Source: an uncultured Paenibacillaceae bacterium (GTDB taxonomy: Bacteria; Bacillota; Bacilli; Paenibacillales; K13). Taken from it: 64,000 nucleotides of DNA. Within the stretch, counting starts at the first letter, position 1. Each line of letters begins with the position of its first letter. The stretch lies in assembly GCA_913056365.1 (NCBI GenBank), contig CAJXLT010000004.1, forward strand, positions 186,001 through 250,000, given 5' to 3'. Of the stretch, positions 1-64,000 are shown one piece after another. The notes under the pieces are model-generated. The model was not told the DNA's origin, did no database searches, and worked only from the letters and a program-made list of their open reading frames with translations. Both the position numbers and the translations under genes were made by a program.

Positions 1-510
1 GTCGTGCACGTAGCCGCATTTGCCGACTAGATAAGCTTCCTTCTCTCTGAAGCCGGCCCACTTCGCCAAGTAATAGGAGATCATGCCGACTTGCGCACTG
101 TGATGGTATGTGTAATCATCCTTGCTGTTCAAGGCTAGGAGCAACTGGACGACATCTTGCTCTTGCTTAAAGTGTTCCATCAGTGGATGAAGAGAATGCT
201 CAATATCATCCCCGTCCAGCTTGCCCACGTCCTTCACTTGATCGAACATGCCGCGGATATTGTTCACCGCATCACTGTAATCATCCTGTAGCTGCTGCGA
301 TATCTGACGCTTGCTTTCGACGTGAAACGGATTCTGTGTTGTACTGACACGGGGCTCAATGTCGATATAGTCGATACGCAGATATTCGAGACGATCGATA
401 TCCTGTCGATTCAATGTAGCATTCGCCGATAGGATGAGAATACCATGCTCGTTAAATACATCTTTCTCTAAGCGATCCCCTGGCTGTAGTTCCGTTACAT
501 GAATGTTCAT
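1..510 (-). CDS. HD-GYP domain protein, N-terminal part (runs off window)
   Basis: This minus-strand gene starts at ATG 508-510 and leaves the window after 170 codons. The start is supported by an AGGGTGA ribosome binding site. The visible part opens with a short beta-rich N-terminal segment, followed by a helical linker and then the first helices of an HD domain; it is cut exactly at a His-Asp pair. The N-terminus resembles that of the complete HD-GYP protein at 5016-6140 (both open with a conserved pattern around PGD/PGM). By homology it should be a cyclic-di-GMP phosphodiesterase. The GYP motif lies outside the window, so catalytic competence cannot be judged. Confidence 0.8.
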   Translation of the reverse strand, partial: MNIHVTELQPGDRLEKDVFNEHGILILSANATLNRQDIDRLEYLRIDYIDIEPRVSTTQNPFHVESKRQISQQLQDDYSDAVNNIRGMFDQVKDVGKLDGDDIEHSLHPLMEHFKQEQDVVQLLLALNSKDDYTYHHSAQVGMISYYLAKWAGFREKEAYLVGKCGYVHD

Positions 511-574
511 TGGTTTTTGTCACCCTGCTACTCTAATTGGATTTTTAGTCATGCTAGAGAATACACAGATGCTA

Positions 575-603
575 ATATAAATTCATTCTACACAAAGTGA
601 CAA
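575..603 (-). promoter_or_regulatory. Sigma-A type promoter of the HD-GYP gene
   Basis: On the minus strand, TTGTCA (plus positions 598-603) and TTATAT (575-580) are separated by exactly 17 bp, and they lie about 65 nt upstream of the HD-GYP start. This is close to the vegetative consensus. It is a prediction from sequence only. Confidence 0.55.
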
Positions 604-650
604 AAACCTTTTTGAACAGTCATTAATTTCATAAAAACATACATTTCTGG

Positions 651-1679
651 TCAGTCCCCGACATAACGGCTATACAAGCTTCGTGCTACCGCGGTGTCTT
701 CTGTACCTTGAATGATGGCGCGACCATCCTGAAACAGCACAACTGTATGAATTTCGTCTGGCTTGAAGCGGAGCAAGAACGGTGTACGCTCCACGTGACC
801 GACAGGTCGAAGCTTCGTTTCCATCTCATCGAAGTTAAGTGCTGCTGGAAGTTGAGGGCGAATCTGTACAGAACTGCGACCGCACATTGTCTGTGACAAA
901 CCACCAGACACAGGGTTGTCCAAAAATTCGAACCGACGCTCAGCACATACAGGACAATCTGAGCGCTGTGCCTGAGAGACATCGATGTGCGAAGAGTGGT
1001 TCTGCCATAGGTCGAGCTGAATCATGCGTGTCTGAACAGCGTCTATATCCCCAACGAGAATTTTTAACGCTTCCGCCATTTGCATCGCAGTAACCGCATG
1101 AATGATCGGCGAGATGACGCCAGCTGTGTCGCACGTTTCCGCACTTCCGCGTTCGGGAGGATCGGGGAATAAGCATCGCAAGCAAGGGCCGCGATTCGGC
1201 ATGATCGGGTAGCAGACACCTCTGGACGCAACCGCACCGCCATATATGTACGGAATGGCTTCTCGAACTGCATAGTCATTCAGCAGATAACGGACGGTGA
1301 AGTTGTCGCTCCCATCAAGAATGAGCTGAACACCGTGCAGCAGCTCATCGGCATTGCCTGCATGCAGATCGGCTACATGAGGAATGATGTGAACAGCAGA
1401 GTTGGCAATTCTCAGTTTGGCTGCTGCGGCTTCCGCTTTTGGTGAATAGTTGTCGGCATCTGCTTCGTCATAGAGCATTTGCCGTTGCAGATTACTGAGC
1501 TCGACGAAATCCCGATCGATAAGACGTACTTCTCCGATACCGGATCTAACTGCCATGTCAGCTAATGCCGAACCTAAGGCGCCCATACCGACAATGGCAA
1601 CGGAAGCAGCAGACAGCTTCTCCTGACCTTGACGTCCGATAGGGGCGAACAGATGCTGACGTGAATAACGCTCGTTCAT
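651..1679 (-). CDS. moeB: MoeB/ThiF family sulfur-carrier adenylyltransferase
   Basis: E1-like enzyme that adenylates the C-terminal glycine of a ubiquitin-like sulfur carrier (MoaD or ThiS). The 342-residue protein has a Rossmann nucleotide site with GMGALGS near residue 31, the conserved SDNFTVRYLLND segment, a TCDTAGV segment that includes the conserved Cys, and two CxxC pairs (CLRC, CPVC) that should bind zinc. A C-terminal extension of about 80 residues, starting near MCGRSSVQIRP, is typical of Firmicute members. The ATG at 1677-1679 overlaps the stop of the upstream moaD-moaE fusion (ATGA) and has a GGAGAG site, so the two are translationally coupled. Coupling to MoaD favours a molybdopterin role (MoeB), but ThiF-type activity is not excluded. 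An in-frame ATG further upstream would lie inside moaE and is not preferred. Confidence 0.88.
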   Translation of the reverse strand: MNERYSRQHLFAPIGRQGQEKLSAASVAIVGMGALGSALADMAVRSGIGEVRLIDRDFVELSNLQRQMLYDEADADNYSPKAEAAAAKLRIANSAVHIIPHVADLHAGNADELLHGVQLILDGSDNFTVRYLLNDYAVREAIPYIYGGAVASRGVCYPIMPNRGPCLRCLFPDPPERGSAETCDTAGVISPIIHAVTAMQMAEALKILVGDIDAVQTRMIQLDLWQNHSSHIDVSQAQRSDCPVCAERRFEFLDNPVSGGLSQTMCGRSSVQIRPQLPAALNFDEMETKLRPVGHVERTPFLLRFKPDEIHTVVLFQDGRAIIQGTEDTAVARSLYSRYVGD

Positions 1680-2419
1680 GTTGACTCTCCTTGCAAGGGC
1701 GAGACGGTAGGGTCCCAAGGGCCGGATTGCGCACCCTTCCACTCTGATCCGTCTTCCCATATTTCTTTCTTCCAGATCGGTACAATTTGTTTGAGACGCT
1801 CAATCGCGTATCGATTGGCTTCATAAGAGCTGGCGCGATGTGGCGAGGATACAGCAATCACTACACTCGCCTCTCCGATAGCAACCTGTCCGAGCCGATG
1901 AGTGATCGCGCACAGGGTTCCGTCCCACCGGGCAGCGATTTCTTCCCCGATTTGGCTTAGTGTATGCAGTGCCATCGGAATGTAAGCCTCATATTCCAAC
2001 AAGACTGTTCGCTTACCATATGTATGTTCACGAGTGGTCCCGATAAAGAGCAGTTCAGCGCCATGGTCTGGATGTCGGACCTTGGCTGCGACATGTTCGA
2101 TGGCAATCGTATGATACGTGATACAGTAGTTACCGCTGTCATCTATCTGATCCGCGAACGCTTCTCCTCCTGATACTGGAGGGATCAGAGCAAGCTCATC
2201 TCCCGGAACGAGCAGATCCTCCTCGTGTGCATAGGCTTGGTTTCTAGCGACGAAGCATGCTGATAGTAAACTTTCCGCTTCAGGATATCGTTCGGCGATA
2301 ACCTTCTTCAGTTCAGCAGCGGTTAATGAATCTGCTGACAGCTCAAGGGTAAGTAAGCTATGACCGATTCGATCAGCAATAGCAGCGAAGCATTGGACTT
2401 TCCAAGTTGTCCCTTCCAC
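1676..2419 (-). CDS. moaDE: Fused MoaD-MoaE molybdopterin synthase
   Basis: Molybdopterin synthase converts precursor Z (cPMP) to molybdopterin, using sulfur carried on MoaD's C-terminal Gly-Gly. Here both subunits are one 247-residue chain. Residues 1-85 are a MoaD ubiquitin-like fold ending in PPVSGG (GG at 84-85); from about 95 onward the chain is MoaE, including FIGTTREHTYGK and SSPHR segments. Start is GTG at 2417-2419 with a GAGGTG ribosome binding site. The fusion buries the Gly-Gly that normally must be a free C-terminus, as in the mycobacterial MoaX fusion, which is reported to need cleavage. It is the first gene of a two-gene unit with moeB. Confidence 0.88.
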   Translation of the reverse strand: MEGTTWKVQCFAAIADRIGHSLLTLELSADSLTAAELKKVIAERYPEAESLLSACFVARNQAYAHEEDLLVPGDELALIPPVSGGEAFADQIDDSGNYCITYHTIAIEHVAAKVRHPDHGAELLFIGTTREHTYGKRTVLLEYEAYIPMALHTLSQIGEEIAARWDGTLCAITHRLGQVAIGEASVVIAVSSPHRASSYEANRYAIERLKQIVPIWKKEIWEDGSEWKGAQSGPWDPTVSPLQGEST

Positions 2420-2568
2420 AATTCACACCTCAATCTCGCATTTCGTCTTATCGTATGTGCTCCAAGCATACCACAATTTAGGTGCGAATGTTATAGTAGA
2501 AGGACATGTGTTAGAGATCACGTACGTATACATAGTAAGGTCTACTGCCGCAACGATCAGGAGGGTGA

Positions 2569-4032
2569 ATGGGTTTGCAGACGCTGCATGTGAAGCTTAT
2601 ACATACGAATGACATTCACAGTCATCTGGAGAACGCCGCTAAGGCAGCGACGGTCATTCGAGATATTCGTGCAAGGCATCAGCAGGATGCACTGCTGCTA
2701 GTAGATGTTGGCGATCATATGGACCGCATGCGGCTAGAAACAGAAGGCACAGACGGACAATGCAATATCGCGATGATGAATGCTACCGGATATGAGCTGT
2801 TCGTGCCCGGCAACAATGAAGGACTTACGTTCACGAAGGATAATTTGCATGATCTGGCACAGCAGGCGCAATTTCCGATTGTAGCAAGCAACATGCGCGA
2901 GTACGTAAGCGGCGAACGACCGGAATGGGTGAAGCCTTATTGGGTAACGGAGAAAGCTGGCGTTAAGATCGGCATTATTGGTGTGACAGTGGATTTCAAC
3001 GCCTTCTATCATTTGCTTGGCTGGGATGTCCAAGAGCCGATACCGGTCATTCGAGAATTGACAGCGCTGCTGCGTCCCCAAGTAGATGTGTTGGTCGTCT
3101 GCTCGCATCTCGGGCTTGGGCGGGATGAGCAGTTAGCAGCCGAAATTCCAGGGATCGATTGTATTCTTGGCGGACATACGCACCACTTATTAGAACAACC
3201 TATGCGAATTGGTTCCACTAGTATATGCGCGACGGGGAAGCTTGGGGAGTACGTGGGTGAGATCGATATTCACGTTGACAGCCGAACGAGGCAAGTGGAG
3301 ATACAAGGGAGATGCGTTGCCGTAAGAGATTATGCTGCAGATCGCGAGCTTGTCGATATGCTTCAACAATATCGGACTGTTGCGAAGGAAGCGATGGGCA
3401 GAACAGTAGTCATCGTTGACAGAAGTTTGCCTGTTTCGTGGACGGCAGAATCCCCATTAGCCAACTTACTGGCAGCGGGTTTGCGGCGGTGGACAGATGC
3501 AGATATCGGCTTGGTCAATGCAGGGCAACTGTTGAAAAATGTAGAACGAGGCGGTGTTTCCAAAGAGATGCTGCACGAATGCTGCCCGTCTCCGATTAAT
3601 CCTTGTCGAATGAAATTAAGCGGCAAGGCGATTCTGCAAGCGTTGGAGGAGTCTCTCTTACATCAATTTGTTCACATCCCGATCCGTGGCTTCGGCTTCC
3701 GCGGCGAAGAACTCGGAGTGCTGGCTGTAGATGGTGCAACGATCCAGTATGATCCGACACGGCCTTCCTATGAGAAGATATTGTCGGTATATATCGAAGG
3801 TCAACCGCTGCAACCGGATCAGATCTATACAGTGGGGACGATTGATATGTTCAGCTTTGGCATCGGCTATATGTCATTGAAGGGAAGAGGAGAAGTGCAA
3901 TACTGGCTCCCGGAATTTATTCGCGATGTGTTGCACAGCCAGCTTAGCGAGCCGACGGAAGTGGAACAGTGCGGTTGGAGACGATGGCAGAATGTGCGCG
4001 AGGAGATAGAGGAAGTGTTATTCGATTATTGA
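2569..4032 (+). CDS. Bifunctional metallophosphatase/5'-nucleotidase (YunD-like)
   Basis: Two-domain enzyme of the 5'-nucleotidase/UshA superfamily, 487 residues. The N-terminal metallophosphoesterase domain shows HTNDIHSH (residues 12-19), GNNE (about 80) and GGHTHH (about 205), which supply metal ligands. The C-terminal half fits the substrate-binding 5_nucleotid_C domain. No signal peptide is visible: the protein begins directly with the catalytic domain, so it is probably cytoplasmic, like B. subtilis YunD. Start is ATG with a strong AGGAGGGTGA site. It is divergent from the moaDE promoter and is followed 16 nt later by uppP. The exact substrate cannot be read from sequence. Confidence 0.85.
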   Translation: MGLQTLHVKLIHTNDIHSHLENAAKAATVIRDIRARHQQDALLLVDVGDHMDRMRLETEGTDGQCNIAMMNATGYELFVPGNNEGLTFTKDNLHDLAQQAQFPIVASNMREYVSGERPEWVKPYWVTEKAGVKIGIIGVTVDFNAFYHLLGWDVQEPIPVIRELTALLRPQVDVLVVCSHLGLGRDEQLAAEIPGIDCILGGHTHHLLEQPMRIGSTSICATGKLGEYVGEIDIHVDSRTRQVEIQGRCVAVRDYAADRELVDMLQQYRTVAKEAMGRTVVIVDRSLPVSWTAESPLANLLAAGLRRWTDADIGLVNAGQLLKNVERGGVSKEMLHECCPSPINPCRMKLSGKAILQALEESLLHQFVHIPIRGFGFRGEELGVLAVDGATIQYDPTRPSYEKILSVYIEGQPLQPDQIYTVGTIDMFSFGIGYMSLKGRGEVQYWLPEFIRDVLHSQLSEPTEVEQCGWRRWQNVREEIEEVLFDY

Positions 4033-4048
4033 TACGGGAGGGTGATCG

Positions 4049-4885
4049 ATGACAGAATCGCTGCGGGACTTAGTCATTGCCGTCATTCAGGGGATCGTAG
4101 AAGGACTAACAGAATTTCTTCCTGTGTCCTCTACCGGACATTTGATATTAAGCGGTCATTTGCTTGGCTTTACTGGCGAACGGGCAGCTACCTTCGAGGT
4201 TGTTATTCAGCTTGGCGCTATTATGGCGATTGTTATTCTATTCTGGCAGCGGCTGCTCGGGTTAATCGGGTTTCGTAAGCAAGTCGATGCTGCGGCAACA
4301 ACTCAAGGGCACCGTCTTACATTGCTGCATGTGCTGCTCGCGATTATGCCGGCAATAGTGCTGGCATTCTTGGCCTACAGCTCGATCAAATCGTATTTGT
4401 TCTCACCGGGGACGGTGCTTATTGGACTCGTCGCAGGCGGGATCTTCATGATCTATGCTGAGAAGAAGCAGACGAGCGTTACTGCCAGTGAGATTGATGA
4501 GCTGACGTATAAGCAGGCGATTCAGATTGGTATGGCGCAATGCTTAAGTCTATGGCCTGGCTTCTCTCGTGCGGGCGCAACTATTGCAGGGGGGCTGCTG
4601 TCTGGCGCAGCCTTGAAGGCTTCCGCAGATTTCTCCTTCTTGATCGCGGTTCCGATGATGGTAGCGGCGAGCGGGTATGACTTGCTGAATAGCTGGGAGC
4701 ATCTGTCTGCCTCGGATCTCCCGCTGTTTGGCGTAGGGTTCGTAACAGCATTTATCATTGCTTGGCTTGCTGTAGTCACGTTCATGAAATTATTGCACCG
4801 CGTCAAGCTGACGACTTTCGCTTACTACCGGTTTGCCCTCGCGGGTATATTCTGGCTCTACATGTCATACAGTACAGTAGGCTAA
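4049..4885 (+). CDS. uppP: Undecaprenyl-diphosphatase UppP (BacA family)
   Basis: Integral membrane enzyme that dephosphorylates undecaprenyl pyrophosphate, recycling the lipid carrier for peptidoglycan and teichoic acid synthesis; overexpression is associated with bacitracin resistance in known members. The 278-residue protein carries both family signatures: [15 protein letters not shown] near the N-terminus and [10 protein letters not shown] near residue 171, with about seven to eight hydrophobic segments. Start ATG follows a GGGAGGGTGA site. It lies 16 nt after the nucleotidase gene, so the two are probably cotranscribed. Confidence 0.93.
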
Positions 4886-5015
4886 ATTGTCGAATTCTTG
4901 TCGAAAAAATGCAAAAAAACCCGTTTTTCTCTTGCCCTTTTGACTGCCTTCTTATACATTAAAGGGATAAGGGCAACATGAAAGAAACTTTCTCAAGAGA
5001 AGCGGGTGGGTGACA

Positions 5016-6140
5016 ATGCGCTTAATCGCTGTACAGCAATGCAGACCAGGTATGACTTTGGCAAGAAATATATATAACGAAAGCGGTCTGGTTTTGCTCG
5101 GTAACGGAGTAGAATTGACTGATCAATTGATCCGCAGACTGTCCGAGACCGGTGTTGATTTTATCTACATCAACGATTCGCGTACTGAAGATATTGTTAT
5201 TCCCGAGCTCTTAGACGATGCTACAAGAATTCAATCGCTCGAAGTGATTCGATCTGCGTTCAAAAGCTTGATGGATGACCATAATCGCAAACGGTACACC
5301 GGGCAAAAAGAGCTCGGCAAGAAGTTCCGGCAAGTTACGACGATGGTTATGGAAGATCTGTCCCGGTATCCGGATACGCTCATTATGCTGTCGCACATTC
5401 AAGCTGTAGATAACTACTTATTCAGCCATTCTCTCAATGTGTGCGTGTATGCGACCATGCTTGGTATGATGCAAGGCTTATCAGCAGATGAACTGTATCA
5501 TCTATCACTTGGAGCGCTCCTGCACGATATTGGCAAAACAAGCATTCCGCAAGCGATTCTGCAGAAACCAGGCTCGTTGAATGAGAATGAAATGGAAATT
5601 ATGCAGAGACACGCTGAAATTGGGTATTATATGCTTAAAGATGAGCCCAACATCCCGCTTCTGTCTGCGCATTGTGCCTTCCAGCATCATGAGCGGCTTG
5701 ACGGAAGCGGGTACCCGCGCGGCATTGCGGGTGATGATATTCACGATTATGCGAAGCTGTTAGGGATTGTGGATTCCTATGATGCCATGACCTCTCATCG
5801 TGTATACCGCAAGGCACTGTTGCCGCATCAAGCTGTTGAAATTTTGTATGCGGGAGCAGGTGTCCAATTCGATATGGAGCTGTTGACGTTGTTCCGCGAC
5901 AAGGTTGCCATATATCCGATTGGTCTGCCTATCGTGATCAGCACTGGCGAGAGGGGCGTTGTCGTAGACTTGAATCCGAAGGTGCCGCATCGTCCAGTTG
6001 TGCGCATTCTAGAGGATGCGGACGGGCAGACATTGCGGGCCCCGTATGAATTGGACTTGTCCCATCATCTCAACATCGTCATCTTGAGCATCGATACAGA
6101 CAATCCGACCTCAGCAGCGCATACAGGGATTTGGGTTTGA
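5016..6140 (+). CDS. HD-GYP domain cyclic-di-GMP phosphodiesterase
   Basis: 374-residue protein with a short N-terminal domain (about residues 1-60), a linker helix region, and a complete HD-GYP domain. The key residues are visible: HSLNV, LLHDIGK (the HD pair), HHERLDGSGYPRG (HHE plus GYP) and DSYDAMTSHR. Proteins of this class hydrolyse c-di-GMP to pGpG or GMP using a two- or three-metal centre. I start at ATG 5016, 6 nt inside an in-frame GTG, because the GGGTGGGTGA site sits immediately before it. No membrane segment or sensory domain is evident. It shares its N-terminal type with the partial protein at the window start. An MMPL transporter gene follows 18 nt later. Confidence 0.9.
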   Translation: MRLIAVQQCRPGMTLARNIYNESGLVLLGNGVELTDQLIRRLSETGVDFIYINDSRTEDIVIPELLDDATRIQSLEVIRSAFKSLMDDHNRKRYTGQKELGKKFRQVTTMVMEDLSRYPDTLIMLSHIQAVDNYLFSHSLNVCVYATMLGMMQGLSADELYHLSLGALLHDIGKTSIPQAILQKPGSLNENEMEIMQRHAEIGYYMLKDEPNIPLLSAHCAFQHHERLDGSGYPRGIAGDDIHDYAKLLGIVDSYDAMTSHRVYRKALLPHQAVEILYAGAGVQFDMELLTLFRDKVAIYPIGLPIVISTGERGVVVDLNPKVPHRPVVRILEDADGQTLRAPYELDLSHHLNIVILSIDTDNPTSAAHTGIWV

Positions 6141-6158
6141 AGCGGAGTGATGAGATGA

Positions 6159-8396
6159 ATGAATAAGCATAAGCACCTCACTTTCTATGAGTGGGGACGG
6201 TGGATCTATCGTTTGCGCTGGGTCGTAGTAGCGACCTGGCTTGTTTTATTTGCGCTCAGCGCATACTTCGCGATGCAATCGACACACATGCTGACGGATA
6301 ACGGATTTACACCGGAGGGCAGCGAGTCGGAAGCGGGATTTGCGCAATTGGAGGAACAGCTCGGGTATCCGCCTTCGATGATGCAAGTCGTCTTCGCAAG
6401 TGAGGACGGCAGCAGCTTGACAAGCTCAGAACAACGCGAACGATTAGCCGCTTCGCTGGCTCCACTGCTCGAACTGGACTACGTAGATGGATTCGTGCCA
6501 ACAGCTGCTGCGCGTGTATCCGATCGGGAAGATGTGGCAGCATTTGCGCTGCCGCTCCAGCTCTCGACTGATGAGGCACTAGCGCAATATCCGGACATCC
6601 GTGATCGGTTGCAGCCGCCTGATGGCGTGCGCGTGTATTTGACCGGCAGCACACCGGTCATGTACGATATGCAGGTTGCCAGCAAGCGTGATATTATCAA
6701 GGCTGAGATTATCGGCCTGCCGATCGCTTTACTCGTACTGCTGCTCATATTCGGGACGCTGCTTGCTGCCCTCTTGCCGTTAATTGTAGGCATCGTCAGT
6801 GTTACCTTTACGCTCGGTGTTGTGTACTTTATTGCGCTGGAGGTGTCGCTATCCAGCTTTCCTCCGAATATGGTCACGATGCTTGGCTTGGCAGTAGGGA
6901 TTGACTACGCGCTGTTCCTGGTTAGCCGCTTTCGCGAGGAGCTGCAGGCAGGAGCTTCCATAGAAACAGCTGTTGCGCGCACGAGCAGCACAGCAGGGAA
7001 GTCTATCTTCTTCTCAGGGTTAGCTGTGCTCATCGGTCTGTTCGCGATGTTGTTCATACCGTTGAATTTATTTTATTCCCTATGTCTGGGCGGTGTTCTT
7101 GTAGTGCTGACGTCGGTAGCTGCAGGCAATACACTGCTGCTTGCTCTGCTCGGCATATTCGGGCACCGTATTAATTCTTTCCACGTCATTCCAAGGCGCT
7201 GGCGACGGTCTCGTGATGGGAGATTCTGGCTGCGAACAGCTGCAGCAGTGATGAAGAGACCGCTGCTGCTAGCGGTAGTTCTCATTGTCCTCTTGGGCAG
7301 CCTGCTGCTGCCGCTTCGTTCGATGCAGCTTGGCGTACCAAGTGCAGAGGTGCTGCCGCCAAGCTATGAATCACGGTACGGCTATGACTTGCAACGCGAA
7401 ATCTACGATGCCCGTGAACTCACGCCGATTCAAATCAGCGTCCAGATGCAGCATACAGCGCTGGACCCGCGCTCGCTGCAGGCGCTTGCTGAGCTAGAAG
7501 CGGAGCTGATGCGGATAGACGGTGTGAAGGAAGTATACAGTCTGTTGCATGTGCTCAGAATGCAGGAGGCGCAATGGCGTGCCGCACAAGTATCCGCGGG
7601 AGATGTGCCATCGGGTGTAGCAGAGTCGCTGCAGCAAGCGAAGCTGGCCAACGGCACCTACGCGACTGTACGCGTACTGCCGCGACCCGATCCAGATACC
7701 TCAGAGGCGGAGCAGCTAGTTCGCGAGATCCGCGAGCTGGATATCGAAGGCTTGCAGCTGCTGGTCACAGGGGAATCGGCCTACCGGCTGGACATGATAG
7801 ACCGCATTCATCATGGCATCCCGTATGTGCTGCTCTTCGTGATGGTTGTCACCTACTTGGTGCTGCTAGCGGCCTTCCGTTCCCTATTGCTTCCGCTTAA
7901 GGCCGTACTGATGAACGTGCTCAGCCTTGGTTCGAGCATCGGGATTGTCGTACTGGTGTTCCAGCACGGCTATATGGCAGAGTTGCTTCAAATCAGCACG
8001 ACTGGCTACGTGAATGCTACACTTCCTGTATTGATCTTCTGTGTAGTGTTCGGGATATCTATGGACTATGAAGTGTTTCTCATTTCGCGTATGATGGAGG
8101 AGTATGAGGAGACGGGCGACAATGAGCTTAGCACCTCGCTAGGACTGCAGAAAACAGGCGGTCTCATTACTAGCGCTGCAGCTATCTTAATCGTCGTTGT
8201 CGGAACATTCATCTTCACAGATATAGAAATAATGAAAGCGCTCGGGCTTGGCTTGGCTGTTGCCGTTCTGCTGGACGCAACGCTTATACGTATATTGCTG
8301 GTGCCTGCCTTGATGAAGCTGCTTGGCAGAGCGAATTGGTGGGCGCCGGCATGGATGAAGCCGGTTCGCCCGCGGCCTGCAAGAGATGAACTTTGA
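6159..8396 (+). CDS. MMPL/RND family transporter
   Basis: Large proton-driven exporter of the MMPL branch of the RND superfamily, 745 residues. It has the expected two-fold repeat: a TM helix near residue 25, an extracytoplasmic loop, a block of five helices containing GLAVGIDYALFLVSRFREE (about 245-263), then a second TM, loop and helix block containing GISMDYEVFLISRMMEE (about 632). The paired (A/S)xDY motifs are those linked to proton relay in this family. Substrate (lipid, peptide, siderophore or drug) is not readable. ATG start with GGAGTGATGAG upstream; the stop lies 19 nt before the yfkAB start, indicating one operon. Confidence 0.9.
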   Translation: MNKHKHLTFYEWGRWIYRLRWVVVATWLVLFALSAYFAMQSTHMLTDNGFTPEGSESEAGFAQLEEQLGYPPSMMQVVFASEDGSSLTSSEQRERLAASLAPLLELDYVDGFVPTAAARVSDREDVAAFALPLQLSTDEALAQYPDIRDRLQPPDGVRVYLTGSTPVMYDMQVASKRDIIKAEIIGLPIALLVLLLIFGTLLAALLPLIVGIVSVTFTLGVVYFIALEVSLSSFPPNMVTMLGLAVGIDYALFLVSRFREELQAGASIETAVARTSSTAGKSIFFSGLAVLIGLFAMLFIPLNLFYSLCLGGVLVVLTSVAAGNTLLLALLGIFGHRINSFHVIPRRWRRSRDGRFWLRTAAAVMKRPLLLAVVLIVLLGSLLLPLRSMQLGVPSAEVLPPSYESRYGYDLQREIYDARELTPIQISVQMQHTALDPRSLQALAELEAELMRIDGVKEVYSLLHVLRMQEAQWRAAQVSAGDVPSGVAESLQQAKLANGTYATVRVLPRPDPDTSEAEQLVREIRELDIEGLQLLVTGESAYRLDMIDRIHHGIPYVLLFVMVVTYLVLLAAFRSLLLPLKAVLMNVLSLGSSIGIVVLVFQHGYMAELLQISTTGYVNATLPVLIFCVVFGISMDYEVFLISRMMEEYEETGDNELSTSLGLQKTGGLITSAAAILIVVVGTFIFTDIEIMKALGLGLAVAVLLDATLIRILLVPALMKLLGRANWWAPAWMKPVRPRPARDEL

Positions 8397-8415
8397 TTGG
8401 ATAGAAGGTGTCGAT

Positions 8416-9531
8416 ATGACGATGAAAGCTGCAATCTATGATCCTTGGGAGCCTATACATGCACTGCGCCGTTATGGGCAATATGTATTGAGCAGCGTAG
8501 AGTTTACCGTTACACACTTGTGCAACATGCGTTGCGAGCATTGTGCTGTCGGAGACGCGCTCACCTCGAAGGAAGGAGAGCCGTTGCCGGTAGAGATGAT
8601 GCTACGCCGCTTGGATGAAGTAGAGCATCTGGAGACGATTAGCTTGACAGGCGGCGAGCCGACCTTTCGCGAAGATACCATTCGCAAGGTAATGCTGCCG
8701 TTGCTTCAGTATGCGAAGGAGCGCGGAGTTCGCACACAGGTGAATACGAATTTGACGCTTGATCTCGATAGATACGAAATGTTAGCGCCTTACGTAGATG
8801 TGATGCACATTTCCTATAATTATACGGGTCCAGAAGATTTCTATGAAATGGGCTTCGCGCGAGCCGGGCATCCGGTTGCAGCGCGTACTGCACAGAAGCT
8901 GTACGATCGCATGCTGGACAATGCCCGCCACTTAAGTCAAGGTGGATTGTTCCTGTCAGCGGAATCGATGATCAATTACCGGACGCATGAGCGCATCGGA
9001 GACATGCATCGCACAATTGCGGAGGTAGGCTGCAAGCGCCATGAGGTGCATCCAATGTATCCGAGCGCATTCGCAGCGAGCTTGCCGAAGCTGTCACTTG
9101 AGCAAGTGCGTGCAACGATTCATCGGCTTTTGGATGTCAAGGAGGAACGGCTGTGGGTACTGTTCGGCACACTGCCGTTCTTCGCCTGCAGTGAACGACA
9201 GGAGGAGCTTACGTTATTGAAGCGGTTGGCTGACACGGATGGCGTAACAGTGCGTAATGATCCGGATGGTCGGAACCGCTTGAATGTAGACATGTTCAAT
9301 GGCAACGTGCATGTCACGGACTTTGCCGACTTGTCTGCACTCGGCAACATTCGGCAAGATCGCTTGGAGCAAGTATTCGCACGCTGGCTGGAGCATCCGC
9401 TCGCTCGCACTGTATCCTGCCATTGTCCGGAAGCGAACTGTTGCGGACCGAACCTGCTTGTGAAGTCGATGTATTACGACGACACGGATTTCTCTTCCCG
9501 CAAGTCGAAGCTGGATCTGGGCGCTGGTTGA
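8416..9531 (+). CDS. yfkAB: Radical SAM/CxCxxxxC protein YfkAB
   Basis: Radical S-adenosylmethionine enzyme of the YfkAB family, 371 residues. The iron-sulfur signature CNMRCEHC is at residues 36-43, SLTGGEPT near 83 is the SAM-binding GGE motif, and a second cysteine cluster (CHCPEANCC, near 337) defines the family's C-terminal CxCxxxxC motif, likely an auxiliary cluster. The reaction is unknown. I chose ATG 8416 because AGAAGGTG precedes it; an in-frame ATG at 8386 overlaps the end of the MMPL gene and lacks a good site. The family is widespread in Bacillales. A terminator follows. Confidence 0.9.
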   Translation: MTMKAAIYDPWEPIHALRRYGQYVLSSVEFTVTHLCNMRCEHCAVGDALTSKEGEPLPVEMMLRRLDEVEHLETISLTGGEPTFREDTIRKVMLPLLQYAKERGVRTQVNTNLTLDLDRYEMLAPYVDVMHISYNYTGPEDFYEMGFARAGHPVAARTAQKLYDRMLDNARHLSQGGLFLSAESMINYRTHERIGDMHRTIAEVGCKRHEVHPMYPSAFAASLPKLSLEQVRATIHRLLDVKEERLWVLFGTLPFFACSERQEELTLLKRLADTDGVTVRNDPDGRNRLNVDMFNGNVHVTDFADLSALGNIRQDRLEQVFARWLEHPLARTVSCHCPEANCCGPNLLVKSMYYDDTDFSSRKSKLDLGAG

Positions 9532-9558
9532 ACGGAGAATACAACGGAATTTAATCCG

Positions 9559-9601
9559 AAAGCTGCTTCATCAATCAATACGATTGAGAAGCGGCTTTTT
9601 G
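9559..9601 (+). terminator. Intrinsic terminator after yfkAB
   Basis: A long imperfect stem (outer arms AAGCTGCTTC and GAAGCGGCTT with one G-T pair, inner arms TCAATC and GATTGA) is followed directly by a T run. It closes the nucleotidase-to-yfkAB gene group. Confidence 0.85.
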
Positions 9602-9685
9602 TGCGTGATGTGTGCGAGTACGCGGTCAGTGGGCAGGCTATCGCCTAATTTGGGCTATCGTCTATAACCAATTGTGGGCATTTAT

Positions 9686-9693
9686 CATACAGT
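9686..9693 (+). promoter_or_regulatory. Possible sigma-E type -10 element of cotJ
   Basis: CATACAGT, 40 nt upstream of cotJA, matches the -10 pattern of mother-cell sigma-E promoters (CATACAnT). I could not find a convincing -35 at the right distance, so this is weak. Sigma-E control of cotJ is established in B. subtilis. Confidence 0.35.
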
Positions 9694-9732
9694 GTAGGGA
9701 CTGATTCGCTCGATACAAGGAGGAAAGCCTAT

Positions 9733-10014
9733 ATGGAAAATCAGCAACCTGCTGCGAAAGCGCCGTTGCCAGCTTCGTCCAATGCCCCTAACGCAGCATA
9801 TGGCGGTCATCATGCTCCGACCCAATTTAAGTATTATACGCCGTATTACAGCCCGCTAGATCCATGTCCGCCCATGACCGTGAAGCGCTACAATACACCG
9901 CCGAATCTGTACCTCGGCTATCAGCCGATGAACCTGCCGCAGTATCGTCCAGAGGAAGCGTTGAGGCGAGGCACATTATGGCCAATATTCTACGCTCCTT
10001 ATCCGCCGCGATAA
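9733..10014 (+). CDS. cotJA: Spore coat associated protein CotJA
   Basis: 93-residue protein rich in Pro and Tyr. The conserved core runs from about residue 35 (YYTPYYSPLDPCPPM) through TPPNLYLGYQP to ALRRGTLWP and a C-terminal YAPYPPR, matching the CotJA family. The first 30 residues are low-complexity Ala/Pro. ATG start with AAGGAGGAAAG upstream. It is the first gene of the cotJABC operon, which in B. subtilis is expressed in the mother cell and contributes to inner coat structure. Confidence 0.92.
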   Translation: MENQQPAAKAPLPASSNAPNAAYGGHHAPTQFKYYTPYYSPLDPCPPMTVKRYNTPPNLYLGYQPMNLPQYRPEEALRRGTLWPIFYAPYPPR

Positions 10015-10224
10015 GCCGATGTGCATGCAGAAGTGTGAGCAGTGCGGATGCAAGGACATGCAAGAATGGAGGAAGGTCACTCATGCAGCAGCACCTCAAG
10101 CAAGTGCTGTTCATGAGAACAGGCGGAGCTCGCAAGCTGAGACAGAACAGCAACATCGCATGGCGGAGCATCTGCTGCAGCCTGTGACGAACAAGAATTA
10201 AGCAAAAGAAAGGAGTGAGTCAAT

Positions 10225-10488
10225 TTGGCTAAACAGATGGATGCTGCTTATTACCATTTGCTCCACGAGCTGCAAGCCGTAGATTTCGTGCTGGTCGAAT
10301 TGAATCTGTACCTAGATACGCACCCGAATGATCTGAAGGCGATCGAAGAGTATAACCGGAATGCAGTGAAGCGCAAGGAGCTGGCTTGCACATATGAGGA
10401 GAAATACGGGCCGCTCATGCACTTTGGACACAGTTACTCGAAGTATCCCTGGCAGTGGGCAGAAGAGCCTTGGCCTTGGCAAGTTTAA
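10225..10488 (+). CDS. cotJB: Spore coat protein CotJB
   Basis: 87-residue helical protein of the CotJB family: LLHELQAVDFVLVELNLYLDTHP, the EYN segment and the C-terminal WQWAEEPWPWQV are characteristic. Start is TTG at 10225 behind AAGGAGTGAG; the only in-frame ATG nearby is four codons downstream. About 210 nt separate it from cotJA, more than usual for this operon, and I see no convincing gene in that gap. cotJC follows 12 nt downstream. Confidence 0.92.
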   Translation: MAKQMDAAYYHLLHELQAVDFVLVELNLYLDTHPNDLKAIEEYNRNAVKRKELACTYEEKYGPLMHFGHSYSKYPWQWAEEPWPWQV

Positions 10489-10500
10489 GGAGGTACCTAG

Positions 10501-11070
10501 ATGTGGATTTATGAGAAGAAGCTGCAATATCCTGTAAAAGTGAGCAAGTGCGATACACGAATGGCCAAATATCTCATTGAGCAATACGGAGGGGCTGATG
10601 GCGAGCTGGCAGCCGCGTTGCGCTATCTGAATCAGCGGTATACGATACCGGGCAAGGTCATCGGGTTGCTGAACGACATTGGGACGGAGGAATTCGCCCA
10701 TCTCGAGATGATTGCTACGATGGTATATAAGCTTACGAAGGACGCCACACCAGAGCAGATGGAGGCAGCAGGTCTCGGCGCACATTATGCGAATCACGAC
10801 AAAGCGCTGTTCTACAACAATGCGGCTGGTGTCCCTTGGACGGCTTCATACATTCAAGCCAACGGCGATCCGATCGCCGATCTCTATGAAGATATTGCGG
10901 CTGAGGAGAAGGCGCGGGCGACCTATCAATGGCTGATCGACTTGACGGATGACGTTGATTTGCAAGACAGCTTGAAGTTCCTGCGCGAACGCGAGGTCGT
11001 CCATTCCCAGCGGTTCCGCGAGGCAGTGGAGATGCTGAAGGAAGAGCGCGATACGAAGAAGGTGTTCTGA
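10501..11070 (+). CDS. cotJC: CotJC, manganese-catalase-like spore coat protein
   Basis: 189-residue protein related to dimanganese catalases. It has the ferritin-like four-helix pattern with metal-ligand candidates in GTEEFAHLEM (about residues 61-70) and EEKARATYQ and HSQRF further on. It lacks the long C-terminal tail of full-length Mn catalases, as is normal for CotJC. ATG start after AAGGAGGTACCTAG. Last gene of cotJABC. In B. subtilis CotJC interacts with CotJA and is incorporated into the coat; enzymatic activity is not shown by sequence alone. Confidence 0.94.
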   Translation: MWIYEKKLQYPVKVSKCDTRMAKYLIEQYGGADGELAAALRYLNQRYTIPGKVIGLLNDIGTEEFAHLEMIATMVYKLTKDATPEQMEAAGLGAHYANHDKALFYNNAAGVPWTASYIQANGDPIADLYEDIAAEEKARATYQWLIDLTDDVDLQDSLKFLREREVVHSQRFREAVEMLKEERDTKKVF

Positions 11071-11118
11071 GTACATTAGAGTTGAATGGAAATGCAAAAG
11101 CGACATGAGACTAGGTAG

Positions 11119-11170
11119 AAGCTGTTTCTTAAGTCATGCAGTTGACTTGGGAGACAGCTTTGCTTTTATT
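11119..11170 (+). terminator. Terminator after cotJABC
   Basis: Stem arms AAGCTGTTTC and GGAGACAGCTT with additional pairing AAGTCA/TGACTT, followed by TGCTTTTATT. It ends the coat operon. Confidence 0.75.
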
Positions 11171-11214
11171 GCAATGCACGTATTATGGAGTCGATCGAGC
11201 TTGCCAATAATAGT

Positions 11215-11418
11215 CGATTGGACATAACTTTAACGGACATCGGTGACCGTTATAGGGCGTTTGGAGCGTGTTTGACTATGTAACGGTCACGGATGACCGT
11301 AAGCGCTGAATGGGTCGGTCAAAACGGCGGTTTTGAGCCGCTAGTGGACATCGGTGACCGTTAAAAATCAACAATGTGCTTTTTTACGCTCTAATGGACA
11401 TGCGTGACCGTTACAGTC
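11215..11418 (+). repeat. Dispersed intergenic repeat, copy A
   Basis: About 205 bp that reappears as an inverted copy at 54401-54606. It contains three forward modules close to GGACATCGGTGACCGTTA (near 11235, 11346 and 11395) and one reverse module (TAACGGTCACGGATGACCGT near 11281). Within the modules GGTGACC and GGTCACC-like strings give self-complementarity. No protein-coding potential is apparent. It lies between the cotJ terminator and the holin gene. Confidence 0.85.
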
Positions 11419-11429
11419 TCATTGGCTGG

Positions 11430-11525
11430 TCTAGATCGCAGATCGCACATTGCACATTGCTGATCACACATCACAGACAGATCGCACATCGCACATTAAA
11501 CATCGCAGATCACACATCGCACACA
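11430..11525 (+). repeat. Degenerate short tandem repeats (ATCGCACATT-like)
   Basis: Between 11430 and 11525 short units such as ATCGCACATT, ATCACACATC and ATCGCAGATC recur about nine times at roughly 8-12 nt spacing. The stretch is simple-sequence-like and contains no credible gene. It follows the dispersed repeat and precedes the holin gene. Confidence 0.65.
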
Positions 11526-11620
11526 GAGCTGAACTTTGCGGCTTGCCATACAATAATACCAGGTTTGCCCACACGCGGCGCTTCCCCTTCTTCATAGAAT
11601 AAAAGGAGAGGGTGATAGCG

Positions 11621-11860
11621 ATGGAATTCCAGGCATATGATGTGGCGCTTGTACCGCTGATTGTATCGCTTGTCAGTGTTCTTCGCGTAGCAGGATTGCC
11701 CGCTCGCTGGCTTCCGTTGACGGCTATACTGCTTGGGCTGACCGCTGGTTTCGTGTACATGGCTCCAGATGATCCCAAGCAAGCCGTACTAGCTGGCGTC
11801 GTCATGGGGACAGCGGCAATCGGCGCATATTCCGGTTGTAAGAATACGTTCCGGAAGTGA
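11621..11860 (+). CDS. Small holin-like membrane protein
   Basis: 79-residue protein with two or three hydrophobic segments (VALVPLIVSLVSVL, PLTAILLGLTAGFVY, AVLAGVVMGTAAIGAY) and a short charged C-terminus (KNTFRK), the layout of class II phage holins, to which it looks similar by sequence. ATG 11621 follows AAGGAGAGGGTGA; an in-frame GTG nine bases earlier lies in the binding site itself. It is 61 nt upstream of an amidase gene, the usual holin-endolysin order. No other phage gene is nearby, so it may be a domesticated lysis cassette or a remnant. Family assignment is from recall and is moderate. Confidence 0.65.
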   Translation: MEFQAYDVALVPLIVSLVSVLRVAGLPARWLPLTAILLGLTAGFVYMAPDDPKQAVLAGVVMGTAAIGAYSGCKNTFRK

Positions 11861-11921
11861 AGGAGCTTGGATTGCTGAAAGTGGCAATAAATGTGGGAAT
11901 CTGTGAAGGAGGCGTGTCGCA

Positions 11922-12725
11922 ATGGCCAAGCCAATATTGATTCTGGATCCCGGACATGGCGGAAGAGATCCAGGAGGCGGTTCGAATCGACAGTGGCTCG
12001 AGAAGAACATGACGTTGCAAATTAGCCTGTATCAATACAATCGCTTTCAAGAACTGAATGTACCTGTTGCCATCACGAGAACGGAGGATATCACATTGCC
12101 GGCTCAACAGCGTACCCGAATCGTCCGTGATAGCGGGGCTGTCTATTGCTTGTCCAATCATATTAATGCAGGTGGAGGAGATGGGGCAGAGGTCATTCAT
12201 TCGATCTATGCAGGCAAAGAATTGGCCGAGCAGTTGACGAAGGAGCTGGCCAAGGAAGGGCAGAATATTCGACGTGTGTTCACGCGGACTCTGCCGGGCA
12301 ACTCGAGTCAGGATTATTATTATATGCATCGGGAAACCGGTTCGGTCAATACGATGATTGTGGAATACGGATTCGCCGATTCGCCTAGTGATGATGTGCG
12401 CCAGCTGAAGGAGCAGTGGCAGACGTTCGCGGAGGCTGTGGTGCGCGGCTTCTGTCGCTACATTGGTCATGCTTATCGACCGCCTGAGGAGAGAGATTCG
12501 GACAGCAGGCAGGATCAGGATGAAGACCAAGCAGGGAGAGACGACATGCCACAAGTGCAACGCAGTGTGGATGTGGTGGGCGAAGACGGAACGAAGCTGG
12601 CCAGCGGGTACTTGGTTGATAATCGAACGTATGTCTCCTTACGCGAGTTGTCAGAGAAGATGGGCTATACGCTTTCTTGGAATGGTAAGCAAGCGACCAT
12701 TCGGCAAGATAAGGACAAAGGATAG
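11922..12725 (+). CDS. N-acetylmuramoyl-L-alanine amidase with C-terminal copper amine oxidase N-like domain
   Basis: 267-residue peptidoglycan amidase (Amidase_3, zinc-dependent). Motifs: ILDPGHGGRDPG (zinc His), EKNMTLQ (zinc Glu), SNHINAGG and IVEYGFADS with the catalytic Glu. Residues about 185-210 are an acidic Asp/Glu/Arg-rich linker; the last 50 residues (YLVDNRTYVSLRELSEKMG) fit the copper amine oxidase N-terminal-like domain common in Paenibacillus wall proteins. No signal peptide is present, which fits export through the neighbouring holin-like protein. ATG start with GAAGGAGGCGTG upstream. Likely role: endolysin-type wall cutting, either lysis or sporulation-related. Confidence 0.88.
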   Translation: MAKPILILDPGHGGRDPGGGSNRQWLEKNMTLQISLYQYNRFQELNVPVAITRTEDITLPAQQRTRIVRDSGAVYCLSNHINAGGGDGAEVIHSIYAGKELAEQLTKELAKEGQNIRRVFTRTLPGNSSQDYYYMHRETGSVNTMIVEYGFADSPSDDVRQLKEQWQTFAEAVVRGFCRYIGHAYRPPEERDSDSRQDQDEDQAGRDDMPQVQRSVDVVGEDGTKLASGYLVDNRTYVSLRELSEKMGYTLSWNGKQATIRQDKDKG

Positions 12726-13046
12726 ACGTGAGCGGGATTATACGGCATGATGTGAACCAGGGATAGAAGTGAACGAGGGCACCGAAGGTTATAATGGAAA
12801 ATACTGTTCTTATTTGGTGCAGATTATCGAAATCAGTAACGTTAACTGAATATTATGGTCTTATTTACCTGATTGATTGCGTCGACAAGGTGCAGGCCTG
12901 AGGTTAGGTGCAGTTTTTCCCGCTATACTTGAACGTGCATGATCTGGAAGGTGGATAAGACCATTTTTTCCTCCTGTTTCCCTGCGAAGTCTGTTTGACA
13001 GCGGACGGTGAATTTGCTTTGATGGGGAAAAGGAGTGGGAACTGAC
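12726..13046 (+). other. Gene-free stretch between amidase and HAD gene
   Basis: About 320 bp with no plausible reading frame. Apart from the promoter described at 12995-13023, I see no repeat, RNA or clear terminator here. Confidence 0.5.
12995..13023 (+). promoter_or_regulatory. Sigma-A type promoter of HAD gene
   Basis: TTGACA (12995-13000) and TTTGAT (13018-13023) are separated by 17 bp, 23 nt before the HAD start codon. The -35 is a perfect match, the -10 is weaker, and the short leader is a caveat. Confidence 0.5.
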
Positions 13047-13718
13047 ATGAGTGGAAAATGGGAGAAGCCCGAGGCGATATTGTTCGATATGGACGGTACT
13101 TTGTTCAAGACGGAGACGTTGCTTGTGCCTGTGCATGAGCGATTGTTCGACAGATTAAGACGAGAAGGACTGTACGAAGGGGATACTCCTTCGGTAGAGA
13201 TTATGTTAGGCAGCCTAGGGATGCTATTGGCACATATTTGGGAACGTGTTATGCCTGATGTGGGAGCGGACGTGCATAAGCGAGCGGATGATCTGCTGCT
13301 GGAGCTTGAGATTGAAGGGCTGCGCGGCGGAGAAGGCGAGTTGTATGCAGGCGTCCGTGAGACACTTGCAGCTCTGCACGCGATGGGGATTCGCTTGTTC
13401 GTGGCTAGCAACGGTCTTCCGGAATACGTGAAGGAGATTGTCGAGGTCAAAGGACTTGCGCCGTACATGGAGGAGAGTTATACCGCTGGCGAATACCGAA
13501 CAGAGACGAAGGCTGACTTAGTGCGACTTCTTCTCGATAAGCACAACATCCGTCACGCCTGGATGGTCGGGGACCGTTCCTCAGATGTGGAGGCAGGACA
13601 TGCCAACGGATTGAAGGTAGTGGGCTGCAGCTATGCCGGCTTCGGTCAAGATAACGAACTGGCGAATGCGGACCGGCATATTACCTCACTAGATGAGCTG
13701 GTGTCATGGCTGACATGA
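13047..13718 (+). CDS. HAD-superfamily hydrolase (phosphoglycolate-phosphatase type)
   Basis: 223-residue HAD phosphatase. Motif I is FDMDGTLF (about residues 13-20), motif II VASNG, motif III a Lys in TKADLVRLL, motif IV GDRSSDVEAG. The helical cap between motifs I and II gives a PGP/Gph-like subtype. I start at ATG 13047, with AAAAGGAG upstream; an in-frame GTG 12 bases earlier overlaps that site. Substrate is not predictable. It converges with the YheC/YheD gene cluster across a shared hairpin. Confidence 0.85.
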   Translation: MSGKWEKPEAILFDMDGTLFKTETLLVPVHERLFDRLRREGLYEGDTPSVEIMLGSLGMLLAHIWERVMPDVGADVHKRADDLLLELEIEGLRGGEGELYAGVRETLAALHAMGIRLFVASNGLPEYVKEIVEVKGLAPYMEESYTAGEYRTETKADLVRLLLDKHNIRHAWMVGDRSSDVEAGHANGLKVVGCSYAGFGQDNELANADRHITSLDELVSWLT

Positions 13719-13734
13719 AGTTATATGCATAACA

Positions 13735-13768
13735 AAGAAAGGCTTACGCTCATGCGTCAGCCTTTCTT
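13735..13768. terminator. Bidirectional hairpin between HAD gene and YheC/YheD cluster
   Basis: Arms AAGAAAGGCT-ACGC and GCGT-AGCCTTTCTT form a near-perfect stem. The stop codon of the minus-strand ATP-grasp gene (13757-13759) lies inside the hairpin. T-rich flanks are present on both sides only through the arms themselves. Confidence 0.7.
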
Positions 13769-14851
13769 GCGATTGATTAGGTAAAGCGCATATTCCAACG
13801 GACGTCTGACCGCCTTCTGATAAGTGTGATACTCGCCAATCTTGCGAAATACTTCTCTTGCGGGCTTCGGATTCACTTCAAGCAGCCAGATACGCCCGCT
13901 TCGGTCTGCAGCGATATCGAGTGCCAGCTCGCATAGCTGGCCATAGCGCTTCTCCAGATAGGCAGCCGCTTCGAATGCCAATGCTGACATTTCCTCCTTC
14001 ACGCGCTGCTCCTTCGCCGATTGCCTGTAGCACTTGCGAAGCAGCCGATCGAGGCTTGCAGCGGTGCCCCCGCCGTGCAAATTCGAGGTGACGCTTCCGC
14101 TTCTGCCAATTCTGCCGGCGCCACCGGTCCATTCCCAGCTTCCTCGCGCATTCTTCTGAATTAAGATGCGGAAGTCATAGACGCGTCCGTCTGGTAATGT
14201 ACAGTCGATGCCTTGCTGGGCCAAGTAATTGCCGGCTTGCGCAATGCGACCAAGCTTGACGAGCAAGCCTGTTCGTCCAAGCCGCATCTTGCGCAGGATG
14301 CGCCGATCCATGCCGCGCCCAGCTAGCTGAAAGCTAGTCGGACTAAGCCGATTGACACGCAGAATCCCGCGCCCTCCGGTTCCGTTAATCGGCTTCAGAT
14401 ATACTGTAGAATGCTTCTTCAGCATAGTGATGACTTCACTGCCACTCGATACTTTCACAGTAGCTGGCTGATATTTCGCTAAGCTGTTGCTGTCCTTGAA
14501 ATCCAGGTGAATGCCCCACTTATTCGCAAGCGGTTTGTTCAAATACAGAAGCTGAGGATATTGCTGTCTGAATGCTTTCAGTTGTTTGAACCGTTTCGTC
14601 GGCTGGTACCGACAGCGATCCAAGATGGCATCCGGGAATCCGGAGCGCACGCGTCTCCAGCATTTGGCTTGAATATCATAAACCTGCGCTTGAATCGCAT
14701 CTGAAGCTTGAATATCTTCAGGGGTGAAGACCATGACATCGAGACCGAGTGAGTGACCGGCAATCGTCATCCTCTTGAAGAGGGTGCGTTCTTCGATTGT
14801 CTTGCGGTCATTCAGATACAATGACATGATCCCGAGCTTGGGTCTTGGCAT
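13757..14851 (-). CDS. YheC/YheD family ATP-grasp coat-associated protein (array member 4)
   Basis: 364 residues. The family is ATP-grasp-like and in B. subtilis YheC and YheD are spore coat-associated; no reaction is known. Visible signatures: LGIMSLYLND at the start, YLKPINGTGGRGILRV (about 147-162, the Lys/Gly-rich ATP-binding loop), YDFRILIQKN, and the C-terminal ELALDIAADRSGRIWLLEVNPKPAR (metal-binding Asp/Glu/Asn). It lacks the N-terminal domain of the two longest paralogues. ATG start with GGAGAGGAGG upstream. Last gene of a four-gene minus-strand array. Confidence 0.88.
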   Translation of the reverse strand: MPRPKLGIMSLYLNDRKTIEERTLFKRMTIAGHSLGLDVMVFTPEDIQASDAIQAQVYDIQAKCWRRVRSGFPDAILDRCRYQPTKRFKQLKAFRQQYPQLLYLNKPLANKWGIHLDFKDSNSLAKYQPATVKVSSGSEVITMLKKHSTVYLKPINGTGGRGILRVNRLSPTSFQLAGRGMDRRILRKMRLGRTGLLVKLGRIAQAGNYLAQQGIDCTLPDGRVYDFRILIQKNARGSWEWTGGAGRIGRSGSVTSNLHGGGTAASLDRLLRKCYRQSAKEQRVKEEMSALAFEAAAYLEKRYGQLCELALDIAADRSGRIWLLEVNPKPAREVFRKIGEYHTYQKAVRRPLEYALYLINRKKG

Positions 14852-14884
14852 GATTTCCTCCTCTCCAGGTAGGCAGGTTTGCAG

Positions 14885-16009
14885 TTATAGGGGAGCATTG
14901 CGTTTGCTGTTACCCAGATATACGGCATAGTCAATTAATCGCTTGAGGGATAGCTCGCGTATTGCCGGTTCATCGAATTTCATTGGTTTGGCATTCGCCT
15001 CGAAGAACCAGACGTTGCCTGTTTTATCTATTCCAAGGTCCATGGACATTTCCCCTTGTTGTTTGCCGGAAGCCTTCTCAATTTGCTTGGCAATGCGCAA
15101 GCCGGATGAACGGACTCGTCTGTATATGCGCTTCCCGCGTGCTGGTCCGAACGAGTTGTTAAGCAAGCGATTAGGTTCTCCGATCGATCCCCCTTGGGGG
15201 ACATGTGTGGTAATACTGGTTGCTCCTGCGACACGTGCACCCACACCAGTGACGGCCCAAACTCCCTTGCGATTTTTCTGCAGCAGCAAACGGAGATCAT
15301 AGGATCGTCCCTTGCTACTGCATAGCTCGATGCCTTGTTGAATAATGTAGTCTTCGTCTTCGATTCGTTGACGGATGCTAGCCTTCAACTCTCTTAGCGT
15401 TGTGAACGATTCTGATGTCGTCTGTCCGTTATCCTGTGAATACAGCGTATATGGCTTGCTTCCCCGTGACCGTTGAACGCGGACAATACCTTTTCCCGCC
15501 TTCCCATGCTCTGGCTTCAAATAGAGGAAGCCGTATTTGCGAAGCAAAGGGAGTATGCGGGTTGTGGCTGTGAATCGCTTGGTAACTGGAATGTATTTCT
15601 TCGTGATGGGAGAGCGGCATAGCCATCTTTTCATCATCCACTTGTTGAAGAACGAGGGGTTGAACAATTTGACCCTTGGGTTGCGCATGCATTCACGCAG
15701 TAAATCTCGAACTTGCGGCTGTTGCTCGTCTTCACGCCTTGGTATGCGGTTGTACAATACTCTGGGCAGCGGTATCCAACGGAGGACCCAGTCCTCCTTC
15801 TCTTGTCGGTAGGCATATGCTTTGATACGCGGCTCCTGCAAGGACAAATCGTCCATGGTCACAACGTATACTTCCGCACCTCTAGCATTGCCTGTTAGGA
15901 CGATGTCGGCGAAGTTCCTATGATTGCCCCGGAACTTGCGCTTCGTGTCTGCCATTGTCAGAATGCCCAGTAGCGGACGAGGCTCATGTCGGAACAGATG
16001 CGCATCCAT
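14885..16009 (-). CDS. YheC/YheD family ATP-grasp coat-associated protein (array member 3)
   Basis: 374 residues starting MDAHLFRHEPRPLLGILTMAD. ATP-grasp features: YLKPEHGKAGKGIVRVQ (about 160), YDLRLLLQKN, and the terminal EMSMDLGIDKTGNVWFFEANAKPMK. I start at ATG 16007-16009, which overlaps the stop of the upstream gene (TAATG) and has GGAGGCG eight bases before it; a farther in-frame ATG would extend the overlap and lacks a better site. Translational coupling implies coexpression with its neighbour. Substrate unknown. Confidence 0.88.
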   Translation of the reverse strand: MDAHLFRHEPRPLLGILTMADTKRKFRGNHRNFADIVLTGNARGAEVYVVTMDDLSLQEPRIKAYAYRQEKEDWVLRWIPLPRVLYNRIPRREDEQQPQVRDLLRECMRNPRVKLFNPSFFNKWMMKRWLCRSPITKKYIPVTKRFTATTRILPLLRKYGFLYLKPEHGKAGKGIVRVQRSRGSKPYTLYSQDNGQTTSESFTTLRELKASIRQRIEDEDYIIQQGIELCSSKGRSYDLRLLLQKNRKGVWAVTGVGARVAGATSITTHVPQGGSIGEPNRLLNNSFGPARGKRIYRRVRSSGLRIAKQIEKASGKQQGEMSMDLGIDKTGNVWFFEANAKPMKFDEPAIRELSLKRLIDYAVYLGNSKRNAPL

Positions 16010-17376
16010 TATGCATCGCCTCCAAATCCGCTTAAATAGGTGCAATAATCGAAGAGTAGCTTCATCGTAGCGCGACCCTCATTCTTGAGTGCGGGATGCT
16101 TGTAGATGGAACGGCCTGGCTTGGCATTCGCTTCGAACATCCAGATGCGCCCTTCTTTGTCAATGCCGAGATCGAATCCGAGCTCGCCGACAGGATGGTT
16201 GTATTGTCGTTCGATCGCTTCGGCCAGCTGAATGCTTACGGAGTTGGCTTTATCCAGCAGCTCCTTAGCGCGGGATGAGGAATACAACCTGCCCAACGCT
16301 TGCCCGGGTGTCATGAGCTGACCGCCGGTTCTAACGTGTGTCGTTACGCTACCTTTTCCAGCTTTTTTGCAGCCAACGCCTGCGACGGTCCACCGCCCTT
16401 TGCCGTTCTTGGTCAGATGAAAGCGGAAGTCGATCGGACAACCGTCAATTTCGAGCAGGCGAATTCCTTGCTGTGCGACATAATTGCGCAAGCGCCCTTT
16501 GTCGATGCCGATCATGCGGGTAAGTCCAGAAAACTTGGCAAAGCGCAATACGCGATTGCGGCCGGTTACGCGATATCGCACGAAGTATCCTTTGCGCGGC
16601 TTGTAGGTGAGGCGATAGATTCCTTTGCCAAGGCTGCCGCCAGTCGGCTTCAGATAGACGAAGTCATGATTGTCCAGCATCGACTTCAGTTGGCTAGGGG
16701 ATGGATTCAATATCGATTGCGGAACATGCTTATACGCATCTGCGACAGGTTCGAGCATACGGTACACGTCCCACTTCTCGAAGAAGCTCCAGTTAAACAA
16801 GGCAATCCCGGCATGGGTGAGCCGGTATTTGACACTCTCCATATTGGCGGACTTCTCCGCTCGGCGGCTAGGCATGCGATTGTAGGCTACATCAGGCAAG
16901 GGCACCTTGCGCGTATACCAGCCTCTGCCTGCGCTGTAGAAGTGTCCGGTTACGGTGCGATTCGCCCAATTGACGTGTTTGGGGGAAAAGGCGAAGCAGG
17001 TGCCGGCTTGATTGCCGTTGGCTACAAATTGACGAATCAGCGGAGTGCGGGTGCCGAAGGGGCTTGCGGATGCTTCCTTCGTTGTTGTCATAATTCCGAA
17101 CAGCGGGCCGATCCGCAAGGTGCCGTTACCCGATGTTTTCGTTTGAAAGGTTCCCGTATACGGAAGGAGAAGCTGATTTTTCACTAGTAGCGGAATATAG
17201 AGCTTGCTCCCGGTTTTTTTGATACGTCGAAGTGTGACGGTCGCTTCCGCTTTTCCGAACATCATCCGAATGGTCTTGCCCGGCTTCAAGGACAGCGACT
17301 TGATGAGAGCGGAGGTGGCATAGACGACGCGCGCCGGCCGCTTTGTCACAAGGACCTGACAGGTTGACATACTCAT
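16009..17376 (-). CDS. YheC/YheD family ATP-grasp protein with N-terminal domain (array member 2)
   Basis: 455 residues. An N-terminal beta-rich domain of about 95 residues precedes a GPLFGIMTT segment and then the ATP-grasp part: YLKPTGGSLGKGIYRL, IDFRFHLTKN and ELGFDLGIDKEGRIWMFEANAKPGR. I start at ATG 17376 because AGGAGGGT sits ten bases upstream; a GTG at 17403 overlapping the previous gene is in frame but without a good site. The extra N-terminal domain is shared with the next gene upstream, so these two form one subtype and the shorter pair another. Confidence 0.87.
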   Translation of the reverse strand: MSMSTCQVLVTKRPARVVYATSALIKSLSLKPGKTIRMMFGKAEATVTLRRIKKTGSKLYIPLLVKNQLLLPYTGTFQTKTSGNGTLRIGPLFGIMTTTKEASASPFGTRTPLIRQFVANGNQAGTCFAFSPKHVNWANRTVTGHFYSAGRGWYTRKVPLPDVAYNRMPSRRAEKSANMESVKYRLTHAGIALFNWSFFEKWDVYRMLEPVADAYKHVPQSILNPSPSQLKSMLDNHDFVYLKPTGGSLGKGIYRLTYKPRKGYFVRYRVTGRNRVLRFAKFSGLTRMIGIDKGRLRNYVAQQGIRLLEIDGCPIDFRFHLTKNGKGRWTVAGVGCKKAGKGSVTTHVRTGGQLMTPGQALGRLYSSSRAKELLDKANSVSIQLAEAIERQYNHPVGELGFDLGIDKEGRIWMFEANAKPGRSIYKHPALKNEGRATMKLLFDYCTYLSGFGGDA

Positions 17377-17399
17377 GGTTCGTACCCTCCTAGTTGCGT

Positions 17400-18752
17400 T
17401 CACAATCCCGCCAGATGGCGCGAATATTGGATTAGCCTTTTGACGGAAGGCCGGATTTTTTGATCGGATAACGGTGTGCTGTCATTTTTGGCAGGCTTGG
17501 AATTGACTTCGAGCAGCCATACCTTACCGGCGGTATCTACGGCAAGATCGACACCGAATTCGCCGAATTGGGCCGGTATTTGATTCTCAACCCCTTGCGC
17601 GACAAGCAAGGCTGCCTTCTTCAATCGTTGCAGCACCGCAGTCGGCGCTTTCAATCCGGCTCTGCTCAGAGCTTCCTTCGCTGGGCTTAAGGTGCCTCCT
17701 CTAGCCAGATTGGACACAAAGTGATTGCTGCCGGCAATCCGTCCGACGATGGAAGTCAAGCCCCATTTTCCCTTCTCGCCTTTATGCGTAAGCGCGCGAA
17801 AATCTACAGGACGTCCACCTATGCGTATAAGAGTTAAGCCCTGCTGAATTTGAAAACGCGACGATTTCGCTCTCCCGGCAATAAGATGTAGAACCTCTTT
17901 CGTAGTGGCTGCTGATTTCTGAGTCACATTGTTAAGATGGGAGAAGTGGCATATATACCCGCCGGACGGCTTGCGTGTAATTTTGATAATGCCTTTGCCT
18001 AGACTGCCTCGTTCCGGCTTAAGGAAGACAGTGCGGTGATTGGCGAGCATATGCTTGAGAGTTGCATAGCCGTTGTATTTGCGCGAGTGGGGCAAATACA
18101 CGCGGGCTTCAGCATCTCGACGCAGCGCTGTGAAGACTTCGATTTTGTCCAGATAACGTTCGTTGAATGTAGTGGTGCCGTAACGGGATTTTACTTCACG
18201 AATAAAATGTTGTACGCTTGGATTAGCTTCCAGCTTTCGGGACATTAGGCGGTTATAGACGACCTCTGGCATGGGGAATGAAGTTTGATACCAGCCGTTG
18301 TTGTAGCTCCAGCCGCGAATGCGCTTGTCGCGCCAATCGATCTGCTTCGGAGTGAAGAAAAAGACGAAACCGCCATACAGCTTGCCAGCCTCGACCATTT
18401 CCACGCAGAACGAGGTAGTGTTCCCGAAAGGACGGTTCTGATTTTGTGAGGCGCTGCCTAGCAATACGCCAATAACAGGTCCGATATGCAATGTTCTGGA
18501 CTTGGGTCGGTATACGGCGCGGAGAGATGCACCCGACCTTAATCCCAGTTTGGCAGCAAGCCCTTCCGTCATACGAATGCCATCTAGACGAGAAGCTGAG
18601 GCCACGCTGACGGTTTGCCTAGTGGAACCATAGTGCAAGGTTATACTTCCAGGGATTTTCCATTTTTTTATAGACGATTCCCGCAATACGATCGTATGGT
18701 CACTTGGGAATACGCTTTGGGTAATATGGAGATTCCATTTGATAGCGGACAC
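17400..18752 (-). CDS. YheC/YheD family ATP-grasp protein with N-terminal domain (array member 1)
   Basis: 450 residues, GTG start at 18752 behind AAAGGAGACTAAATTC. The N-terminal domain (about 1-105) is followed by GPVIGVLLGS, FLKPERGSLGKGIIKI (ATP-binding loop), VDFRALTHKG and the C-terminal EFGVDLAVDTAGKVWLLEVNSKPAK. It is the promoter-proximal gene of the four-gene array and is divergent from yheB, as expected for genes that are neighbours in B. subtilis as well (yheB, yheC, yheD). Probably expressed during sporulation; this is inferred from the family. Confidence 0.88.
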   Translation of the reverse strand: MSAIKWNLHITQSVFPSDHTIVLRESSIKKWKIPGSITLHYGSTRQTVSVASASRLDGIRMTEGLAAKLGLRSGASLRAVYRPKSRTLHIGPVIGVLLGSASQNQNRPFGNTTSFCVEMVEAGKLYGGFVFFFTPKQIDWRDKRIRGWSYNNGWYQTSFPMPEVVYNRLMSRKLEANPSVQHFIREVKSRYGTTTFNERYLDKIEVFTALRRDAEARVYLPHSRKYNGYATLKHMLANHRTVFLKPERGSLGKGIIKITRKPSGGYICHFSHLNNVTQKSAATTKEVLHLIAGRAKSSRFQIQQGLTLIRIGGRPVDFRALTHKGEKGKWGLTSIVGRIAGSNHFVSNLARGGTLSPAKEALSRAGLKAPTAVLQRLKKAALLVAQGVENQIPAQFGEFGVDLAVDTAGKVWLLEVNSKPAKNDSTPLSDQKIRPSVKRLIQYSRHLAGL

Positions 18753-18891
18753 GAATTTAGTCTCCTTTCATCTGCGGCCAATACCGGAATAAAATCGGAT
18801 AATCCATCATATGACTGCCTGCTCAGCTTGGTGCGCACGGAGGAGCAGTTGCTTACTGGGCTCTGCAGCAATGAATAGACGGAGGACAATC

Positions 18892-20058
18892 ATGAATACG
18901 ATTGCATGGATTGCTATAAGTATTGGTGTTGCTGCCTTAATCGGCGGGATCACGAATCATCTAGCTATTAAGATGTTATTTCACCCAAGGAACCCGGTCA
19001 TGGTCTTCGGCCGCAAGCTCCCCTTCACGCCAGGTATTATTCCGAAGCGGAAAGAAGAGATTGCACACTCGTTGGGACAAGTGGTAGGGGATTATTTGGT
19101 AACCTCTGAAGGGCTGGCCGGGCTGCTGCGCAAGCGGTCATTTCAAGTGCGTATTGAGGCCAAATTACGCGGGATGCTGCAACAGTGGGCTCAGGACGAT
19201 AGAAGCCTGCGGGAAGCATTGTCAGACATATTCGGGGAGGACGAGGCGGCAAGATTGCTCGCTCAGGCTGAGACGATTGTTGCTGACGGATCGGACAGGC
19301 TCGTACGTTGGCTAGTCGAGGAGAAGGGCTTGTTGCAGCGTCCCTTCGAGGACTGGCTGCCTGGAGACAAGGCTGCGAGAGCAGAAGAATGGTCCAGTAG
19401 GCTGGCCGATCTGTTAGTGAAGGAATTGAGCCGACAGTTGCTCTCTCCCTCCGGTGCTCAGTTGATCCGCAGCCTTGCCGACAAGCTAATGGATCAAGCC
19501 GGTGGCGTGCTCGGCATGCTTGCCGGCATGTTCATGGACTCGGAACGGATGGTGCAGAAGGTGCAGCCGATCGTACTGGAGAGCTTGCATTCCCAAGAAG
19601 TGCGAACAGCGTTGCGTCATTTCATCCGGCAGCAGTGGGATCGTCTCGAGATGAAGTCCCCAGAAGATGCGATTCGGTATTTCGCTGAAGGTGAACCGTT
19701 GGAGATTGTACAAGGATGGGTTCGCAAGAAGCTGCCGTGGCAGCGCTGGGTTGGAGAAGCGGCCGAACGATCGGTTGCAGCATGGCTTGCCCCTGTGTTG
19801 CCGAAGATTGAAGAGAAGCTTCCGCATGTAGTGGAGCAAGTTCTGGCTCTGTCCGCATCTCGGATGGATACAATCGTACGCGCGCTTGATTTGCCGGCGC
19901 TTGTAGGACAGCAGGTGAAGAACTTCCCAGTGGAGCACTTGGAACGAATTGTACTAGCGGTTTCAGGGAAGGAATTCCGCGCCATTACATGGCTTGGTGC
20001 TGGCTTAGGCGGCATGATTGGACTTGTACAAGCGATCGTGTACACCATATGGCGTTAA
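18892..20058 (+). CDS. yheB: DUF445 family membrane protein YheB
   Basis: 388-residue DUF445 protein. An N-terminal hydrophobic helix (IAWIAISIGVAALIGGITNHLAIKMLF) carries the conserved NHLAIKMLFHP motif, followed by PFTPGIIPKRKEEIAHSLG; a second TM is at the C-terminus (TWLGAGLGGMIGLVQAIVYTIW), with a long helical middle region. Function unknown. Start ATG 18892 has GGAGGACAATC directly upstream; an earlier in-frame ATG has none. Divergent from the YheC/YheD array, with only about 140 bp between the start codons. Confidence 0.88.
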   Translation: MNTIAWIAISIGVAALIGGITNHLAIKMLFHPRNPVMVFGRKLPFTPGIIPKRKEEIAHSLGQVVGDYLVTSEGLAGLLRKRSFQVRIEAKLRGMLQQWAQDDRSLREALSDIFGEDEAARLLAQAETIVADGSDRLVRWLVEEKGLLQRPFEDWLPGDKAARAEEWSSRLADLLVKELSRQLLSPSGAQLIRSLADKLMDQAGGVLGMLAGMFMDSERMVQKVQPIVLESLHSQEVRTALRHFIRQQWDRLEMKSPEDAIRYFAEGEPLEIVQGWVRKKLPWQRWVGEAAERSVAAWLAPVLPKIEEKLPHVVEQVLALSASRMDTIVRALDLPALVGQQVKNFPVEHLERIVLAVSGKEFRAITWLGAGLGGMIGLVQAIVYTIWR

Positions 20059-20126
20059 GGAAAAGCTTCATAGTTGCCTCATGCTGAGCATAGGATAGAG
20101 CAAGAGCGCATAGAGGAGGCATGGCA

Positions 20127-20405
20127 ATGAAAGGAATAGCTTCAGTTGTTGGCTTGGCGTTAAGTGCGGGGTTGTTGCTGTATGCGATACCGAAGCTTGA
20201 AGTGGGACAAGGCTGGACGGCCCCGTCGGTGTTCGCAGCGCTGTGGGTAGTAATGATGTTCGTCATCGTGGCTGCTTATCTACATGACTTGCTTGGGGTG
20301 AACGAAGAGACGCGAAAGGAAATGCAGCATGTCAAACGTATGCGAAGATGGAAAGCAGAACAACGATTACGCAGCAAGCTCGTGATGCGTGATGCGAGGA
20401 AATAA
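20127..20405 (+). CDS. Small two-TM membrane protein, unknown function
   Basis: 92 residues: two hydrophobic segments (IASVVGLALSAGLLLYAIP and FAALWVVMMFVIVAAYLHDLLGV) and a strongly basic helical tail (KEMQHVKRMRRWKAEQRLRSK). ATG 20127 is preferred over ATG 20121 because the AGGAGG site lies only two bases before the latter. I do not recognise the family. It follows yheB by 68 nt and may be cotranscribed with it. Confidence 0.7.
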   Translation: MKGIASVVGLALSAGLLLYAIPKLEVGQGWTAPSVFAALWVVMMFVIVAAYLHDLLGVNEETRKEMQHVKRMRRWKAEQRLRSKLVMRDARK

Positions 20406-20477
20406 GCTGCGCTTGCTGCGCAACGGAGAAGAAGTGTACCTAGTTTGAATGTCATGCTATGGGATATCCCATTATCA

Positions 20478-20690
20478 TTACTCAACACCTAAGCGTTGCA
20501 TGGTTTGGTCTGTAAGTGCTTCGATGTGCTTGGCTGTATACGTGATTTCGGATGCCATTTCTCTGATCAGCCGTTCTTGTCCATCATCGTTAGTGGTATG
20601 GATTTCGTCCAGACGATTCCGGTAATGGAACAAGACGCTCTGAATGGCGATGGTCAAGTATCGGGAATCAATGCAGGTGGTTTTGTCCAT
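20478..20690 (-). CDS. Small conserved-looking protein, unknown function
   Basis: 70 residues, predicted mostly helical, acidic; no motif recognised. Start ATG 20688-20690 is preceded by GATAGGAGGTTCACAAGC, a very good ribosome binding site, which is the main support for it being a gene. It is divergent from ytoI and convergent with the small membrane protein. Confidence 0.65.
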   Translation of the reverse strand: MDKTTCIDSRYLTIAIQSVLFHYRNRLDEIHTTNDDGQERLIREMASEITYTAKHIEALTDQTMQRLGVE

Positions 20691-20890
20691 GCTTGTGAAC
20701 CTCCTATCTCCTTTTCCTGACGGCATATATCTGATGTTCCATAGCTTAATTGTTTCCAGATTAATACATACACATACACATGAAAACCCTATTCGCGCAC
20801 GTGAATTTTTCTTTACGAAAATTTATTAGTCATATATAATAATAGGCTAATTTCAAAAAGTATATCCAAAGAATGTAGGCGACTGTAGTG

Positions 20891-22219
20891 ATGAGAGAAG
20901 ACGCTTCGACGAAGCATGAGCAAATTATGCAGTATATAGCTGACCTGGAAGTAGGTCAGCAAATCTCTGTGCGCCGTATTGCTAAGGAGTTGCATGTTAG
21001 CGAGGGTACGGCTTATCGTGCGATTAAGGATGCGGAGAATCAAGGTCTTGTTCATACTCGACCGAGAATCGGCACCGTTCGTGTGGGCAAGCAGCATCGG
21101 TACCGGATTGATCAATTGACCTTTCGTGACGTTGTGATGATCGTCGATGGTGAAGTGCTTGGCGGGCAGGCTGGCTTGGATACGCCGCTTCATAAGTTTG
21201 TGATTGGCGCTATGGAGCTGGACGATATGATGAAGTATATCGATGCAGGCAGTCTGCTCATTGTCGGCAATCGGGAAGGTGCTCACCGCTTGGCGTTGGA
21301 GCAAGGCTCAGGTGTACTGGTAACGGGCGGATTCCATGCTAGCGATGACATTCGCGAATTGGCTGATGCCTCACAGCTTCCAGTCATTACAAGCGGGTAC
21401 GATACCTTCACCGTTGCCTCCATGATTAATCGGGCGATCTATGACCGGTTGATCAAGAAAAAAATTATACTAGTAGAAGATCTGATACATGACAAGGAAG
21501 CGCCGTTCACCGTCAAGGCGCAACAGACGGTCGGCGATTGGATCAAATATGTGGACAGCACAGGCAACAGCAGATTTCCCGTTACAGATGAATGGAATCG
21601 GGTTATTGGTATGGTCACCCCGAAGGATATTCTGGATGCAGACCCGAGTCAGACCCTTGACCGGCTTATGACGCGAAATCCGCTCACAGTCGGCGTGCAA
21701 ACATCGATCGCCTCCGCTGCACATATGATGGTGTGGGAAGGGATCGAAGTGCTGCCGGTTGTGGATGGCAACCGCAAACTGCGCGGGATCATTAGCAGGC
21801 AGGATGTACTGAAGGCGATGCAATACAGTCAGCGGCAGCCGCAAATTGGCGAGACGTTCGAGGATTTGATGTGGTCGACATTCGAGGAAATTCGGGATGA
21901 AGCAGGACATGTCAGCTTCCGTGGCAGTATAACACCGCAGATGACCGGTGACCTAGGCGTAGTGTCTGAAGGCGTGCTGGCTACCTTAATGACGAAGGCT
22001 GCCTTTCAAGTGATTAAGTCAGAGCGCAAGGGTGATCTCGTGTTGGATAATGCCTCTACCTATTTTATTCGTCCGTTGCAGCTAGACACATCTGTGGAAA
22101 TCATCCCGAATGTGCTGGAGATTAGTCGGAAGTTTGCGAAGGTGGATGTGGAGATGTTTCATGAGCGGGTGCTGATATGCAAGGCGCTTCTGACTGCGCA
22201 AGTACTGGAACAGCGTTAG
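20891..22219 (+). CDS. ytoI: YtoI: HTH-DRTGG-CBS-thioesterase regulator
   Basis: 442-residue multidomain protein. Residues about 5-65 form a GntR-like winged helix (ISVRRIAKELHVSEGTAYRAIKDAE); 75-185 are a DRTGG domain; 190-310 are a pair of CBS domains (GMVTPKDIL, GIISRQDVL); the last 120 resemble a hotdog thioesterase (VSEGVLATLMTKAAFQV). This matches B. subtilis YtoI, whose ligand and targets are unknown; CBS and DRTGG domains suggest nucleotide sensing. GTG 20888 and ATG 20891 are adjacent candidates; I take the ATG. ytoI next to ytpI and dnaE repeats the B. subtilis order. Confidence 0.88.
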   Translation: MREDASTKHEQIMQYIADLEVGQQISVRRIAKELHVSEGTAYRAIKDAENQGLVHTRPRIGTVRVGKQHRYRIDQLTFRDVVMIVDGEVLGGQAGLDTPLHKFVIGAMELDDMMKYIDAGSLLIVGNREGAHRLALEQGSGVLVTGGFHASDDIRELADASQLPVITSGYDTFTVASMINRAIYDRLIKKKIILVEDLIHDKEAPFTVKAQQTVGDWIKYVDSTGNSRFPVTDEWNRVIGMVTPKDILDADPSQTLDRLMTRNPLTVGVQTSIASAAHMMVWEGIEVLPVVDGNRKLRGIISRQDVLKAMQYSQRQPQIGETFEDLMWSTFEEIRDEAGHVSFRGSITPQMTGDLGVVSEGVLATLMTKAAFQVIKSERKGDLVLDNASTYFIRPLQLDTSVEIIPNVLEISRKFAKVDVEMFHERVLICKALLTAQVLEQR

Positions 22220-22583
22220 CTGTTGGCTAATGATCGGCAGATATACTGCGAGGGATCGTTTAGGATCGGCGTGGGAGGAATGGTTTGTGCCGAAATTCCT
22301 GCGAATCTGCAGGCTTATAGGTCGAGAATGCGTCGATATTCGAATATTACTGCGAATCTGCATCTTTCCACTCGGGATATGGCCGAAATAGGCTGTTCGG
22401 GTTGTGAAAGGATGTAGATTGGCAGTTATTTTTGATTTGGGCATAATTTCGACTAGTAAGCATGCACTTTCTGCAGGTATTCGACAACTATGACGCACAC
22501 TTGATTTCGCTGCATGCGATTCGTCGAACCATTCATCTCTCGGGCCCCGCGCAAGTAATCGGCATACGCTTCGGAGCTTCGCT
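22220..22583 (+). other. Intergenic stretch between ytoI and ytpI
   Basis: About 360 bp without a credible gene. It contains two copies of TGCGAATCTGCA (near 22301 and 22351) in a loosely repeated context with ATTCC/ATATTC strings, and its right end is part of a palindromic element (22541-22603). No terminator with a T run is apparent for the convergent genes. Confidence 0.5.
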
Positions 22584-22603
22584 TCACTTTCGTGGGAGCT
22601 CAC
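22541..22603. repeat. Palindromic dispersed element, copy 1
   Basis: A 60-bp element starting CGGGCCCCGC and ending near TTCGTGGGAGC, with a near-identical partner at 32269-32327. Its ends are inverted repeats (CCCCGCG-AAGT against ACTT-CGTGGG), so it can fold as a hairpin. The right arm overlaps the last codons and stop of ytpI (22584-22586). Confidence 0.8.
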
Positions 22604-22907
22604 CCTGTTCCGTCATACGGTTGAAAGCGGAATGGTTCCGGATACCGGCGAATAGGTTGAATAGGCCCAACAGCAAAAAGACGGTGCCTACGATCATGCG
22701 TATAGTGGAGCCTTCGAACAGGACTAGCTGAACGATAGCAATAATGATCAGCATAACGCCCATGCACATATTCGTGCGTGCGCTGTAGAGCCCTTGCAGC
22801 TTTACGGTAGTTGCTTTGCGCGATTTAGAACTGAAGATGAATGAAGCAACTGCGGCGATGATGGCAGAGAACGTAAGGACAAGTTGCCAGAAGGATATAT
22901 CTATCAT
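22584..22907 (-). CDS. ytpI: YtpI family membrane protein
   Basis: 107-residue protein with three hydrophobic segments (LVLTFSAIIAAVASFIF, MCMGVMLIIIAIVQLVLF, MIVGTVFLLLGLFNLFAGI), matching the YtpI family. ATG 22905-22907 is preferred over a TTG seven codons upstream, because AAAGGAAAC lies between the two. The C-terminal ELPRK-stop is encoded inside a repeat element, so the tail may be recently acquired. Function unknown; gene position next to ytoI and ytrI is conserved with B. subtilis. Confidence 0.82.
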   Translation of the reverse strand: MIDISFWQLVLTFSAIIAAVASFIFSSKSRKATTVKLQGLYSARTNMCMGVMLIIIAIVQLVLFEGSTIRMIVGTVFLLLGLFNLFAGIRNHSAFNRMTEQGELPRK

Positions 22908-22992
22908 CGGATGTTCGTTTCCTTTCAAGTGAGGTTTTTCTTACTGTAGCTTGTAGAGGCGGAGATTGCAAGTGCTGCTACTATTCAATTGT

Positions 22993-23493
22993 CTAGCTGC
23001 CGGGCTTCAACTCCTCGACCTCAATCCATACGCGCAGCTCCCCATAAATAACGAACAGTGAGCTGATGCGAGCCATGTAGCTTGTGCCGTCCTGGTCGCG
23101 AATAAGCTGGCTGTAGAGGCTTTTCACATTTTGTGTACCTGAGTCTAATACGGCGATTTTTTGTCCGACCCAGATCTCTCGCAGCTTCTCCCATATTTGA
23201 TGACGAATCCGATTTTGAATCACCTCTTCCAAGGGCTCGGTACCGCTTCGGGTCTCAATATGGACATCAACCGATCGGATAACGGTCTGGCTGTTCTTAT
23301 GCTTCTCAAGATCCAGTATGTCTGATTTCAGCTTGTTGTTCTCCTCAGTAAGTCGGCTATTGTCCTCTAGAATGAGATGGAAGTTGTGCTGCACAATGCT
23401 CATGAATACAGCAGCCCCGACAATAGTGCCGGACAGGAAGATCGCAGCAAGCCGCAGACGATGCTTCCATAAGGCGAAGGGCGGCACCCTCAT
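22993..23493 (-). CDS. ytrI: Sporulation membrane protein YtrI
   Basis: 166 residues: an N-terminal basic segment and one TM helix (LRLAAIFLSGTIVGAAVFMSIV), a coiled-coil-like stretch (ILEDNSRLTEENNKLKSDILDLEKHK) and a C-terminal domain. YtrI is a sigma-E controlled protein needed for efficient sporulation in B. subtilis. ATG 23493 overlaps the ytrH stop as ATGA and has GGGAGGGGGAGAAGG upstream, so the two are translationally coupled. Confidence 0.88.
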   Translation of the reverse strand: MRVPPFALWKHRLRLAAIFLSGTIVGAAVFMSIVQHNFHLILEDNSRLTEENNKLKSDILDLEKHKNSQTVIRSVDVHIETRSGTEPLEEVIQNRIRHQIWEKLREIWVGQKIAVLDSGTQNVKSLYSQLIRDQDGTSYMARISSLFVIYGELRVWIEVEELKPGS

Positions 23494-23825
23494 CCTTCTC
23501 CCCCTCCCGAGCATACCCACTGAATGAGCCGCGTCCCCATCGAAGCGCCTATAAAAGCGCTTATAATCAGCAAAATTTGCTTGATCGCCAGCATATACTG
23601 ACTATCGCTGAAGTTGGTCTCAATCAACCGGAACGGATCGATTGTTCCGCCGATCGCAGCGACGACTGCCCAAATTTTGATCTTATCTGCGATCGATTCC
23701 ATGTGCAGCTTCGGAGACTCAAGGGTTAATATGGCTGCGATCCCGCCAAGCATTGCTGCCCCAAGTACAACACCGAATGCTTGCAAAAAGTGATAGATCA
23801 GCTGTTTGATAAAGTAGGCATGCAT
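23490..23825 (-). CDS. ytrH: Sporulation protein YtrH
   Basis: 111-residue membrane protein with three hydrophobic segments (FGVVLGAAMLGGIAAIL, IWAVVAAIGGTIDPF, QILLIISAFIGASMGTRLIQW) and the conserved GGTIDPF core of YtrH. ATG 23825 follows AGAAGGT; an upstream in-frame ATG sits before that site. ytrH-ytrI form a unit divergent from dnaE, as in B. subtilis, where it is part of the sigma-E regulon. Confidence 0.88.
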   Translation of the reverse strand: MHAYFIKQLIYHFLQAFGVVLGAAMLGGIAAILTLESPKLHMESIADKIKIWAVVAAIGGTIDPFRLIETNFSDSQYMLAIKQILLIISAFIGASMGTRLIQWVCSGGGEG

Positions 23826-24008
23826 GGACAGACCTTCTTTCATTAGAATCAGTCTGGTAGTTCACCGTGCGAATACAGCCAACAAGCGAGCTGCAAAACG
23901 TCTATAGTTATATGTATAGGAAAGGCTGTCCTGAATATGATAAAATGATTGTACGGAACAGAAGTTCGGATAACCGTCGGAGATTGAAAGAGAATGGAGC
24001 CGATGACA

Positions 24009-27000
24009 ATGGGCGAATTTGTGCATCTGCATGTGCATAGTGAATACAGTCTGCTGGATGGCGCTGCCCGCATTTCGGATTTGGTGCAACAGGCGGCGGC
24101 ACACGGCATGAAAGCATTAGCATTAACCGACCATGGGGTGATGTATGGCGCAATCCCGTTCTATCAAGCCTGCAAGGAGCACGGTGTGAAGCCGATTATT
24201 GGCTGCGAAGCCTACGTGACAGAGGGCTCTCGCAAGCAGCGAGGCTCTCGTCAGGATCAGCGGATCTATCATCTCATTTTGCTGGCTCGCAATAGAGAAG
24301 GGTACCGTAACTTGATGCAGCTGTGCTCGATCGGGCATTTGGAAGGGTTTCATTATAAGCCGCGAGTGGACTTGGACGCTTTGTCCAAGCATGCGGAGGG
24401 GATTACGGCATTAAGCGCATGCCTTGGCGGAGAGGTTGCACAAGCGTTGCTGGCTGATCGAGGCGAGGATGCGAAGCAGGCGGCGCTTCGTTACCGCGAT
24501 ATATTCGGCGAGCACTTTTACTTGGAGTTGCAGGATCATGGATTGTTCGAGCAGAAGAAAGTGAACCGCAGGCTGATCGAACTCAGCCGGGAAACCGGTA
24601 TTCCGCTCGTTGCGACGAACGATGTGCATTACTTGCAGGCGGAGGATCAGACGGTACAGGATACGTTGATCTGTATCGGCACCGGCAAGACGGTTGAGGA
24701 TGAAGATCGGCTGAAGATGCAGACGAACCAGATGTATCTCAAGAGCGGCGAAGAGATGGCGGTGCTATTTCCGCATTGTCCCGAAGCATTGGAAGCGACG
24801 GCACGCATAGCGGACACCTGCAATCTAGATCTGACATTTGGCCGTACGGAGCTTCCGCGTTATTATCCTGTTCCAGAAGAGCAGAATTCTGAGGGGTTCC
24901 TGAAGGAGCTGTGTGAGAAGGGTCTGCTGGAACGGTACGGAGAATTGCCCGCATGGCATAATCCAGAATGGCGCGCCCGCGCAGAAGAACGGCTGGATTA
25001 TGAGCTTCAGGTGATCGGCAAGATGGGCTACGAGGACTACTTCCTGATCGTATGGGACTTCATTCGCTACGCGAAGGAGAAGCGTATCGCAGTAGGACCC
25101 GGCAGGGGGTCTTCTGCAGGCAGTCTAGTTGCCTACACGCTGGCGATCACCGACGTCGATCCGCTGAAATACGGCCTGCTGTTCGAACGGTTCTTGAACC
25201 CGGAACGGGTTACGATGCCCGATATTGACATCGACTTCAGCGATGAGCGCCGAGATGAGGTCATCGACTACGTAGTGGACAAGTATGGCGCTGATCGGGT
25301 TGCGCAGATTATTACGTTCGGCACGATGGCGGCTAAGGCAGCTGTGCGGGATGTCGGACGCGCACTCGGCCACACGTATGCGGAAGTGGATCGGATTGCG
25401 AAGATGATCCCGGCTCAGCCCGGCATTACGCTCGACAAAGCGCTGGCGCAATCACCATCTCTGCGAACAGCGGCAGATCAGGACAGCAAGGCAAGTACAT
25501 TGCTGGAGGTGGCGCGCAAGGTGGAGGGGATGCCGCGGCATGCCTCCACACATGCTGCCGGTGTCGTCATTTCCAAGGATGCGCTGACCGATCATGTGCC
25601 ATTGCAGACAGGCACAGAGAAGGTTGCGTTGACCCAATATTCGATGGAGCATCTGGAGGCGGTCGGGCTGCTGAAGATGGATTTCCTTGGGCTGCGCACC
25701 TTGTCTATTATCGAACGCACCTTGGCTTGGGTTGCGCAGCTTGGAGGCGGGTCGATAGATTTGCGCACGATTCCCGATGACGATCCCGCCACCTACGAGA
25801 TGCTGTCTAGAGGAGATACGACCGGCATATTTCAGCTGGAATCAGCAGGCATGCGGCGAGTGCTGCGTGAGCTGAAGCCGTCTGCGTTCGAGGACATTAT
25901 TTCGGTGCTTGCGCTGTACCGTCCGGGTCCGATGGAATTTATCCCCCGCTACATTGAGGCGAAGCATGGGCGAATCGAAGCGGAGTACCCGCATGCCGAT
26001 TTGGAACCGATTCTGAGAGATACGCATGGCATTATCGTATACCAAGAGCAGATTATGCAGATCGCGTCGCGTATGGCTGGATTCTCATTGGGAGAAGCCG
26101 ACTTGCTGCGCAGAGCCGTGTCCAAGAAGAAGCGGGAAGTGCTGGATCAGGAACGAGAGCATTTCGTAGCGGGCAGTTTGCAGCAAGGATATGAGGAAAG
26201 TGAAGCGCATCTCGTCTATGATATGATCGTTCGCTTCGCGGATTATGGCTTCCCGCGTGCTCATGCGACAGCTTATGGGGTTCTCGCCTACCGCACGGCA
26301 TATTTGAAAGCGAACTATCCGGTTCCCTTCATGGCTTCGATGCTTACCTCGGTCATTGGCAATCACCGGAAGATGGCTGAATATGCGGATGAATGCAAGC
26401 GCATGGGCATTCGCGTGCTTGGACCGGATGTGAATGAGAGCAATATAAGCTTCACACCATTAGCAGGCGGGCAAGAAGACGATGTCGGGGCGATCCGATA
26501 TGGTCTCGCGGCGATCAAGAACGTAGGCACGCAGGCGATGGAATCGATTATCCGGGAAAGAGACGGTGCCCCGTACAGTCACTTAGCAGACTTCTGTAAT
26601 CGGGTTGATCTGCGGGTGTGCAACAAGCGGGTCATCGAATCGTTAATATTAGCCGGTGGCATGGACGCGATGGAGGGGCATCGTGCCCAGCTGCTTGCTG
26701 TATTGGACGAAACGGCGGACACGGCTGCGAAGCGGAAGAAGGAGCGTGACGAGCTGCAGCTCGAGATGTTCGGCTTCCAAGAAAGCGCCAACTGGCAGTT
26801 TGAACTGCCAGATGTCCAACCGTTCACCAGATCGCGCGAGCTGGAGCTGGAGCGGGAGCTTCTGGGCCTGTACTTGTCCGGACATCCGCTAGATGATTAT
26901 CACAGCAAGCTGGAGACCTTAAGCGTCACGCCGCTTCATGAATTAGAGCATGTCGCAGACAATCGGATGGTGCAGGTTGCCGGCAGGGTGCTGTCGGTTA

Positions 27001-27635
27001 AGCCAATCGTCAGCAAGAAGGGCAAGGCGATGGCATTCATCGAGCTCGAAGACCGAATTGAGCGAGTAGAGGTCGTCATCTTCCCGGAGCCTTGGTCGAA
27101 ATATGCGTCCGAGGTAGAGAAGGGAAGGCTGCTCTATATGCGGGCACGCGTGCAGCATCAGGACGATGAGCAGCAGACAAAACTGTTAGCCGATGCGATC
27201 TGCCCGTTAGATACTGCGGAACCGGGTCGATTGGCGATGCGAGCGGAGGGACCGCGAGAACGCAGCACACAGGCAGGGGCTGCCGTTCCTATGCAGCGTA
27301 GGGATTCTGTGAGTGCAGTACCGACTGCGCAATCAGTGAACAGGAAGAGTCAAGGTGCGCCGTCTCGTCCGCCGGCTGCGCAATCACGTGCCCCTGCATC
27401 GAAAGCAAAACAGAAGGTATTCGTCAAAATTACCGCAGATAAGGAAACACCCTCGCTGTTGAAGGAACTTCAGCAGCGTCTTCGGCAGCATCCGGGCTTG
27501 CTGCCTGTTGTCCTGTATTACGAAAGGGAAGGTCGAACGCTAGTGCTGAATGAGCGATACAGTGTAAAGCCGTCCCAAGAGCTGTTTGCTGCTATTGAAG
27601 AGCGTTTTGGCAAAGAAACCGTTAAGGTGAAATAA
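24009..27635 (+). CDS. dnaE: DNA polymerase III subunit alpha (DnaE type)
   Basis: 1208 residues. The N-terminal PHP domain opens with FVHLHVHSEYSLLDGA; the polymerase core has GPGRGSSAGSLVAY and PDIDIDFSDERRDEVI with the catalytic Asp residues; the later FGFPRAHATAYGVLAY-type segment (here YGFPRAHA), a helix-hairpin-helix and an OB fold (VQVAGRVLSVKPIVSKKGK) follow. A Ser/Pro/Gln-rich linker joins a last segment of about 75 residues. It is DnaE, not PolC: no exonuclease insertion. ATG 24009 is chosen because GGAG lies nine bases upstream; in-frame ATGs at 23994 and 24003 are possible. In Bacillus DnaE extends RNA primers at the fork. Confidence 0.93.
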   Translation: MGEFVHLHVHSEYSLLDGAARISDLVQQAAAHGMKALALTDHGVMYGAIPFYQACKEHGVKPIIGCEAYVTEGSRKQRGSRQDQRIYHLILLARNREGYRNLMQLCSIGHLEGFHYKPRVDLDALSKHAEGITALSACLGGEVAQALLADRGEDAKQAALRYRDIFGEHFYLELQDHGLFEQKKVNRRLIELSRETGIPLVATNDVHYLQAEDQTVQDTLICIGTGKTVEDEDRLKMQTNQMYLKSGEEMAVLFPHCPEALEATARIADTCNLDLTFGRTELPRYYPVPEEQNSEGFLKELCEKGLLERYGELPAWHNPEWRARAEERLDYELQVIGKMGYEDYFLIVWDFIRYAKEKRIAVGPGRGSSAGSLVAYTLAITDVDPLKYGLLFERFLNPERVTMPDIDIDFSDERRDEVIDYVVDKYGADRVAQIITFGTMAAKAAVRDVGRALGHTYAEVDRIAKMIPAQPGITLDKALAQSPSLRTAADQDSKASTLLEVARKVEGMPRHASTHAAGVVISKDALTDHVPLQTGTEKVALTQYSMEHLEAVGLLKMDFLGLRTLSIIERTLAWVAQLGGGSIDLRTIPDDDPATYEMLSRGDTTGIFQLESAGMRRVLRELKPSAFEDIISVLALYRPGPMEFIPRYIEAKHGRIEAEYPHADLEPILRDTHGIIVYQEQIMQIASRMAGFSLGEADLLRRAVSKKKREVLDQEREHFVAGSLQQGYEESEAHLVYDMIVRFADYGFPRAHATAYGVLAYRTAYLKANYPVPFMASMLTSVIGNHRKMAEYADECKRMGIRVLGPDVNESNISFTPLAGGQEDDVGAIRYGLAAIKNVGTQAMESIIRERDGAPYSHLADFCNRVDLRVCNKRVIESLILAGGMDAMEGHRAQLLAVLDETADTAAKRKKERDELQLEMFGFQESANWQFELPDVQPFTRSRELELERELLGLYLSGHPLDDYHSKLETLSVTPLHELEHVADNRMVQVAGRVLSVKPIVSKKGKAMAFIELEDRIERVEVVIFPEPWSKYASEVEKGRLLYMRARVQHQDDEQQTKLLADAICPLDTAEPGRLAMRAEGPRERSTQAGAAVPMQRRDSVSAVPTAQSVNRKSQGAPSRPPAAQSRAPASKAKQKVFVKITADKETPSLLKELQQRLRQHPGLLPVVLYYEREGRTLVLNERYSVKPSQELFAAIEERFGKETVKVK

Positions 27636-27711
27636 TTCGCCCGCCCCCCGCATACATTGGTCTTACATCCTCGCATCGGGACGAGAGGAGTAGTGGACAG
27701 GGGGAACGTCT

Positions 27712-28179
27712 ATGGATGAACAGAAGAAGATGATTGACTTGCTTACGCGTAGAGGAGTACGCGTTGAACAGATCGCCGATATCGTCTTCCGGCTTCAGTA
27801 TCCTTACCATGCCCAACTAACATTGCAGCAATGTGTAGACAGTGTGAAAGCTGTATTGACGAAGCGGGATGTGCAGTATGCGATCTATACAGGCGTTGCT
27901 TTGGACGAGTTGGCTGAACAGAAGCTGCTTCCTGAACCGCTACAGTCCATTATGGAGAGAGATGAATCGCTGTATGGCGTGGATGAAGTGATGGCGCTCG
28001 GCATCACGCATGCATACGGGATGATTGGGTTGACAAGCTTCGGCTATCTTGACAAAGAAAAGATTGGTGTCATCCGCAGATTGAATGACGACCCTAAGCG
28101 CATTCATGTTTTTCTGGACGACCTCGTAGCAGGTCTTGCTGCAGCAGCTTCGGCGCGAATAGCTCATCAACACGGGTGA
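27712..28179 (+). CDS. pgpA: Phosphatidylglycerophosphatase A-like protein (YutG)
   Basis: 155-residue member of the PgpA/YutG family, in which the enzyme removes phosphate from phosphatidylglycerophosphate in anionic phospholipid synthesis. No strong TM segment is visible, consistent with the soluble YutG subtype. Recognisable stretch: residues about 80-130 (ESLYGVDEVMALGITHAYGMIGLTSFGYLDK). ATG start with GGGGGAA upstream. It sits between dnaE and accD. Family assignment is from overall similarity and moderately sure; enzymatic role is inferred. Confidence 0.72.
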   Translation: MDEQKKMIDLLTRRGVRVEQIADIVFRLQYPYHAQLTLQQCVDSVKAVLTKRDVQYAIYTGVALDELAEQKLLPEPLQSIMERDESLYGVDEVMALGITHAYGMIGLTSFGYLDKEKIGVIRRLNDDPKRIHVFLDDLVAGLAAAASARIAHQHG

Positions 28180-28274
28180 TCTTGGCAATCTCAGGGCTTT
28201 TCTTGCTTGAAAAAGCGCACTTATGATATCATTAATCATTGCAAAGCCTTGACCTTAGGGAGGGTTTCTAACCC

Positions 28275-28466
28275 ATGTGGACGGTAATTTACATCGCCCC
28301 TACCGCCAAGATCGCCGAATCGATCAAACAAAAACTGCAAGACGAAGGGTTTCTGGTTCAATTAAGACCTATTAATCTATCGAAACAGCAATTTGAAGTG
28401 TTGGTCCCGGAGGCTGAGGTGGAAGAAGTGCAGGATGTACTGAATGAATTGTTTAACAAAGGATAG
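28275..28466 (+). CDS. Small conserved protein upstream of accD
   Basis: 63 residues, with a beta-alpha-beta pattern (TVIYIAPTAKIAESIKQKLQDEGF ... FEVLVPEAEVEEVQDVLNEL) resembling the DUF2007/ferredoxin-like small signalling fold. ATG start with GGGAGGG. It lies 58 nt upstream of accD and may be cotranscribed with it. I cannot name a function. Confidence 0.75.
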   Translation: MWTVIYIAPTAKIAESIKQKLQDEGFLVQLRPINLSKQQFEVLVPEAEVEEVQDVLNELFNKG

Positions 28467-28524
28467 TTCCAGTAGGCTGGTTCATATAGGCCGGCAGGAA
28501 GGTCCGCCTTGTGGGGTGTGAATT

Positions 28525-29391
28525 GTGCTAAAAGATTTTTTTCATAAAAAACGTAAATATGCAGTGATTCCTTCGGAACAGACGAAACGGGAAATTCCCG
28601 AAGGATTGATGAGCAAATGTCCGAAGTGCGGGGCTATTCAGACGAGCAAGGAGCTCGACAAAAATCTGAAGGTGTGCCCGTCCTGCGGCTATCATATGAA
28701 GCTGAATGCCAGAGAGCGCATTCATATGATTATGGATGAAGGCCGATTGTTCGAATATGATGCGGATATGATCTCGGAGGATCCGCTTGAATTTCCGGGT
28801 TATGCGGACAAGCTGGTGAAGCAATCGGAGAAATCCGGCTTGCGAGATGCTGTCGTCACAGGAGAAGGGACGATAGGCGGTTTCCCGGTTGTTTGTGCTG
28901 TCATGAGCTTCGACTTTTTCAGCGGAAGCATGGGCTCAGTCGTAGGCGAGAAGATTACACGTGCAGTGGAGCGCGCCACGCAGAAGGGCTATCCGCTAAT
29001 CGTCTTCTCTACATCCGGCGGCGCCCGCATGCAAGAGAGTATTCTGAGCTTGATGCAGATGGCCAAGACCAGTTCGGCTCTTGCCAGATTTCATGATAAG
29101 GGCGGTCTGTTCATCTCGATCTTCACCGATCCTACTCTCGGGGGCGTTACTGCAAGCTTCGCAATGTTAGGTGATGTGATCTTGGCTGAACCGGGTACGA
29201 TCGTCGGCTTCGCAGGCCGTATCGTCATTGAACAGACGATCCGCCAGAAGCTGCCGGACAACTTCCAGACAGCCGAGTTTAATTTGCAGCATGGTCAGCT
29301 GGACAAGGTTGTGAACCGGAAGGAAATGCGCAACACCCTGATCAAACTGCTTGATCTGCATACGGTGAAGGAGGGAGTTTCGCGTGGGTAA
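28525..29391 (+). CDS. accD: Acetyl-CoA carboxylase carboxyltransferase subunit beta
   Basis: 288-residue beta subunit of acetyl-CoA carboxylase, which with AccA transfers carboxyl from carboxybiotin to acetyl-CoA to give malonyl-CoA for fatty acid synthesis. The N-terminal zinc ribbon has CPKC (about residues 32-35) and CPSCG (about 51); the crotonase-type core includes [12 protein letters not shown] and [12 protein letters not shown]. Start is GTG 28525 with GGGGTGTG upstream. The stop overlaps the accA start, indicating translational coupling. Confidence 0.95.
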
Positions 29392-30346
29392 CGAATTGCC
29401 GTTTGAGCAGCCGCTTGAGGAATTGCGAAGCAAGATAGAAGAGCTGCGGAGATTTGGCTCAGAGAAGGATATCGATTTCTCTGAGGAAATCGCTAGACTA
29501 GAGGAGCGCTACACCCAGCTGCAGCAAGAGATATTCGTGCAGCTGGCACCTGCACAGAAGATGCAGATTGCCCGTCATCCGCAGCGTCCGACTACGATCG
29601 ACTACATTCAAGCGATATTTGATGATTACATAGAATTGCACGGTGATCGGGCATATGCTGACGATCTCGCAATTGTCGGCGGTATTGCCAAGCTGAACGG
29701 CGTACCTGTTACTGTAGTCGGTCATCAGAAGGGCAAGGATACGAAGGACAATATTGCCCGCAACTTCGGAATGCCGCACCCAGAGGGCTTCCGCAAAGGT
29801 CTGCGTCTCATGAAGCAGGCTGACAAGTTTAGAAGACCGATTATTACATTCATTGATACACCTGGCGCCTATCCTGGCGGTGCTGCCGAGGAGCGCGGGC
29901 AAGGAGAGGCAATAGCTCGCAACTTGTTGGAGATGGCGACCTTCCGCGTTCCGATCATATGCGTAGTAATCGGTGAAGGGGGAAGCGGCGGTGCGCTTGC
30001 ATTAGGCGTAGGCAATCGTGTACTCATGCTGGAGAATGCGATCTATTCCGTAATCTCACCGAACGGGGCTGCATCGATTCTGTGGAAGGACGCCTCGAAG
30101 GCGGACAAGGCTGCAGAAGCGATGAAGATTACGGCACAGGATTTGCAGGAGATGAAGATCATCGATGAGATTATTCCTGAACCGAATGGCGGCGCTCATC
30201 GTGAGATCGCGATTCAGGCTGAATCGGTCAAGTCGGTCTTGTCTCGCCACTTGCAGGAGCTGTTAAGCTGGGATAGCGAGCAGTTGCGCCAGGATCGCTA
30301 TGATAAGTACAGGAAGTTAGGCGCATTCACTTATGCACAAGGGTAA
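29384..30346 (+). CDS. accA: Acetyl-CoA carboxylase carboxyltransferase subunit alpha
   Basis: 320-residue partner of AccD. Signature segments: [75 protein letters not shown] and [18 protein letters not shown] start at 29384 overlaps the accD stop by eight bases, with GAAGGAGGGAG inside accD as binding site. pyk follows after only 52 nt; pfkA, which lies here in B. subtilis, is missing. Confidence 0.95.
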
Positions 30347-30398
30347 CAACTTGCGACACGAACCAGACAAAGAACATTCCTAGGAGGAAGAAGAAACC

Positions 30399-32153
30399 AT
30401 GCGAAAGACCAAGATTGTATGTACGATTGGACCTTCCAGTGAAGCGCTGGACATGACTAAGAAATTGATTGAAGCCGGAATGAACGTGGCGAGACTGAAC
30501 TTCTCCCATGGCGATTTCGAGGAACATGGCAACCGTATTAAGAATGTCCGAGCAGCATGTGAGGAACTGAACAAGACTGTTGCGATCTTGCTGGATACGA
30601 AGGGGCCGGAAATTCGTACAGGCAAGCTCAAGGAAGAGCCGATTGATCTTGTCCAAGGCGAACAGATTATTTTGACAACAGAAGAGATTTTGGGTGACAC
30701 GAAGCGCCTGTCGGTTACATATGAGAATCTGCCGAAGGATGTGGAGGCAGGTTCTACGATTTTGATTGATGACGGCCTGATCGGTCTGACTGTTGAGAAA
30801 GTTGAAGGAACGGAAATATATTGCCGTATCGTCAATGGCGGTCAGATCAAGAGTAAGAAAGGCGTCAACGTACCAGGTGTACGGATTTCTCTGCCAGGCA
30901 TTACGGAGAAGGATGCGAACGACATCATATTCGGTATCGAGCAAGGTGTGGATTTCATCGCTGCTTCCTTCGTGCGCAAAGCCAGCGACGTCTTAGAAAT
31001 TCGCGAGCTGCTGGAGAAGCATCACGCTTCCCATATTCAGATCATTTCCAAGATTGAGAATCAAGAGGGAGTAGATAACCTTGAGGAAATACTGGAAGTG
31101 TCTGACGGATTGATGGTCGCACGCGGTGATCTTGGGGTCGAAATCCCTGCTGAAGAAGTGCCGCTTGTGCAGAAGGAAATGATTAAGAAGTGCAACCTTG
31201 TCGGCAAGCCGGTCATTACCGCTACTCAGATGCTCGATTCGATGCAGCGCAACCCGCGTCCGACACGCGCTGAAGCAAGTGATATAGCGAATGCGATATT
31301 CGACGGGACTGACGCTATCATGCTGTCCGGTGAGACAGCAGCAGGCAAATATCCGGTTGAATCCGTACAGACGATGTCGCGTATTGCGGAGAAGGCTGAA
31401 TCGGCGCTGGAATATCGGGAAATATTCGTGAAGCAAAGTCTGGCTCAGCAGACGACTATAACCGAAGCAATTAGTCAGGCTGTAGCCAATTCGGCACTGG
31501 ACTTGAATGCGCAAGCGATTATTACTTCGACGGAGAGCGGATTTACTGCACGTATGGTGTCGAAATATCGTCCGAAATCACCGATCGTAGCTGTGACACC
31601 GAAGGCAGACGTTATGCGCCGTCTTAGCCTAACTTGGGGCGTGGTTCCTGTGCTCGGCCGTGATGCCAAAACTACAGATGAAATGTTCCAGCTGGCGTTG
31701 GATAGCGCCATGCAGGCGAAGACGATTCAATTAGGTGATCTGGTTGTCATTACAGCAGGTGTACCTGTTGGACGTTCCGGGACGACGAACCTAATCAAGA
31801 TTCATCATGTAGGTGAGATGATTGCCAAAGGGCAAGGAATCGGGAATCAGAATGCAACGGGGCATGTTGTCGTAGCGAAGACAGCGAAGGAAGCGTTGGA
31901 GAAAGTAACGGAATCGAGCATATTGGTGACGGCGTCTACGGATAAAGAATTCGTTCCGGCTATGAAGAAGGCTGCCGGTATCATTACGGAAACAGGCGGC
32001 ATCACGTCACATGCGGCGGTCGTTGGCCTGGAGCTTGGCAAGGCGACGATTATTGGCGTTGCAGAAGCGACGACCGTGTTTACGGATGGTATGGAAATTT
32101 CCATGTATGGAGAAGTCGGTGTCATTAGCAGTGGACGAGCAGACGTCATGTAA
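30399..32153 (+). CDS. pyk: Pyruvate kinase (with C-terminal PEP-utilising domain)
   Basis: 584 residues, longer than the usual 470 because of the C-terminal extra domain found in Bacillus-type enzymes ([25 protein letters not shown], similar to the PEP-utiliser phosphohistidine domain with its SHAA motif). The core shows [60 protein letters not shown] and TATQMLDSM. Converts PEP and ADP to pyruvate and ATP. ATG start with CTAGGAGGAAG upstream. A terminator follows. Confidence 0.96.
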
Positions 32154-32221
32154 GGACGGAATGCTTCGGAGCTAGCGTGCTGCGAGATGTATCAGTCATG
32201 GATGGAGCAGCAATGAAGAAC

Positions 32222-32262
32222 AAGAGCGTGCAAGCGGAACAATCCGCAGCCGCTCTTTTTTT
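32222..32262 (+). terminator. Terminator after pyk
   Basis: Arms AAGAGCG and CGCTCTT plus an inner GCGG/CCGC pair, ending in seven T residues. It closes the accDA-pyk group. Confidence 0.85.
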
Positions 32263-32268
32263 CACAAT

Positions 32269-32327
32269 CGGGCCCCGCGGAAGTAATCGGAATATGCTTC
32301 GAAGGTTTACGTCACTTCCGTGGGTAA
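32269..32327. repeat. Palindromic dispersed element, copy 2
   Basis: Second copy of the element at 22541-22603, same orientation: CGGGCCCCGCGGAAGT at the left, ACTTCCGTGGG at the right, with AATCGG and CGCTTCG-like inner strings shared. The arms are complementary over about 11 bp. It lies immediately after the pyk terminator and ends before the thioesterase ribosome binding site. Confidence 0.8.
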
Positions 32328-32353
32328 TTTAACAATCGGGAGGGGATGCATTG

Positions 32354-32794
32354 ATGAAAGGGTATGCGGTTGAAAGCCAATGGTATGCGCATAACATTCG
32401 GGTGCGTTATCAGGAAACCGATCAGATGGGAGTCGTGTATCATACTCATTATGCGAATTGGTTCGAATGGGGAAGGGCAGAATTGATTCGGGAAGCAGGT
32501 ATGCCGTACAAGGAGATGGAAGAACGCGGGCTCATGCTGCCCGTTACTGCATTGGATGTAGCCTATCAACTTCCAGCCTATTATGACGATGAGCTTGTCA
32601 TCCGCACGCGATTGACAGCTTTCTCGCCGATTCGACTGGCATTCGGGTATGAGATTGTACGGGATGGTTCACTGCTGGCAAGCGGCAGTACAGAACATAT
32701 TTGGTTGAATGAACAATGGAAGCCTGTACGTCTGGATCGGGCAGCAACGGATATGTATGCGCTGCTGCAACGTATTGCATTGTGTGAAGAATAG
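32354..32794 (+). CDS. Acyl-CoA thioesterase (YbgC/4HBT hotdog family)
   Basis: 146-residue hotdog-fold thioesterase. The RVRYQETDQMGVVYHTHYANWFE segment contains the conserved D-M-G-V-Y-H pattern with the catalytic Asp of the 4-hydroxybenzoyl-CoA thioesterase/YbgC group. ATG 32354 follows GGGAGGGGAT; the adjacent TTG at 32351 is less likely. Substrate is not readable. It is the first gene after the pyk terminator, followed by fxsA 15 nt later. Confidence 0.85.
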   Translation: MKGYAVESQWYAHNIRVRYQETDQMGVVYHTHYANWFEWGRAELIREAGMPYKEMEERGLMLPVTALDVAYQLPAYYDDELVIRTRLTAFSPIRLAFGYEIVRDGSLLASGSTEHIWLNEQWKPVRLDRAATDMYALLQRIALCEE

Positions 32795-32809
32795 AAAGGG
32801 GAGTAGACG

Positions 32810-33205
32810 ATGTTCAAGGTGCTGCTGTTGCTGATGGTCGTCGTACCGGCTGCTGAAATCTGGGTGCTGCTCTTGATTGGCGGGCAAATTGGCAGCTGGA
32901 ATACGCTGCTGCTTATTCTGCTTACGGGAGTTGTCGGCGCGTATATGGCCAAGCGAGAAGCGAGCCGCGTCTGGACGCAGGCTCGCTTCGAAGTGGAGAA
33001 CTATCGGGTACCGGGTAAGCATCTGTTGGACGGAATCTGTATCCTTGTCGGAGGCGTATTGTTGCTAACGCCTGGATTTCTAACTGATACGATGGGATTT
33101 CTGCTGCTTTTTCCCCCAAGCCGATTGTGGTTCCGTCTCCTTCTAATGCGTGCGCTGCAAAAAGGATTAGCCAACGGCAGCATTCGTTTCATTCATCGCA
33201 GATAG
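32810..33205 (+). CDS. fxsA: FxsA family membrane protein
   Basis: 131 residues with three or four hydrophobic segments (VLLLLMVVVPAAEIWVLLLIGG, TLLLILLTGVVGAYMAKRE, ICILVGGVLLLTPGFLTDTMGFLLL). The PGFLTDTxG motif and the E in PAAEIW are characteristic of FxsA (B. subtilis YtzA). In E. coli FxsA affects F-plasmid exclusion of phage T7; its normal role is unknown. ATG start after GGGGAG. Convergent with ytvI, as in B. subtilis. Confidence 0.9.
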   Translation: MFKVLLLLMVVVPAAEIWVLLLIGGQIGSWNTLLLILLTGVVGAYMAKREASRVWTQARFEVENYRVPGKHLLDGICILVGGVLLLTPGFLTDTMGFLLLFPPSRLWFRLLLMRALQKGLANGSIRFIHRR

Positions 33206-33222
33206 ACAGCACAGCACCTTTT

Positions 33223-34353
33223 CTATTTCTCGGTATGTATCGTAGAGCCCTTCACAATATATCGCCATAAGTCACGGAAGACGCCTGCCTTCTGGATCGT
33301 CAGCATAAGTACAAGCGTAACAGGCCCGATAATGAGACCGAACGCTCCGAATAGTCCGAGACCAACGAACATGGCGATTAGTGTAGCGAGTGAGTTCATG
33401 CCAATGCTTGTTGCCAGCACCTTCGGTTCCACGATGGATCGCGTGACTAGGACTATGCCATATAAGATAGAGAGTCCGATCCCGAACGGGATATCTCCGT
33501 TAATGAACGTATAGATGATCCATGGAATCATCGCAGCACCAGTACCTAGGTAAGGAAGAAGGTCAACGAGCCCGATTAGCAGAGCAATCGTCACTGCATA
33601 GTCAACTCTCATGATCATTAGGCCGACCATGACGAATACAGCCGTGATCGATATCATAATTAATTGTGCGCGCAAGTAGCCGAACAATGCTCTGCCCAGA
33701 CTGAACCACACGGTTCCGACCGGCTTGCTGACGCGCTTAGGTATAATGCGGCTAAGCCAACTCTTGATCTTGTACCAGTCCTTAGCGATGAAGAACGCTG
33801 CCAACATAGCAACGATTATTACGAAGGCCATACTTGGCAGTGAAGTAGCCAGGTTCACGATGCCTGTGACGAAGCCGGTTAACAATGCGGTCGTCGTTTC
33901 CGTGACTCGATCACCGAGTGTAGTGAGATTAGAGTCGATGGTCTCGTGATAGCGTTCGTTCTGCGCGTAGAATCGGGTGAATTGTGTCAATGTGTTCTGC
34001 CATTGCTCGGATTGGATGAGCGCAATGACATTGTTGACCCAGCCTTCAATATTGACTTCTACATAAGCAATGAGCTTGCCGATCTGAACGACAATGCGGC
34101 TGACAAGCAACGTTAGCAAAGCAGAGACGATACCGACGAACAAGATAAGGGATACGGTTACGGCCAGCCACCGCGGAAAGCGCGCTCTACCTTCCAGCAC
34201 ATTCGTCAGAGGGATAAGCGCGAAGGCGATCAGCCATCCGATCAGGAACGGATAGATGAGCGGTGTAACATAGATGACGGCGAGAACGGAAGCGGCTGCG
34301 ATGATAACTACCCATAAGGCTCGCATAATCTGACCAGTTCGAATCGAATCCAA
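33223..34353 (-). CDS. ytvI: Sporulation integral membrane protein YtvI (AI-2E family)
   Basis: 376-residue polytopic protein of the AI-2E transporter/PerM superfamily, with about eight hydrophobic helices; paired TMs at the N-terminus (ALWVVIIAAASVLAVIYVTPLIYPFLIGWLIAFALIP), a loop domain, and C-terminal helices containing the family's DLLPYLGTG and GIVLVTRSIVEPKVL motifs. Start is TTG 34351-34353 behind a near-perfect GAAGGAGGTGAA. YtvI is named for a sporulation role in B. subtilis; transported substrate unknown. Divergent from ppk. Confidence 0.88.
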   Translation of the reverse strand: MDSIRTGQIMRALWVVIIAAASVLAVIYVTPLIYPFLIGWLIAFALIPLTNVLEGRARFPRWLAVTVSLILFVGIVSALLTLLVSRIVVQIGKLIAYVEVNIEGWVNNVIALIQSEQWQNTLTQFTRFYAQNERYHETIDSNLTTLGDRVTETTTALLTGFVTGIVNLATSLPSMAFVIIVAMLAAFFIAKDWYKIKSWLSRIIPKRVSKPVGTVWFSLGRALFGYLRAQLIMISITAVFVMVGLMIMRVDYAVTIALLIGLVDLLPYLGTGAAMIPWIIYTFINGDIPFGIGLSILYGIVLVTRSIVEPKVLATSIGMNSLATLIAMFVGLGLFGAFGLIIGPVTLVLMLTIQKAGVFRDLWRYIVKGSTIHTEK

Positions 34354-34445
34354 GCGTTCACCTCCTTCACATATTTTCTAGTTTGATTTATTTTACCACA
34401 GCAACAGTGTAATGACACGCAACGGTATTGGTGCTTGGACGAGCT

Positions 34446-34484
34446 TTAACCTACAATTTACAATTCCTTAACATGGAGATAACA
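34446..34484 (+). promoter_or_regulatory. PhoP-type box upstream of ppk
   Basis: Four hexamers at exactly 11-bp period: TTAACC (34446), TTTACA (34457), TTAACA (34468) and ATAACA (34479). This is the arrangement of TT(A/T)ACA direct repeats recognised by PhoP in B. subtilis. A CATAAT at 34494-34499 could be the -10. Confidence 0.75.
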
Positions 34485-34528
34485 TTGTCGAATCATAATG
34501 AATATAGAGACAGAATGGAGGGGGAAAT

Positions 34529-36610
34529 GTGGAGAGTGCTTCTGAACGGAAGATGACCGAACTGACTGAACTGAAATACTTGAATCGGGATTTGAGCTGG
34601 ATTGAATTTAATCGTCGGGTATTGGAGGAAGCTCAAGACCATACGACGCCATTGCTGGAGCGGATCAAATTTCTATCTATCGTGTCAAGTAATTTGGACG
34701 AATTTATGAGCGTGCGTGTTGCTGGCGTGCAGGATCAGGTGAAGGCGAAATATACGAAGGAAGACTTTGCGGGCTATACGCCGCAAGTGCTGCTGAAGAA
34801 GATTATGAAGCGTTCCTCGCAGACGGTACAAGCGCAATATAAGACCTATAAGGAGCTTATTCGCTTGTTAGCTAAGGAACAGGTCATGCTGACGGATTAT
34901 GATAGCCTGAATCAATCGCAGCAGCGATCACTCGATGAATATTACCATGACATTGTATTCCCGGTGCTAACGCCGATGGCAGTGGATCAGAGCCGGCCGT
35001 TCCCGCTGGTACACTCACTTGGTATTTACTTAGCCGTAGTTCTCCATCGCGATGATGATCCATCTGATGTGGAGCCTTACTTCGCCATTATTCAAGTTCC
35101 TTCCATCCTCAACCGTTGCATCGAAGTGCCAGTTCGGCAAAACAGCAAGAAACGTGAGTATATCCTGTTGGAGCAGCTCATAAAACGTCATATTGATACA
35201 TTGTTTAGCGGGTATACGCCAATTGCCGTGCATGGTTTTCGCATCACTCGCAATGCCGATCTGACGCTGAATGAAGAAGGGGCGGAGGATTTGCTGGAGG
35301 AGATTGAGAAGGAGATCCGCCGTCGTCGCTGGGGAGCGCCAGTTCGACTGGAGATAGAGCAAGGGATGCATCCGTATTCTCTCGGAATATTGAAGGATGA
35401 ATTTGAAATAGAGAATCATGTGTTTGATATGGATGGTCCGCTCGATTTGACATTCTTGATGAAGTTCAGCGGGCAGGTGCCTGGATTAGAAAATCTGCGC
35501 TATCCTAAGGTGACGCCTGTGTATCCCGCAGAGTTTCAAGATTCAGATGATCTATTTGCCATTTTGCGCCAGCAGGACGTATTGATTCACCATCCGTATG
35601 AGTCGTTCGATGCCGTTAACGATTTTCTCGAACAGGCAGCGGAGGACCCGAAGGTGCTGGCGATTAAGATGACCTTATATCGAGTAAGCGGCAATAGTCC
35701 AATTATCCAGTCGCTTGCGAAAGCTGCTGAAGCCGGCAAGCAGGTAACAGTTGTAGTTGAGCTTAAGGCGAGATTCGATGAGGAACGCAATATTGCATGG
35801 GCGCGCCAGCTGGAGAAGACAGGCTGTCATGTTGTATACGGGCTGGTAGGTCTGAAGACACATGCGAAGATCTTGTTAATCGTCAGGCAGGAAATGAATT
35901 ACTTGCGCAGATATGTCCATGTAAGCACGGGGAATTACAACGACAGTACGGCGCGGCTGTATACGGACACAGGGCTCTTCACTACTCATCCGATTATTGG
36001 AGAGGACGCATCGGCATTGTTCAATGAGATTACAGGCTATTCGACGCCGCATGATTGGCGAGCATTCGCCGTTGCCCCTTCCGGCTTACAGGATAGATTG
36101 TTCGAACTTATTGATCGGGAAGCTGCTAATGCGCGACAGGGGAAGCCTGCCAAAATTATAGCGAGAATGAACTCGCTGAGCAACCAGGATATGGTAGATC
36201 AGCTATACAAAGCGTCACAGGCAGGTGTACAGATCGATCTCATTATTCGAGGAGTATGCTGCTTATGTCCCGGTGTGAAGGGATTGAGCGAGAATATTCG
36301 GGTGTATAGTATAGTAGATCGATACTTGGAGCATTCCCGGATCGTATACTTCGAGAATGACGGCAATCCGGAGCTGTACTTGTCCAGTGCGGATTGGATG
36401 ACTCGCAATCTGACCAGAAGAATCGAGCTGATGTGTCCGGTGTTTGATTACCGGTTGAAGCAGTCGCTGATCAATCTATTGGAGCTGACTTTATACGATA
36501 ATGTGAAGGCGCGCAAATTATTGCCGAGCGGTCAATATATACGCGTAGACAGTGGTAAGAATCCGCTGCGCAGTCAATTTGCGGCAGAAGATATTAGCAG
36601 TTGGAAGTAA
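34529..36610 (+). CDS. ppk1: Polyphosphate kinase 1
   Basis: 693-residue RNA-degradosome-type PPK1, which reversibly makes long-chain polyphosphate from ATP. N-terminal domain YLNRDLSWIEFNRRVLEEA, and the two phospholipase-D-like catalytic domains with LKTHAKILLI (autophosphorylated His, about residue 445) and LEHSRIVYFEN (second His). GTG start 34529 behind GGAGGGGGAAAT. Preceded by a Pho box, so likely induced by phosphate limitation. Convergent with ppx across a hairpin. Confidence 0.95.
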   Translation: MESASERKMTELTELKYLNRDLSWIEFNRRVLEEAQDHTTPLLERIKFLSIVSSNLDEFMSVRVAGVQDQVKAKYTKEDFAGYTPQVLLKKIMKRSSQTVQAQYKTYKELIRLLAKEQVMLTDYDSLNQSQQRSLDEYYHDIVFPVLTPMAVDQSRPFPLVHSLGIYLAVVLHRDDDPSDVEPYFAIIQVPSILNRCIEVPVRQNSKKREYILLEQLIKRHIDTLFSGYTPIAVHGFRITRNADLTLNEEGAEDLLEEIEKEIRRRRWGAPVRLEIEQGMHPYSLGILKDEFEIENHVFDMDGPLDLTFLMKFSGQVPGLENLRYPKVTPVYPAEFQDSDDLFAILRQQDVLIHHPYESFDAVNDFLEQAAEDPKVLAIKMTLYRVSGNSPIIQSLAKAAEAGKQVTVVVELKARFDEERNIAWARQLEKTGCHVVYGLVGLKTHAKILLIVRQEMNYLRRYVHVSTGNYNDSTARLYTDTGLFTTHPIIGEDASALFNEITGYSTPHDWRAFAVAPSGLQDRLFELIDREAANARQGKPAKIIARMNSLSNQDMVDQLYKASQAGVQIDLIIRGVCCLCPGVKGLSENIRVYSIVDRYLEHSRIVYFENDGNPELYLSSADWMTRNLTRRIELMCPVFDYRLKQSLINLLELTLYDNVKARKLLPSGQYIRVDSGKNPLRSQFAAEDISSWK

Positions 36611-36614
36611 GGGC

Positions 36615-36652
36615 GAGAGAATAGGAGCGGGCTTGACCACTCCTATTCTCTC
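36615..36652. terminator. Perfect hairpin between convergent ppk and ppx
   Basis: A 13-bp perfect stem, GAGAGAATAGGAG and CTCCTATTCTCTC, with a 12-nt loop. The ppx stop codon (36643-36645) lies in the right arm. There is no T run on either side, so it may act as an RNA-stabilising or RNase-III-type structure rather than a classic intrinsic terminator. Confidence 0.6.
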
Positions 36653-38175
36653 TCTTGCCAATGCAGACCGATCTTCCAGGTTTTCTTGAAATCTGCGTGG
36701 ACAGATTCAACTTCACGTGCCTCAATCGAGGCATTGCGGTGGGTTTGAACGTCCAACACCAGCGTATTGTCATGAAGGCTGCAAGTGAGTGCAGCAATCG
36801 GCTGGGTCTCGCTTCGATCTAGAGCTACCGCAAGTTGCAATATTGTGCCAAGTTTCTCGCATTGGATGAGATCCTCATCACTAAGAATGTCGCGATACGG
36901 TGCTGCTGTCTTCTTGCAGCGGCTCTTGGATTTGAAGGAAGCGATTAATGCGACCAAGAGTGTCTCGCGATGTGTCAGCCCATAGATCGGTGAATGAGCA
37001 ATCAGATAAAAGGTATGCATCTGATATTGGTATAGATCGACAGACACACCGATGCGATAGAGCAGAGAAGCAGCATGAAGCAGCGTTGCTTCCCGCTCGC
37101 TGCATTGATGAACGGATTGAAGCCCCGTATACAGCACCTGTGCCAGCCTGTCTACTTGATTGACGTGTTCAAGGGAGACAGCTGGATGAAGGCTGACCAA
37201 ATTCCGAATACTATGCTCGAGCACATTGGATAAGGCATTCGCTCCAGGAAATACGGACTCAGCGAATACACCGTTTCTCAGTCCAACACCGCAAACAATG
37301 TAATGACTGGCGCGAATATATTCGAAGATGGTATGTAATATTGTTAATCCAGGTACAATAAGATCAGCACGGTCTTTGGACAAGCCTTCCACTTTTTTGC
37401 GCTTTTCGTAAGGAAGGGAGGACAGCTGCGTGAGCATGTTCGTCACGGTATCGGTGTCCATCTCATACTGATGCGTTTGAGCGAAAGAATATTTCCGTTG
37501 CCTTTGATCGATCTTACATATATTGCGAATTGTGCCGCCAAGCCCGATAAGCGGAAGCCCCGGATGAACACTAGTCCATGCATGCTTCAGCAGGGCTTCG
37601 GTCACGAACTGCCGCAGCATGCTCTGACCCTCTTGCGTGAGTTCGCCGTCAGCAGCGAATTGCTTCGTCATGTTCACAGCTCCGAAGGGGAAGGAGTATG
37701 TGTCCAGTATGGTCCGATTTCGAAATAAGGTCAGCTCCGTGCTGCCGCCGCCGATATCCAGCAAGTATCCTTCTGCGATATCCATCGATTGCATGGCGCC
37801 GAGGAAGCCGAGCCTTGCCTCATCTTCTCCGGACAGCACTTCGATCCGAAGGTCACAGGCTTCATCGAGATAGTCGACAATTTCGTTGCAGTTGGCAGCA
37901 TTACGTATAGCAGCAGTTGCAGTTGCGCGAATTTGGTCAGCGCCATTCACACTGCAGAGCAGCTTGAAGTGCTGAAGTGTATCGACTAGTCCGTCGAGGC
38001 TGTGTATCGGTATCGTACCGTCAGTGTGCACCTTGCCGCTCAATCGGACGGAGGCCTTGCTTTCATCGATGACGCGCGTGCGTCTGTCGAGGATGGATGG
38101 TGTATATTCGTATAGGACAAGTCGAACAGAGTTCGAGCCGATGTCAATGATGCCAATGCGTTGCGTGTCGTTCAC
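36643..38175 (-). CDS. ppx: Exopolyphosphatase Ppx/GppA
   Basis: 510-residue exopolyphosphatase/guanosine pentaphosphatase. N-terminal ASKHA fold: RIGIIDIGSNSVRLVLYE, SGEDEARLGF and DIGGGSTEL; a C-terminal HD-like helical domain (about 320-510). Hydrolyses terminal phosphates of polyphosphate. Start GTG 38173-38175 follows AAAGGAGAGA; the longer frame upstream gives a basic, non-conserved N-terminus and is not used. Convergent with ppk, forming a make-and-break pair. Confidence 0.92.
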   Translation of the reverse strand: MNDTQRIGIIDIGSNSVRLVLYEYTPSILDRRTRVIDESKASVRLSGKVHTDGTIPIHSLDGLVDTLQHFKLLCSVNGADQIRATATAAIRNAANCNEIVDYLDEACDLRIEVLSGEDEARLGFLGAMQSMDIAEGYLLDIGGGSTELTLFRNRTILDTYSFPFGAVNMTKQFAADGELTQEGQSMLRQFVTEALLKHAWTSVHPGLPLIGLGGTIRNICKIDQRQRKYSFAQTHQYEMDTDTVTNMLTQLSSLPYEKRKKVEGLSKDRADLIVPGLTILHTIFEYIRASHYIVCGVGLRNGVFAESVFPGANALSNVLEHSIRNLVSLHPAVSLEHVNQVDRLAQVLYTGLQSVHQCSEREATLLHAASLLYRIGVSVDLYQYQMHTFYLIAHSPIYGLTHRETLLVALIASFKSKSRCKKTAAPYRDILSDEDLIQCEKLGTILQLAVALDRSETQPIAALTCSLHDNTLVLDVQTHRNASIEAREVESVHADFKKTWKIGLHWQERE

Positions 38176-38366
38176 TTCAAGGTCTCTCCTTTGGCTGGGA
38201 TTGCGGAATGAATACGGTCCTGACTCGCCAGCATGAGGTTTTCTGCCTATTTTATCACGCGGCAGCTTATGAGCCAAAGAAAATGTCGGACAATCTGTGC
38301 GAAAAAAACCTTTATTGTAGTGATAATAAAGTTTGATGCGTGGTTTTGTTCCTTTATCCAGTGAAA

Positions 38367-38402
38367 TACCTTATTATTAATTCAAGGCTGTTTAATAAGG
38401 TA
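38367..38402. promoter_or_regulatory. Operator-like dyad upstream of citZ
   Basis: A perfect 10-bp inverted repeat, TACCTTATTA and TAATAAGGTA, separated by 16 nt, 67 nt upstream of citZ. B. subtilis citZ is repressed by the LysR-type CcpC, which recognises ATAA-N7-TTAT dyads; here ATAA-N8-TTAT also occurs at the right end. Direct binding is inference. Confidence 0.5.
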
Positions 38403-38468
38403 ATATTTATAGATTCGTTCCTACTTTTTTTCACAGACAGCGCAATCGCTAACAAAGGAGAGAAAACG

Positions 38469-39581
38469 ATGACTGCTACCAAGGGTCTTGAAGGCATCGT
38501 AGCGACTACGTCGTCGATCAGCTCAATTATCGACGGTGTGCTCACGTATCGCGGAATCAACATTGATGACCTAGCGGAGAACGCCTCGTATGAGGAAGTC
38601 GTGTATCTGCTGTGGTTCGGCAAGCTGCCCAACCGCACTGAATTGAATGACCTGATTGTGAAGCTGAGCCAGCATGCATCCTTGCCGGAGCAAGTTGTGG
38701 ACTTGATTCGCGCTACACCGAAGGATGTCAATACGATGGCTGCACTAAGAACGTTCGTCTCTGCCTTGGCTATGTATGACGAAGAGGCCAACGAGATGGA
38801 TACGGACGCGAATGTACGTAAGGCGATACGCTTGCAGGCGCAGCTACCGTCTATTGTTGCAACATTTTCCCGTATTCGCGAAGGGAAGGAGCCAGTAGCG
38901 CCGAAGGAAGGGGCAGGCGTAGCTGAGAATTTCCTTTACATGCTGACAGGGCAACAGCCGGAAGCGATCGCTGTTGAAGCGATGAACAAAGCGCTGGTTC
39001 TGCATGCCGATCATGAATTGAATGCTTCAACCTTCGCCTCTCGTGTAACCGTCGCAACGTTATCGGATATTTATTCCGGCGTTGTATCAGCAATCGGTGC
39101 GTTGAAGGGGCCGTTGCATGGCGGCGCGAATGAAGCCGTGATGGCGATGCTTGAAGAAGTTGGCAGCTTCAGTAATGTGGAGCCCTACATCCAAGATAAG
39201 CTGAACAACAAAGAGAAGATTATGGGCTTCGGTCACCGGGTATACAAGAATGGCGACCCGCGTGCCAAGCACTTGCAGAAGATGTCTCAGCAACTCGGCA
39301 AGCTGACAGGCAACACTGAGTGGTACGAAATGTCTGTGAAGATTGAGGAGCTGGTCACCGGTATGAAGGGATTGAAGCCGAATGTGGATTTCTACTCTGC
39401 ATCCGTCTATACGTCGCTTCAAATTCCGCGCGATCTGTTCACACCGATTTTTGCTATAAGCCGTGTGTCCGGCTGGACTGCGCATATACTGGAGCAGTAT
39501 GAGAACAATCGGTTGATTCGTCCTCGCGCAGAATATACCGGTCCGTCGCATCAAGCTTATGTCCCTATTGAAGATCGTTAA
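38469..39581 (+). CDS. citZ: Citrate synthase
   Basis: 370-residue type II-like Gram-positive citrate synthase: TKGLEGIVATTSSIS, YRGINIDDLAE, LVLHADHELNASTFASRV, GPLHGGANEAVM, MGFGHRVYKNGDPRAKHL and catalytic His/Asp residues. Condenses oxaloacetate and acetyl-CoA. ATG 38469 has AAAGGAGAG upstream; the longer in-frame extension is hydrophobic, lacks a site and is rejected. First of citZ-icd-mdh, as in B. subtilis. Confidence 0.95.
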   Translation: MTATKGLEGIVATTSSISSIIDGVLTYRGINIDDLAENASYEEVVYLLWFGKLPNRTELNDLIVKLSQHASLPEQVVDLIRATPKDVNTMAALRTFVSALAMYDEEANEMDTDANVRKAIRLQAQLPSIVATFSRIREGKEPVAPKEGAGVAENFLYMLTGQQPEAIAVEAMNKALVLHADHELNASTFASRVTVATLSDIYSGVVSAIGALKGPLHGGANEAVMAMLEEVGSFSNVEPYIQDKLNNKEKIMGFGHRVYKNGDPRAKHLQKMSQQLGKLTGNTEWYEMSVKIEELVTGMKGLKPNVDFYSASVYTSLQIPRDLFTPIFAISRVSGWTAHILEQYENNRLIRPRAEYTGPSHQAYVPIEDR

Positions 39582-39644
39582 GTTATTGTTATTGATCACA
39601 CTGTATAGAGAAGCTTCAAGCACTTAAAGGGAGGAAACAATACT

Positions 39645-40943
39645 ATGCCGCAATTTAAGAAGTTCGAACAACCTACTAATGGTCAAGTCATTACACTGCA
39701 GAACGGACAGCTTAACGTCCCGAATGAACCGATCGTACCTTTCATCGAAGGTGATGGCATTGGTCCGGACATTTGGGCGGCTGCTCAGCGTGTTCTCGAT
39801 TCCGCAGTTGAGAAAGCTTATAAAGGCGAGAAGAAAATCGCTTGGTATGAAGTGTATGCTGGTGAGAAATCCTATAATAAGTACGGCGAGTGGTTGCCTG
39901 AAGATACACTTGCAGCAATTCGCGAGTATCTTGTAGCGATCAAAGGCCCGCTGACAACGCCGATCGGCGGCGGTATTCGTTCCTTGAATGTAGCGCTTCG
40001 CCAAGAGCTTGACTTGTATGCTTGTGTGCGTCCAGTCCGTTACTTTAACGGTGTTCCGTCTCCGGTTAAGCGTCCAGATCAAGTAGACATGGTTATCTTC
40101 CGTGAGAATACAGAGGACATCTATGCTGGCATTGAATATCAATCCGGCAGTGATGAAGTGAAGAAGGTTATTCAATTCTTGCAGCAAGAAATGGGCGTGA
40201 ACAAGATTCGCTTCCCGGAAACTTCCGGTATCGGTATCAAGCCTGTGTCTTCCGAAGGCTCGAAGCGACTGATTCGCGCTGCGATCGACTATGCGATTCA
40301 GCATAACCGCAAATCAGTCACATTGGTACATAAAGGGAACATCATGAAGTTCACCGAAGGTGCCTTTAAGAATTGGGGCTATGAACTGGCAGAGCAGGAA
40401 TTCGGAGACAAGACCTTCACTTGGGGACAATATGACCGCATTAAGGAAGCAGAAGGTGCGGAAGCAGCGAACAAAGCTCAGCAAGAGGCAGAAGCAGCTG
40501 GCAAGATTATTGTCAAGGACGCGATTGCGGATATCGCGCTGCAGCAAGTTCTGACACGTCCTCGCGATTTCGACGTGATCGCTACGTTGAACCTGAATGG
40601 GGATTACTTGTCCGATGCACTCGCTGCTCAAGTAGGCGGAATCGGTATCGCTCCGGGAGCTAATATCAATTACGTTTCAGGACATGCTATCTTCGAAGCT
40701 ACACATGGTACTGCACCGAAGTATGCGGGCAAAGACGTCGTGAATCCGGGGTCTGTCATTCTGTCCGGCGTATTGATGCTAGAGCATCTGGGCTGGCAGG
40801 AAGCGGCTGACCTGATCTATAAGGGCATGGAGCGTTCTATCGCGAACAAGACGGTCACATATGACTTTGCCCGTCTGACAGATGATGCAACAGAAGTGAA
40901 GTGCTCAGAGTTCGGTAACCAGATTATCAAGAACATGGACTAA
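39645..40943 (+). CDS. icd: NADP-dependent isocitrate dehydrogenase
   Basis: 432-residue enzyme converting isocitrate to 2-oxoglutarate. Motifs: [44 protein letters not shown] (substrate), [43 protein letters not shown] and [17 protein letters not shown], near the NADP-binding region. ATG start with AAAGGGAGGAAA. Follows citZ by 63 nt; an intercistronic hairpin precedes mdh. Confidence 0.95.
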
Positions 40944-40960
40944 TTCGTTCATGCAGGCAG

Positions 40961-40993
40961 AAGGAAGGGAAGGCTTCGGCAGCTCCCTTCCTT
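40961..40993 (+). other. Intercistronic hairpin icd-mdh
   Basis: Perfect 10-bp arms AAGGAAGGGA and TCCCTTCCTT around a 13-nt loop, with no T run. It lies between the icd stop and the mdh ribosome binding site and may influence relative mRNA levels. Confidence 0.6.
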
Positions 40994-41032
40994 CCGTCGT
41001 CTCGAACCATGTAAAGGAGGGGCCGTCCACTC

Positions 41033-41977
41033 ATGGCAATAAAGCGAAGGAAGATAACGGTTGTCGGTGCAGGGTTTACCGGAGCGACAACAGCGCTTAT
41101 GCTGGCACAGAAGGAACTTGGCGATGTGGTCTTGGTAGATATTCCTCAACTGGAGAACCCAACTAAGGGCAAAGCGCTCGATATGTTGGAAGCGAGTCCG
41201 GTTCAAGGGTTCGACAGCAACATTGTCGGCACTTCCAGCTACGAGGAAGCGGATGGCTCGGAATTGGTAATCATTACAGCTGGTATTGCACGCAAGCCTG
41301 GAATGAGCCGGGATGATCTCGTAACGACGAATGCAGGGATCATAAGATCTGTTTGTGAACAAGTCAAGGTGAGATGTCCGGATGCTTATGTGATCATCCT
41401 TAGCAATCCGGTTGATGCTATGACGTATGCCGCTTTCGAATCGTTAGGATTTCCGAAGAATCGTGTAATTGGCCAATCCGGTGTCCTCGATACGGCACGT
41501 TATTGTACCTTCATTGCGCAAGAGCTGCAGGTTTCGGTTGCAGATGTGCGCGGCTTCGTGCTTGGCGGTCACGGTGATGATATGGTTCCGCTCGTTCGTT
41601 ACTCCAGTGTAGGCGGGATCCCGATTGAGAAGCTGCTTGCGCCAGAGCGTATTGCTTCTATTGTCCAACGCACACGCACAGGCGGAGGCGAAATCGTCAA
41701 TTTGTTGGGGAACGGCAGTGCATATTATGCACCAGCCGCATCACTAGTCCAAATGGCGGAGGCGATTCTGAAGGACAAGAAGCGTGTACTTCCTGCGATT
41801 GCATTGCTGGAGGGAGAGTACGGCTATAATCAGCTGTTCATGGGTGTGCCTGCTTTACTTGGCGGTGACGGCATTGAGAAAGTGTTCGAGTTGGATCTGA
41901 CTGCAGAGGAGAAGGCCGCTCTGGACAAATCCGCACAGTCTGTAACGAACGTGATCAATATCGTGAAGAACAGCTAG
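41033..41977 (+). CDS. mdh: Malate dehydrogenase (LDH-like)
   Basis: 314-residue NAD-dependent malate dehydrogenase of the lactate-dehydrogenase-like type. [14 protein letters not shown] is the NAD-binding loop, [17 protein letters not shown] and [15 protein letters not shown] contain substrate Arg and catalytic His. ATG 41033 follows AAAGGAGGGGCC. Last of the citZ-icd-mdh set; a hairpin follows. Confidence 0.95.
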
Positions 41978-41991
41978 TGCACAAGCATTCA

Positions 41992-42035
41992 CCCCCGGAG
42001 CAGCAGGATCTATTTTTCTTCCTGCATCCGGGGGC
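41992..42035 (+). terminator. Terminator-like hairpin after mdh
   Basis: Arms CCCCCGGA and TCCGGGGG, with GCAGGA/TCCTGC inside. The T run after the stem is short (ATTTG), so termination may be partial and the next gene could be read through. Confidence 0.6.
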
Positions 42036-42059
42036 ATTTGTATGAGAAGGAGGATTTCT

Positions 42060-42482
42060 ATGTACCAGGCAAGCTATTTCATTCATCTGATTTCAGCTAT
42101 CGTTACGTTGTTCTATCTGGCGTTGCCGTTTCTCGTCACATCCAGCTTGAGGTCGGATGGGAATCGGAACGGTACTTTCGGAATGCTGACTACAGGTAAT
42201 CGTATCGGTCAGTATGTGCTGATCCTTGTGTTCCTGTCTGGAGGCTACATGTCGAGTAAAGCAGGGGTTTCTATCCCTTGGACGATTGCGGCTACGGTGT
42301 TGGTATTGGTTATGTTCGCCATGACCGGTATGATGTCGAAGCCGCTCAAGTCCGTGCGCAATGGCTCGTTGGATACTAGCGCATTAGGGCAAGCTGGCGC
42401 GAAACTGCGCAGGTTCGGTTGGATCAATGCGGTCGCGTTGATAGCGCTTGTGGTGCTGATGCTTAATCCGACTTTATTCTAA
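42060..42482 (+). CDS. Small four-helix membrane protein, unknown function
   Basis: 140 residues with four hydrophobic segments (FIHLISAIVTLFYLALPFLV, YVLILVFLSGGYMS, WTIAATVLVLVMFAMTGMM, WINAVALIALVVLMLN). ATG 42060 has AAGGAGG eight bases upstream, a better start than the ATG at 42042. I do not recognise a family. It follows the mdh hairpin. Confidence 0.7.
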   Translation: MYQASYFIHLISAIVTLFYLALPFLVTSSLRSDGNRNGTFGMLTTGNRIGQYVLILVFLSGGYMSSKAGVSIPWTIAATVLVLVMFAMTGMMSKPLKSVRNGSLDTSALGQAGAKLRRFGWINAVALIALVVLMLNPTLF

Positions 42483-42580
42483 TGTTTTGTTAACTGTCCC
42501 GCGATTGTAATGGTTCTTACTGTCGCGGGCTCTTTGCTATGTATAGCGGATACAACTATTTGTGAAGGGGAGGCTACCGT

Positions 42581-43162
42581 GTGGAGCATTACGCATTTCC
42601 AGCGCTGCTCTATCGGATGAAGGATATTCACCGATGGTCGTTGATGCGCAATACGCAGCAGGAGTCTGTCGCACTCCATTCGTATTATGTGGCAGTATGG
42701 ACACATCTGTTGTGTACAATAGGCAACACGGTATACGGCAAGTCACTGCCTGTGGATCAAATAACGGCAAGAGCTCTGTTCCACGATGCTACCGAGGTGT
42801 TCGTCGGTGACGTAGCTCAGCCGGTCAAGCACAGTAATCCGGGAATTTTGCAGCACTTTCGCGATATAGAGCGGGCTGCTGCAGAGCGGATGGCAGATAT
42901 GCTGCCGGAATGTCTGCGTGAGGTGTACCGCCCTTTGATCAGTCCGGACAAAGGCGCGTACGATCAGTATGTGAAAGCAGCTGACTTATTGGATGCGTAT
43001 GTGAAATGCATGTCTGAGCTTACGGCAGGGAATCAAGAATTCAAGGTAGCCAAGCTGCAAGTTGAGGAGCAGTTGAATGCGCTAGAGATGGATGAGGTGA
43101 CCTATTTCCTTCAACATATGGCGCCTTCCTTCAAGATGACGGTCGATGAACTGACATTGTGA
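42581..43162 (+). CDS. YfbR-like HD-domain 5'-deoxynucleotidase
   Basis: 193-residue HD phosphohydrolase resembling E. coli YfbR, a 5'-deoxynucleotidase. It shows YRMKDIHRWSLMRNTQQESVALHSYYVA, with an early His, and ALFHDATEVFVGDVAQPVK (the HD pair), then a later Asp in KAADLLDAYVKCM. GTG start 42581 behind AAGGGGAGG. It could dephosphorylate dNMPs or serve in nucleotide clean-up; substrate is inferred from the family only. Confidence 0.82.
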   Translation: MEHYAFPALLYRMKDIHRWSLMRNTQQESVALHSYYVAVWTHLLCTIGNTVYGKSLPVDQITARALFHDATEVFVGDVAQPVKHSNPGILQHFRDIERAAAERMADMLPECLREVYRPLISPDKGAYDQYVKAADLLDAYVKCMSELTAGNQEFKVAKLQVEEQLNALEMDEVTYFLQHMAPSFKMTVDELTL

Positions 43163-43316
43163 CAGGAGAGTGACGTATTGGCCATACTGGTACTCTGCAG
43201 GGCAAGCAAGGTGCTATGAGAGACGCTTTATCAAGCTGAGGATAGTGTGCTAATATGGAGGAGAAAGTACGGGAGAAGTCACCTACTATAAAGTTCGGGA
43301 GGAGCAGCGATAGACG

Positions 43317-44858
43317 ATGAAACACTTCGAAGAAAGCATGTACCAGTTAATCGTGGAAACCTCGACTGTGTTGCCTGCGGACGTACGCGATGCCATTCGC
43401 AAAGCCCGGGTACAGGAAGATCAAGGAACTCGCGCTGCATTAGCGCTTTCTACAATAGCAGGCAATATTGATTCAGCGGAGTCGAATGTGTCGCCGATTT
43501 GCCAGGATACAGGTATGCCGACGTTCGTGATCCATACGCCAGTTGGTGTCAATCAATTGGAGATTAAGCAACAGATTAAGCAAGCGATTCAGAGGGCGAC
43601 AGCAGACGGCAAGCTGCGTCCGAACTCTGTGGATTCCTTAACCGGTGCGAACTCCGGTGACAATCTGGGACCCGGAACGCCAGTCTTCCACTTTGAACAG
43701 TGGGAACAGGATCAGATCGAAGTGAAGCTCATCCTGAAGGGCGGCGGCTGTGAGAACAAGAATATTCAATACAGCCTGCCAGCGGAGCTGGATGGTCTGG
43801 GCAAGGCAGGCAGAGACTTGGACGGCATTCGCAAGTGTATTATGCATGCAGTGTATCAGGCACAAGGACAAGGCTGCAGTGCCGGCTTCATCGGAGTGGG
43901 CATTGGCGGTGATCGGACGAGTGGTTACGAGTTAGCTAAGCAGCAGTTGTTCCGTGAGTCCGACGATGTGAATCCGAATGAAGACTTGCGCAAGCTGGAG
44001 GACTATGTATTGGAGCATGCGAATGAGCTTGGTATTGGTACGATGGGCTTCGGCGGACAGGCGACATTGCTCGGCTGCAAAGTCGGGGTTATGAATCGTC
44101 TGCCAGCCAGCTTCTTCGTGTCCGTCGCTTACAACTGCTGGGCGTTTCGCCGTATGGGTGTGCTTGTGGACCCGCAGACCGGTGAAATCTCGAATTGGCA
44201 ATACAAGAGCGGCAAGGGTAGTGCTATGGCTGAAGCAGACGAAGTAGCGCCGACTGAGCAGAAGCAGGAAAAGCAGCGCGAGGTTGTACTGCAAGCGCCA
44301 ATCACAGAGGAGCAAATTCGTGAATTGCGTGTTGGTGATGTCGTAGTCATTAACGGCTTGATGCACACAGGACGAGACGCATTGCACAAATACTTGATCG
44401 ATCATGACGCTCCGGTCGATCTGAACGGACATGTCATCTATCATTGTGGTCCGGTTATGATGAAGGACGAGCAAGGCGAGTATCACGTGAAGGCAGCAGG
44501 ACCGACTACGAGCATTCGTGAGGAACCGTATCAAGGCGATATTATGAAGAAATTCGGCATTCGGGCGGTAATCGGCAAGGGCGGCATGGGTGCTAAGACA
44601 TTGAAGGCGCTGCAAGAGCATGGTGGGGTATATCTGAACGCAATCGGCGGTGCTGCCCAATACTACGCACAGACGATTAAGAAGGTAGAAGGCGTGCACT
44701 TCATGGAATTCGGCATTCCAGAAGCGATGTGGCATCTGCAAGTAGAAGGCTTCGCAGCGATCGTAACTATGGATGCCCACGGCAATAGCTTGCATGCAGA
44801 CGTAGACAGGGATTCACTGGAGAAGCTGGCTAAGTTCAAAGAGCCGGTATTCGTATAA
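43317..44858 (+). CDS. fumA: Fumarate hydratase, class I (4Fe-4S)
   Basis: 513-residue class I fumarase, oxygen-sensitive iron-sulfur type, interconverting fumarate and malate. Alpha-like N-terminal region: SPICQDTGMPTFVIH, LKGGGCENKNIQY and QGQGCSAGFIGVGIGGDRTSGYELAKQQLFR supply cluster cysteines. The beta-like C-terminal region contains GPTTSIREEPYQGDIMKKFGIRAVIGKGGM. Unlike class II FumC, which is the usual Bacillus enzyme. ATG start with CGGGAGGAGC. Sits with the other TCA genes. Confidence 0.93.
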   Translation: MKHFEESMYQLIVETSTVLPADVRDAIRKARVQEDQGTRAALALSTIAGNIDSAESNVSPICQDTGMPTFVIHTPVGVNQLEIKQQIKQAIQRATADGKLRPNSVDSLTGANSGDNLGPGTPVFHFEQWEQDQIEVKLILKGGGCENKNIQYSLPAELDGLGKAGRDLDGIRKCIMHAVYQAQGQGCSAGFIGVGIGGDRTSGYELAKQQLFRESDDVNPNEDLRKLEDYVLEHANELGIGTMGFGGQATLLGCKVGVMNRLPASFFVSVAYNCWAFRRMGVLVDPQTGEISNWQYKSGKGSAMAEADEVAPTEQKQEKQREVVLQAPITEEQIRELRVGDVVVINGLMHTGRDALHKYLIDHDAPVDLNGHVIYHCGPVMMKDEQGEYHVKAAGPTTSIREEPYQGDIMKKFGIRAVIGKGGMGAKTLKALQEHGGVYLNAIGGAAQYYAQTIKKVEGVHFMEFGIPEAMWHLQVEGFAAIVTMDAHGNSLHADVDRDSLEKLAKFKEPVFV

Positions 44859-44865
44859 GCGTACG

Positions 44866-45888
44866 ATGTCTACAGCAGGGGAGCGTCTCAGCGAAGCGGC
44901 GTTGACCGTCAATGCCCGGATTGAGTCCAACATGATGCTTCTTACGCCGGCGGCACTTGCTGTCGGTTTTTTTTATTCAGGGTCCTTGCAAGCTTATATT
45001 CTGATTGTGCCGTATGTGTTCGCCTATATTACTTTCGTCATGGCGCTTGGTTGTGGTTTATCTGACCTTGGGAGAGCCATGCGCAAACCAGGCTTAATCG
45101 CGGCTGTACTTGTGCTGGCACATGTTGTTCTCCCTGTGATTGCATTCGGCACAGGGACGCTGTTATTTGGCACTCACTCCCCTTATACGCACGGCTTGGT
45201 GCTATATACAGCGATTCCGCTCGGTGTATCATCTCTCATTTGGATTGGTATGACCGGCGGGAACTTGCCGTTCGCGCTGGCTCTGATCGTGCTCGATTCC
45301 ATGCTGAGTCCCTTGATCGTTCCTGCAACGCTGGAGCTGTTATTCGGGGCAGAGCTCGTCTTGAACGCGCGCGGGGTGTTTATTGACTTGCTGCTGATCG
45401 TTGTGCTGCCTACCTTAATCGGTGCCGCGTTGCGTGATAGGAGAAGGGCTGTTGCAGAAGCTATCCGACCTGTAGGGTTGCCCCTTTCCAAGCTGGCCTT
45501 CCTCATCGTTCTGGCATTGAATGCGGCAGCTATCGCGCCATATGTACTCGTATGGAAGGCGGATATGCCGCAGCTTCTGCCTGCTATTCTGCTGCTGATT
45601 GGTGCTGGATATGCTGGCGGAGCTCTTATGATCAGACGGAAGCTAACGCGTGATCGATCCCTTCACCAACAGGAATCGCAAGCTTCTCTCCGCTTGACGA
45701 TGGCCTACACGGTAGGCATACGCAATATTTCATTAGGCTTGGTCATCGGATTGGCTTATCTCAGTCCGCAAGCGACAGTACCGATCGTGCTGTCTATATT
45801 GCTGCAGCAGCCGGTTGCAGCGGTAGTGAAACGGATGACGGACAAGAGGAGACAGTTGGGCACTTGGGCAAAGGAGACGAGGGAATAG
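44866..45888 (+). CDS. Bile acid:sodium symporter (BASS) family transporter
   Basis: 340-residue polytopic protein with nine or ten predicted helices, resembling BASS-family carriers. Features include the early ESNMMLLTPAALAVGFF segment, TAIPLGVSSLIWIGMTGGNLPFAL and GIRNISLGLVIGLAYL, the last two being candidates for the crossover helices. ATG 44866 is 5 nt after the fumA stop; the binding site is poor. Cargo unknown: an organic acid is conceivable next to fumarase, but not shown. Confidence 0.78.
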   Translation: MSTAGERLSEAALTVNARIESNMMLLTPAALAVGFFYSGSLQAYILIVPYVFAYITFVMALGCGLSDLGRAMRKPGLIAAVLVLAHVVLPVIAFGTGTLLFGTHSPYTHGLVLYTAIPLGVSSLIWIGMTGGNLPFALALIVLDSMLSPLIVPATLELLFGAELVLNARGVFIDLLLIVVLPTLIGAALRDRRRAVAEAIRPVGLPLSKLAFLIVLALNAAAIAPYVLVWKADMPQLLPAILLLIGAGYAGGALMIRRKLTRDRSLHQQESQASLRLTMAYTVGIRNISLGLVIGLAYLSPQATVPIVLSILLQQPVAAVVKRMTDKRRQLGTWAKETRE

Positions 45889-45973
45889 CTCGATGAAGTG
45901 TATGGTCTGTTCGACGTTATCGACAGCAAGTCACCAGGCTTCTTCCAAATCCGCGACAAACGTGGGAATAAGG

Positions 45974-46093
45974 ACCTGTAGCTTCCGTTAGAATTGCAGA
46001 TGATGCGAAATGGGCGTCTAAGGGTTCGTAGTTTCCGTTAGGACGCAGTCGAAATAGGCGTCTAAGAGTTCGAGGCTGCCGTTATCGCGCAGT
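45974..46093 (+). repeat. TTCCGTTAG-type spacer repeats, three units
   Basis: Three imperfect direct units of about 45 bp, each with (C/T)TCCGTTAG or a GCCGTTA variant and GCGTCTAAG. The stretch 45889-46280 has no credible gene. Related strings occur at 51328-51513. Confidence 0.65.
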
Positions 46094-46280
46094 GCCGCAC
46101 CTCTTGGTGGGCTACTGGAAAATAGCGGCGGTTCCTTGTCCGGCTTGGCACTCGGCCACTGGCGATAGGTCTTGCTTAAGAAAGGAAGAGTGTGAGAAGA
46201 TTTTGGTAAGGTGAGGGCTACGACATATTAGGGACCGACAAAAGTGCTTGAATCTGCATCGGAGCTAATCTTCACTTTTC

Positions 46281-46355
46281 AGGGAGTTTAAGAAGGGTTT
46301 ACTAGTAGGGAGTTTAAGCAGAGTTTACCAGGGATTTTAAGTAAGGCTTAATGAA
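46281..46355 (+). promoter_or_regulatory. Tandem direct repeats upstream of phoR, degenerate Pho-box-like
   Basis: Three tandem units of 23-26 bp begin AGGGAGTTTAAG (46281, 46307, and a variant at 46330). They place TTTAAG/TTTACT/TTTAAG/TTTACC/TTTAAG/CTTAAT at 46287, 46298, 46313, 46324, 46336 and 46347, mostly 11 to 12 bp apart. They resemble PhoP repeats but match TT(A/T)ACA imperfectly. Confidence 0.5.
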
Positions 46356-46368
46356 GGAGGGAGATTCC

Positions 46369-48165
46369 GTGAGGCGCTTTCGCATCAGATTAACGCTAAT
46401 ATTGACCGTGATGATCGGTATAACTGTGATGGGAGCCGGTTTGTTCGCAGCCAATGAGTTGCGTTCCTCCTATATTCAATCCTTGGAGAATAGTCTCAAG
46501 CGAGAACTGAATCTGATATTGATGAGCTCCTTCTGGGAGGAGGGCATGGCCGCAGATGATCCGGTTACGCATTTCACAACGTTGTCACGGCAAATGAGCA
46601 CACAAACGGAATCTCGTGTCACGTTCATTCGTCAGGACGGTACTGTGTTAGGCGATTCCGATCACGATCCCGCCGATATGGACAACCATATTGCGAGAGA
46701 GGAAATCCAGGATGCGCTTCAGGAAGGGCAAGCGGGTTCGACGATTCGATACAGTAATACGGTGAAGGAGGAAATGCTGTATACGGCAGTTGCTGTCCGC
46801 CAAGACGGTGAGGTGCAAGGATTTATCAGGATGTCCAAGTCAATCGAAGATGTTCAGGCTTATGTGCGCCAGCTCTGGTCTTACTTGCTGTTCGGTCTGC
46901 TGATTCTGTTCCTCGCTGCCGCTTTGGTGAGTTATCGCATTGCTCAAGGGTTGACCCGACCGTTGGACAAAGTAATGCAGGTTGCCGGACAAATTTCCAA
47001 CTCCAATTATTTGGCCCGTGTTCCGCTCAAGAGCAAGGATGAATTCGGTAAGCTTGGTCAAGCGATTAATACGATGGCAGACAGTTTGCAAGCACAGATG
47101 AACCACATCAAGGAAAACGAAAGCCGGCTGGAAAGTGTTCTGGAGAATATGAACAGCGGTGTGTTCATGATCGATCGTACTGGAAAGATGGTGCTGATCA
47201 ACCGTTTTGCTGAGGAAATTCTCGGCTATGAAGCCAAGGAACTGTTGAACAAAACGTATACGGAAACGCACCATCATCATGAGCTTAGCGAGCTTGTTCA
47301 AGCTTGTATTACGAACCGTGCACCAGTCCGCGAGGAACTGACCTTCTACTATCCAACCGAACGGATGCTAGACATTCATCTCGTCCCGTTGTGGCATGAG
47401 GAGCAGGATTGGAGCGGTCTTGTCGTGGTCATGCATGATATTACTGCAATTCGAAGACTGGAGAAGATGCGCAGCGAATTCGTCGCCAATGTATCTCACG
47501 AGCTGAAGACTCCGATCGCAGCTGTCAAGGGATTCGCGGAAACCTTGTTGGCAGGGGCCGTGCAGGACCCGAAAACCGCCGAATCCTTCCTGCAGATCAT
47601 CTATGATGAAAGTGAACGGCTCGACCGCTTAATCGTCGATATTCTGGAGCTGTCCAAGATCGAATCGAAGCGTATCCCGTTGCAGTTCTCACCGTTGCAT
47701 CTGCAGAGCTTTGCCGACCGCATCTTCCATGTGATGAAATCACAGGCAAGCAAGAAACAGATTGATCTGGAATTAGATATAGCAGATGATGTGTACTTGG
47801 AAGCGGATGAGGATCGTCTTCGCCAAATTTTCATTAATCTTCTGTCCAATGGCATTAACTATACAGGAGCTGGAGGCAAAGTGAAGGTGAATGCAGTCTG
47901 TGTACCAGACTCGACGTCTGATCAGGAAGTTGTGCGTATCTCTATCGCAGACACGGGAATCGGTATTCCGAAGAAAGACTTGCCTAGAATTTTCGAGCGA
48001 TTTTACCGTGTAGACAAGGCAAGGTCGCGCAGTTCAGGCGGAACAGGACTCGGACTGTCGATTGTGAAGCATCTGGTCGAGCTGCATAATGGCCGTATTC
48101 ATGTAGAGAGCGAGCAAGGACTTGGTACGACGTTTGTCATCGAACTGCCTGTGCTGCAATCATGA
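46369..48165 (+). CDS. phoR: Phosphate sensor histidine kinase PhoR
   Basis: 598-residue sensor kinase. TM1 near residues 10-30, an extracytoplasmic domain to about 160, TM2, HAMP, PAS (GVFMIDRTGKMVLINRFAEEILGY), HisKA with VANVSHELKTPIAAVKGFAE (phosphorylated His) and HATPase with N box, DTGIGIPKKDLPRIFERFYRVD and GGTGLGLSIVKHLVE. Start is GTG 46369, after AAGGAGGGAG; the ATG at 46351 lies upstream of that site. It precedes phoP, the reverse of the B. subtilis phoP-phoR order, and sits in the conserved slot between mdh and polA. Confidence 0.9.
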   Translation: MRRFRIRLTLILTVMIGITVMGAGLFAANELRSSYIQSLENSLKRELNLILMSSFWEEGMAADDPVTHFTTLSRQMSTQTESRVTFIRQDGTVLGDSDHDPADMDNHIAREEIQDALQEGQAGSTIRYSNTVKEEMLYTAVAVRQDGEVQGFIRMSKSIEDVQAYVRQLWSYLLFGLLILFLAAALVSYRIAQGLTRPLDKVMQVAGQISNSNYLARVPLKSKDEFGKLGQAINTMADSLQAQMNHIKENESRLESVLENMNSGVFMIDRTGKMVLINRFAEEILGYEAKELLNKTYTETHHHHELSELVQACITNRAPVREELTFYYPTERMLDIHLVPLWHEEQDWSGLVVVMHDITAIRRLEKMRSEFVANVSHELKTPIAAVKGFAETLLAGAVQDPKTAESFLQIIYDESERLDRLIVDILELSKIESKRIPLQFSPLHLQSFADRIFHVMKSQASKKQIDLELDIADDVYLEADEDRLRQIFINLLSNGINYTGAGGKVKVNAVCVPDSTSDQEVVRISIADTGIGIPKKDLPRIFERFYRVDKARSRSSGGTGLGLSIVKHLVELHNGRIHVESEQGLGTTFVIELPVLQS

Positions 48166-48180
48166 CATTTTAACGATCGC

Positions 48181-48208
48181 TTTACAAAAAATTTACACAC
48201 TATTTACA
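48181..48208 (+). promoter_or_regulatory. PhoP box upstream of phoP
   Basis: TTTACA at 48181, 48192 and 48203, exactly 11 bp apart, 45 nt before phoP. A TATGAT at 48213-48218 could be the -10. It predicts autoregulation of phoP from its own promoter, independent of phoR. Confidence 0.8.
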
Positions 48209-48252
48209 AACATATGATAGGATGAGTTTGTCCACATTGGGGGGGATCTGGC

Positions 48253-48975
48253 TTGTCGCAGAAAATTCTAGTTATTGAGGATGAACCGACGCTGTCTAGA
48301 CTGCTGTCGTATAATTTGTCGCAGGAAGGCTACGAGGTCAAGGTAGTGGAGAATGGGGCTGACGGCTTGCAGGAAGCGGTCGACGGCGAGTATCAGCTGA
48401 TCGTGCTGGATATTATGCTGCCTGGAATGAACGGCTTAGAGGTGCTGACCAAGCTGAGGCAGAAGCAAATTCGAACACCTGTCATCATCTTAACTGCACG
48501 CAATGCGGAGGATGAGGTCGTGCAAGGTCTGAAGCATGGCGCGGATGATTACATGACGAAGCCATTCGGTGTGGCGGAGTTGCTGGCGCGAGTGGCTGCG
48601 GTATTACGGCGCTCACAGGGTGAGGCTGTGGTGGATCATCAATCAGAGTCGGAAGAGAAGGTCATTGCATTAGGGGAATTGTCGATCTATCCGGACAAGT
48701 ACGAGGTTGTGCTGCATGGTGACTCGATCCCTCTGCGTCCGAAGGAATTCGAGGTGCTGCTATACCTGGTGCAGCGTCCGGGAGTAGTGGTGACACGGGA
48801 CGACTTGATGAACATGGTGTGGGGCTTCGATTATATCGGTGGCCAGCGTACGGTAGATGTGCATGTCAGCTCGCTGCGGAAGAAGCTGGAGATGAATCAG
48901 GAAACAGTGCAGATCGACTCGATTCGCGGTGTAGGGTATAAGCTCGTCATCAAGAAGAACGGAAGACCGGCATGA
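48253..48975 (+). CDS. phoP: Response regulator PhoP (OmpR family)
   Basis: 240-residue OmpR/PhoB regulator. Receiver: KILVIEDEPTL (acidic pair), LIVLDIMLPGMNGLEVL with phospho-acceptor Asp, TARNAEDEVVQGLKHGADDYMTKPF. C-terminal winged helix: LRPKEFEVLLYLVQRPGVVVTRDDLMNMVWG and RTVDVHVSSLRKKL. Start is TTG 48253 with a G-rich GGGGGGGATC site. Neighbouring phoR and a PhoP-type box support the name. It faces the AraC gene. Confidence 0.9.
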   Translation: MSQKILVIEDEPTLSRLLSYNLSQEGYEVKVVENGADGLQEAVDGEYQLIVLDIMLPGMNGLEVLTKLRQKQIRTPVIILTARNAEDEVVQGLKHGADDYMTKPFGVAELLARVAAVLRRSQGEAVVDHQSESEEKVIALGELSIYPDKYEVVLHGDSIPLRPKEFEVLLYLVQRPGVVVTRDDLMNMVWGFDYIGGQRTVDVHVSSLRKKLEMNQETVQIDSIRGVGYKLVIKKNGRPA

Positions 48976-48993
48976 GGAATGGAGCCGGCCACA

Positions 48994-49881
48994 TTAGGTT
49001 GTGTCTTCTTGAACGGGGTTCTGCCAAGCCTTCATTTTTTTGCGGTATTCATTAGGTGAACAGGCATTGAACTTGCGGAAGGTCTTGTAGAAGTGTGCCA
49101 TATTCGGCATACCGATCAGCTCGCCGACATAGGACACGCTATGATCTTGGGTAAGCAGAATACGCTCTGCGTGCTTAATCTTGCGGAAGTTCACATAATC
49201 CGTGAAGGACATGCCCATGACGCGCTTGAAGTATTTCACGAAATAATAGTAGCTCATATTGATCATGCGGCAGCTTTCCTCTACCTGCACTTTGCTGTCA
49301 ATGTGGCTTTCAATATAATCCAATATCGGCTTCAGCCGCTTCATATCCGGAGTGCTCACTGTCATGAGCACTTTATTGCTGTCATGGCGCAACAGCAGCA
49401 GGAAGATGCGCTGCACCTCCATCATGATCGCAATTTCGTAGCCGTCCTGCTTCCGACTCTGTTCATCGTGAATGCGCAGCGCGCAGTCGAACAGCTGACT
49501 GCGAACGTGGGGCTGCTCCTGCACAATGTAGTTCAAGCTGCTGAACGGAAGCGAAGTGTCAGCGAAATGACGGATATATGGCATGGCGGCAAAGTCGAAG
49601 AACTTAGCTGGATCGAATTGCAGGACAACATAATCAATGCCGCCGCTCGAAAGCACACGGTCTCGATGCAGCTGATTAGATCCAATTAGCAGCAAGTCGC
49701 CATCGTTAAGTATGATGGTACCGTTTTCAAAATGCACTTCGAGCGTTCCGTCCAATACGGCAATGATTTCGGTTTCCTTGTGATAATGCCACTCGAGCAT
49801 ATCATGGTTGCGGTGGATCGGTCTGAGCACGCGCATGCTGAGCAGCGGGTTTTCGTAATCAATTTTTTCGTTTACATACAT
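48994..49881 (-). CDS. AraC family transcriptional regulator
   Basis: 295-residue regulator. N-terminal cupin (MLEWHYHKETEIIAVLDGTLEVHFENG) likely binds a small molecule; the C-terminal AraC domain has two helix-turn-helix units (VEESCRMINMSYYYFVKYFKR and HSVSYVGELIGMPNMAHFYKTFRKF). Start ATG 49879-49881 follows GTGAGGTCC. Divergent from the Gfo/Idh gene across a 140-bp region holding a perfect palindrome, so it probably controls that gene. Confidence 0.88.
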   Translation of the reverse strand: MYVNEKIDYENPLLSMRVLRPIHRNHDMLEWHYHKETEIIAVLDGTLEVHFENGTIILNDGDLLLIGSNQLHRDRVLSSGGIDYVVLQFDPAKFFDFAAMPYIRHFADTSLPFSSLNYIVQEQPHVRSQLFDCALRIHDEQSRKQDGYEIAIMMEVQRIFLLLLRHDSNKVLMTVSTPDMKRLKPILDYIESHIDSKVQVEESCRMINMSYYYFVKYFKRVMGMSFTDYVNFRKIKHAERILLTQDHSVSYVGELIGMPNMAHFYKTFRKFNACSPNEYRKKMKAWQNPVQEDTT

Positions 49882-49957
49882 GTCTAAGGACCTCACTAGA
49901 GCAAAATAACATAAAAGGTCGACCAGATTGCGGCTATCTTTTTGTCCTAAGGTTCAC

Positions 49958-49975
49958 TATACTACATGTAGTATA
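49958..49975. promoter_or_regulatory. Perfect 18-bp palindrome between araC-type gene and Gfo/Idh gene
   Basis: TATACTACATGTAGTATA is a perfect palindrome midway between the divergent starts. Another perfect palindrome, TTGATTG-A-CAATCAA, is at 49993-50007. TATACT on either strand of the first could serve as a -10 hexamer. Confidence 0.6.
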
Positions 49976-50022
49976 AAACGAACATACCCGATTTGATTGA
50001 CAATCAACCAGGAGGTAGTACA

Positions 50023-51111
50023 ATGGCTAATCAAAAATTGAGAATTGGGATTATCGGATGCGGCGGTATCGCCAACGGTAAGCATATGCCAAGCTTGAAG
50101 AAACTGGACAATGTAGAGATGGTCGCATTCTGCGATATCGTCGAGGAGCGTGCGCAGCAAGCAGCGCAGGAATATGGCGCAGCTGATGCGAAGGCATATG
50201 TAGATTATAAGGAAGTCTTGAAGGATGCGTCCATAGATGTCGTGCATATTTGTACGCCGAACAACTCGCACGCGGATATTGCGATTGAAGCATTGGAAGC
50301 TGGCAAGCATGTTAACTGTGAGAAGCCGATGGCGAAGACGGCAGCAGATGCGCGCCGTATGTATGAGGCTTCTGAGAAGTCCGACAAGCTGTTGACGATC
50401 AGCTATCAGAACCGGTTCCGTCCGGACAGCCAATATTTGAAGCAGGCTTGCGTAGACGGTGAGTTGGGTGAGATTTACTTCGCCAAAGCGCACGCCGTTC
50501 GTCGCCGTGCCGTACCGACATGGGGCGTATTCCTCGATGAAGAGAAGCAGGGCGGCGGTCCGCTGATCGATATTGGTACGCATGCGCTGGATTTGACGCT
50601 GTGGATGATGGACAATTACAAGCCGAAGATGGTTGTCGGCAAGGCTTACCACAAGCTGTCCTCCCGCGAGAATGCGGCGAATGCTTGGGGACCATGGGAC
50701 CCGAAGGAATTCACAGTTGAGGATTCTGCGTTCGGTATGATCGTAATGGAGAATGGCGCAACGATTATGCTCGAATCCAGCTGGGCGCTGAACACGCTGG
50801 AAGTTGACGAGGCGAAGTGTACACTTGCTGGTACAGAAGGCGGAGCCGACATGAAGGACGGCCTGCGCATTAACGGTGAGAAGCATGCTCGCTTGTTCAC
50901 GAACCATATCTCTACGGACACGGGCGGTGTTGCGTTCTATGATGGGGAAAAAGAGAGCGAAGCTGTAGTGGAGATGAGACAATGGGTGGACGCGATTCTT
51001 AACAACAAGAAGCCGACTGTATCACCGAAGCAGGCGCTTGTCGTTTCGGAAATTCTTGAAGCGATCTACGAATCCGACAAGACAGGTCAACCAGTATTCT
51101 TCAACAACTAA
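50023..51111 (+). CDS. Gfo/Idh/MocA family oxidoreductase
   Basis: 362-residue NAD(P)-dependent oxidoreductase, usually acting on sugars, inositols or sugar acids. The N-terminal Rossmann part has IGIIGCGGIANGKHMP and CTPNNSHADIAIEALEAGKHVNCEKPMA with the catalytic EKP Lys; the second domain includes GGPLIDIGTHALDLTLWMM with an active-site Asp/His. ATG 50023 with CCAGGAGGTAGTA upstream. Single gene, ended by a terminator, divergent from an AraC regulator. The substrate is not identifiable. Confidence 0.9.
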   Translation: MANQKLRIGIIGCGGIANGKHMPSLKKLDNVEMVAFCDIVEERAQQAAQEYGAADAKAYVDYKEVLKDASIDVVHICTPNNSHADIAIEALEAGKHVNCEKPMAKTAADARRMYEASEKSDKLLTISYQNRFRPDSQYLKQACVDGELGEIYFAKAHAVRRRAVPTWGVFLDEEKQGGGPLIDIGTHALDLTLWMMDNYKPKMVVGKAYHKLSSRENAANAWGPWDPKEFTVEDSAFGMIVMENGATIMLESSWALNTLEVDEAKCTLAGTEGGADMKDGLRINGEKHARLFTNHISTDTGGVAFYDGEKESEAVVEMRQWVDAILNNKKPTVSPKQALVVSEILEAIYESDKTGQPVFFNN

Positions 51112-51124
51112 GAACCATATCGAG

Positions 51125-51173
51125 GAGGGCATCCCTAACGATCGAAGCATCGATCGAGGGGTGCTCTTTTTTT
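51125..51173 (+). terminator. Terminator after Gfo/Idh gene
   Basis: Arms AGGGCATCCCT and AGGGGTGCTCT, with an inner GATCGA/TCGATC dyad, followed by seven T residues. Confidence 0.85.
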
Positions 51174-51327
51174 GTGATGACGCAAATGGCAGTAGCCACC
51201 GTGTGAGAAATCTGGTGCACCTCGTAACGATTAAGACACAGATACAACGGATGCCGATTGTTGCGGAACGAAATCTTAGATGACCGCGGCTATTCAGATA
51301 CCACTGATCAGATATGGTAATTCTCGC

Positions 51328-51513
51328 TTACGGAAATGAGCGACGCTATTTGCCCGTTTCTAGACCATTTTGGATTCTAACGGAAGTCAGAGACGCTTAC
51401 GGATCAAAATCAATGTCATTTCAACTATTTCATAGCGCTAAAGGTCGCACATTTCCGTTATAGTTCATTTTCCCGCAAAATTTGCTTCTTAGAGTCTCCT
51501 ATTTCCGTTAGAG
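51328..51513 (+). repeat. TTCCGTTA-type spacer repeats
   Basis: Several copies of (A/T)TTCCGTTA or the reverse TAACGGAA recur between 51328 and 51513, spaced about 40-70 nt and embedded in loosely similar text (GACGCTTACGG, CTAACGGAAGTC). No gene is evident. They resemble the repeats at 45974-46093. Confidence 0.5.
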
Positions 51514-51516
51514 CTT

Positions 51517-51680
51517 GAAGCTGAAAAGGGGCAGCATTCCGGAAGCGCGCGAAGCTGGAAAAGGGCAGCATTCCGGAAGCGCGCGAAGCTGGAAAAGGGC
51601 AGCATTCCGGAAGCGCGCAATTGTCAGTAGCGCAGCATTACCGGAAGTGCGCAAAGCTGTCAATAGGGCGGCATACCGCA
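51517..51680 (+). repeat. 34-bp tandem repeat, three good copies plus decay
   Basis: A unit close to GAAAAGGGCAGCATTCCGGA followed by AGCGCGCGAAGCTG (34 bp) occurs three times from 51523 to about 51625, then as two decayed copies to about 51680. The first unit has one extra G. The reading frame across it is biased and repetitive, but I do not consider it a gene. It lies upstream of the sigma factor gene. Confidence 0.8.
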
Positions 51681-51791
51681 ATAGTGTGAGGTCGGCGTCA
51701 GAGGTCAGTGCATTCGCGATAGCAACTATTTCTCACAAGAAAAAGGGAACTTCCTGGCAGCTTCATTGTCTAATAGGGTGGAGGTGCGCAG

Positions 51792-52340
51792 ATGGAACCA
51801 GAATATCTTAAGCATGCACAATCGCTAGGCAACGCAGAATTGTACGAGCTTATGACGATGTATGGCAATGATGTCCTGCGCTATGCTTATGCGATCACGG
51901 GGAAGGAAGAGCTGGCGAAGGATATTGCTCAAGAGGTGTTCATCAAGGCTCATCTTCATATTCATACGTTCAGAGGTCAGTCATCATTCAAAACTTGGCT
52001 ATTCGCGATTACACGAAATCAAGCGTTCAATGAACTGCGCTCAAGCTACTTACGCAAGGTGCTGCTCTTCGATACCGTTCGAAACAAGGAGAAGGCACGA
52101 TCAGCTGAGGCCGATTGGGAAAGCGAGCAATCGGTGGCTTACCTTCGGAATGTCATTATGGGGCTGTCCCGCAAATTACGCGAGGTGCTCGTGCTCGATC
52201 TGGAACAAGAACTTACGATTAAAGAAATGGCGAAATTGTTGGAGGTTTCTGAGGGAACTGTCAAATCAAGATTGCATCGCGCTCGCCGGGAAGTCGAGAG
52301 AAAGTGGAGGTGCTGGGAACATGAATCATTCGAGGTCTGA
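51792..52340 (+). CDS. ECF-type RNA polymerase sigma factor
   Basis: 182-residue sigma-70 family factor of the extracytoplasmic function group. Region 2 includes ELYELMTMYGNDVLRYAYAITGKEELAKDIAQEVFIKAHLHIHTFRG; region 4 has LSRKLREVLVLDLEQELTIKEMAKLLEVSEGTVKSRLHRARREV. ATG with GTGGAGGTG upstream. The 3' end overlaps the next gene by 20 nt, so the pair is coupled. Its promoter target was not found. Confidence 0.9.
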   Translation: MEPEYLKHAQSLGNAELYELMTMYGNDVLRYAYAITGKEELAKDIAQEVFIKAHLHIHTFRGQSSFKTWLFAITRNQAFNELRSSYLRKVLLFDTVRNKEKARSAEADWESEQSVAYLRNVIMGLSRKLREVLVLDLEQELTIKEMAKLLEVSEGTVKSRLHRARREVERKWRCWEHESFEV

Positions 52341-53262
52341 TTGGTATGCGGAAATCAAGGGCAACTTGATGTCGAATATGCACTTTGATGAGCCAATGAA
52401 AGCGCGGGTTCTTGATCGGGTTAGACAGCAGTCAGTCAGAAAGTCTACTTTCAACAAGCGAATTCGAAGTATAATCACTATTTGTTCAGTACTGGTGCTA
52501 ATCGGGATCTATGCAGGGCTTGGAAACTGGCCGCAACAGCATGGGCAGCCGGGTATGTGGGGAGCCGCAAAGGGAATTTCGCTCTCGTATCAATCATTGG
52601 AGAGTGTCGAGCAATCGGAACAAGTGAGTATTATCGAAGTAAGCCGCTCCATTATGCAGCGCGTTCCCTTGTCAAGCGTGGAGGTCATAAGGGAATATGA
52701 CTTTGTAGGTGTTGGTCGGTACTTCACTTATAAGCGGTTGCATGAAGATTCTCCACAATATGATGGACTGATCTTGGAGGAGGTTGTCGATACGAATCCA
52801 GAGATGTTGTGGGAATATGGATATGGCGGTCTAACTGAGGCTGAGCTGACTAGAAGCGAGGCGTTCGGCGAGTTCGACTATCGCTTGGCTGGGAAGTGCG
52901 GTCCGAGAATTTACTGTACCAGATGGTTCAGTCTGGACGACGGGCGGATCATCAGTGAATTGCAGCTGAATTCTCCTGCTTACGAGCACGATCTTGACGG
53001 TGATGGCGTCAAGGAAGTTGTGCTAGTCGGTACGTCGTATTTTCGCGAGAGGATTTATGTGCTGAAGAAGCACAACGATCAGATCGCGTACGTAGATCTC
53101 AATGAAACACTTCAGATCCAACCACCTGACAAAATCATATATGATCACAACAACCAGCTCTTCCAGGTTTGGGAGGATGAGGAACTTCGGCACATATACC
53201 GATACGCAGAAGGAGAAGACACGCTGCTGCCGCTTCTCAGATCGAATGCGAATCAGCAATAG
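52321..53262 (+). CDS. Putative membrane anti-sigma factor
   Basis: 313 residues, starting MNHSRSDWYAEIKGN. An N-terminal cytoplasmic stretch of about 45 residues, one TM helix (SIITICSVLVLIGIYAGLG), and an external domain with the DLDGDGVKEVVLVG motif (EF-hand/FG-GAP-like, possibly calcium binding). ATG 52321 with GTGGAGGTGCTG upstream. Inferred to sequester the overlapping sigma factor; the N-terminus does not show the classical zinc anti-sigma motif. No other function is recognisable. Confidence 0.72.
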   Translation: MNHSRSDWYAEIKGNLMSNMHFDEPMKARVLDRVRQQSVRKSTFNKRIRSIITICSVLVLIGIYAGLGNWPQQHGQPGMWGAAKGISLSYQSLESVEQSEQVSIIEVSRSIMQRVPLSSVEVIREYDFVGVGRYFTYKRLHEDSPQYDGLILEEVVDTNPEMLWEYGYGGLTEAELTRSEAFGEFDYRLAGKCGPRIYCTRWFSLDDGRIISELQLNSPAYEHDLDGDGVKEVVLVGTSYFRERIYVLKKHNDQIAYVDLNETLQIQPPDKIIYDHNNQLFQVWEDEELRHIYRYAEGEDTLLPLLRSNANQQ

Positions 53263-53309
53263 GACTCCCCCAGTCACGCGCCAACAACAATTGTAAAGGT
53301 TCAACCCTG

Positions 53310-53337
53310 TTGCTTTGTTGTTCATTTGTGTTAGAAT
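53310..53337 (+). promoter_or_regulatory. Possible sigma-A promoter of orphan pstB
   Basis: TTGCTT (53310-53315) and TAGAAT (53332-53337), 16-bp spacer, 64 nt before pstB. No Pho-type repeat is visible here, in contrast to the other Pho genes. Confidence 0.35.
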
Positions 53338-53400
53338 AACGAGGAGTTTGGCAAGGGCATCCAATATTGATGATCATCTCGGCGAAGGGGAGCAGAAGTG

Positions 53401-54153
53401 ATGAATATAGTTGAAGTTGAAGGGTTAGACCTGTATTATTCTGAATTTCATGCATTGAGAAATATTCATATGACGATGCGGTCCCATGAAGTTACCGCAT
53501 TTATCGGACCTTCGGGCTGCGGGAAATCAACCTTCCTCCGCACTTTGAACCGAATGAATGATCTGATCAAGGGTGTGCGTATTACGGGGAAAGTGAAGAT
53601 TAAGTCGCAGGATATTTACGAAAGCGGTATAAATCCTGAATTAATTCGCAAAGAAGTAGGCATGGTGTTCCAGCAGCCGAATCCATTCCCTAAGTCGATC
53701 TATGACAATATCGTATATGGTCCTAAGGTTCATGGCATTCGCAGCAAGAGTGACTTGGACGATATCGTGGAGCAAAGCTTGCACAAGGCTGCGTTATGGG
53801 ATGAGGTGAAGGACCATCTCAAGAAGAATGCATTCGGGCTATCTGGTGGGCAGCAGCAGCGGCTGTGTATTGCACGCGCGCTGGCAGTTAATCCTGACAT
53901 ACTGCTCATGGATGAACCGACCTCGGCGTTGGACCCAATCTCAACGTTGAAGATCGAGGAGCTCATCCAAGATCTGAAGCAAAGCTACACGATCATTATT
54001 GTGACGCACAATATGCAGCAGGCAGCACGTGTATCTGATCAAACAGCTTTTTTCCTGAATGGTGAAGTGGTGGAGTTCGGCGATACGACGCAGCTCTTCT
54101 CCACGCCGACCGATCAGCGGACAGAGGATTACATTACTGGAAGATTCGGTTAA
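53401..54153 (+). CDS. pstB: Phosphate ABC transporter ATP-binding protein PstB (orphan copy)
   Basis: 250-residue ABC ATPase. Walker [12 protein letters not shown] loop in [15 protein letters not shown], signature [15 protein letters not shown], Walker [12 protein letters not shown] and H-loop THNM. Close paralogue of the pstB in pstSCAB (59862-60668); the last 60 residues are nearly identical. ATG 53401 after GGGGAG; an adjacent GTG 53398 is possible. It is transcribed alone, between an anti-sigma gene and a terminator. Confidence 0.9.
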
Positions 54154-54197
54154 GAGCTAATAGGCTAGGCTGTATCTGCATCAAATATATATTTACA

Positions 54198-54228
54198 AAA
54201 CCGTTCATGTTGAACGGTTTTTTTGTGG
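54198..54228 (+). terminator. Terminator after orphan pstB
   Basis: Arms AAACCGTTCA and TGAACGGTTT, three-base loop, followed by a T run. A clear intrinsic terminator. Confidence 0.9.
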
Positions 54229-54400
54229 TTTTTTGCATAGCATATGTCCAATCGTGTAATTTGTACGATCTATCGTTACTACTTACCTGCTCGAAATCTA
54301 CTACTTAACGCATGTTGAAATGGACTTGAGTAAGTAACAATATCCGGGACGGAAAGAGTAGCGGTAGGAGCGGAAAGAATGACAGCACCAGCAAGTTGAA

Positions 54401-54606
54401 CTTGTCACGGTCACGCGTGTCCGCTAGAGCGAAAAAATACACATTTTTGATTTTTAACGGTCGCCGATGTCCATTAGCGGAAAAAAATCGCCGTTTTGAC
54501 CGGTCCATTCAACGCTTACGGTCATCCGTGACCGTTACATTGTCAAACAACGCCTCATACGCCTTGTGACGGTCACCGATGTCCGTTAAAGTGATTCCCA
54601 ATCGTC
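54401..54606 (-). repeat. Dispersed intergenic repeat, copy B (inverted)
   Basis: Reverse-complement copy of 11215-11418: the same order of modules, including TAACGGACATCGGTGACCGT, TAACGGTCACGGATGACCGT, GGACATCGGCGACCGTTA and GGACACGCGTGACCGT, read on the minus strand. By eye roughly four of five bases agree. The rest of 54229-54700 has no gene. Confidence 0.85.
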
Positions 54607-54707
54607 TCAGACGGTGGTAGCGGTATGATCAGCTAGGTCAGGGACAATCGGCAATGGTCGAAGAGAGAAGCCAGACAGGTATAGAAAGTATCTAGGAAGC
54701 AAAACTT

Positions 54708-54724
54708 TTTACACAAAGTTTACA
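54708..54724 (+). promoter_or_regulatory. PhoP-type box upstream of the chemoreceptor gene
   Basis: TTTACA at 54708 and TTTACA at 54719, exactly 11 bp apart, both perfect. A third repeat is not seen on either side. The box is about 210 nt from the start codon, with AT-rich candidate -10 strings (TGATAT) shortly downstream. Confidence 0.55.
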
Positions 54725-54933
54725 AACTCACGAAGATCAGATGATATTGGCTTGTTAAGCTAGGAGAACATGGGGCATATCGAATCATGCGGTATCATCG
54801 GAAAGTATGTCGAAATCGTGTCCACACATTTATGAGGAAGGAGAGATCAAGCGACGTAATTCCTATATCCGGGCAACAATTGGGGTTGGCAGGTACATAG
54901 ATAGATATCATTTCTTCGGATGGAGGGTGCAGA

Positions 54934-56688
54934 TTGATCACTACTGTATGGAAGCGAACACATCAAGTAAGACCGCAGGCGCTGTCTGTTAACGAGGAGC
55001 AGATGCGAACTTGGAGCCGTTCATTCAGCCGGCTAAGCTTGCGGAACCGATTACTGATCTTATTCATCACCTTAATGGTACTCTCAACAGCAGCGGTAGG
55101 TATTAGCTCTTACATGAAAGCTCAGCAGACATTGGTACAAACAGTGGAGGATCGCTTAGAACGGGAAGCAGATGTCATGTCCTATGTCGTTCGCAATCTG
55201 AAGTTCGTCTACGTCAGTGATGAGCAATACTTCAGAAACCAGCTGGAAATGAGTATTCATGAACAGAAGCGTCAGTTGGAGAACAATGGCTTGGTTTCGA
55301 CGTTTTACTCTGTTGTTAACGGCGTCGCAACACCGTTCGATGCTAGCAAGGACAGCACACTCCAATTGTCCGGTTCGATCTTGGATGCAATTAACAATGA
55401 AGGGGACAGAGTGTTCCACAGAAGCATACAAGGAGAGGACTATACGATTGCAGTGAAGGCGATGCCGGAAATTGAGGGGAAATATGTGCTACTAGTGGAA
55501 CGTGATTCGTATCTCGGTCCCATCTATCAAATTGCGCAATTCGTGCTGATTATTATTATTGGAAGTTTGGTAGTTTCGATATTGCTTATTCTCTGGTTCG
55601 TTCGAAGCTTGACCCATCCATTGACACAATTGAAGCAGATTATGGAAGGGGTCAGGGATGGGAACTTGACGCAACAAATTCAGGTGCGAACGAAGGTGCC
55701 CGAGATTGCTTCACTGAAAACTAGCTTCACTACGATGCTGGAACAAATGCGTGCCGTTATTACTGAACTGAACGATACAACGAAGGACTTGAATGAGACT
55801 GGCGGCAAGCTGAGCGACACTTCAGATGAAGCATTATCCTACAGCAAACAGTTAATTGAATCGATTCAAGTGGTGAAGGACGGTGCTACTCAGACTGCAG
55901 AGGGCTCAGAGATGAGCTTGTCCCGCTTTCATGAAATGAAGGAGAAGCTAGCCTCTATTCTGCAAAGCATGGGTGACTTGTCTAACCGCTCTGCCGAAAT
56001 GGATCATGCAGCCAAGCAAGGAGAGACGAGTGCAGCAAGTTTGATGAATACGATTCGTCAATATGAAACGGATTTCACGCACATGGTGAAGACGGTAGAA
56101 GAGGTGAAGGAGCACTCATCATCGATTGCCGGTCAAGTCGGGCTTATTCAAGAGATTGCCAGCCGGACGAAGCTGCTTGCCTTGAATGCTTCAATAGAAG
56201 CTTCAAGGGCAGGCGAAGCGGGTAAGGGGTTCACTGTAGTCGCAACTGAGATTCGCCAACTCGCGGAACAATCTAACAATGCAGCAGAAGTTATTACTAG
56301 ATCGATTCGGAATATGGAGCATGTTACGCTTGGGGCCATGGAAGAATTCCATCGCATGATTGAGAAGGTGGATCATCATTTGGGCATGGCTAATCAATCT
56401 AAGGACGCATTGGACAATCTGATGGCGAATATTGATACGGTGAGTATGCGCTTGAAAGCCATGCAAGGAGAGCTGCAAGGATTGTATGGGACGCTACCAG
56501 TTCTGCAGGAGGTTATGATGAGATTTGCTTCCGTATCCCAGGAAACATCTGCAAGTGCGGAGCAAATGCTGTCACTGAGCTATGACCAGATGTCTCAGAT
56601 GGAGCGTACCCACGAATCGGGACAGCAATTGACGCAATTGGCGATTTCACTTGGTACGAAGACGAAGCAATTTCGATTGAATGGATAG
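54934..56688 (+). CDS. Methyl-accepting chemotaxis protein
   Basis: 584-residue chemoreceptor. TM1 at about residues 40-59, an extracytoplasmic sensor domain to about 195, TM2 ([21 protein letters not shown]), HAMP, and the signalling domain with the hairpin tip [29 protein letters not shown] (about 405-433). Start is TTG 54934, behind TGGAGGGTG. The sensor domain resembles no ligand domain I can name. It lies between an orphan pstB and pstS, and a Pho-type box precedes it, which suggests control by phosphate. Confidence 0.88.
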
Positions 56689-56744
56689 ATGTGCTGTAGG
56701 CAATTAAGCAACATTATAGCAAGCGGAGATAGAGTCACGGAAAT

Positions 56745-56772
56745 TTTACATTCTGTTAACATTCTATTGATA
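56745..56772 (+). promoter_or_regulatory. PhoP box upstream of pstS
   Basis: TTTACA (56745), TTAACA (56756) and TTGATA (56767) at an 11-bp period, about 75 nt upstream of pstS. The first two match the TT(A/T)ACA pattern exactly. Confidence 0.75.
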
Positions 56773-56845
56773 GAGACATAACACTGACAAAGTAAGATAA
56801 GAATCGTTAATAGAAATATAAATATCGAGGAGGAAATTGTACGTG

Positions 56846-57904
56846 ATGAAGAAGCTAGTGAAATCTACTGGGGTCGTTTTTCTAGTTGCTGTCATGATGG
56901 CTGTTGTCGTAGCTTGTGGAGGAGCGAATAACAGCGGTGGTAACACAGCAGCGAACGAAGGTGCGCAGAACGCTGCTAACAACCAACAAGGAAATAATGG
57001 GTCTGCGAATGCAGAAGAGCCGGTGGATGAATCGTTGTCCGGTACAGTAATTATTGATGGTTCCGGAACTGTATATCCGCTTATGGCACGCATTGCAGAA
57101 GAGTATATGGCTACACAACAGCCAGATGTTAGTGTTCAGGTAGGTCGTGCAGGTTCATCTGCTGGTCTGAAGAAGTTCATTCCAGGCGAGCTTGACTTCG
57201 CGGATGCTTCCCGTCCTATCAAGGACGAAGAGGTTGCACAGCTAGAAGAGAACGGACTGACTATGGGTGAGGACGTAATGGAAATTAAACTCGCTTATGA
57301 CGGATTGACTATGGTCATTAACAAAGAGAACGACTGGGCTACAGAAATGACGCAAGAAGAGATCGTGAACATGTATTTGTCCGGTCAATATGCAGATGAT
57401 GATGTTGTGCTATGGTCTGACATTCGGGAAGGCTGGCCGCAAGAAGAAATCAAATTCTTCGGTCCGAATGAAAACCACGGAACGTATGAGTTCTTCTACG
57501 AAGTCATTCTAGATGAACAGGATATGGTAACGACAGCTAATCTGCAGCAAGAGTACTCCACGTTAGTTGATCTGGTATCCAAGGACAAGAATGCAATTGC
57601 ATTCTTCGGGTACGGTTATTATGTCAGCAACACAGATAAGCTAACTGCAGTGAAAGTAGACTTCGGCGCAGGTCCAGTTGAGCCGACGCTTGATACAATC
57701 GGTGAGGATCTCGATTATGCTGGCTTCACTCGTCCTGTATTCACATACTTGAATACACAATATGCACAAGAGAAGCCGGAAGTATTGGATTATGCTTACT
57801 ATGTGCTGGAAGCTGCACCGCAATTCGCTGGTGAAACAGGTTTCGCTCCGATGCCGGATTCTGTGTTTGCAGAATACAAAACACAATTGGACGCATTGAA
57901 ATAA
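56846..57904 (+). CDS. pstS: Phosphate-binding lipoprotein PstS
   Basis: 352-residue phosphate-binding component of the high-affinity ABC importer. Lipoprotein signal ending VVAC (Cys about residue 24), then an Asn/Gly/Ala-rich linker (about 25-60), and the binding core with GSGTVYPLMARI, GSSAGLKKFIPGELDFADASRPI and ENHGTYEFF, which supply phosphate ligands. I use ATG 56846 with CGAGGAGGAAA upstream; GTG 56843 and TTG 56837 are possible. First gene of pstSCAB-phoU; a strong hairpin follows. Confidence 0.93.
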   Translation: MKKLVKSTGVVFLVAVMMAVVVACGGANNSGGNTAANEGAQNAANNQQGNNGSANAEEPVDESLSGTVIIDGSGTVYPLMARIAEEYMATQQPDVSVQVGRAGSSAGLKKFIPGELDFADASRPIKDEEVAQLEENGLTMGEDVMEIKLAYDGLTMVINKENDWATEMTQEEIVNMYLSGQYADDDVVLWSDIREGWPQEEIKFFGPNENHGTYEFFYEVILDEQDMVTTANLQQEYSTLVDLVSKDKNAIAFFGYGYYVSNTDKLTAVKVDFGAGPVEPTLDTIGEDLDYAGFTRPVFTYLNTQYAQEKPEVLDYAYYVLEAAPQFAGETGFAPMPDSVFAEYKTQLDALK

Positions 57905-57951
57905 GAACAAGCTAACCGGCATACCTTAAGGAGCAAGGTGTGAACGTGGCG

Positions 57952-57985
57952 AAAAGATGAGGGCAGGCAATGCTTTCATCTTTTT
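57952..57985 (+). terminator. Attenuator-like hairpin between pstS and pstC
   Basis: A 14-bp stem, AAAAGATGAGGGCA and TGCTTTCATCTTTT with two G-T pairs, loop GGCAA, then more T. It probably ends most transcripts after pstS, giving more binding protein than membrane components. Confidence 0.75.
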
Positions 57986-58031
57986 GCCTGTTACTCTGCA
58001 ATGATTCTCAATAAAGAAGGCGGTCATTCCT

Positions 58032-58964
58032 TTGGCGAATAATAACTTAGGTGTTAAGGAGCAGATTCAACAAAATTTGCAAAAGAGAAACAAGCGACTG
58101 ATGGAGAAGGCGGTACCGCTTCTGTTGTTTACAGCAGCATTTATTTCCGTGCTTACGACCATCGGCATCGTGCTGACATTAGTATTTGACACCTTTCAGT
58201 TTTTCAGAAAGGTTCCTTTCTGGGAATTTTTCACTAGTACGGACTTATCTCCACTAGGCAAGGATCCATCCTTCGGGATTTTACCCTTGATTAACGGTAC
58301 GATTATCTCCTCTTTGATAGCAATGTGTGTCGCGATCCCAATCGGTTTAACTTCGGCGATATACTTGAGTGAATATGCGACAGATCGGGTTCGAAAGCTT
58401 GTGAAGCCGATGATGGAAGTGCTGGCTGGTATTCCGACGATTGTGTACGGATTTTTTGCCTATTCCTTCGTCACACCGATATTGACTTATATTATTCCTG
58501 ACTTGGGTGCAAAAAATGTGCTTAGCCCCGGTATTGTAATGGGGATTATGATTATTCCATTGGTAGCATCGCTCTCTGAGGATGCAATGAGCTCGGTGCC
58601 TAATTCGATGCGTGAAGGCGCATTGGCATTAGGCGCAACGCGGTTCGAGGTTACGCTGAAGGTCATTATTCCTGCTGCAATCTCGGGAATTATTGCCTCC
58701 TTCGTACTTGCCGTGTCTAGGGCGATAGGCGAAACGATGATTGTGACGATTGCAAGTGGCAGTTCGAAGAACTTCACTTTTGATATAACGGAGTCTATGC
58801 AGACGATGACAGCGTATATTGTTGAATTCACCAGCGGTGACGCAGGCAGCGGTACGGTAGGCTATTACAGCTTGTATGCGGTTGGATTCACGCTGTTCTT
58901 CTTCACGCTCATTATGAATTTGATCGCACAGTATATCTCTCGCAAGTTTAGGGAGGCTTATTAA
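58032..58964 (+). CDS. pstC: Phosphate ABC transporter permease PstC
   Basis: 310-residue permease with six hydrophobic segments; first helix VPLLLFTAAFISVLTTIGIVLTLV. The EAA-type loop is visible as MREGALALGATRFEVTLKVIIPAAISGI. TTG start 58032, a weak AAGGCGG site. Follows pstS after the attenuator and is 1 nt from the pstA start. Confidence 0.93.
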   Translation: MANNNLGVKEQIQQNLQKRNKRLMEKAVPLLLFTAAFISVLTTIGIVLTLVFDTFQFFRKVPFWEFFTSTDLSPLGKDPSFGILPLINGTIISSLIAMCVAIPIGLTSAIYLSEYATDRVRKLVKPMMEVLAGIPTIVYGFFAYSFVTPILTYIIPDLGAKNVLSPGIVMGIMIIPLVASLSEDAMSSVPNSMREGALALGATRFEVTLKVIIPAAISGIIASFVLAVSRAIGETMIVTIASGSSKNFTFDITESMQTMTAYIVEFTSGDAGSGTVGYYSLYAVGFTLFFFTLIMNLIAQYISRKFREAY

Positions 58965-58965
58965 T

Positions 58966-59844
58966 TTGAAACAGAACACAGATCAGATGAACAGAATGAA
59001 ACAGCGATTGCTCTTGAATAATCTGATGAAGCATTCTTTCTTGTTCTTGACGCTCATTGCCTTGGCAGTGCTAGTGATCTTGATTGTGCAAGTATTCACA
59101 CAAGGGATCGGCTGGCTGGACTGGAACTTCCTTACGAGCAAGCTGTCGCTGAATCCGGATCGTGCCGGTATACTGGGTGTCATTGTCGGTACCATTCTAC
59201 TGATGGTCGTTGTCGGACCTGTGACGATGCTGCTCGGTATCTGTACGGCTATTTACTTGGAGGAATACGCGAAGAAGGGCAGGGTGCATTCGTTCATCCA
59301 AACGAATATTTCGAACTTGGCTGGTGTTCCTTCTGTTATATTCGGCTTACTCGGCCTGACGGTGTTCTCTCGCATGTTCAATCTGGGATCGAGTATTGTT
59401 GCTGGGGGCTTGACGATGTCGCTGCTCGTGCTGCCGATCGTCGTCGTTGCCAGTCAGGAAGCGATTCGCGCAGTGCCGCAGTTTTTAAGAGAAGCGTCGT
59501 ATGGGATGGGAGCTACGAAGTGGCAGACGATACGCCGGATTGTTCTGCCTGCTTCCTTACCCGGAATTCTAACAGGGATGATTCTGTCACTCTCCCGTGC
59601 AATAGGTGAGACTGCGCCACTCGTCGTGCTTGGTATTCCGGTGTTAATTATGCCGGTACCTGACAGTCTGATGGATGACTTCACAGCGCTGCCGATCCAG
59701 ATCTATTATTGGACGCTCGATGCCGTTCTGACAGCTGAGTATGCCAACTTGGCAGCGGCGACGATTATCGTCCTGTTGATTGTGTTGTTCATTATGAACT
59801 CAGCTGCAATCTTCATTCGTAACAAGTTTCAGAAACGATATTAG
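58966..59844 (+). CDS. pstA: Phosphate ABC transporter permease PstA
   Basis: 292-residue permease paired with PstC. Six hydrophobic segments, first [23 protein letters not shown] loop [28 protein letters not shown] and the conserved [13 protein letters not shown] region. TTG start at 58966, one base after the pstC stop, with GGGAGGCTTA upstream. Cotranscribed with pstB and phoU. Confidence 0.93.
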
Positions 59845-59861
59845 GAAGGAAGGGTTGTCCA

Positions 59862-60668
59862 ATGATCCAGCTCATGGAGAAGGAAGACGCTGCGACGGCA
59901 GCAGATCAGAGGAACGAGATCGTCCTCGATACGAGAGAGTTGAACTTGTGGTATGGCCCAGAGCAAGCATTGAAGAACATTGCTCTGCAGATGAGCGAGA
60001 AGCAGGTTACTGCGATTATCGGTCCGTCCGGCTGCGGCAAGTCGACGTATATCAAGTCGTTGAATCGTATGGTGGAGATGAATCCACTCGTGCGGATCAC
60101 GGGTCAGGTCATGTTCAAGAAGCGCAATATCTTCCATAAGAACTACAGCGTCGAGGAATTGAGGACACAAGTGGGCATGGTGTTCCAGAAGCCGAACCCG
60201 TTCCCGAAGAGCATATATGAGAACGTAGCTTACGGTCCGAGAATTCACGGTATTCGCAAGAAGAAGCTGCTTGACGAAATCGTGGAGAAGAGTCTGCGCG
60301 ATGCTGCGCTGTGGGATGAAGTGAAGGATCGACTGAATGAGAATGCATACGGCTTGTCGGGTGGCCAGCAGCAACGACTCTGTATCGCCAGAACATTGTC
60401 CATCGAACCGGAAGTCATCCTCATGGATGAGCCGACTTCGGCGTTGGACCCGATCTCGACATTGAAGATTGAGGAGCTCGTCCAGGAATTGAAGCAGGAT
60501 TATACGATTGTTATCGTCACGCACAACATGCAGCAGGCTGCACGGGTGTCCGACCAGACAGCGTTCTTCTTGAATGGGGAAGTCGTGGAATTCAACGACA
60601 CGGTCACATTGTTCTCTAATCCGAACGATCAGCGCACAGAGGATTATATTACCGGGAGATTCGGATAA
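59862..60668 (+). CDS. pstB: Phosphate ABC transporter ATP-binding protein PstB
   Basis: 268-residue ATPase of the Pst complex: [17 protein letters not shown] (Walker A), [16 protein letters not shown] (Q loop), [15 protein letters not shown] (signature), [22 protein letters not shown] (Walker B) and [13 protein letters not shown]. It has an 18-residue extension at the N-terminus compared with the orphan copy. ATG with AAGGAAGGG upstream. The C-terminal [18 protein letters not shown] matches the orphan almost exactly, indicating a duplication. Confidence 0.94.
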
Positions 60669-60698
60669 TACAGGAAATCGAAAGGGGTAGGAAAGCGA

Positions 60699-61358
60699 GT
60701 GCCTACAAACCGCCAACAGTTTGATGATCAGCTAAATACGTTGCGCAGTGCGCTTGTTGAAATGGGGCGCAAGGTGGAAGAAGCGATCTTGAATTCCGTC
60801 AAGGCGCTGAAGGAGACGGATCTTGATCTCGCTCAGCAAATTGTAGATCAGGATGTCGAAGTGAATCAGATCGAAGAGAAAATCGATGAGATCGGCACGA
60901 CGTTGATTGCCACGCAGCAACCGGTTGCCAAGGACTTGCGGCGCATTCTGACTGCCTTCAAGATGGCGAGTGACTTGGAGAGAATGGGGGATCTCGCGGT
61001 AGATATCTCGAAGGTCGTCATGCGCATTGGTAATGATGCGTTAATCAAGCCGCTTGTCGATATCCCGCGCATGGCAGAAATCGTTCAGCTGATGATCGCG
61101 GAATCGATTCAAGCTTATATGGAGGAGAATGTGGATCTCGCATACAAGATGGCGAAGATGGACGATGAGGTTGACCATCTGTACAGTCAAATTTTGCGCG
61201 AGCTGTTCGTCTTCATGGTAGATAATCCGAAGACAGTCAACCAGTCGCTGCTGCTCTGCTTCGTCAGCCGCTATATGGAACGGATGGCTGATCATGCTAC
61301 GAATATCGGCGAGAGCGTCGTCTATCTAGTAAGGGGACATCGACCGGATCTGAATTAG
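60699..61358 (+). CDS. phoU: Phosphate transport regulator PhoU
   Basis: 219-residue helical protein with two PhoU repeats; conserved metal-site segments are visible in VDQDVEVNQIEEKIDEIG (first repeat) and in MDDEVDHLYSQ and ERMADHATNIGESVVYL (second repeat). PhoU links the Pst transporter to PhoR, repressing the Pho response when phosphate is sufficient. GTG start 60699 with AAAGGGGTAGG upstream. Last gene of the pst operon. Confidence 0.94.
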   Translation: MPTNRQQFDDQLNTLRSALVEMGRKVEEAILNSVKALKETDLDLAQQIVDQDVEVNQIEEKIDEIGTTLIATQQPVAKDLRRILTAFKMASDLERMGDLAVDISKVVMRIGNDALIKPLVDIPRMAEIVQLMIAESIQAYMEENVDLAYKMAKMDDEVDHLYSQILRELFVFMVDNPKTVNQSLLLCFVSRYMERMADHATNIGESVVYLVRGHRPDLN

Positions 61359-61761
61359 TAGAACGAAACAACTCTGGATTACGGAAAGAATTGGTCTTAT
61401 GGAAGCGAAATACGGATTGCGCTCGGGAATAGTGGAAGTTATCGGTCTTAACTACGTGTCATGAGTAAAGATGCTTGTGTGAGGCCGGTGATAGGACCAA
61501 GAATTTCCCTTAACGACGCATTACCTCGTATTTTGTCTTTATAAGACCATTTTGTTCTTTTAAATCATCTGCCTGTGCTACTGCTTACCCCGATCCGATT
61601 ACGATATAGGTGGTTATCATCATTCGACGAATTTCGCTATTTTTACACAAATTTAATAGAAAGCTGTACATCCGTTGACACAGACTTGCTATGCTGTTGA
61701 GACAGAAAGCGGATTGCTAATCCACGCGAGGGACGCAAGCAGGTTGAAGGAGAGGAATCAT
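61359..61761. other. Intergenic stretch with inverted related segments
   Basis: About 400 bp without a gene. A 22-nt segment at 61393-61414 (GGTCTTAT at its start, AAATACG at its end) recurs inverted at 61529-61550 with 17 of 22 matches by eye. It also holds TTTACA at 61642 and TTAATA at 61653, 11 bp apart, a weak Pho-type pair before the EAL-GGDEF gene. Confidence 0.5.
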
Positions 61762-63552
61762 ATGAGCAGAATCCTAAGCCAGGTTGATGGACACGAGGGG
61801 CGTGCAGATTTCTACGATATATTACATACAGCATCGATCTGGTCGGTCTATCAGCCCATTGTCTCCTTGAAGGACGGAGTTGTGTTCGGGTACGAAGCAT
61901 TGACGAGAGGCCCGGAGAAGTCGGCATTCCGTTCACCGCTCAAACTGTTTCGCACGGCGGAGCAGGAAGGGAAGCTATACGAACTGGACAAGCTTGCCAG
62001 AGAGAAGGCGATTCGCGGCTGCGGCAAGCTGTCAACCGAACAGAAGATATTCATTAACATTCCGGCCTCTATTATTCTGGAGCCGGATTTCACACCGGGA
62101 CAGACATTGCGTCTACTGCAGGAGTGCGGCTTACACCCGACGAACGTAGTGTTGGAAATTACGGAGCGCACCTCTGTTGAGAATTTCGACACAGCGAAGC
62201 GCGTGTTGGAGCACTATCGCAAGCAAGGATATCAAATTGCAATTGATGATGCAGGAGCAGGCTATTCCTCATTAGAAGCGATTGCTGAGCTGCAGCCGGA
62301 CTATATCAAGATCGATCGTTCCTTGACTGAGCAGATTCATACGAGTCGAGTGAAGGAATATATTGTGGAGACGTTCGTCACGTTCGCCACGAAGATGAAT
62401 ATCGGGCTGATCGCAGAAGGAATTGAGCGGTTGGAAGATCTGGATAAGCTGATGCGTATGGGCGTCCATTATGTGCAGGGCTACTTGCTTGGCAGACCGA
62501 ACAAGTTGCTTATTGAACCGGAGCCGGAGATTCAACAATTCATATTGAAGCTGTCCGACAATATGGCGCGTGCGCCCTATCAGAAGACGATTGGCGACTT
62601 GGCAGCTCGTACGGGGTGCTTCACGGTAGGTACGCCAATCTCGGAAGTATCCCTGTACTTGCGCCAGCATGATGAGGAGCAAGGCGTGGCAGTCGTAGAC
62701 ACAACTGGCAAGCCAGTCGGTCTTATGATGCGTGAGAAGCTGTTTCAAGAGCTGTCCGGGCAATACGGGATCGCCTTGTTCTGGGGCAAGCCGGTGGAGC
62801 AGCTCATGGATGATCGTCCACTCATCGTCGAGGAGTATACTAGTCTAGAGCGCGTCTCCAAGCTGGCTATGGCTAGAGAGATGCGACGCTTATACGATCT
62901 GGTTATGATTACGAAGGACGGCATGCTGCAAGGAACGGCATCTGTCCGTTCCATTCTTGAGCATATTACGCATATGCAGATGGAGGCAGCTCGTGTATCC
63001 AACCCGCTGACTGGATTGCCGGGCAACAAGGAAATTCAACGAGTAGTCAGGACCATGTGGTCGTCGGCAGCACCGTTCGCTGTCATCTATGCTGACTTGG
63101 ACCACTTCAAGTGGTACAACGACCATTTCGGCTTTCAGCAAGGGGATGAAGTGATTCAGTATACGGCTTCTGTCCTCAGACAGACGATTCGGCAGTTGGG
63201 GACAGCGGATGACTTCGTCGGTCATATTGGCGGTGATGATTTCATTGCACTGACCTGTGTTGATGACCCAGAGCTGCTGAGTCAAGAGATCGTTGAACGG
63301 TTTGATGCGGGGATCGATCGGTTTTATCATGGCGAGGAGATTCACTATGTGCTGGACCGAGAAGGGAATACCGTACAGCAGAATGGGATTACACTTTCCA
63401 TATCGCTCGTCATCTGTGATGAACGCGAAGGGCTCATGCCGGATGCATTGGCGCGTATGGCAGCAGAGCTTAAGAGCGGGGCGAAGGCGATGAAGGGGAG
63501 CGCGGTATGTGCGCGAAGACTGCGACGTGTATTGCAGGTCAACGGATCGTAG
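61762..63552 (+). CDS. EAL-CBS-GGDEF cyclic-di-GMP protein
   Basis: 596 residues. The N-terminal EAL domain (about 20-250) keeps YEALTR, ITERT, DDAGAGYSSL and KIDRSL, so phosphodiesterase activity is plausible. A CBS pair (about 280-400) follows. The C-terminal GGDEF domain has DLDHFKWYNDHFGFQQGD and GHIGGDDF near residue 490; GGDD fits a working active site, but the usual RxxD inhibitory site is replaced by TADD. ATG 61762 follows AAGGAGAGGAAT. It sits between phoU and polA; the Pho link is uncertain. Confidence 0.9.
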   Translation: MSRILSQVDGHEGRADFYDILHTASIWSVYQPIVSLKDGVVFGYEALTRGPEKSAFRSPLKLFRTAEQEGKLYELDKLAREKAIRGCGKLSTEQKIFINIPASIILEPDFTPGQTLRLLQECGLHPTNVVLEITERTSVENFDTAKRVLEHYRKQGYQIAIDDAGAGYSSLEAIAELQPDYIKIDRSLTEQIHTSRVKEYIVETFVTFATKMNIGLIAEGIERLEDLDKLMRMGVHYVQGYLLGRPNKLLIEPEPEIQQFILKLSDNMARAPYQKTIGDLAARTGCFTVGTPISEVSLYLRQHDEEQGVAVVDTTGKPVGLMMREKLFQELSGQYGIALFWGKPVEQLMDDRPLIVEEYTSLERVSKLAMAREMRRLYDLVMITKDGMLQGTASVRSILEHITHMQMEAARVSNPLTGLPGNKEIQRVVRTMWSSAAPFAVIYADLDHFKWYNDHFGFQQGDEVIQYTASVLRQTIRQLGTADDFVGHIGGDDFIALTCVDDPELLSQEIVERFDAGIDRFYHGEEIHYVLDREGNTVQQNGITLSISLVICDEREGLMPDALARMAAELKSGAKAMKGSAVCARRLRRVLQVNGS

Positions 63553-63584
63553 AGGAGTATATAAATTCGAATCGATTGAGTGAG

Positions 63585-63616
63585 GTGCTTCTGCCGCGGG
63601 GCAGGGGCTTTTTTTA
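63585..63616 (+). terminator. Terminator between EAL-GGDEF gene and polA
   Basis: Arms GCTTCTGCC and GGCAGGGGC (with two G-T pairs), loop GCGG, then seven T residues. It separates the signalling gene from polA. Confidence 0.8.
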
Positions 63617-63671
63617 TGACAATATGCTATGATTAGAGGAAATGGATTTGTCCAGAAATGAGGTGTCGGTG

Positions 63672-64000
63672 ATGAATAAAATCGTATTAATCGATGGGAA
63701 CAGTATTGCCAATCGGGCATTCTATGCGCTGCCGCCGCTTACCAATGCCGCAGGCATGCAGACGAATGCGGTTTACGGGTTCACCACGATGCTGCTCCGC
63801 TTGCTGGAGGAGGAACAGCCTACACACTTTCTCGTAGCGTTCGATGCTGGTAAGGCGACCTTTCGCCATAAGGAATACAAGGAATACAAGGGACATCGGA
63901 TGAAGACGCCGCCGGAGCTCTCCGAGCAATTCCCTCTGCTGCGCGAGCTGCTGGATGGCTTGAGTATTTCCCGATTCGAGCTTGAAGGATATGAGGCGGA
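63672..64000 (+). CDS. polA: DNA polymerase I, N-terminal part (runs off window)
   Basis: About 110 codons of polA. ATG 63672 follows GAGGTGTCGGTG. The protein opens with NKIVLIDGNSIANRAFYALPPL, then QTNAVYGFTTMLLRLL, FDAGKATFRHKEYKEYKGHR and PPELSEQFPLLREL, the 5'-nuclease (FLAP-type) domain with metal-binding Asp residues. Repair and Okazaki-fragment processing polymerase. Its position downstream of the pho genes repeats the B. subtilis mdh-phoPR-polA order, with the pst region inserted between. Confidence 0.95.
   Translation, partial: MNKIVLIDGNSIANRAFYALPPLTNAAGMQTNAVYGFTTMLLRLLEEEQPTHFLVAFDAGKATFRHKEYKEYKGHRMKTPPELSEQFPLLRELLDGLSISRFELEGYEA

Follow-up and report, generated by a model that had tools for sequence, protein, structure and literature searches.

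A chemoreceptor gene beside pstS in a Paenibacillaceae bacterium is a probable member of the Pho regulon

In the 64-kb stretch of DNA analysed here (the window), the gene of a methyl-accepting chemotaxis protein (MCP) lies upstream of pstS, and several lines of sequence evidence suggest that it encodes a chemoreceptor of the Pho regulon. We assign a probability of about 0.78 to the whole explanation, i.e. including the mechanism and a response to phosphate. Control of the gene by phosphate, taken alone, is likely, and its probability is higher than that of the whole statement. The evidence comprises a Pho-type box upstream of the gene, the conservation of its best part in a second genome, and the recurrence of such boxes upstream of related receptor genes.

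Results

Organisation of the phosphate region

The window belongs to genome G000, and the sole other genome of the genus and family that was available for comparison was G001. Table 1 lists the features of the region. The preliminary description had placed the MCP gene between an orphan pstB and pstS, and the open reading frames, the NCBIfam PstB model and the Pfam HAMP and MCPsignal models agree with this.

Table 1. Features of the phosphate region of the window
Feature	Position	Strand	Basis
Polyphosphate kinase gene ppk	34529..36610	+	NCBIfam profile
Pho box of ppk, 22/24	34446..34484	+	Four-hexamer score
phoR-type sensor kinase gene	46351..48165	+	NCBIfam PnpS, above cut-off
Pho box between kinase and regulator genes, 23/24	48170..48208	+	Four-hexamer score
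phoP-type response regulator gene	48253..48975	+	Named from partner kinase and box; no NCBIfam equivalog cut-off reached
Second (orphan) pstB	53398..54153	+	Above NCBIfam PstB cut-off
Terminator-like hairpin 3′ of orphan pstB	54197..54221	+	Hairpin scan; also in G001
Pho hexamer 1, TTTACA	54708..54713	+	Sequence; identical in G001
Pho hexamer 2, TTTACA	54719..54724	+	Sequence; identical in G001
Weak registers 3 (ACGAAG, 1/6) and 4 (ATGATA, 3/6)	54730..54746	+	Four-register scan
Possible −10 TAAGCT, weak (3/6), 9 nt after register 4	54756..54761	+	Four-register scan
Shine-Dalgarno GGAGGG of MCP	54922..54927	+	Sequence; kept in G001
MCP gene, 584 aa, TTG start	54934..56688	+	ORF; Pfam HAMP, MCPsignal; Cache-type sensor between two predicted membrane helices
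Pho box of pstS, 21/24, −10 TAAGAT 9 nt after	56745..56783	+	Four-hexamer score
pstS	56837..57904	+	ORF and profile
pstC, pstA, pstB	58032..60668	+	ORFs and profiles
phoU	60699..61358	+	Profile
Pho-type box 5′ of EAL-GGDEF-CBS gene, 17/24, −10 TATGCT 9 nt after	61642..61680	+	Four-register scan

The MCP gene probably has its own transcription start, because the hairpin 3′ of the orphan pstB would separate the two genes. A scan of positions 54100-57000 revealed no + strand terminator between MCP and pstS, so the MCP transcript may run on into pstS. The orphan pstB is not preceded by a box that passes the four-register and −10 scan (see below), and no RNA leader was found, i.e. no Rfam family reached the gathering score anywhere in the window. 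At 46351-48975 a strong Pho box separates the kinase gene from the regulator gene that follows it; the order in Bacillus subtilis is phoP first and phoR second. A unit like AAGCTGGAAAAGGGCAGCATTCCGGAAGCGCGC is present in tandem near-copies at 51515-51650.

A Pho-type box upstream of the chemoreceptor gene

The PhoP hexamer of B. subtilis is TT(A/T)ACA. A perfect pair of this Firmicute Pho box type, TTTACA-N5-TTTACA (54708-54724), precedes the MCP gene in an 11-bp register on the coding strand, 210 nt before the start codon. Four well-matched registers are absent, i.e. the matches are 6, 6, 1 and 3 of 6, giving a total of 16/24. The possible −10, the weak TAAGCT (3/6), begins after a gap of 9 nt, as at pstS and ppk. 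If it is taken as the −10, the arrangement of four registers at 11 bp and a −10 after 9 nt agrees with that upstream of ppk, phoP and pstS in the window. The preliminary description had noticed the two perfect hexamers 11 bp apart, and its two reservations, only two good hexamers and a distance of about 210 nt to the start, both hold.

To estimate how far such sites exceed chance, counts were compared with shuffled or reversed controls. With up to two mismatches, TTTACAN5TTTACA has nine matches in the window versus 2.9 expected, and none of 100 shuffles reached nine. Perfect TTWACA pairs at 11 bp occur five times on the + strand and never on the − strand of the window; in 200 Markov shuffles, both strands together gave a mean of 0.01 and a maximum of 1. 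In the whole genome (4.65 Mb), TTWACAN5TTWACA has nine matches versus five for the reversed pattern, and five of the nine fall inside the window. Two genome matches, C1:946277 and C14:55861, were rejected as Pho sites; both have a longer TTTACAATCCCTTWACATGATG motif in common, and the genes that they precede are on the other strand, so they look unrelated to Pho. The pair at C30:6535 lies between open reading frames that we read as ftsH- and nadA-like.

We scanned the window for four registers scoring at least 16/24 with a −10-like hexamer 9 nt on. Matches were found at five places, all on the + strand and 5′ of ppk, phoP, MCP, pstS and the EAL-GGDEF gene, and there was no match on the − strand. 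The scan gave six hits (ppk as two overlapping ones); shuffles averaged 0.39 and never exceeded 2. Among 300 Markov shuffles of the 400 nt upstream of MCP, 5% reached the score of 16/24 and none reached a perfect pair. A genome-wide search of G000 for four hexamers with up to three mismatches returned phoP (two overlapping hits), ppk, pstS and one further place (control: 1); the MCP box is missing from this list because it is too weak. A full four-register Pho box at G000:C2:220481-220519 (L002) lies between divergent subtilase-family and methyltransferase genes and is also present in G001 (C14).

The points against the MCP box are its score of 16/24, the two poor registers, the 3/6 match of the −10 and the distance of 210 nt from the start. 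Judged from the sequence, the box appears to be real, yet apart from its geometry it is the weakest in the window.

Conservation in a second genome

The gene order is the same in G001, and the receptor gene is kept between pstB and pstS. The hexamer pair, including its 5-nt spacer, is the same in both genomes. The preliminary description had tied its proposal to the persistence of the hexamers in close relatives that keep the gene, and in G001 the gene, its place and the pair have all persisted. The block from the box to the −10 (54703..54761, +) is identical at 53 of 59 positions, and the following 159 nt at 95 of 159. The possible −10 is TAAGCT (3/6) in G000, at exactly 9 nt, and TATGCT (4/6) in G001.

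G001 lacks a segment of 464 nt that precedes the box in G000 (54231-54694, between pstB and MCP) and in which, by eye, a unit like ACGGTC..CCG.TGTCCGTTA recurs in several near-copies. In G001 a frameshift interrupts the receptor gene (L035, about 9700-9760) at a tract of eight G; the corresponding tract of G000 is four G long. The frameshift could be genuine, an assembly error or a switchable tract.

The receptor and its sensor domain

The MCP matches the Pfam models HAMP (33.8 bits) and MCPsignal (101.6 bits), both above cut-off. An AlphaFold2 model of the sensor, based on a nine-row alignment, has a mean pLDDT of 87 and shows a long helix followed by a five-stranded Cache-like domain; long terminal helices flank this domain in the model. 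The sensor (residues about 62-200) is predicted to be a Cache-type domain of roughly 140 residues. The sensor alone yielded no Pfam family even at an E value of 10, including no Cache model, and Foldseek found Cache-type sensors, none at E below 0.001. Many of the best VIA-align matches are Cache-type sensors, i.e. Helicobacter pylori TlpB (Z 12.4, 144 residues, 3.9 Å, 8% identity), the WalK sensor (Z 11.8) and Bacillus velezensis McpA (Z 10.4, 121 residues, 3.4 Å, 10% identity), and two integrative models of full-length receptor and kinase complexes rank above them. The model thus assigns the sensor to the same fold class as TlpB and McpA, Cache/PAS-like with a long N-terminal helix.

This shared fold tells nothing about the ligand, and the sensor sequence does not yield one. 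Solved Cache-fold structures bind organic acids, amino acids, urea and others. Genes for a CheA domain and flagellin were found in both genomes, with two CheA-dimerisation and five flagellin matches above cut-off in G000.

The receptor family and its genomic neighbours

A scan of named genomes with PstC retained 80 loci of 575 relatives. Some MCP signal domain is present in 18 of these 80 pst loci, and the same receptor, sensor included, in eight (sensor cores 33-43% identical): Ornithinibacillus contaminans, Halalkalibacter oceani, Alkalihalophilus marmarensis, Anaerobacillus alkalilacustris, Paucisalibacillus globulus, Oceanobacillus jordanicus, Virgibacillus salexigens and Oceanobacillus manasiensis. 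The preliminary description had suggested such a search of related genomes, and all eight genes have boxes, with scores of 19-21/24 within about 120 nt of the chosen start. The A. marmarensis gene lies directly 5′ of pstS in the same direction, as in the window. As to a recent import, the first scan of named genomes gave 13 pattern matches, and no relative was encoded at any of them.

For the family search we used a profile of the sensor alone (A4), i.e. irrespective of genomic position. At E up to 1e-12 it detected the receptor in 43 of the 398 class genomes sampled, and at E up to 1e-30 in 132 of 397 genomes, belonging to 62 of 135 genera, sampled from the order of G625. Scoring of three candidates per genome in the order of G000 gave the receptor in two of 392 sampled genomes (E up to 1e-45). 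The window genome may have acquired the gene horizontally from other Bacilli; we do not claim this, because the tree places the window loosely (support 81, end branch 0.83).

Genomic regions were fetched for 40 of the 42 non-window class matches and for 60 of the 116 further order matches (the best 40 and 20 from further down the list). These 100 regions and six distinct named loci make up 106 distinct relatives, the window itself excluded; the frameshifted L035 and the duplicates L084 and L093 had been dropped from 109 regions. Of the 100 receptors found by the sensor profile, 22 have a Na/Pi cotransporter gene within about 6 kb, 13 a pst gene, two ppk and one a PstS-like gene; gene families were checked on ten neighbours. 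For 62 of the 100, none of the phosphate genes looked for lies within this distance, and the tie to phosphate is the box alone. A quick tree of 107 proteins requires about 12 changes of pst linkage, at least eight of them on well-supported branches, so the linkage comes and goes. A DUF1189 gene recurs beside the receptor gene, often together with a Na/Pi cotransporter gene (L199, L201, L205, L206, L274, L275 and others).

Pho boxes across the receptor family

Scores of at least 18/24 were obtained for 87 of the 106 distinct relatives versus 44 of 721 other genes of the same loci, the latter including true Pho genes (Fisher p about 7e-65, kinship ignored). A chemoreceptor under PhoP, which the preliminary description had called no more than suggestive, thereby gains support at the sequence level. 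The same score was reached by 1.3% of shuffles and on the reverse strand by 12 of 106. The threshold of 18 was set after the scores had been seen; every threshold from 17 to 20 separates the family from the controls. After clustering of the proteins at 90, 75, 60 and 50% identity, the fractions were 75/92, 60/73, 41/50 and 26/28, respectively. The named loci provide two yardsticks: a score of at least 18 is reached by 76 of 78 pstS genes and by 40 of the 1101 remaining genes.

In the family regions, the mean best pair score peaks at spacings of 11 (11.06) and 22 (10.65), while all other spacings in the range from 7 to 23 gave values of 9.1-9.9, and the 11-bp signal is on the coding strand. A −10 with at least 5/6 matches exactly 9 nt after register 4 is present at 50 of 87 family sites and 20 of 70 pstS sites, and 9 nt is the commonest offset in both. 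The family regions are slightly richer in A+T than the controls (GC 0.347 versus 0.378). The other MCP genes of G000 and G001 comprise 27 loci, three of them without a score; none of the 24 scored exceeds 16 or has a perfect pair, and one also scores 16.

The box follows the receptor rather than the locus, because 87 of the 100 relatives found by the sensor profile lie outside about 6 kb of pst. Of these 87, 73 score at least 18, as do eight of the 13 pst-linked ones. Nineteen of the 106 relatives remain below 18, and the window box (16/24) would fall among them. They include a genus-level group, f26, at 16-17 (six scored of seven rows), three members of group f32 beside pst, and several close relatives. 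Scores can depend on the start codon, e.g. L079 has 20 with the chosen start and 15 with the first start codon.

Other receptor types beside pst

Ten receptors outside the family were scored in the named pst loci. Double-Cache receptors directly 5′ of pstS in Alkaliphilus and relatives (Clostridia) have scores of 21 (L057), 22 (L063), 17 (L064) and 19 (L066), and a four-helix receptor of Cytobacillus gottheilii (L104) scores 21. L063 falls to 14 if 250 nt upstream are used instead of 345 nt. L056 scores 17 and is on the opposite strand. No own box was found for two Fusibacter receptors inside the pst operon (L062 and L073, both 15), and none for two more distant receptors (L122 and L131, both 14). 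Pfam double-Cache matches were significant in both receptors tested, at 37.3 (under the cut-off of 45) and 55.9 (over it). Pho boxes before unrelated receptors at pst loci would make this a case of convergence.

Discussion

In many Gram-positives the switch of the phosphate-starvation genes stands before this receptor family, and starved cells may thus produce a dedicated sensor that steers them towards phosphate. When phosphate is short, the PhoR-type kinase would phosphorylate PhoP, which would bind the direct repeats at 54708-54746 and recruit RNA polymerase at the −10 near 54756, in the same geometry as at pstS, ppk and the phoP gene. The receptor would be inserted in the membrane with the Cache-type sensor outside and the HAMP domain and signalling hairpin inside, and would signal to the CheA and flagella of the genome. 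At the time of pst induction, the cell would thereby respond more strongly to phosphate or to a signal linked with it, e.g. loaded PstS. Steering by phosphate would be the most economical purpose of the receptor, and phosphate may be its ligand, either directly or through PstS.

The binding protein could, however, be another one. The WalR box resembles TGTWAA-N5-TGTWAA, the complement of the Pho hexamer pair, and the best NCBIfam match of the window regulator is the YycF model, albeit below cut-off, so that WalR (YycF) might bind the repeats and the receptor might belong to cell-wall control. We consider this highly improbable: the same sites precede pstS in nearly all named loci and also ppk and phoP, their orientation and the 9-nt gap to the −10 are those at pstS, phosphate genes are neighbours, and the partner kinase passes the PnpS and not the WalK cut-off. 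It is also improbable, if slightly less so, that the hexamer was doubled by chance and that the gene has an ordinary sigma-A or a motility sigma-D promoter. A promoter scan gives TTTACA-N18-GATATT (54719-54748) 9/12 matches as a sigma-A promoter, but GATATT is GATCTT in G001, where both hexamers are kept, and chance cannot account for the 11-bp signal throughout the family. The sigma-D pattern TAAA-N15-GCCGATAW, with one mismatch allowed, is no commoner than its control (53 versus 39 in G000, 63 versus 68 in G001) and was rejected.

A different question is whether a receptor under Pho control serves phosphate taxis at all. It might respond to another cue, or act on gene expression or c-di-GMP during starvation, in keeping with the variety of Cache ligands, the silence of the sequence on a ligand and the 62 sampled relatives without a phosphate gene nearby. 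Recurrent linkage to pst and Na/Pi cotransporter genes makes such a purpose rather unlikely, as do the known phosphate receptors of Pseudomonas and Campylobacter, which are tied to phosphate genes in a similar way (see below).

Our preferred reading, a Pho-controlled receptor for phosphate, has partial parallels in other bacteria. In Pseudomonas aeruginosa, CtpH and CtpL are described as chemoreceptors for inorganic phosphate that act when phosphate is low, CtpL being stimulated by phosphate-loaded PstS, with residues 27-324 as the CtpL ligand-binding domain and CtpH as a four-helix bundle (PMC4926252). The window family resembles CtpL as a receptor tied to low-phosphate control, and it lies beside pstS in some genomes. 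It differs from both in its Cache-type sensor of about 140 residues and its Firmicute Pho box; the sensors are set apart here by their descriptions. Tlp2 of Campylobacter jejuni, a member of another phylum, is reported to mediate taxis to phosphate (and iron) and to be cotranscribed with phoX, and the paper leaves control of tlp2 by PhosR still to be tested (PMC6250842).

The B. subtilis Pho regulon shares with the window the TT(A/T)ACA-type repeats, the 11-bp period, the coding strand and the position before pstS and phoP. A review gives its repeat unit as 11 nt; the terms chemotaxis and chemoreceptor have zero occurrences in this review, and its passages on the regulon name no receptor (PMC4415409). 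Chemotaxis also has zero occurrences in PMC6232261. Insoluble phosphate affects several MCP and flagellar genes of Paenibacillus sonchi (PMC7793946), which does not amount to a Pho link. Judged by titles, abstract beginnings and passages of the open-licence literature, we recognised no Pho-controlled or phosphate chemoreceptor in Bacillus or other Firmicutes. The receptor family has been little noticed so far. Chemotaxis and the Pho regulon are both textbook systems in Bacillus, unlinked in the literature searched, and receptors that carry their own Pho switch offer a genetically simple test of whether starved Gram-positives seek phosphate. In rhizosphere and alkaliphilic bacilli, this family would provide the candidate receptor.

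Chemotaxis tuned by phosphate starvation may be general in Gram-positives, a wider proposal to which we give even odds. The Cache family would be a standing Pho member across Bacilli regardless of position, and Clostridia and some Bacillaceae would have recruited unrelated double-Cache or four-helix receptors beside pst, amounting to convergent wiring of nutrient uptake to movement. This genus may add a Pho-controlled c-di-GMP enzyme, in which case starvation would retune both steering and the choice between swimming and settling. The EAL-GGDEF-CBS gene downstream of phoU is a possible link from phosphate starvation to c-di-GMP: its registers are TTTACA, TTAATA, CTGTAC and TTGACA, followed at 9 nt by TATGCT (61642-61695). 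Its likely start is the ATG at 61762, and the Pho-type box is nearly identical in G001.
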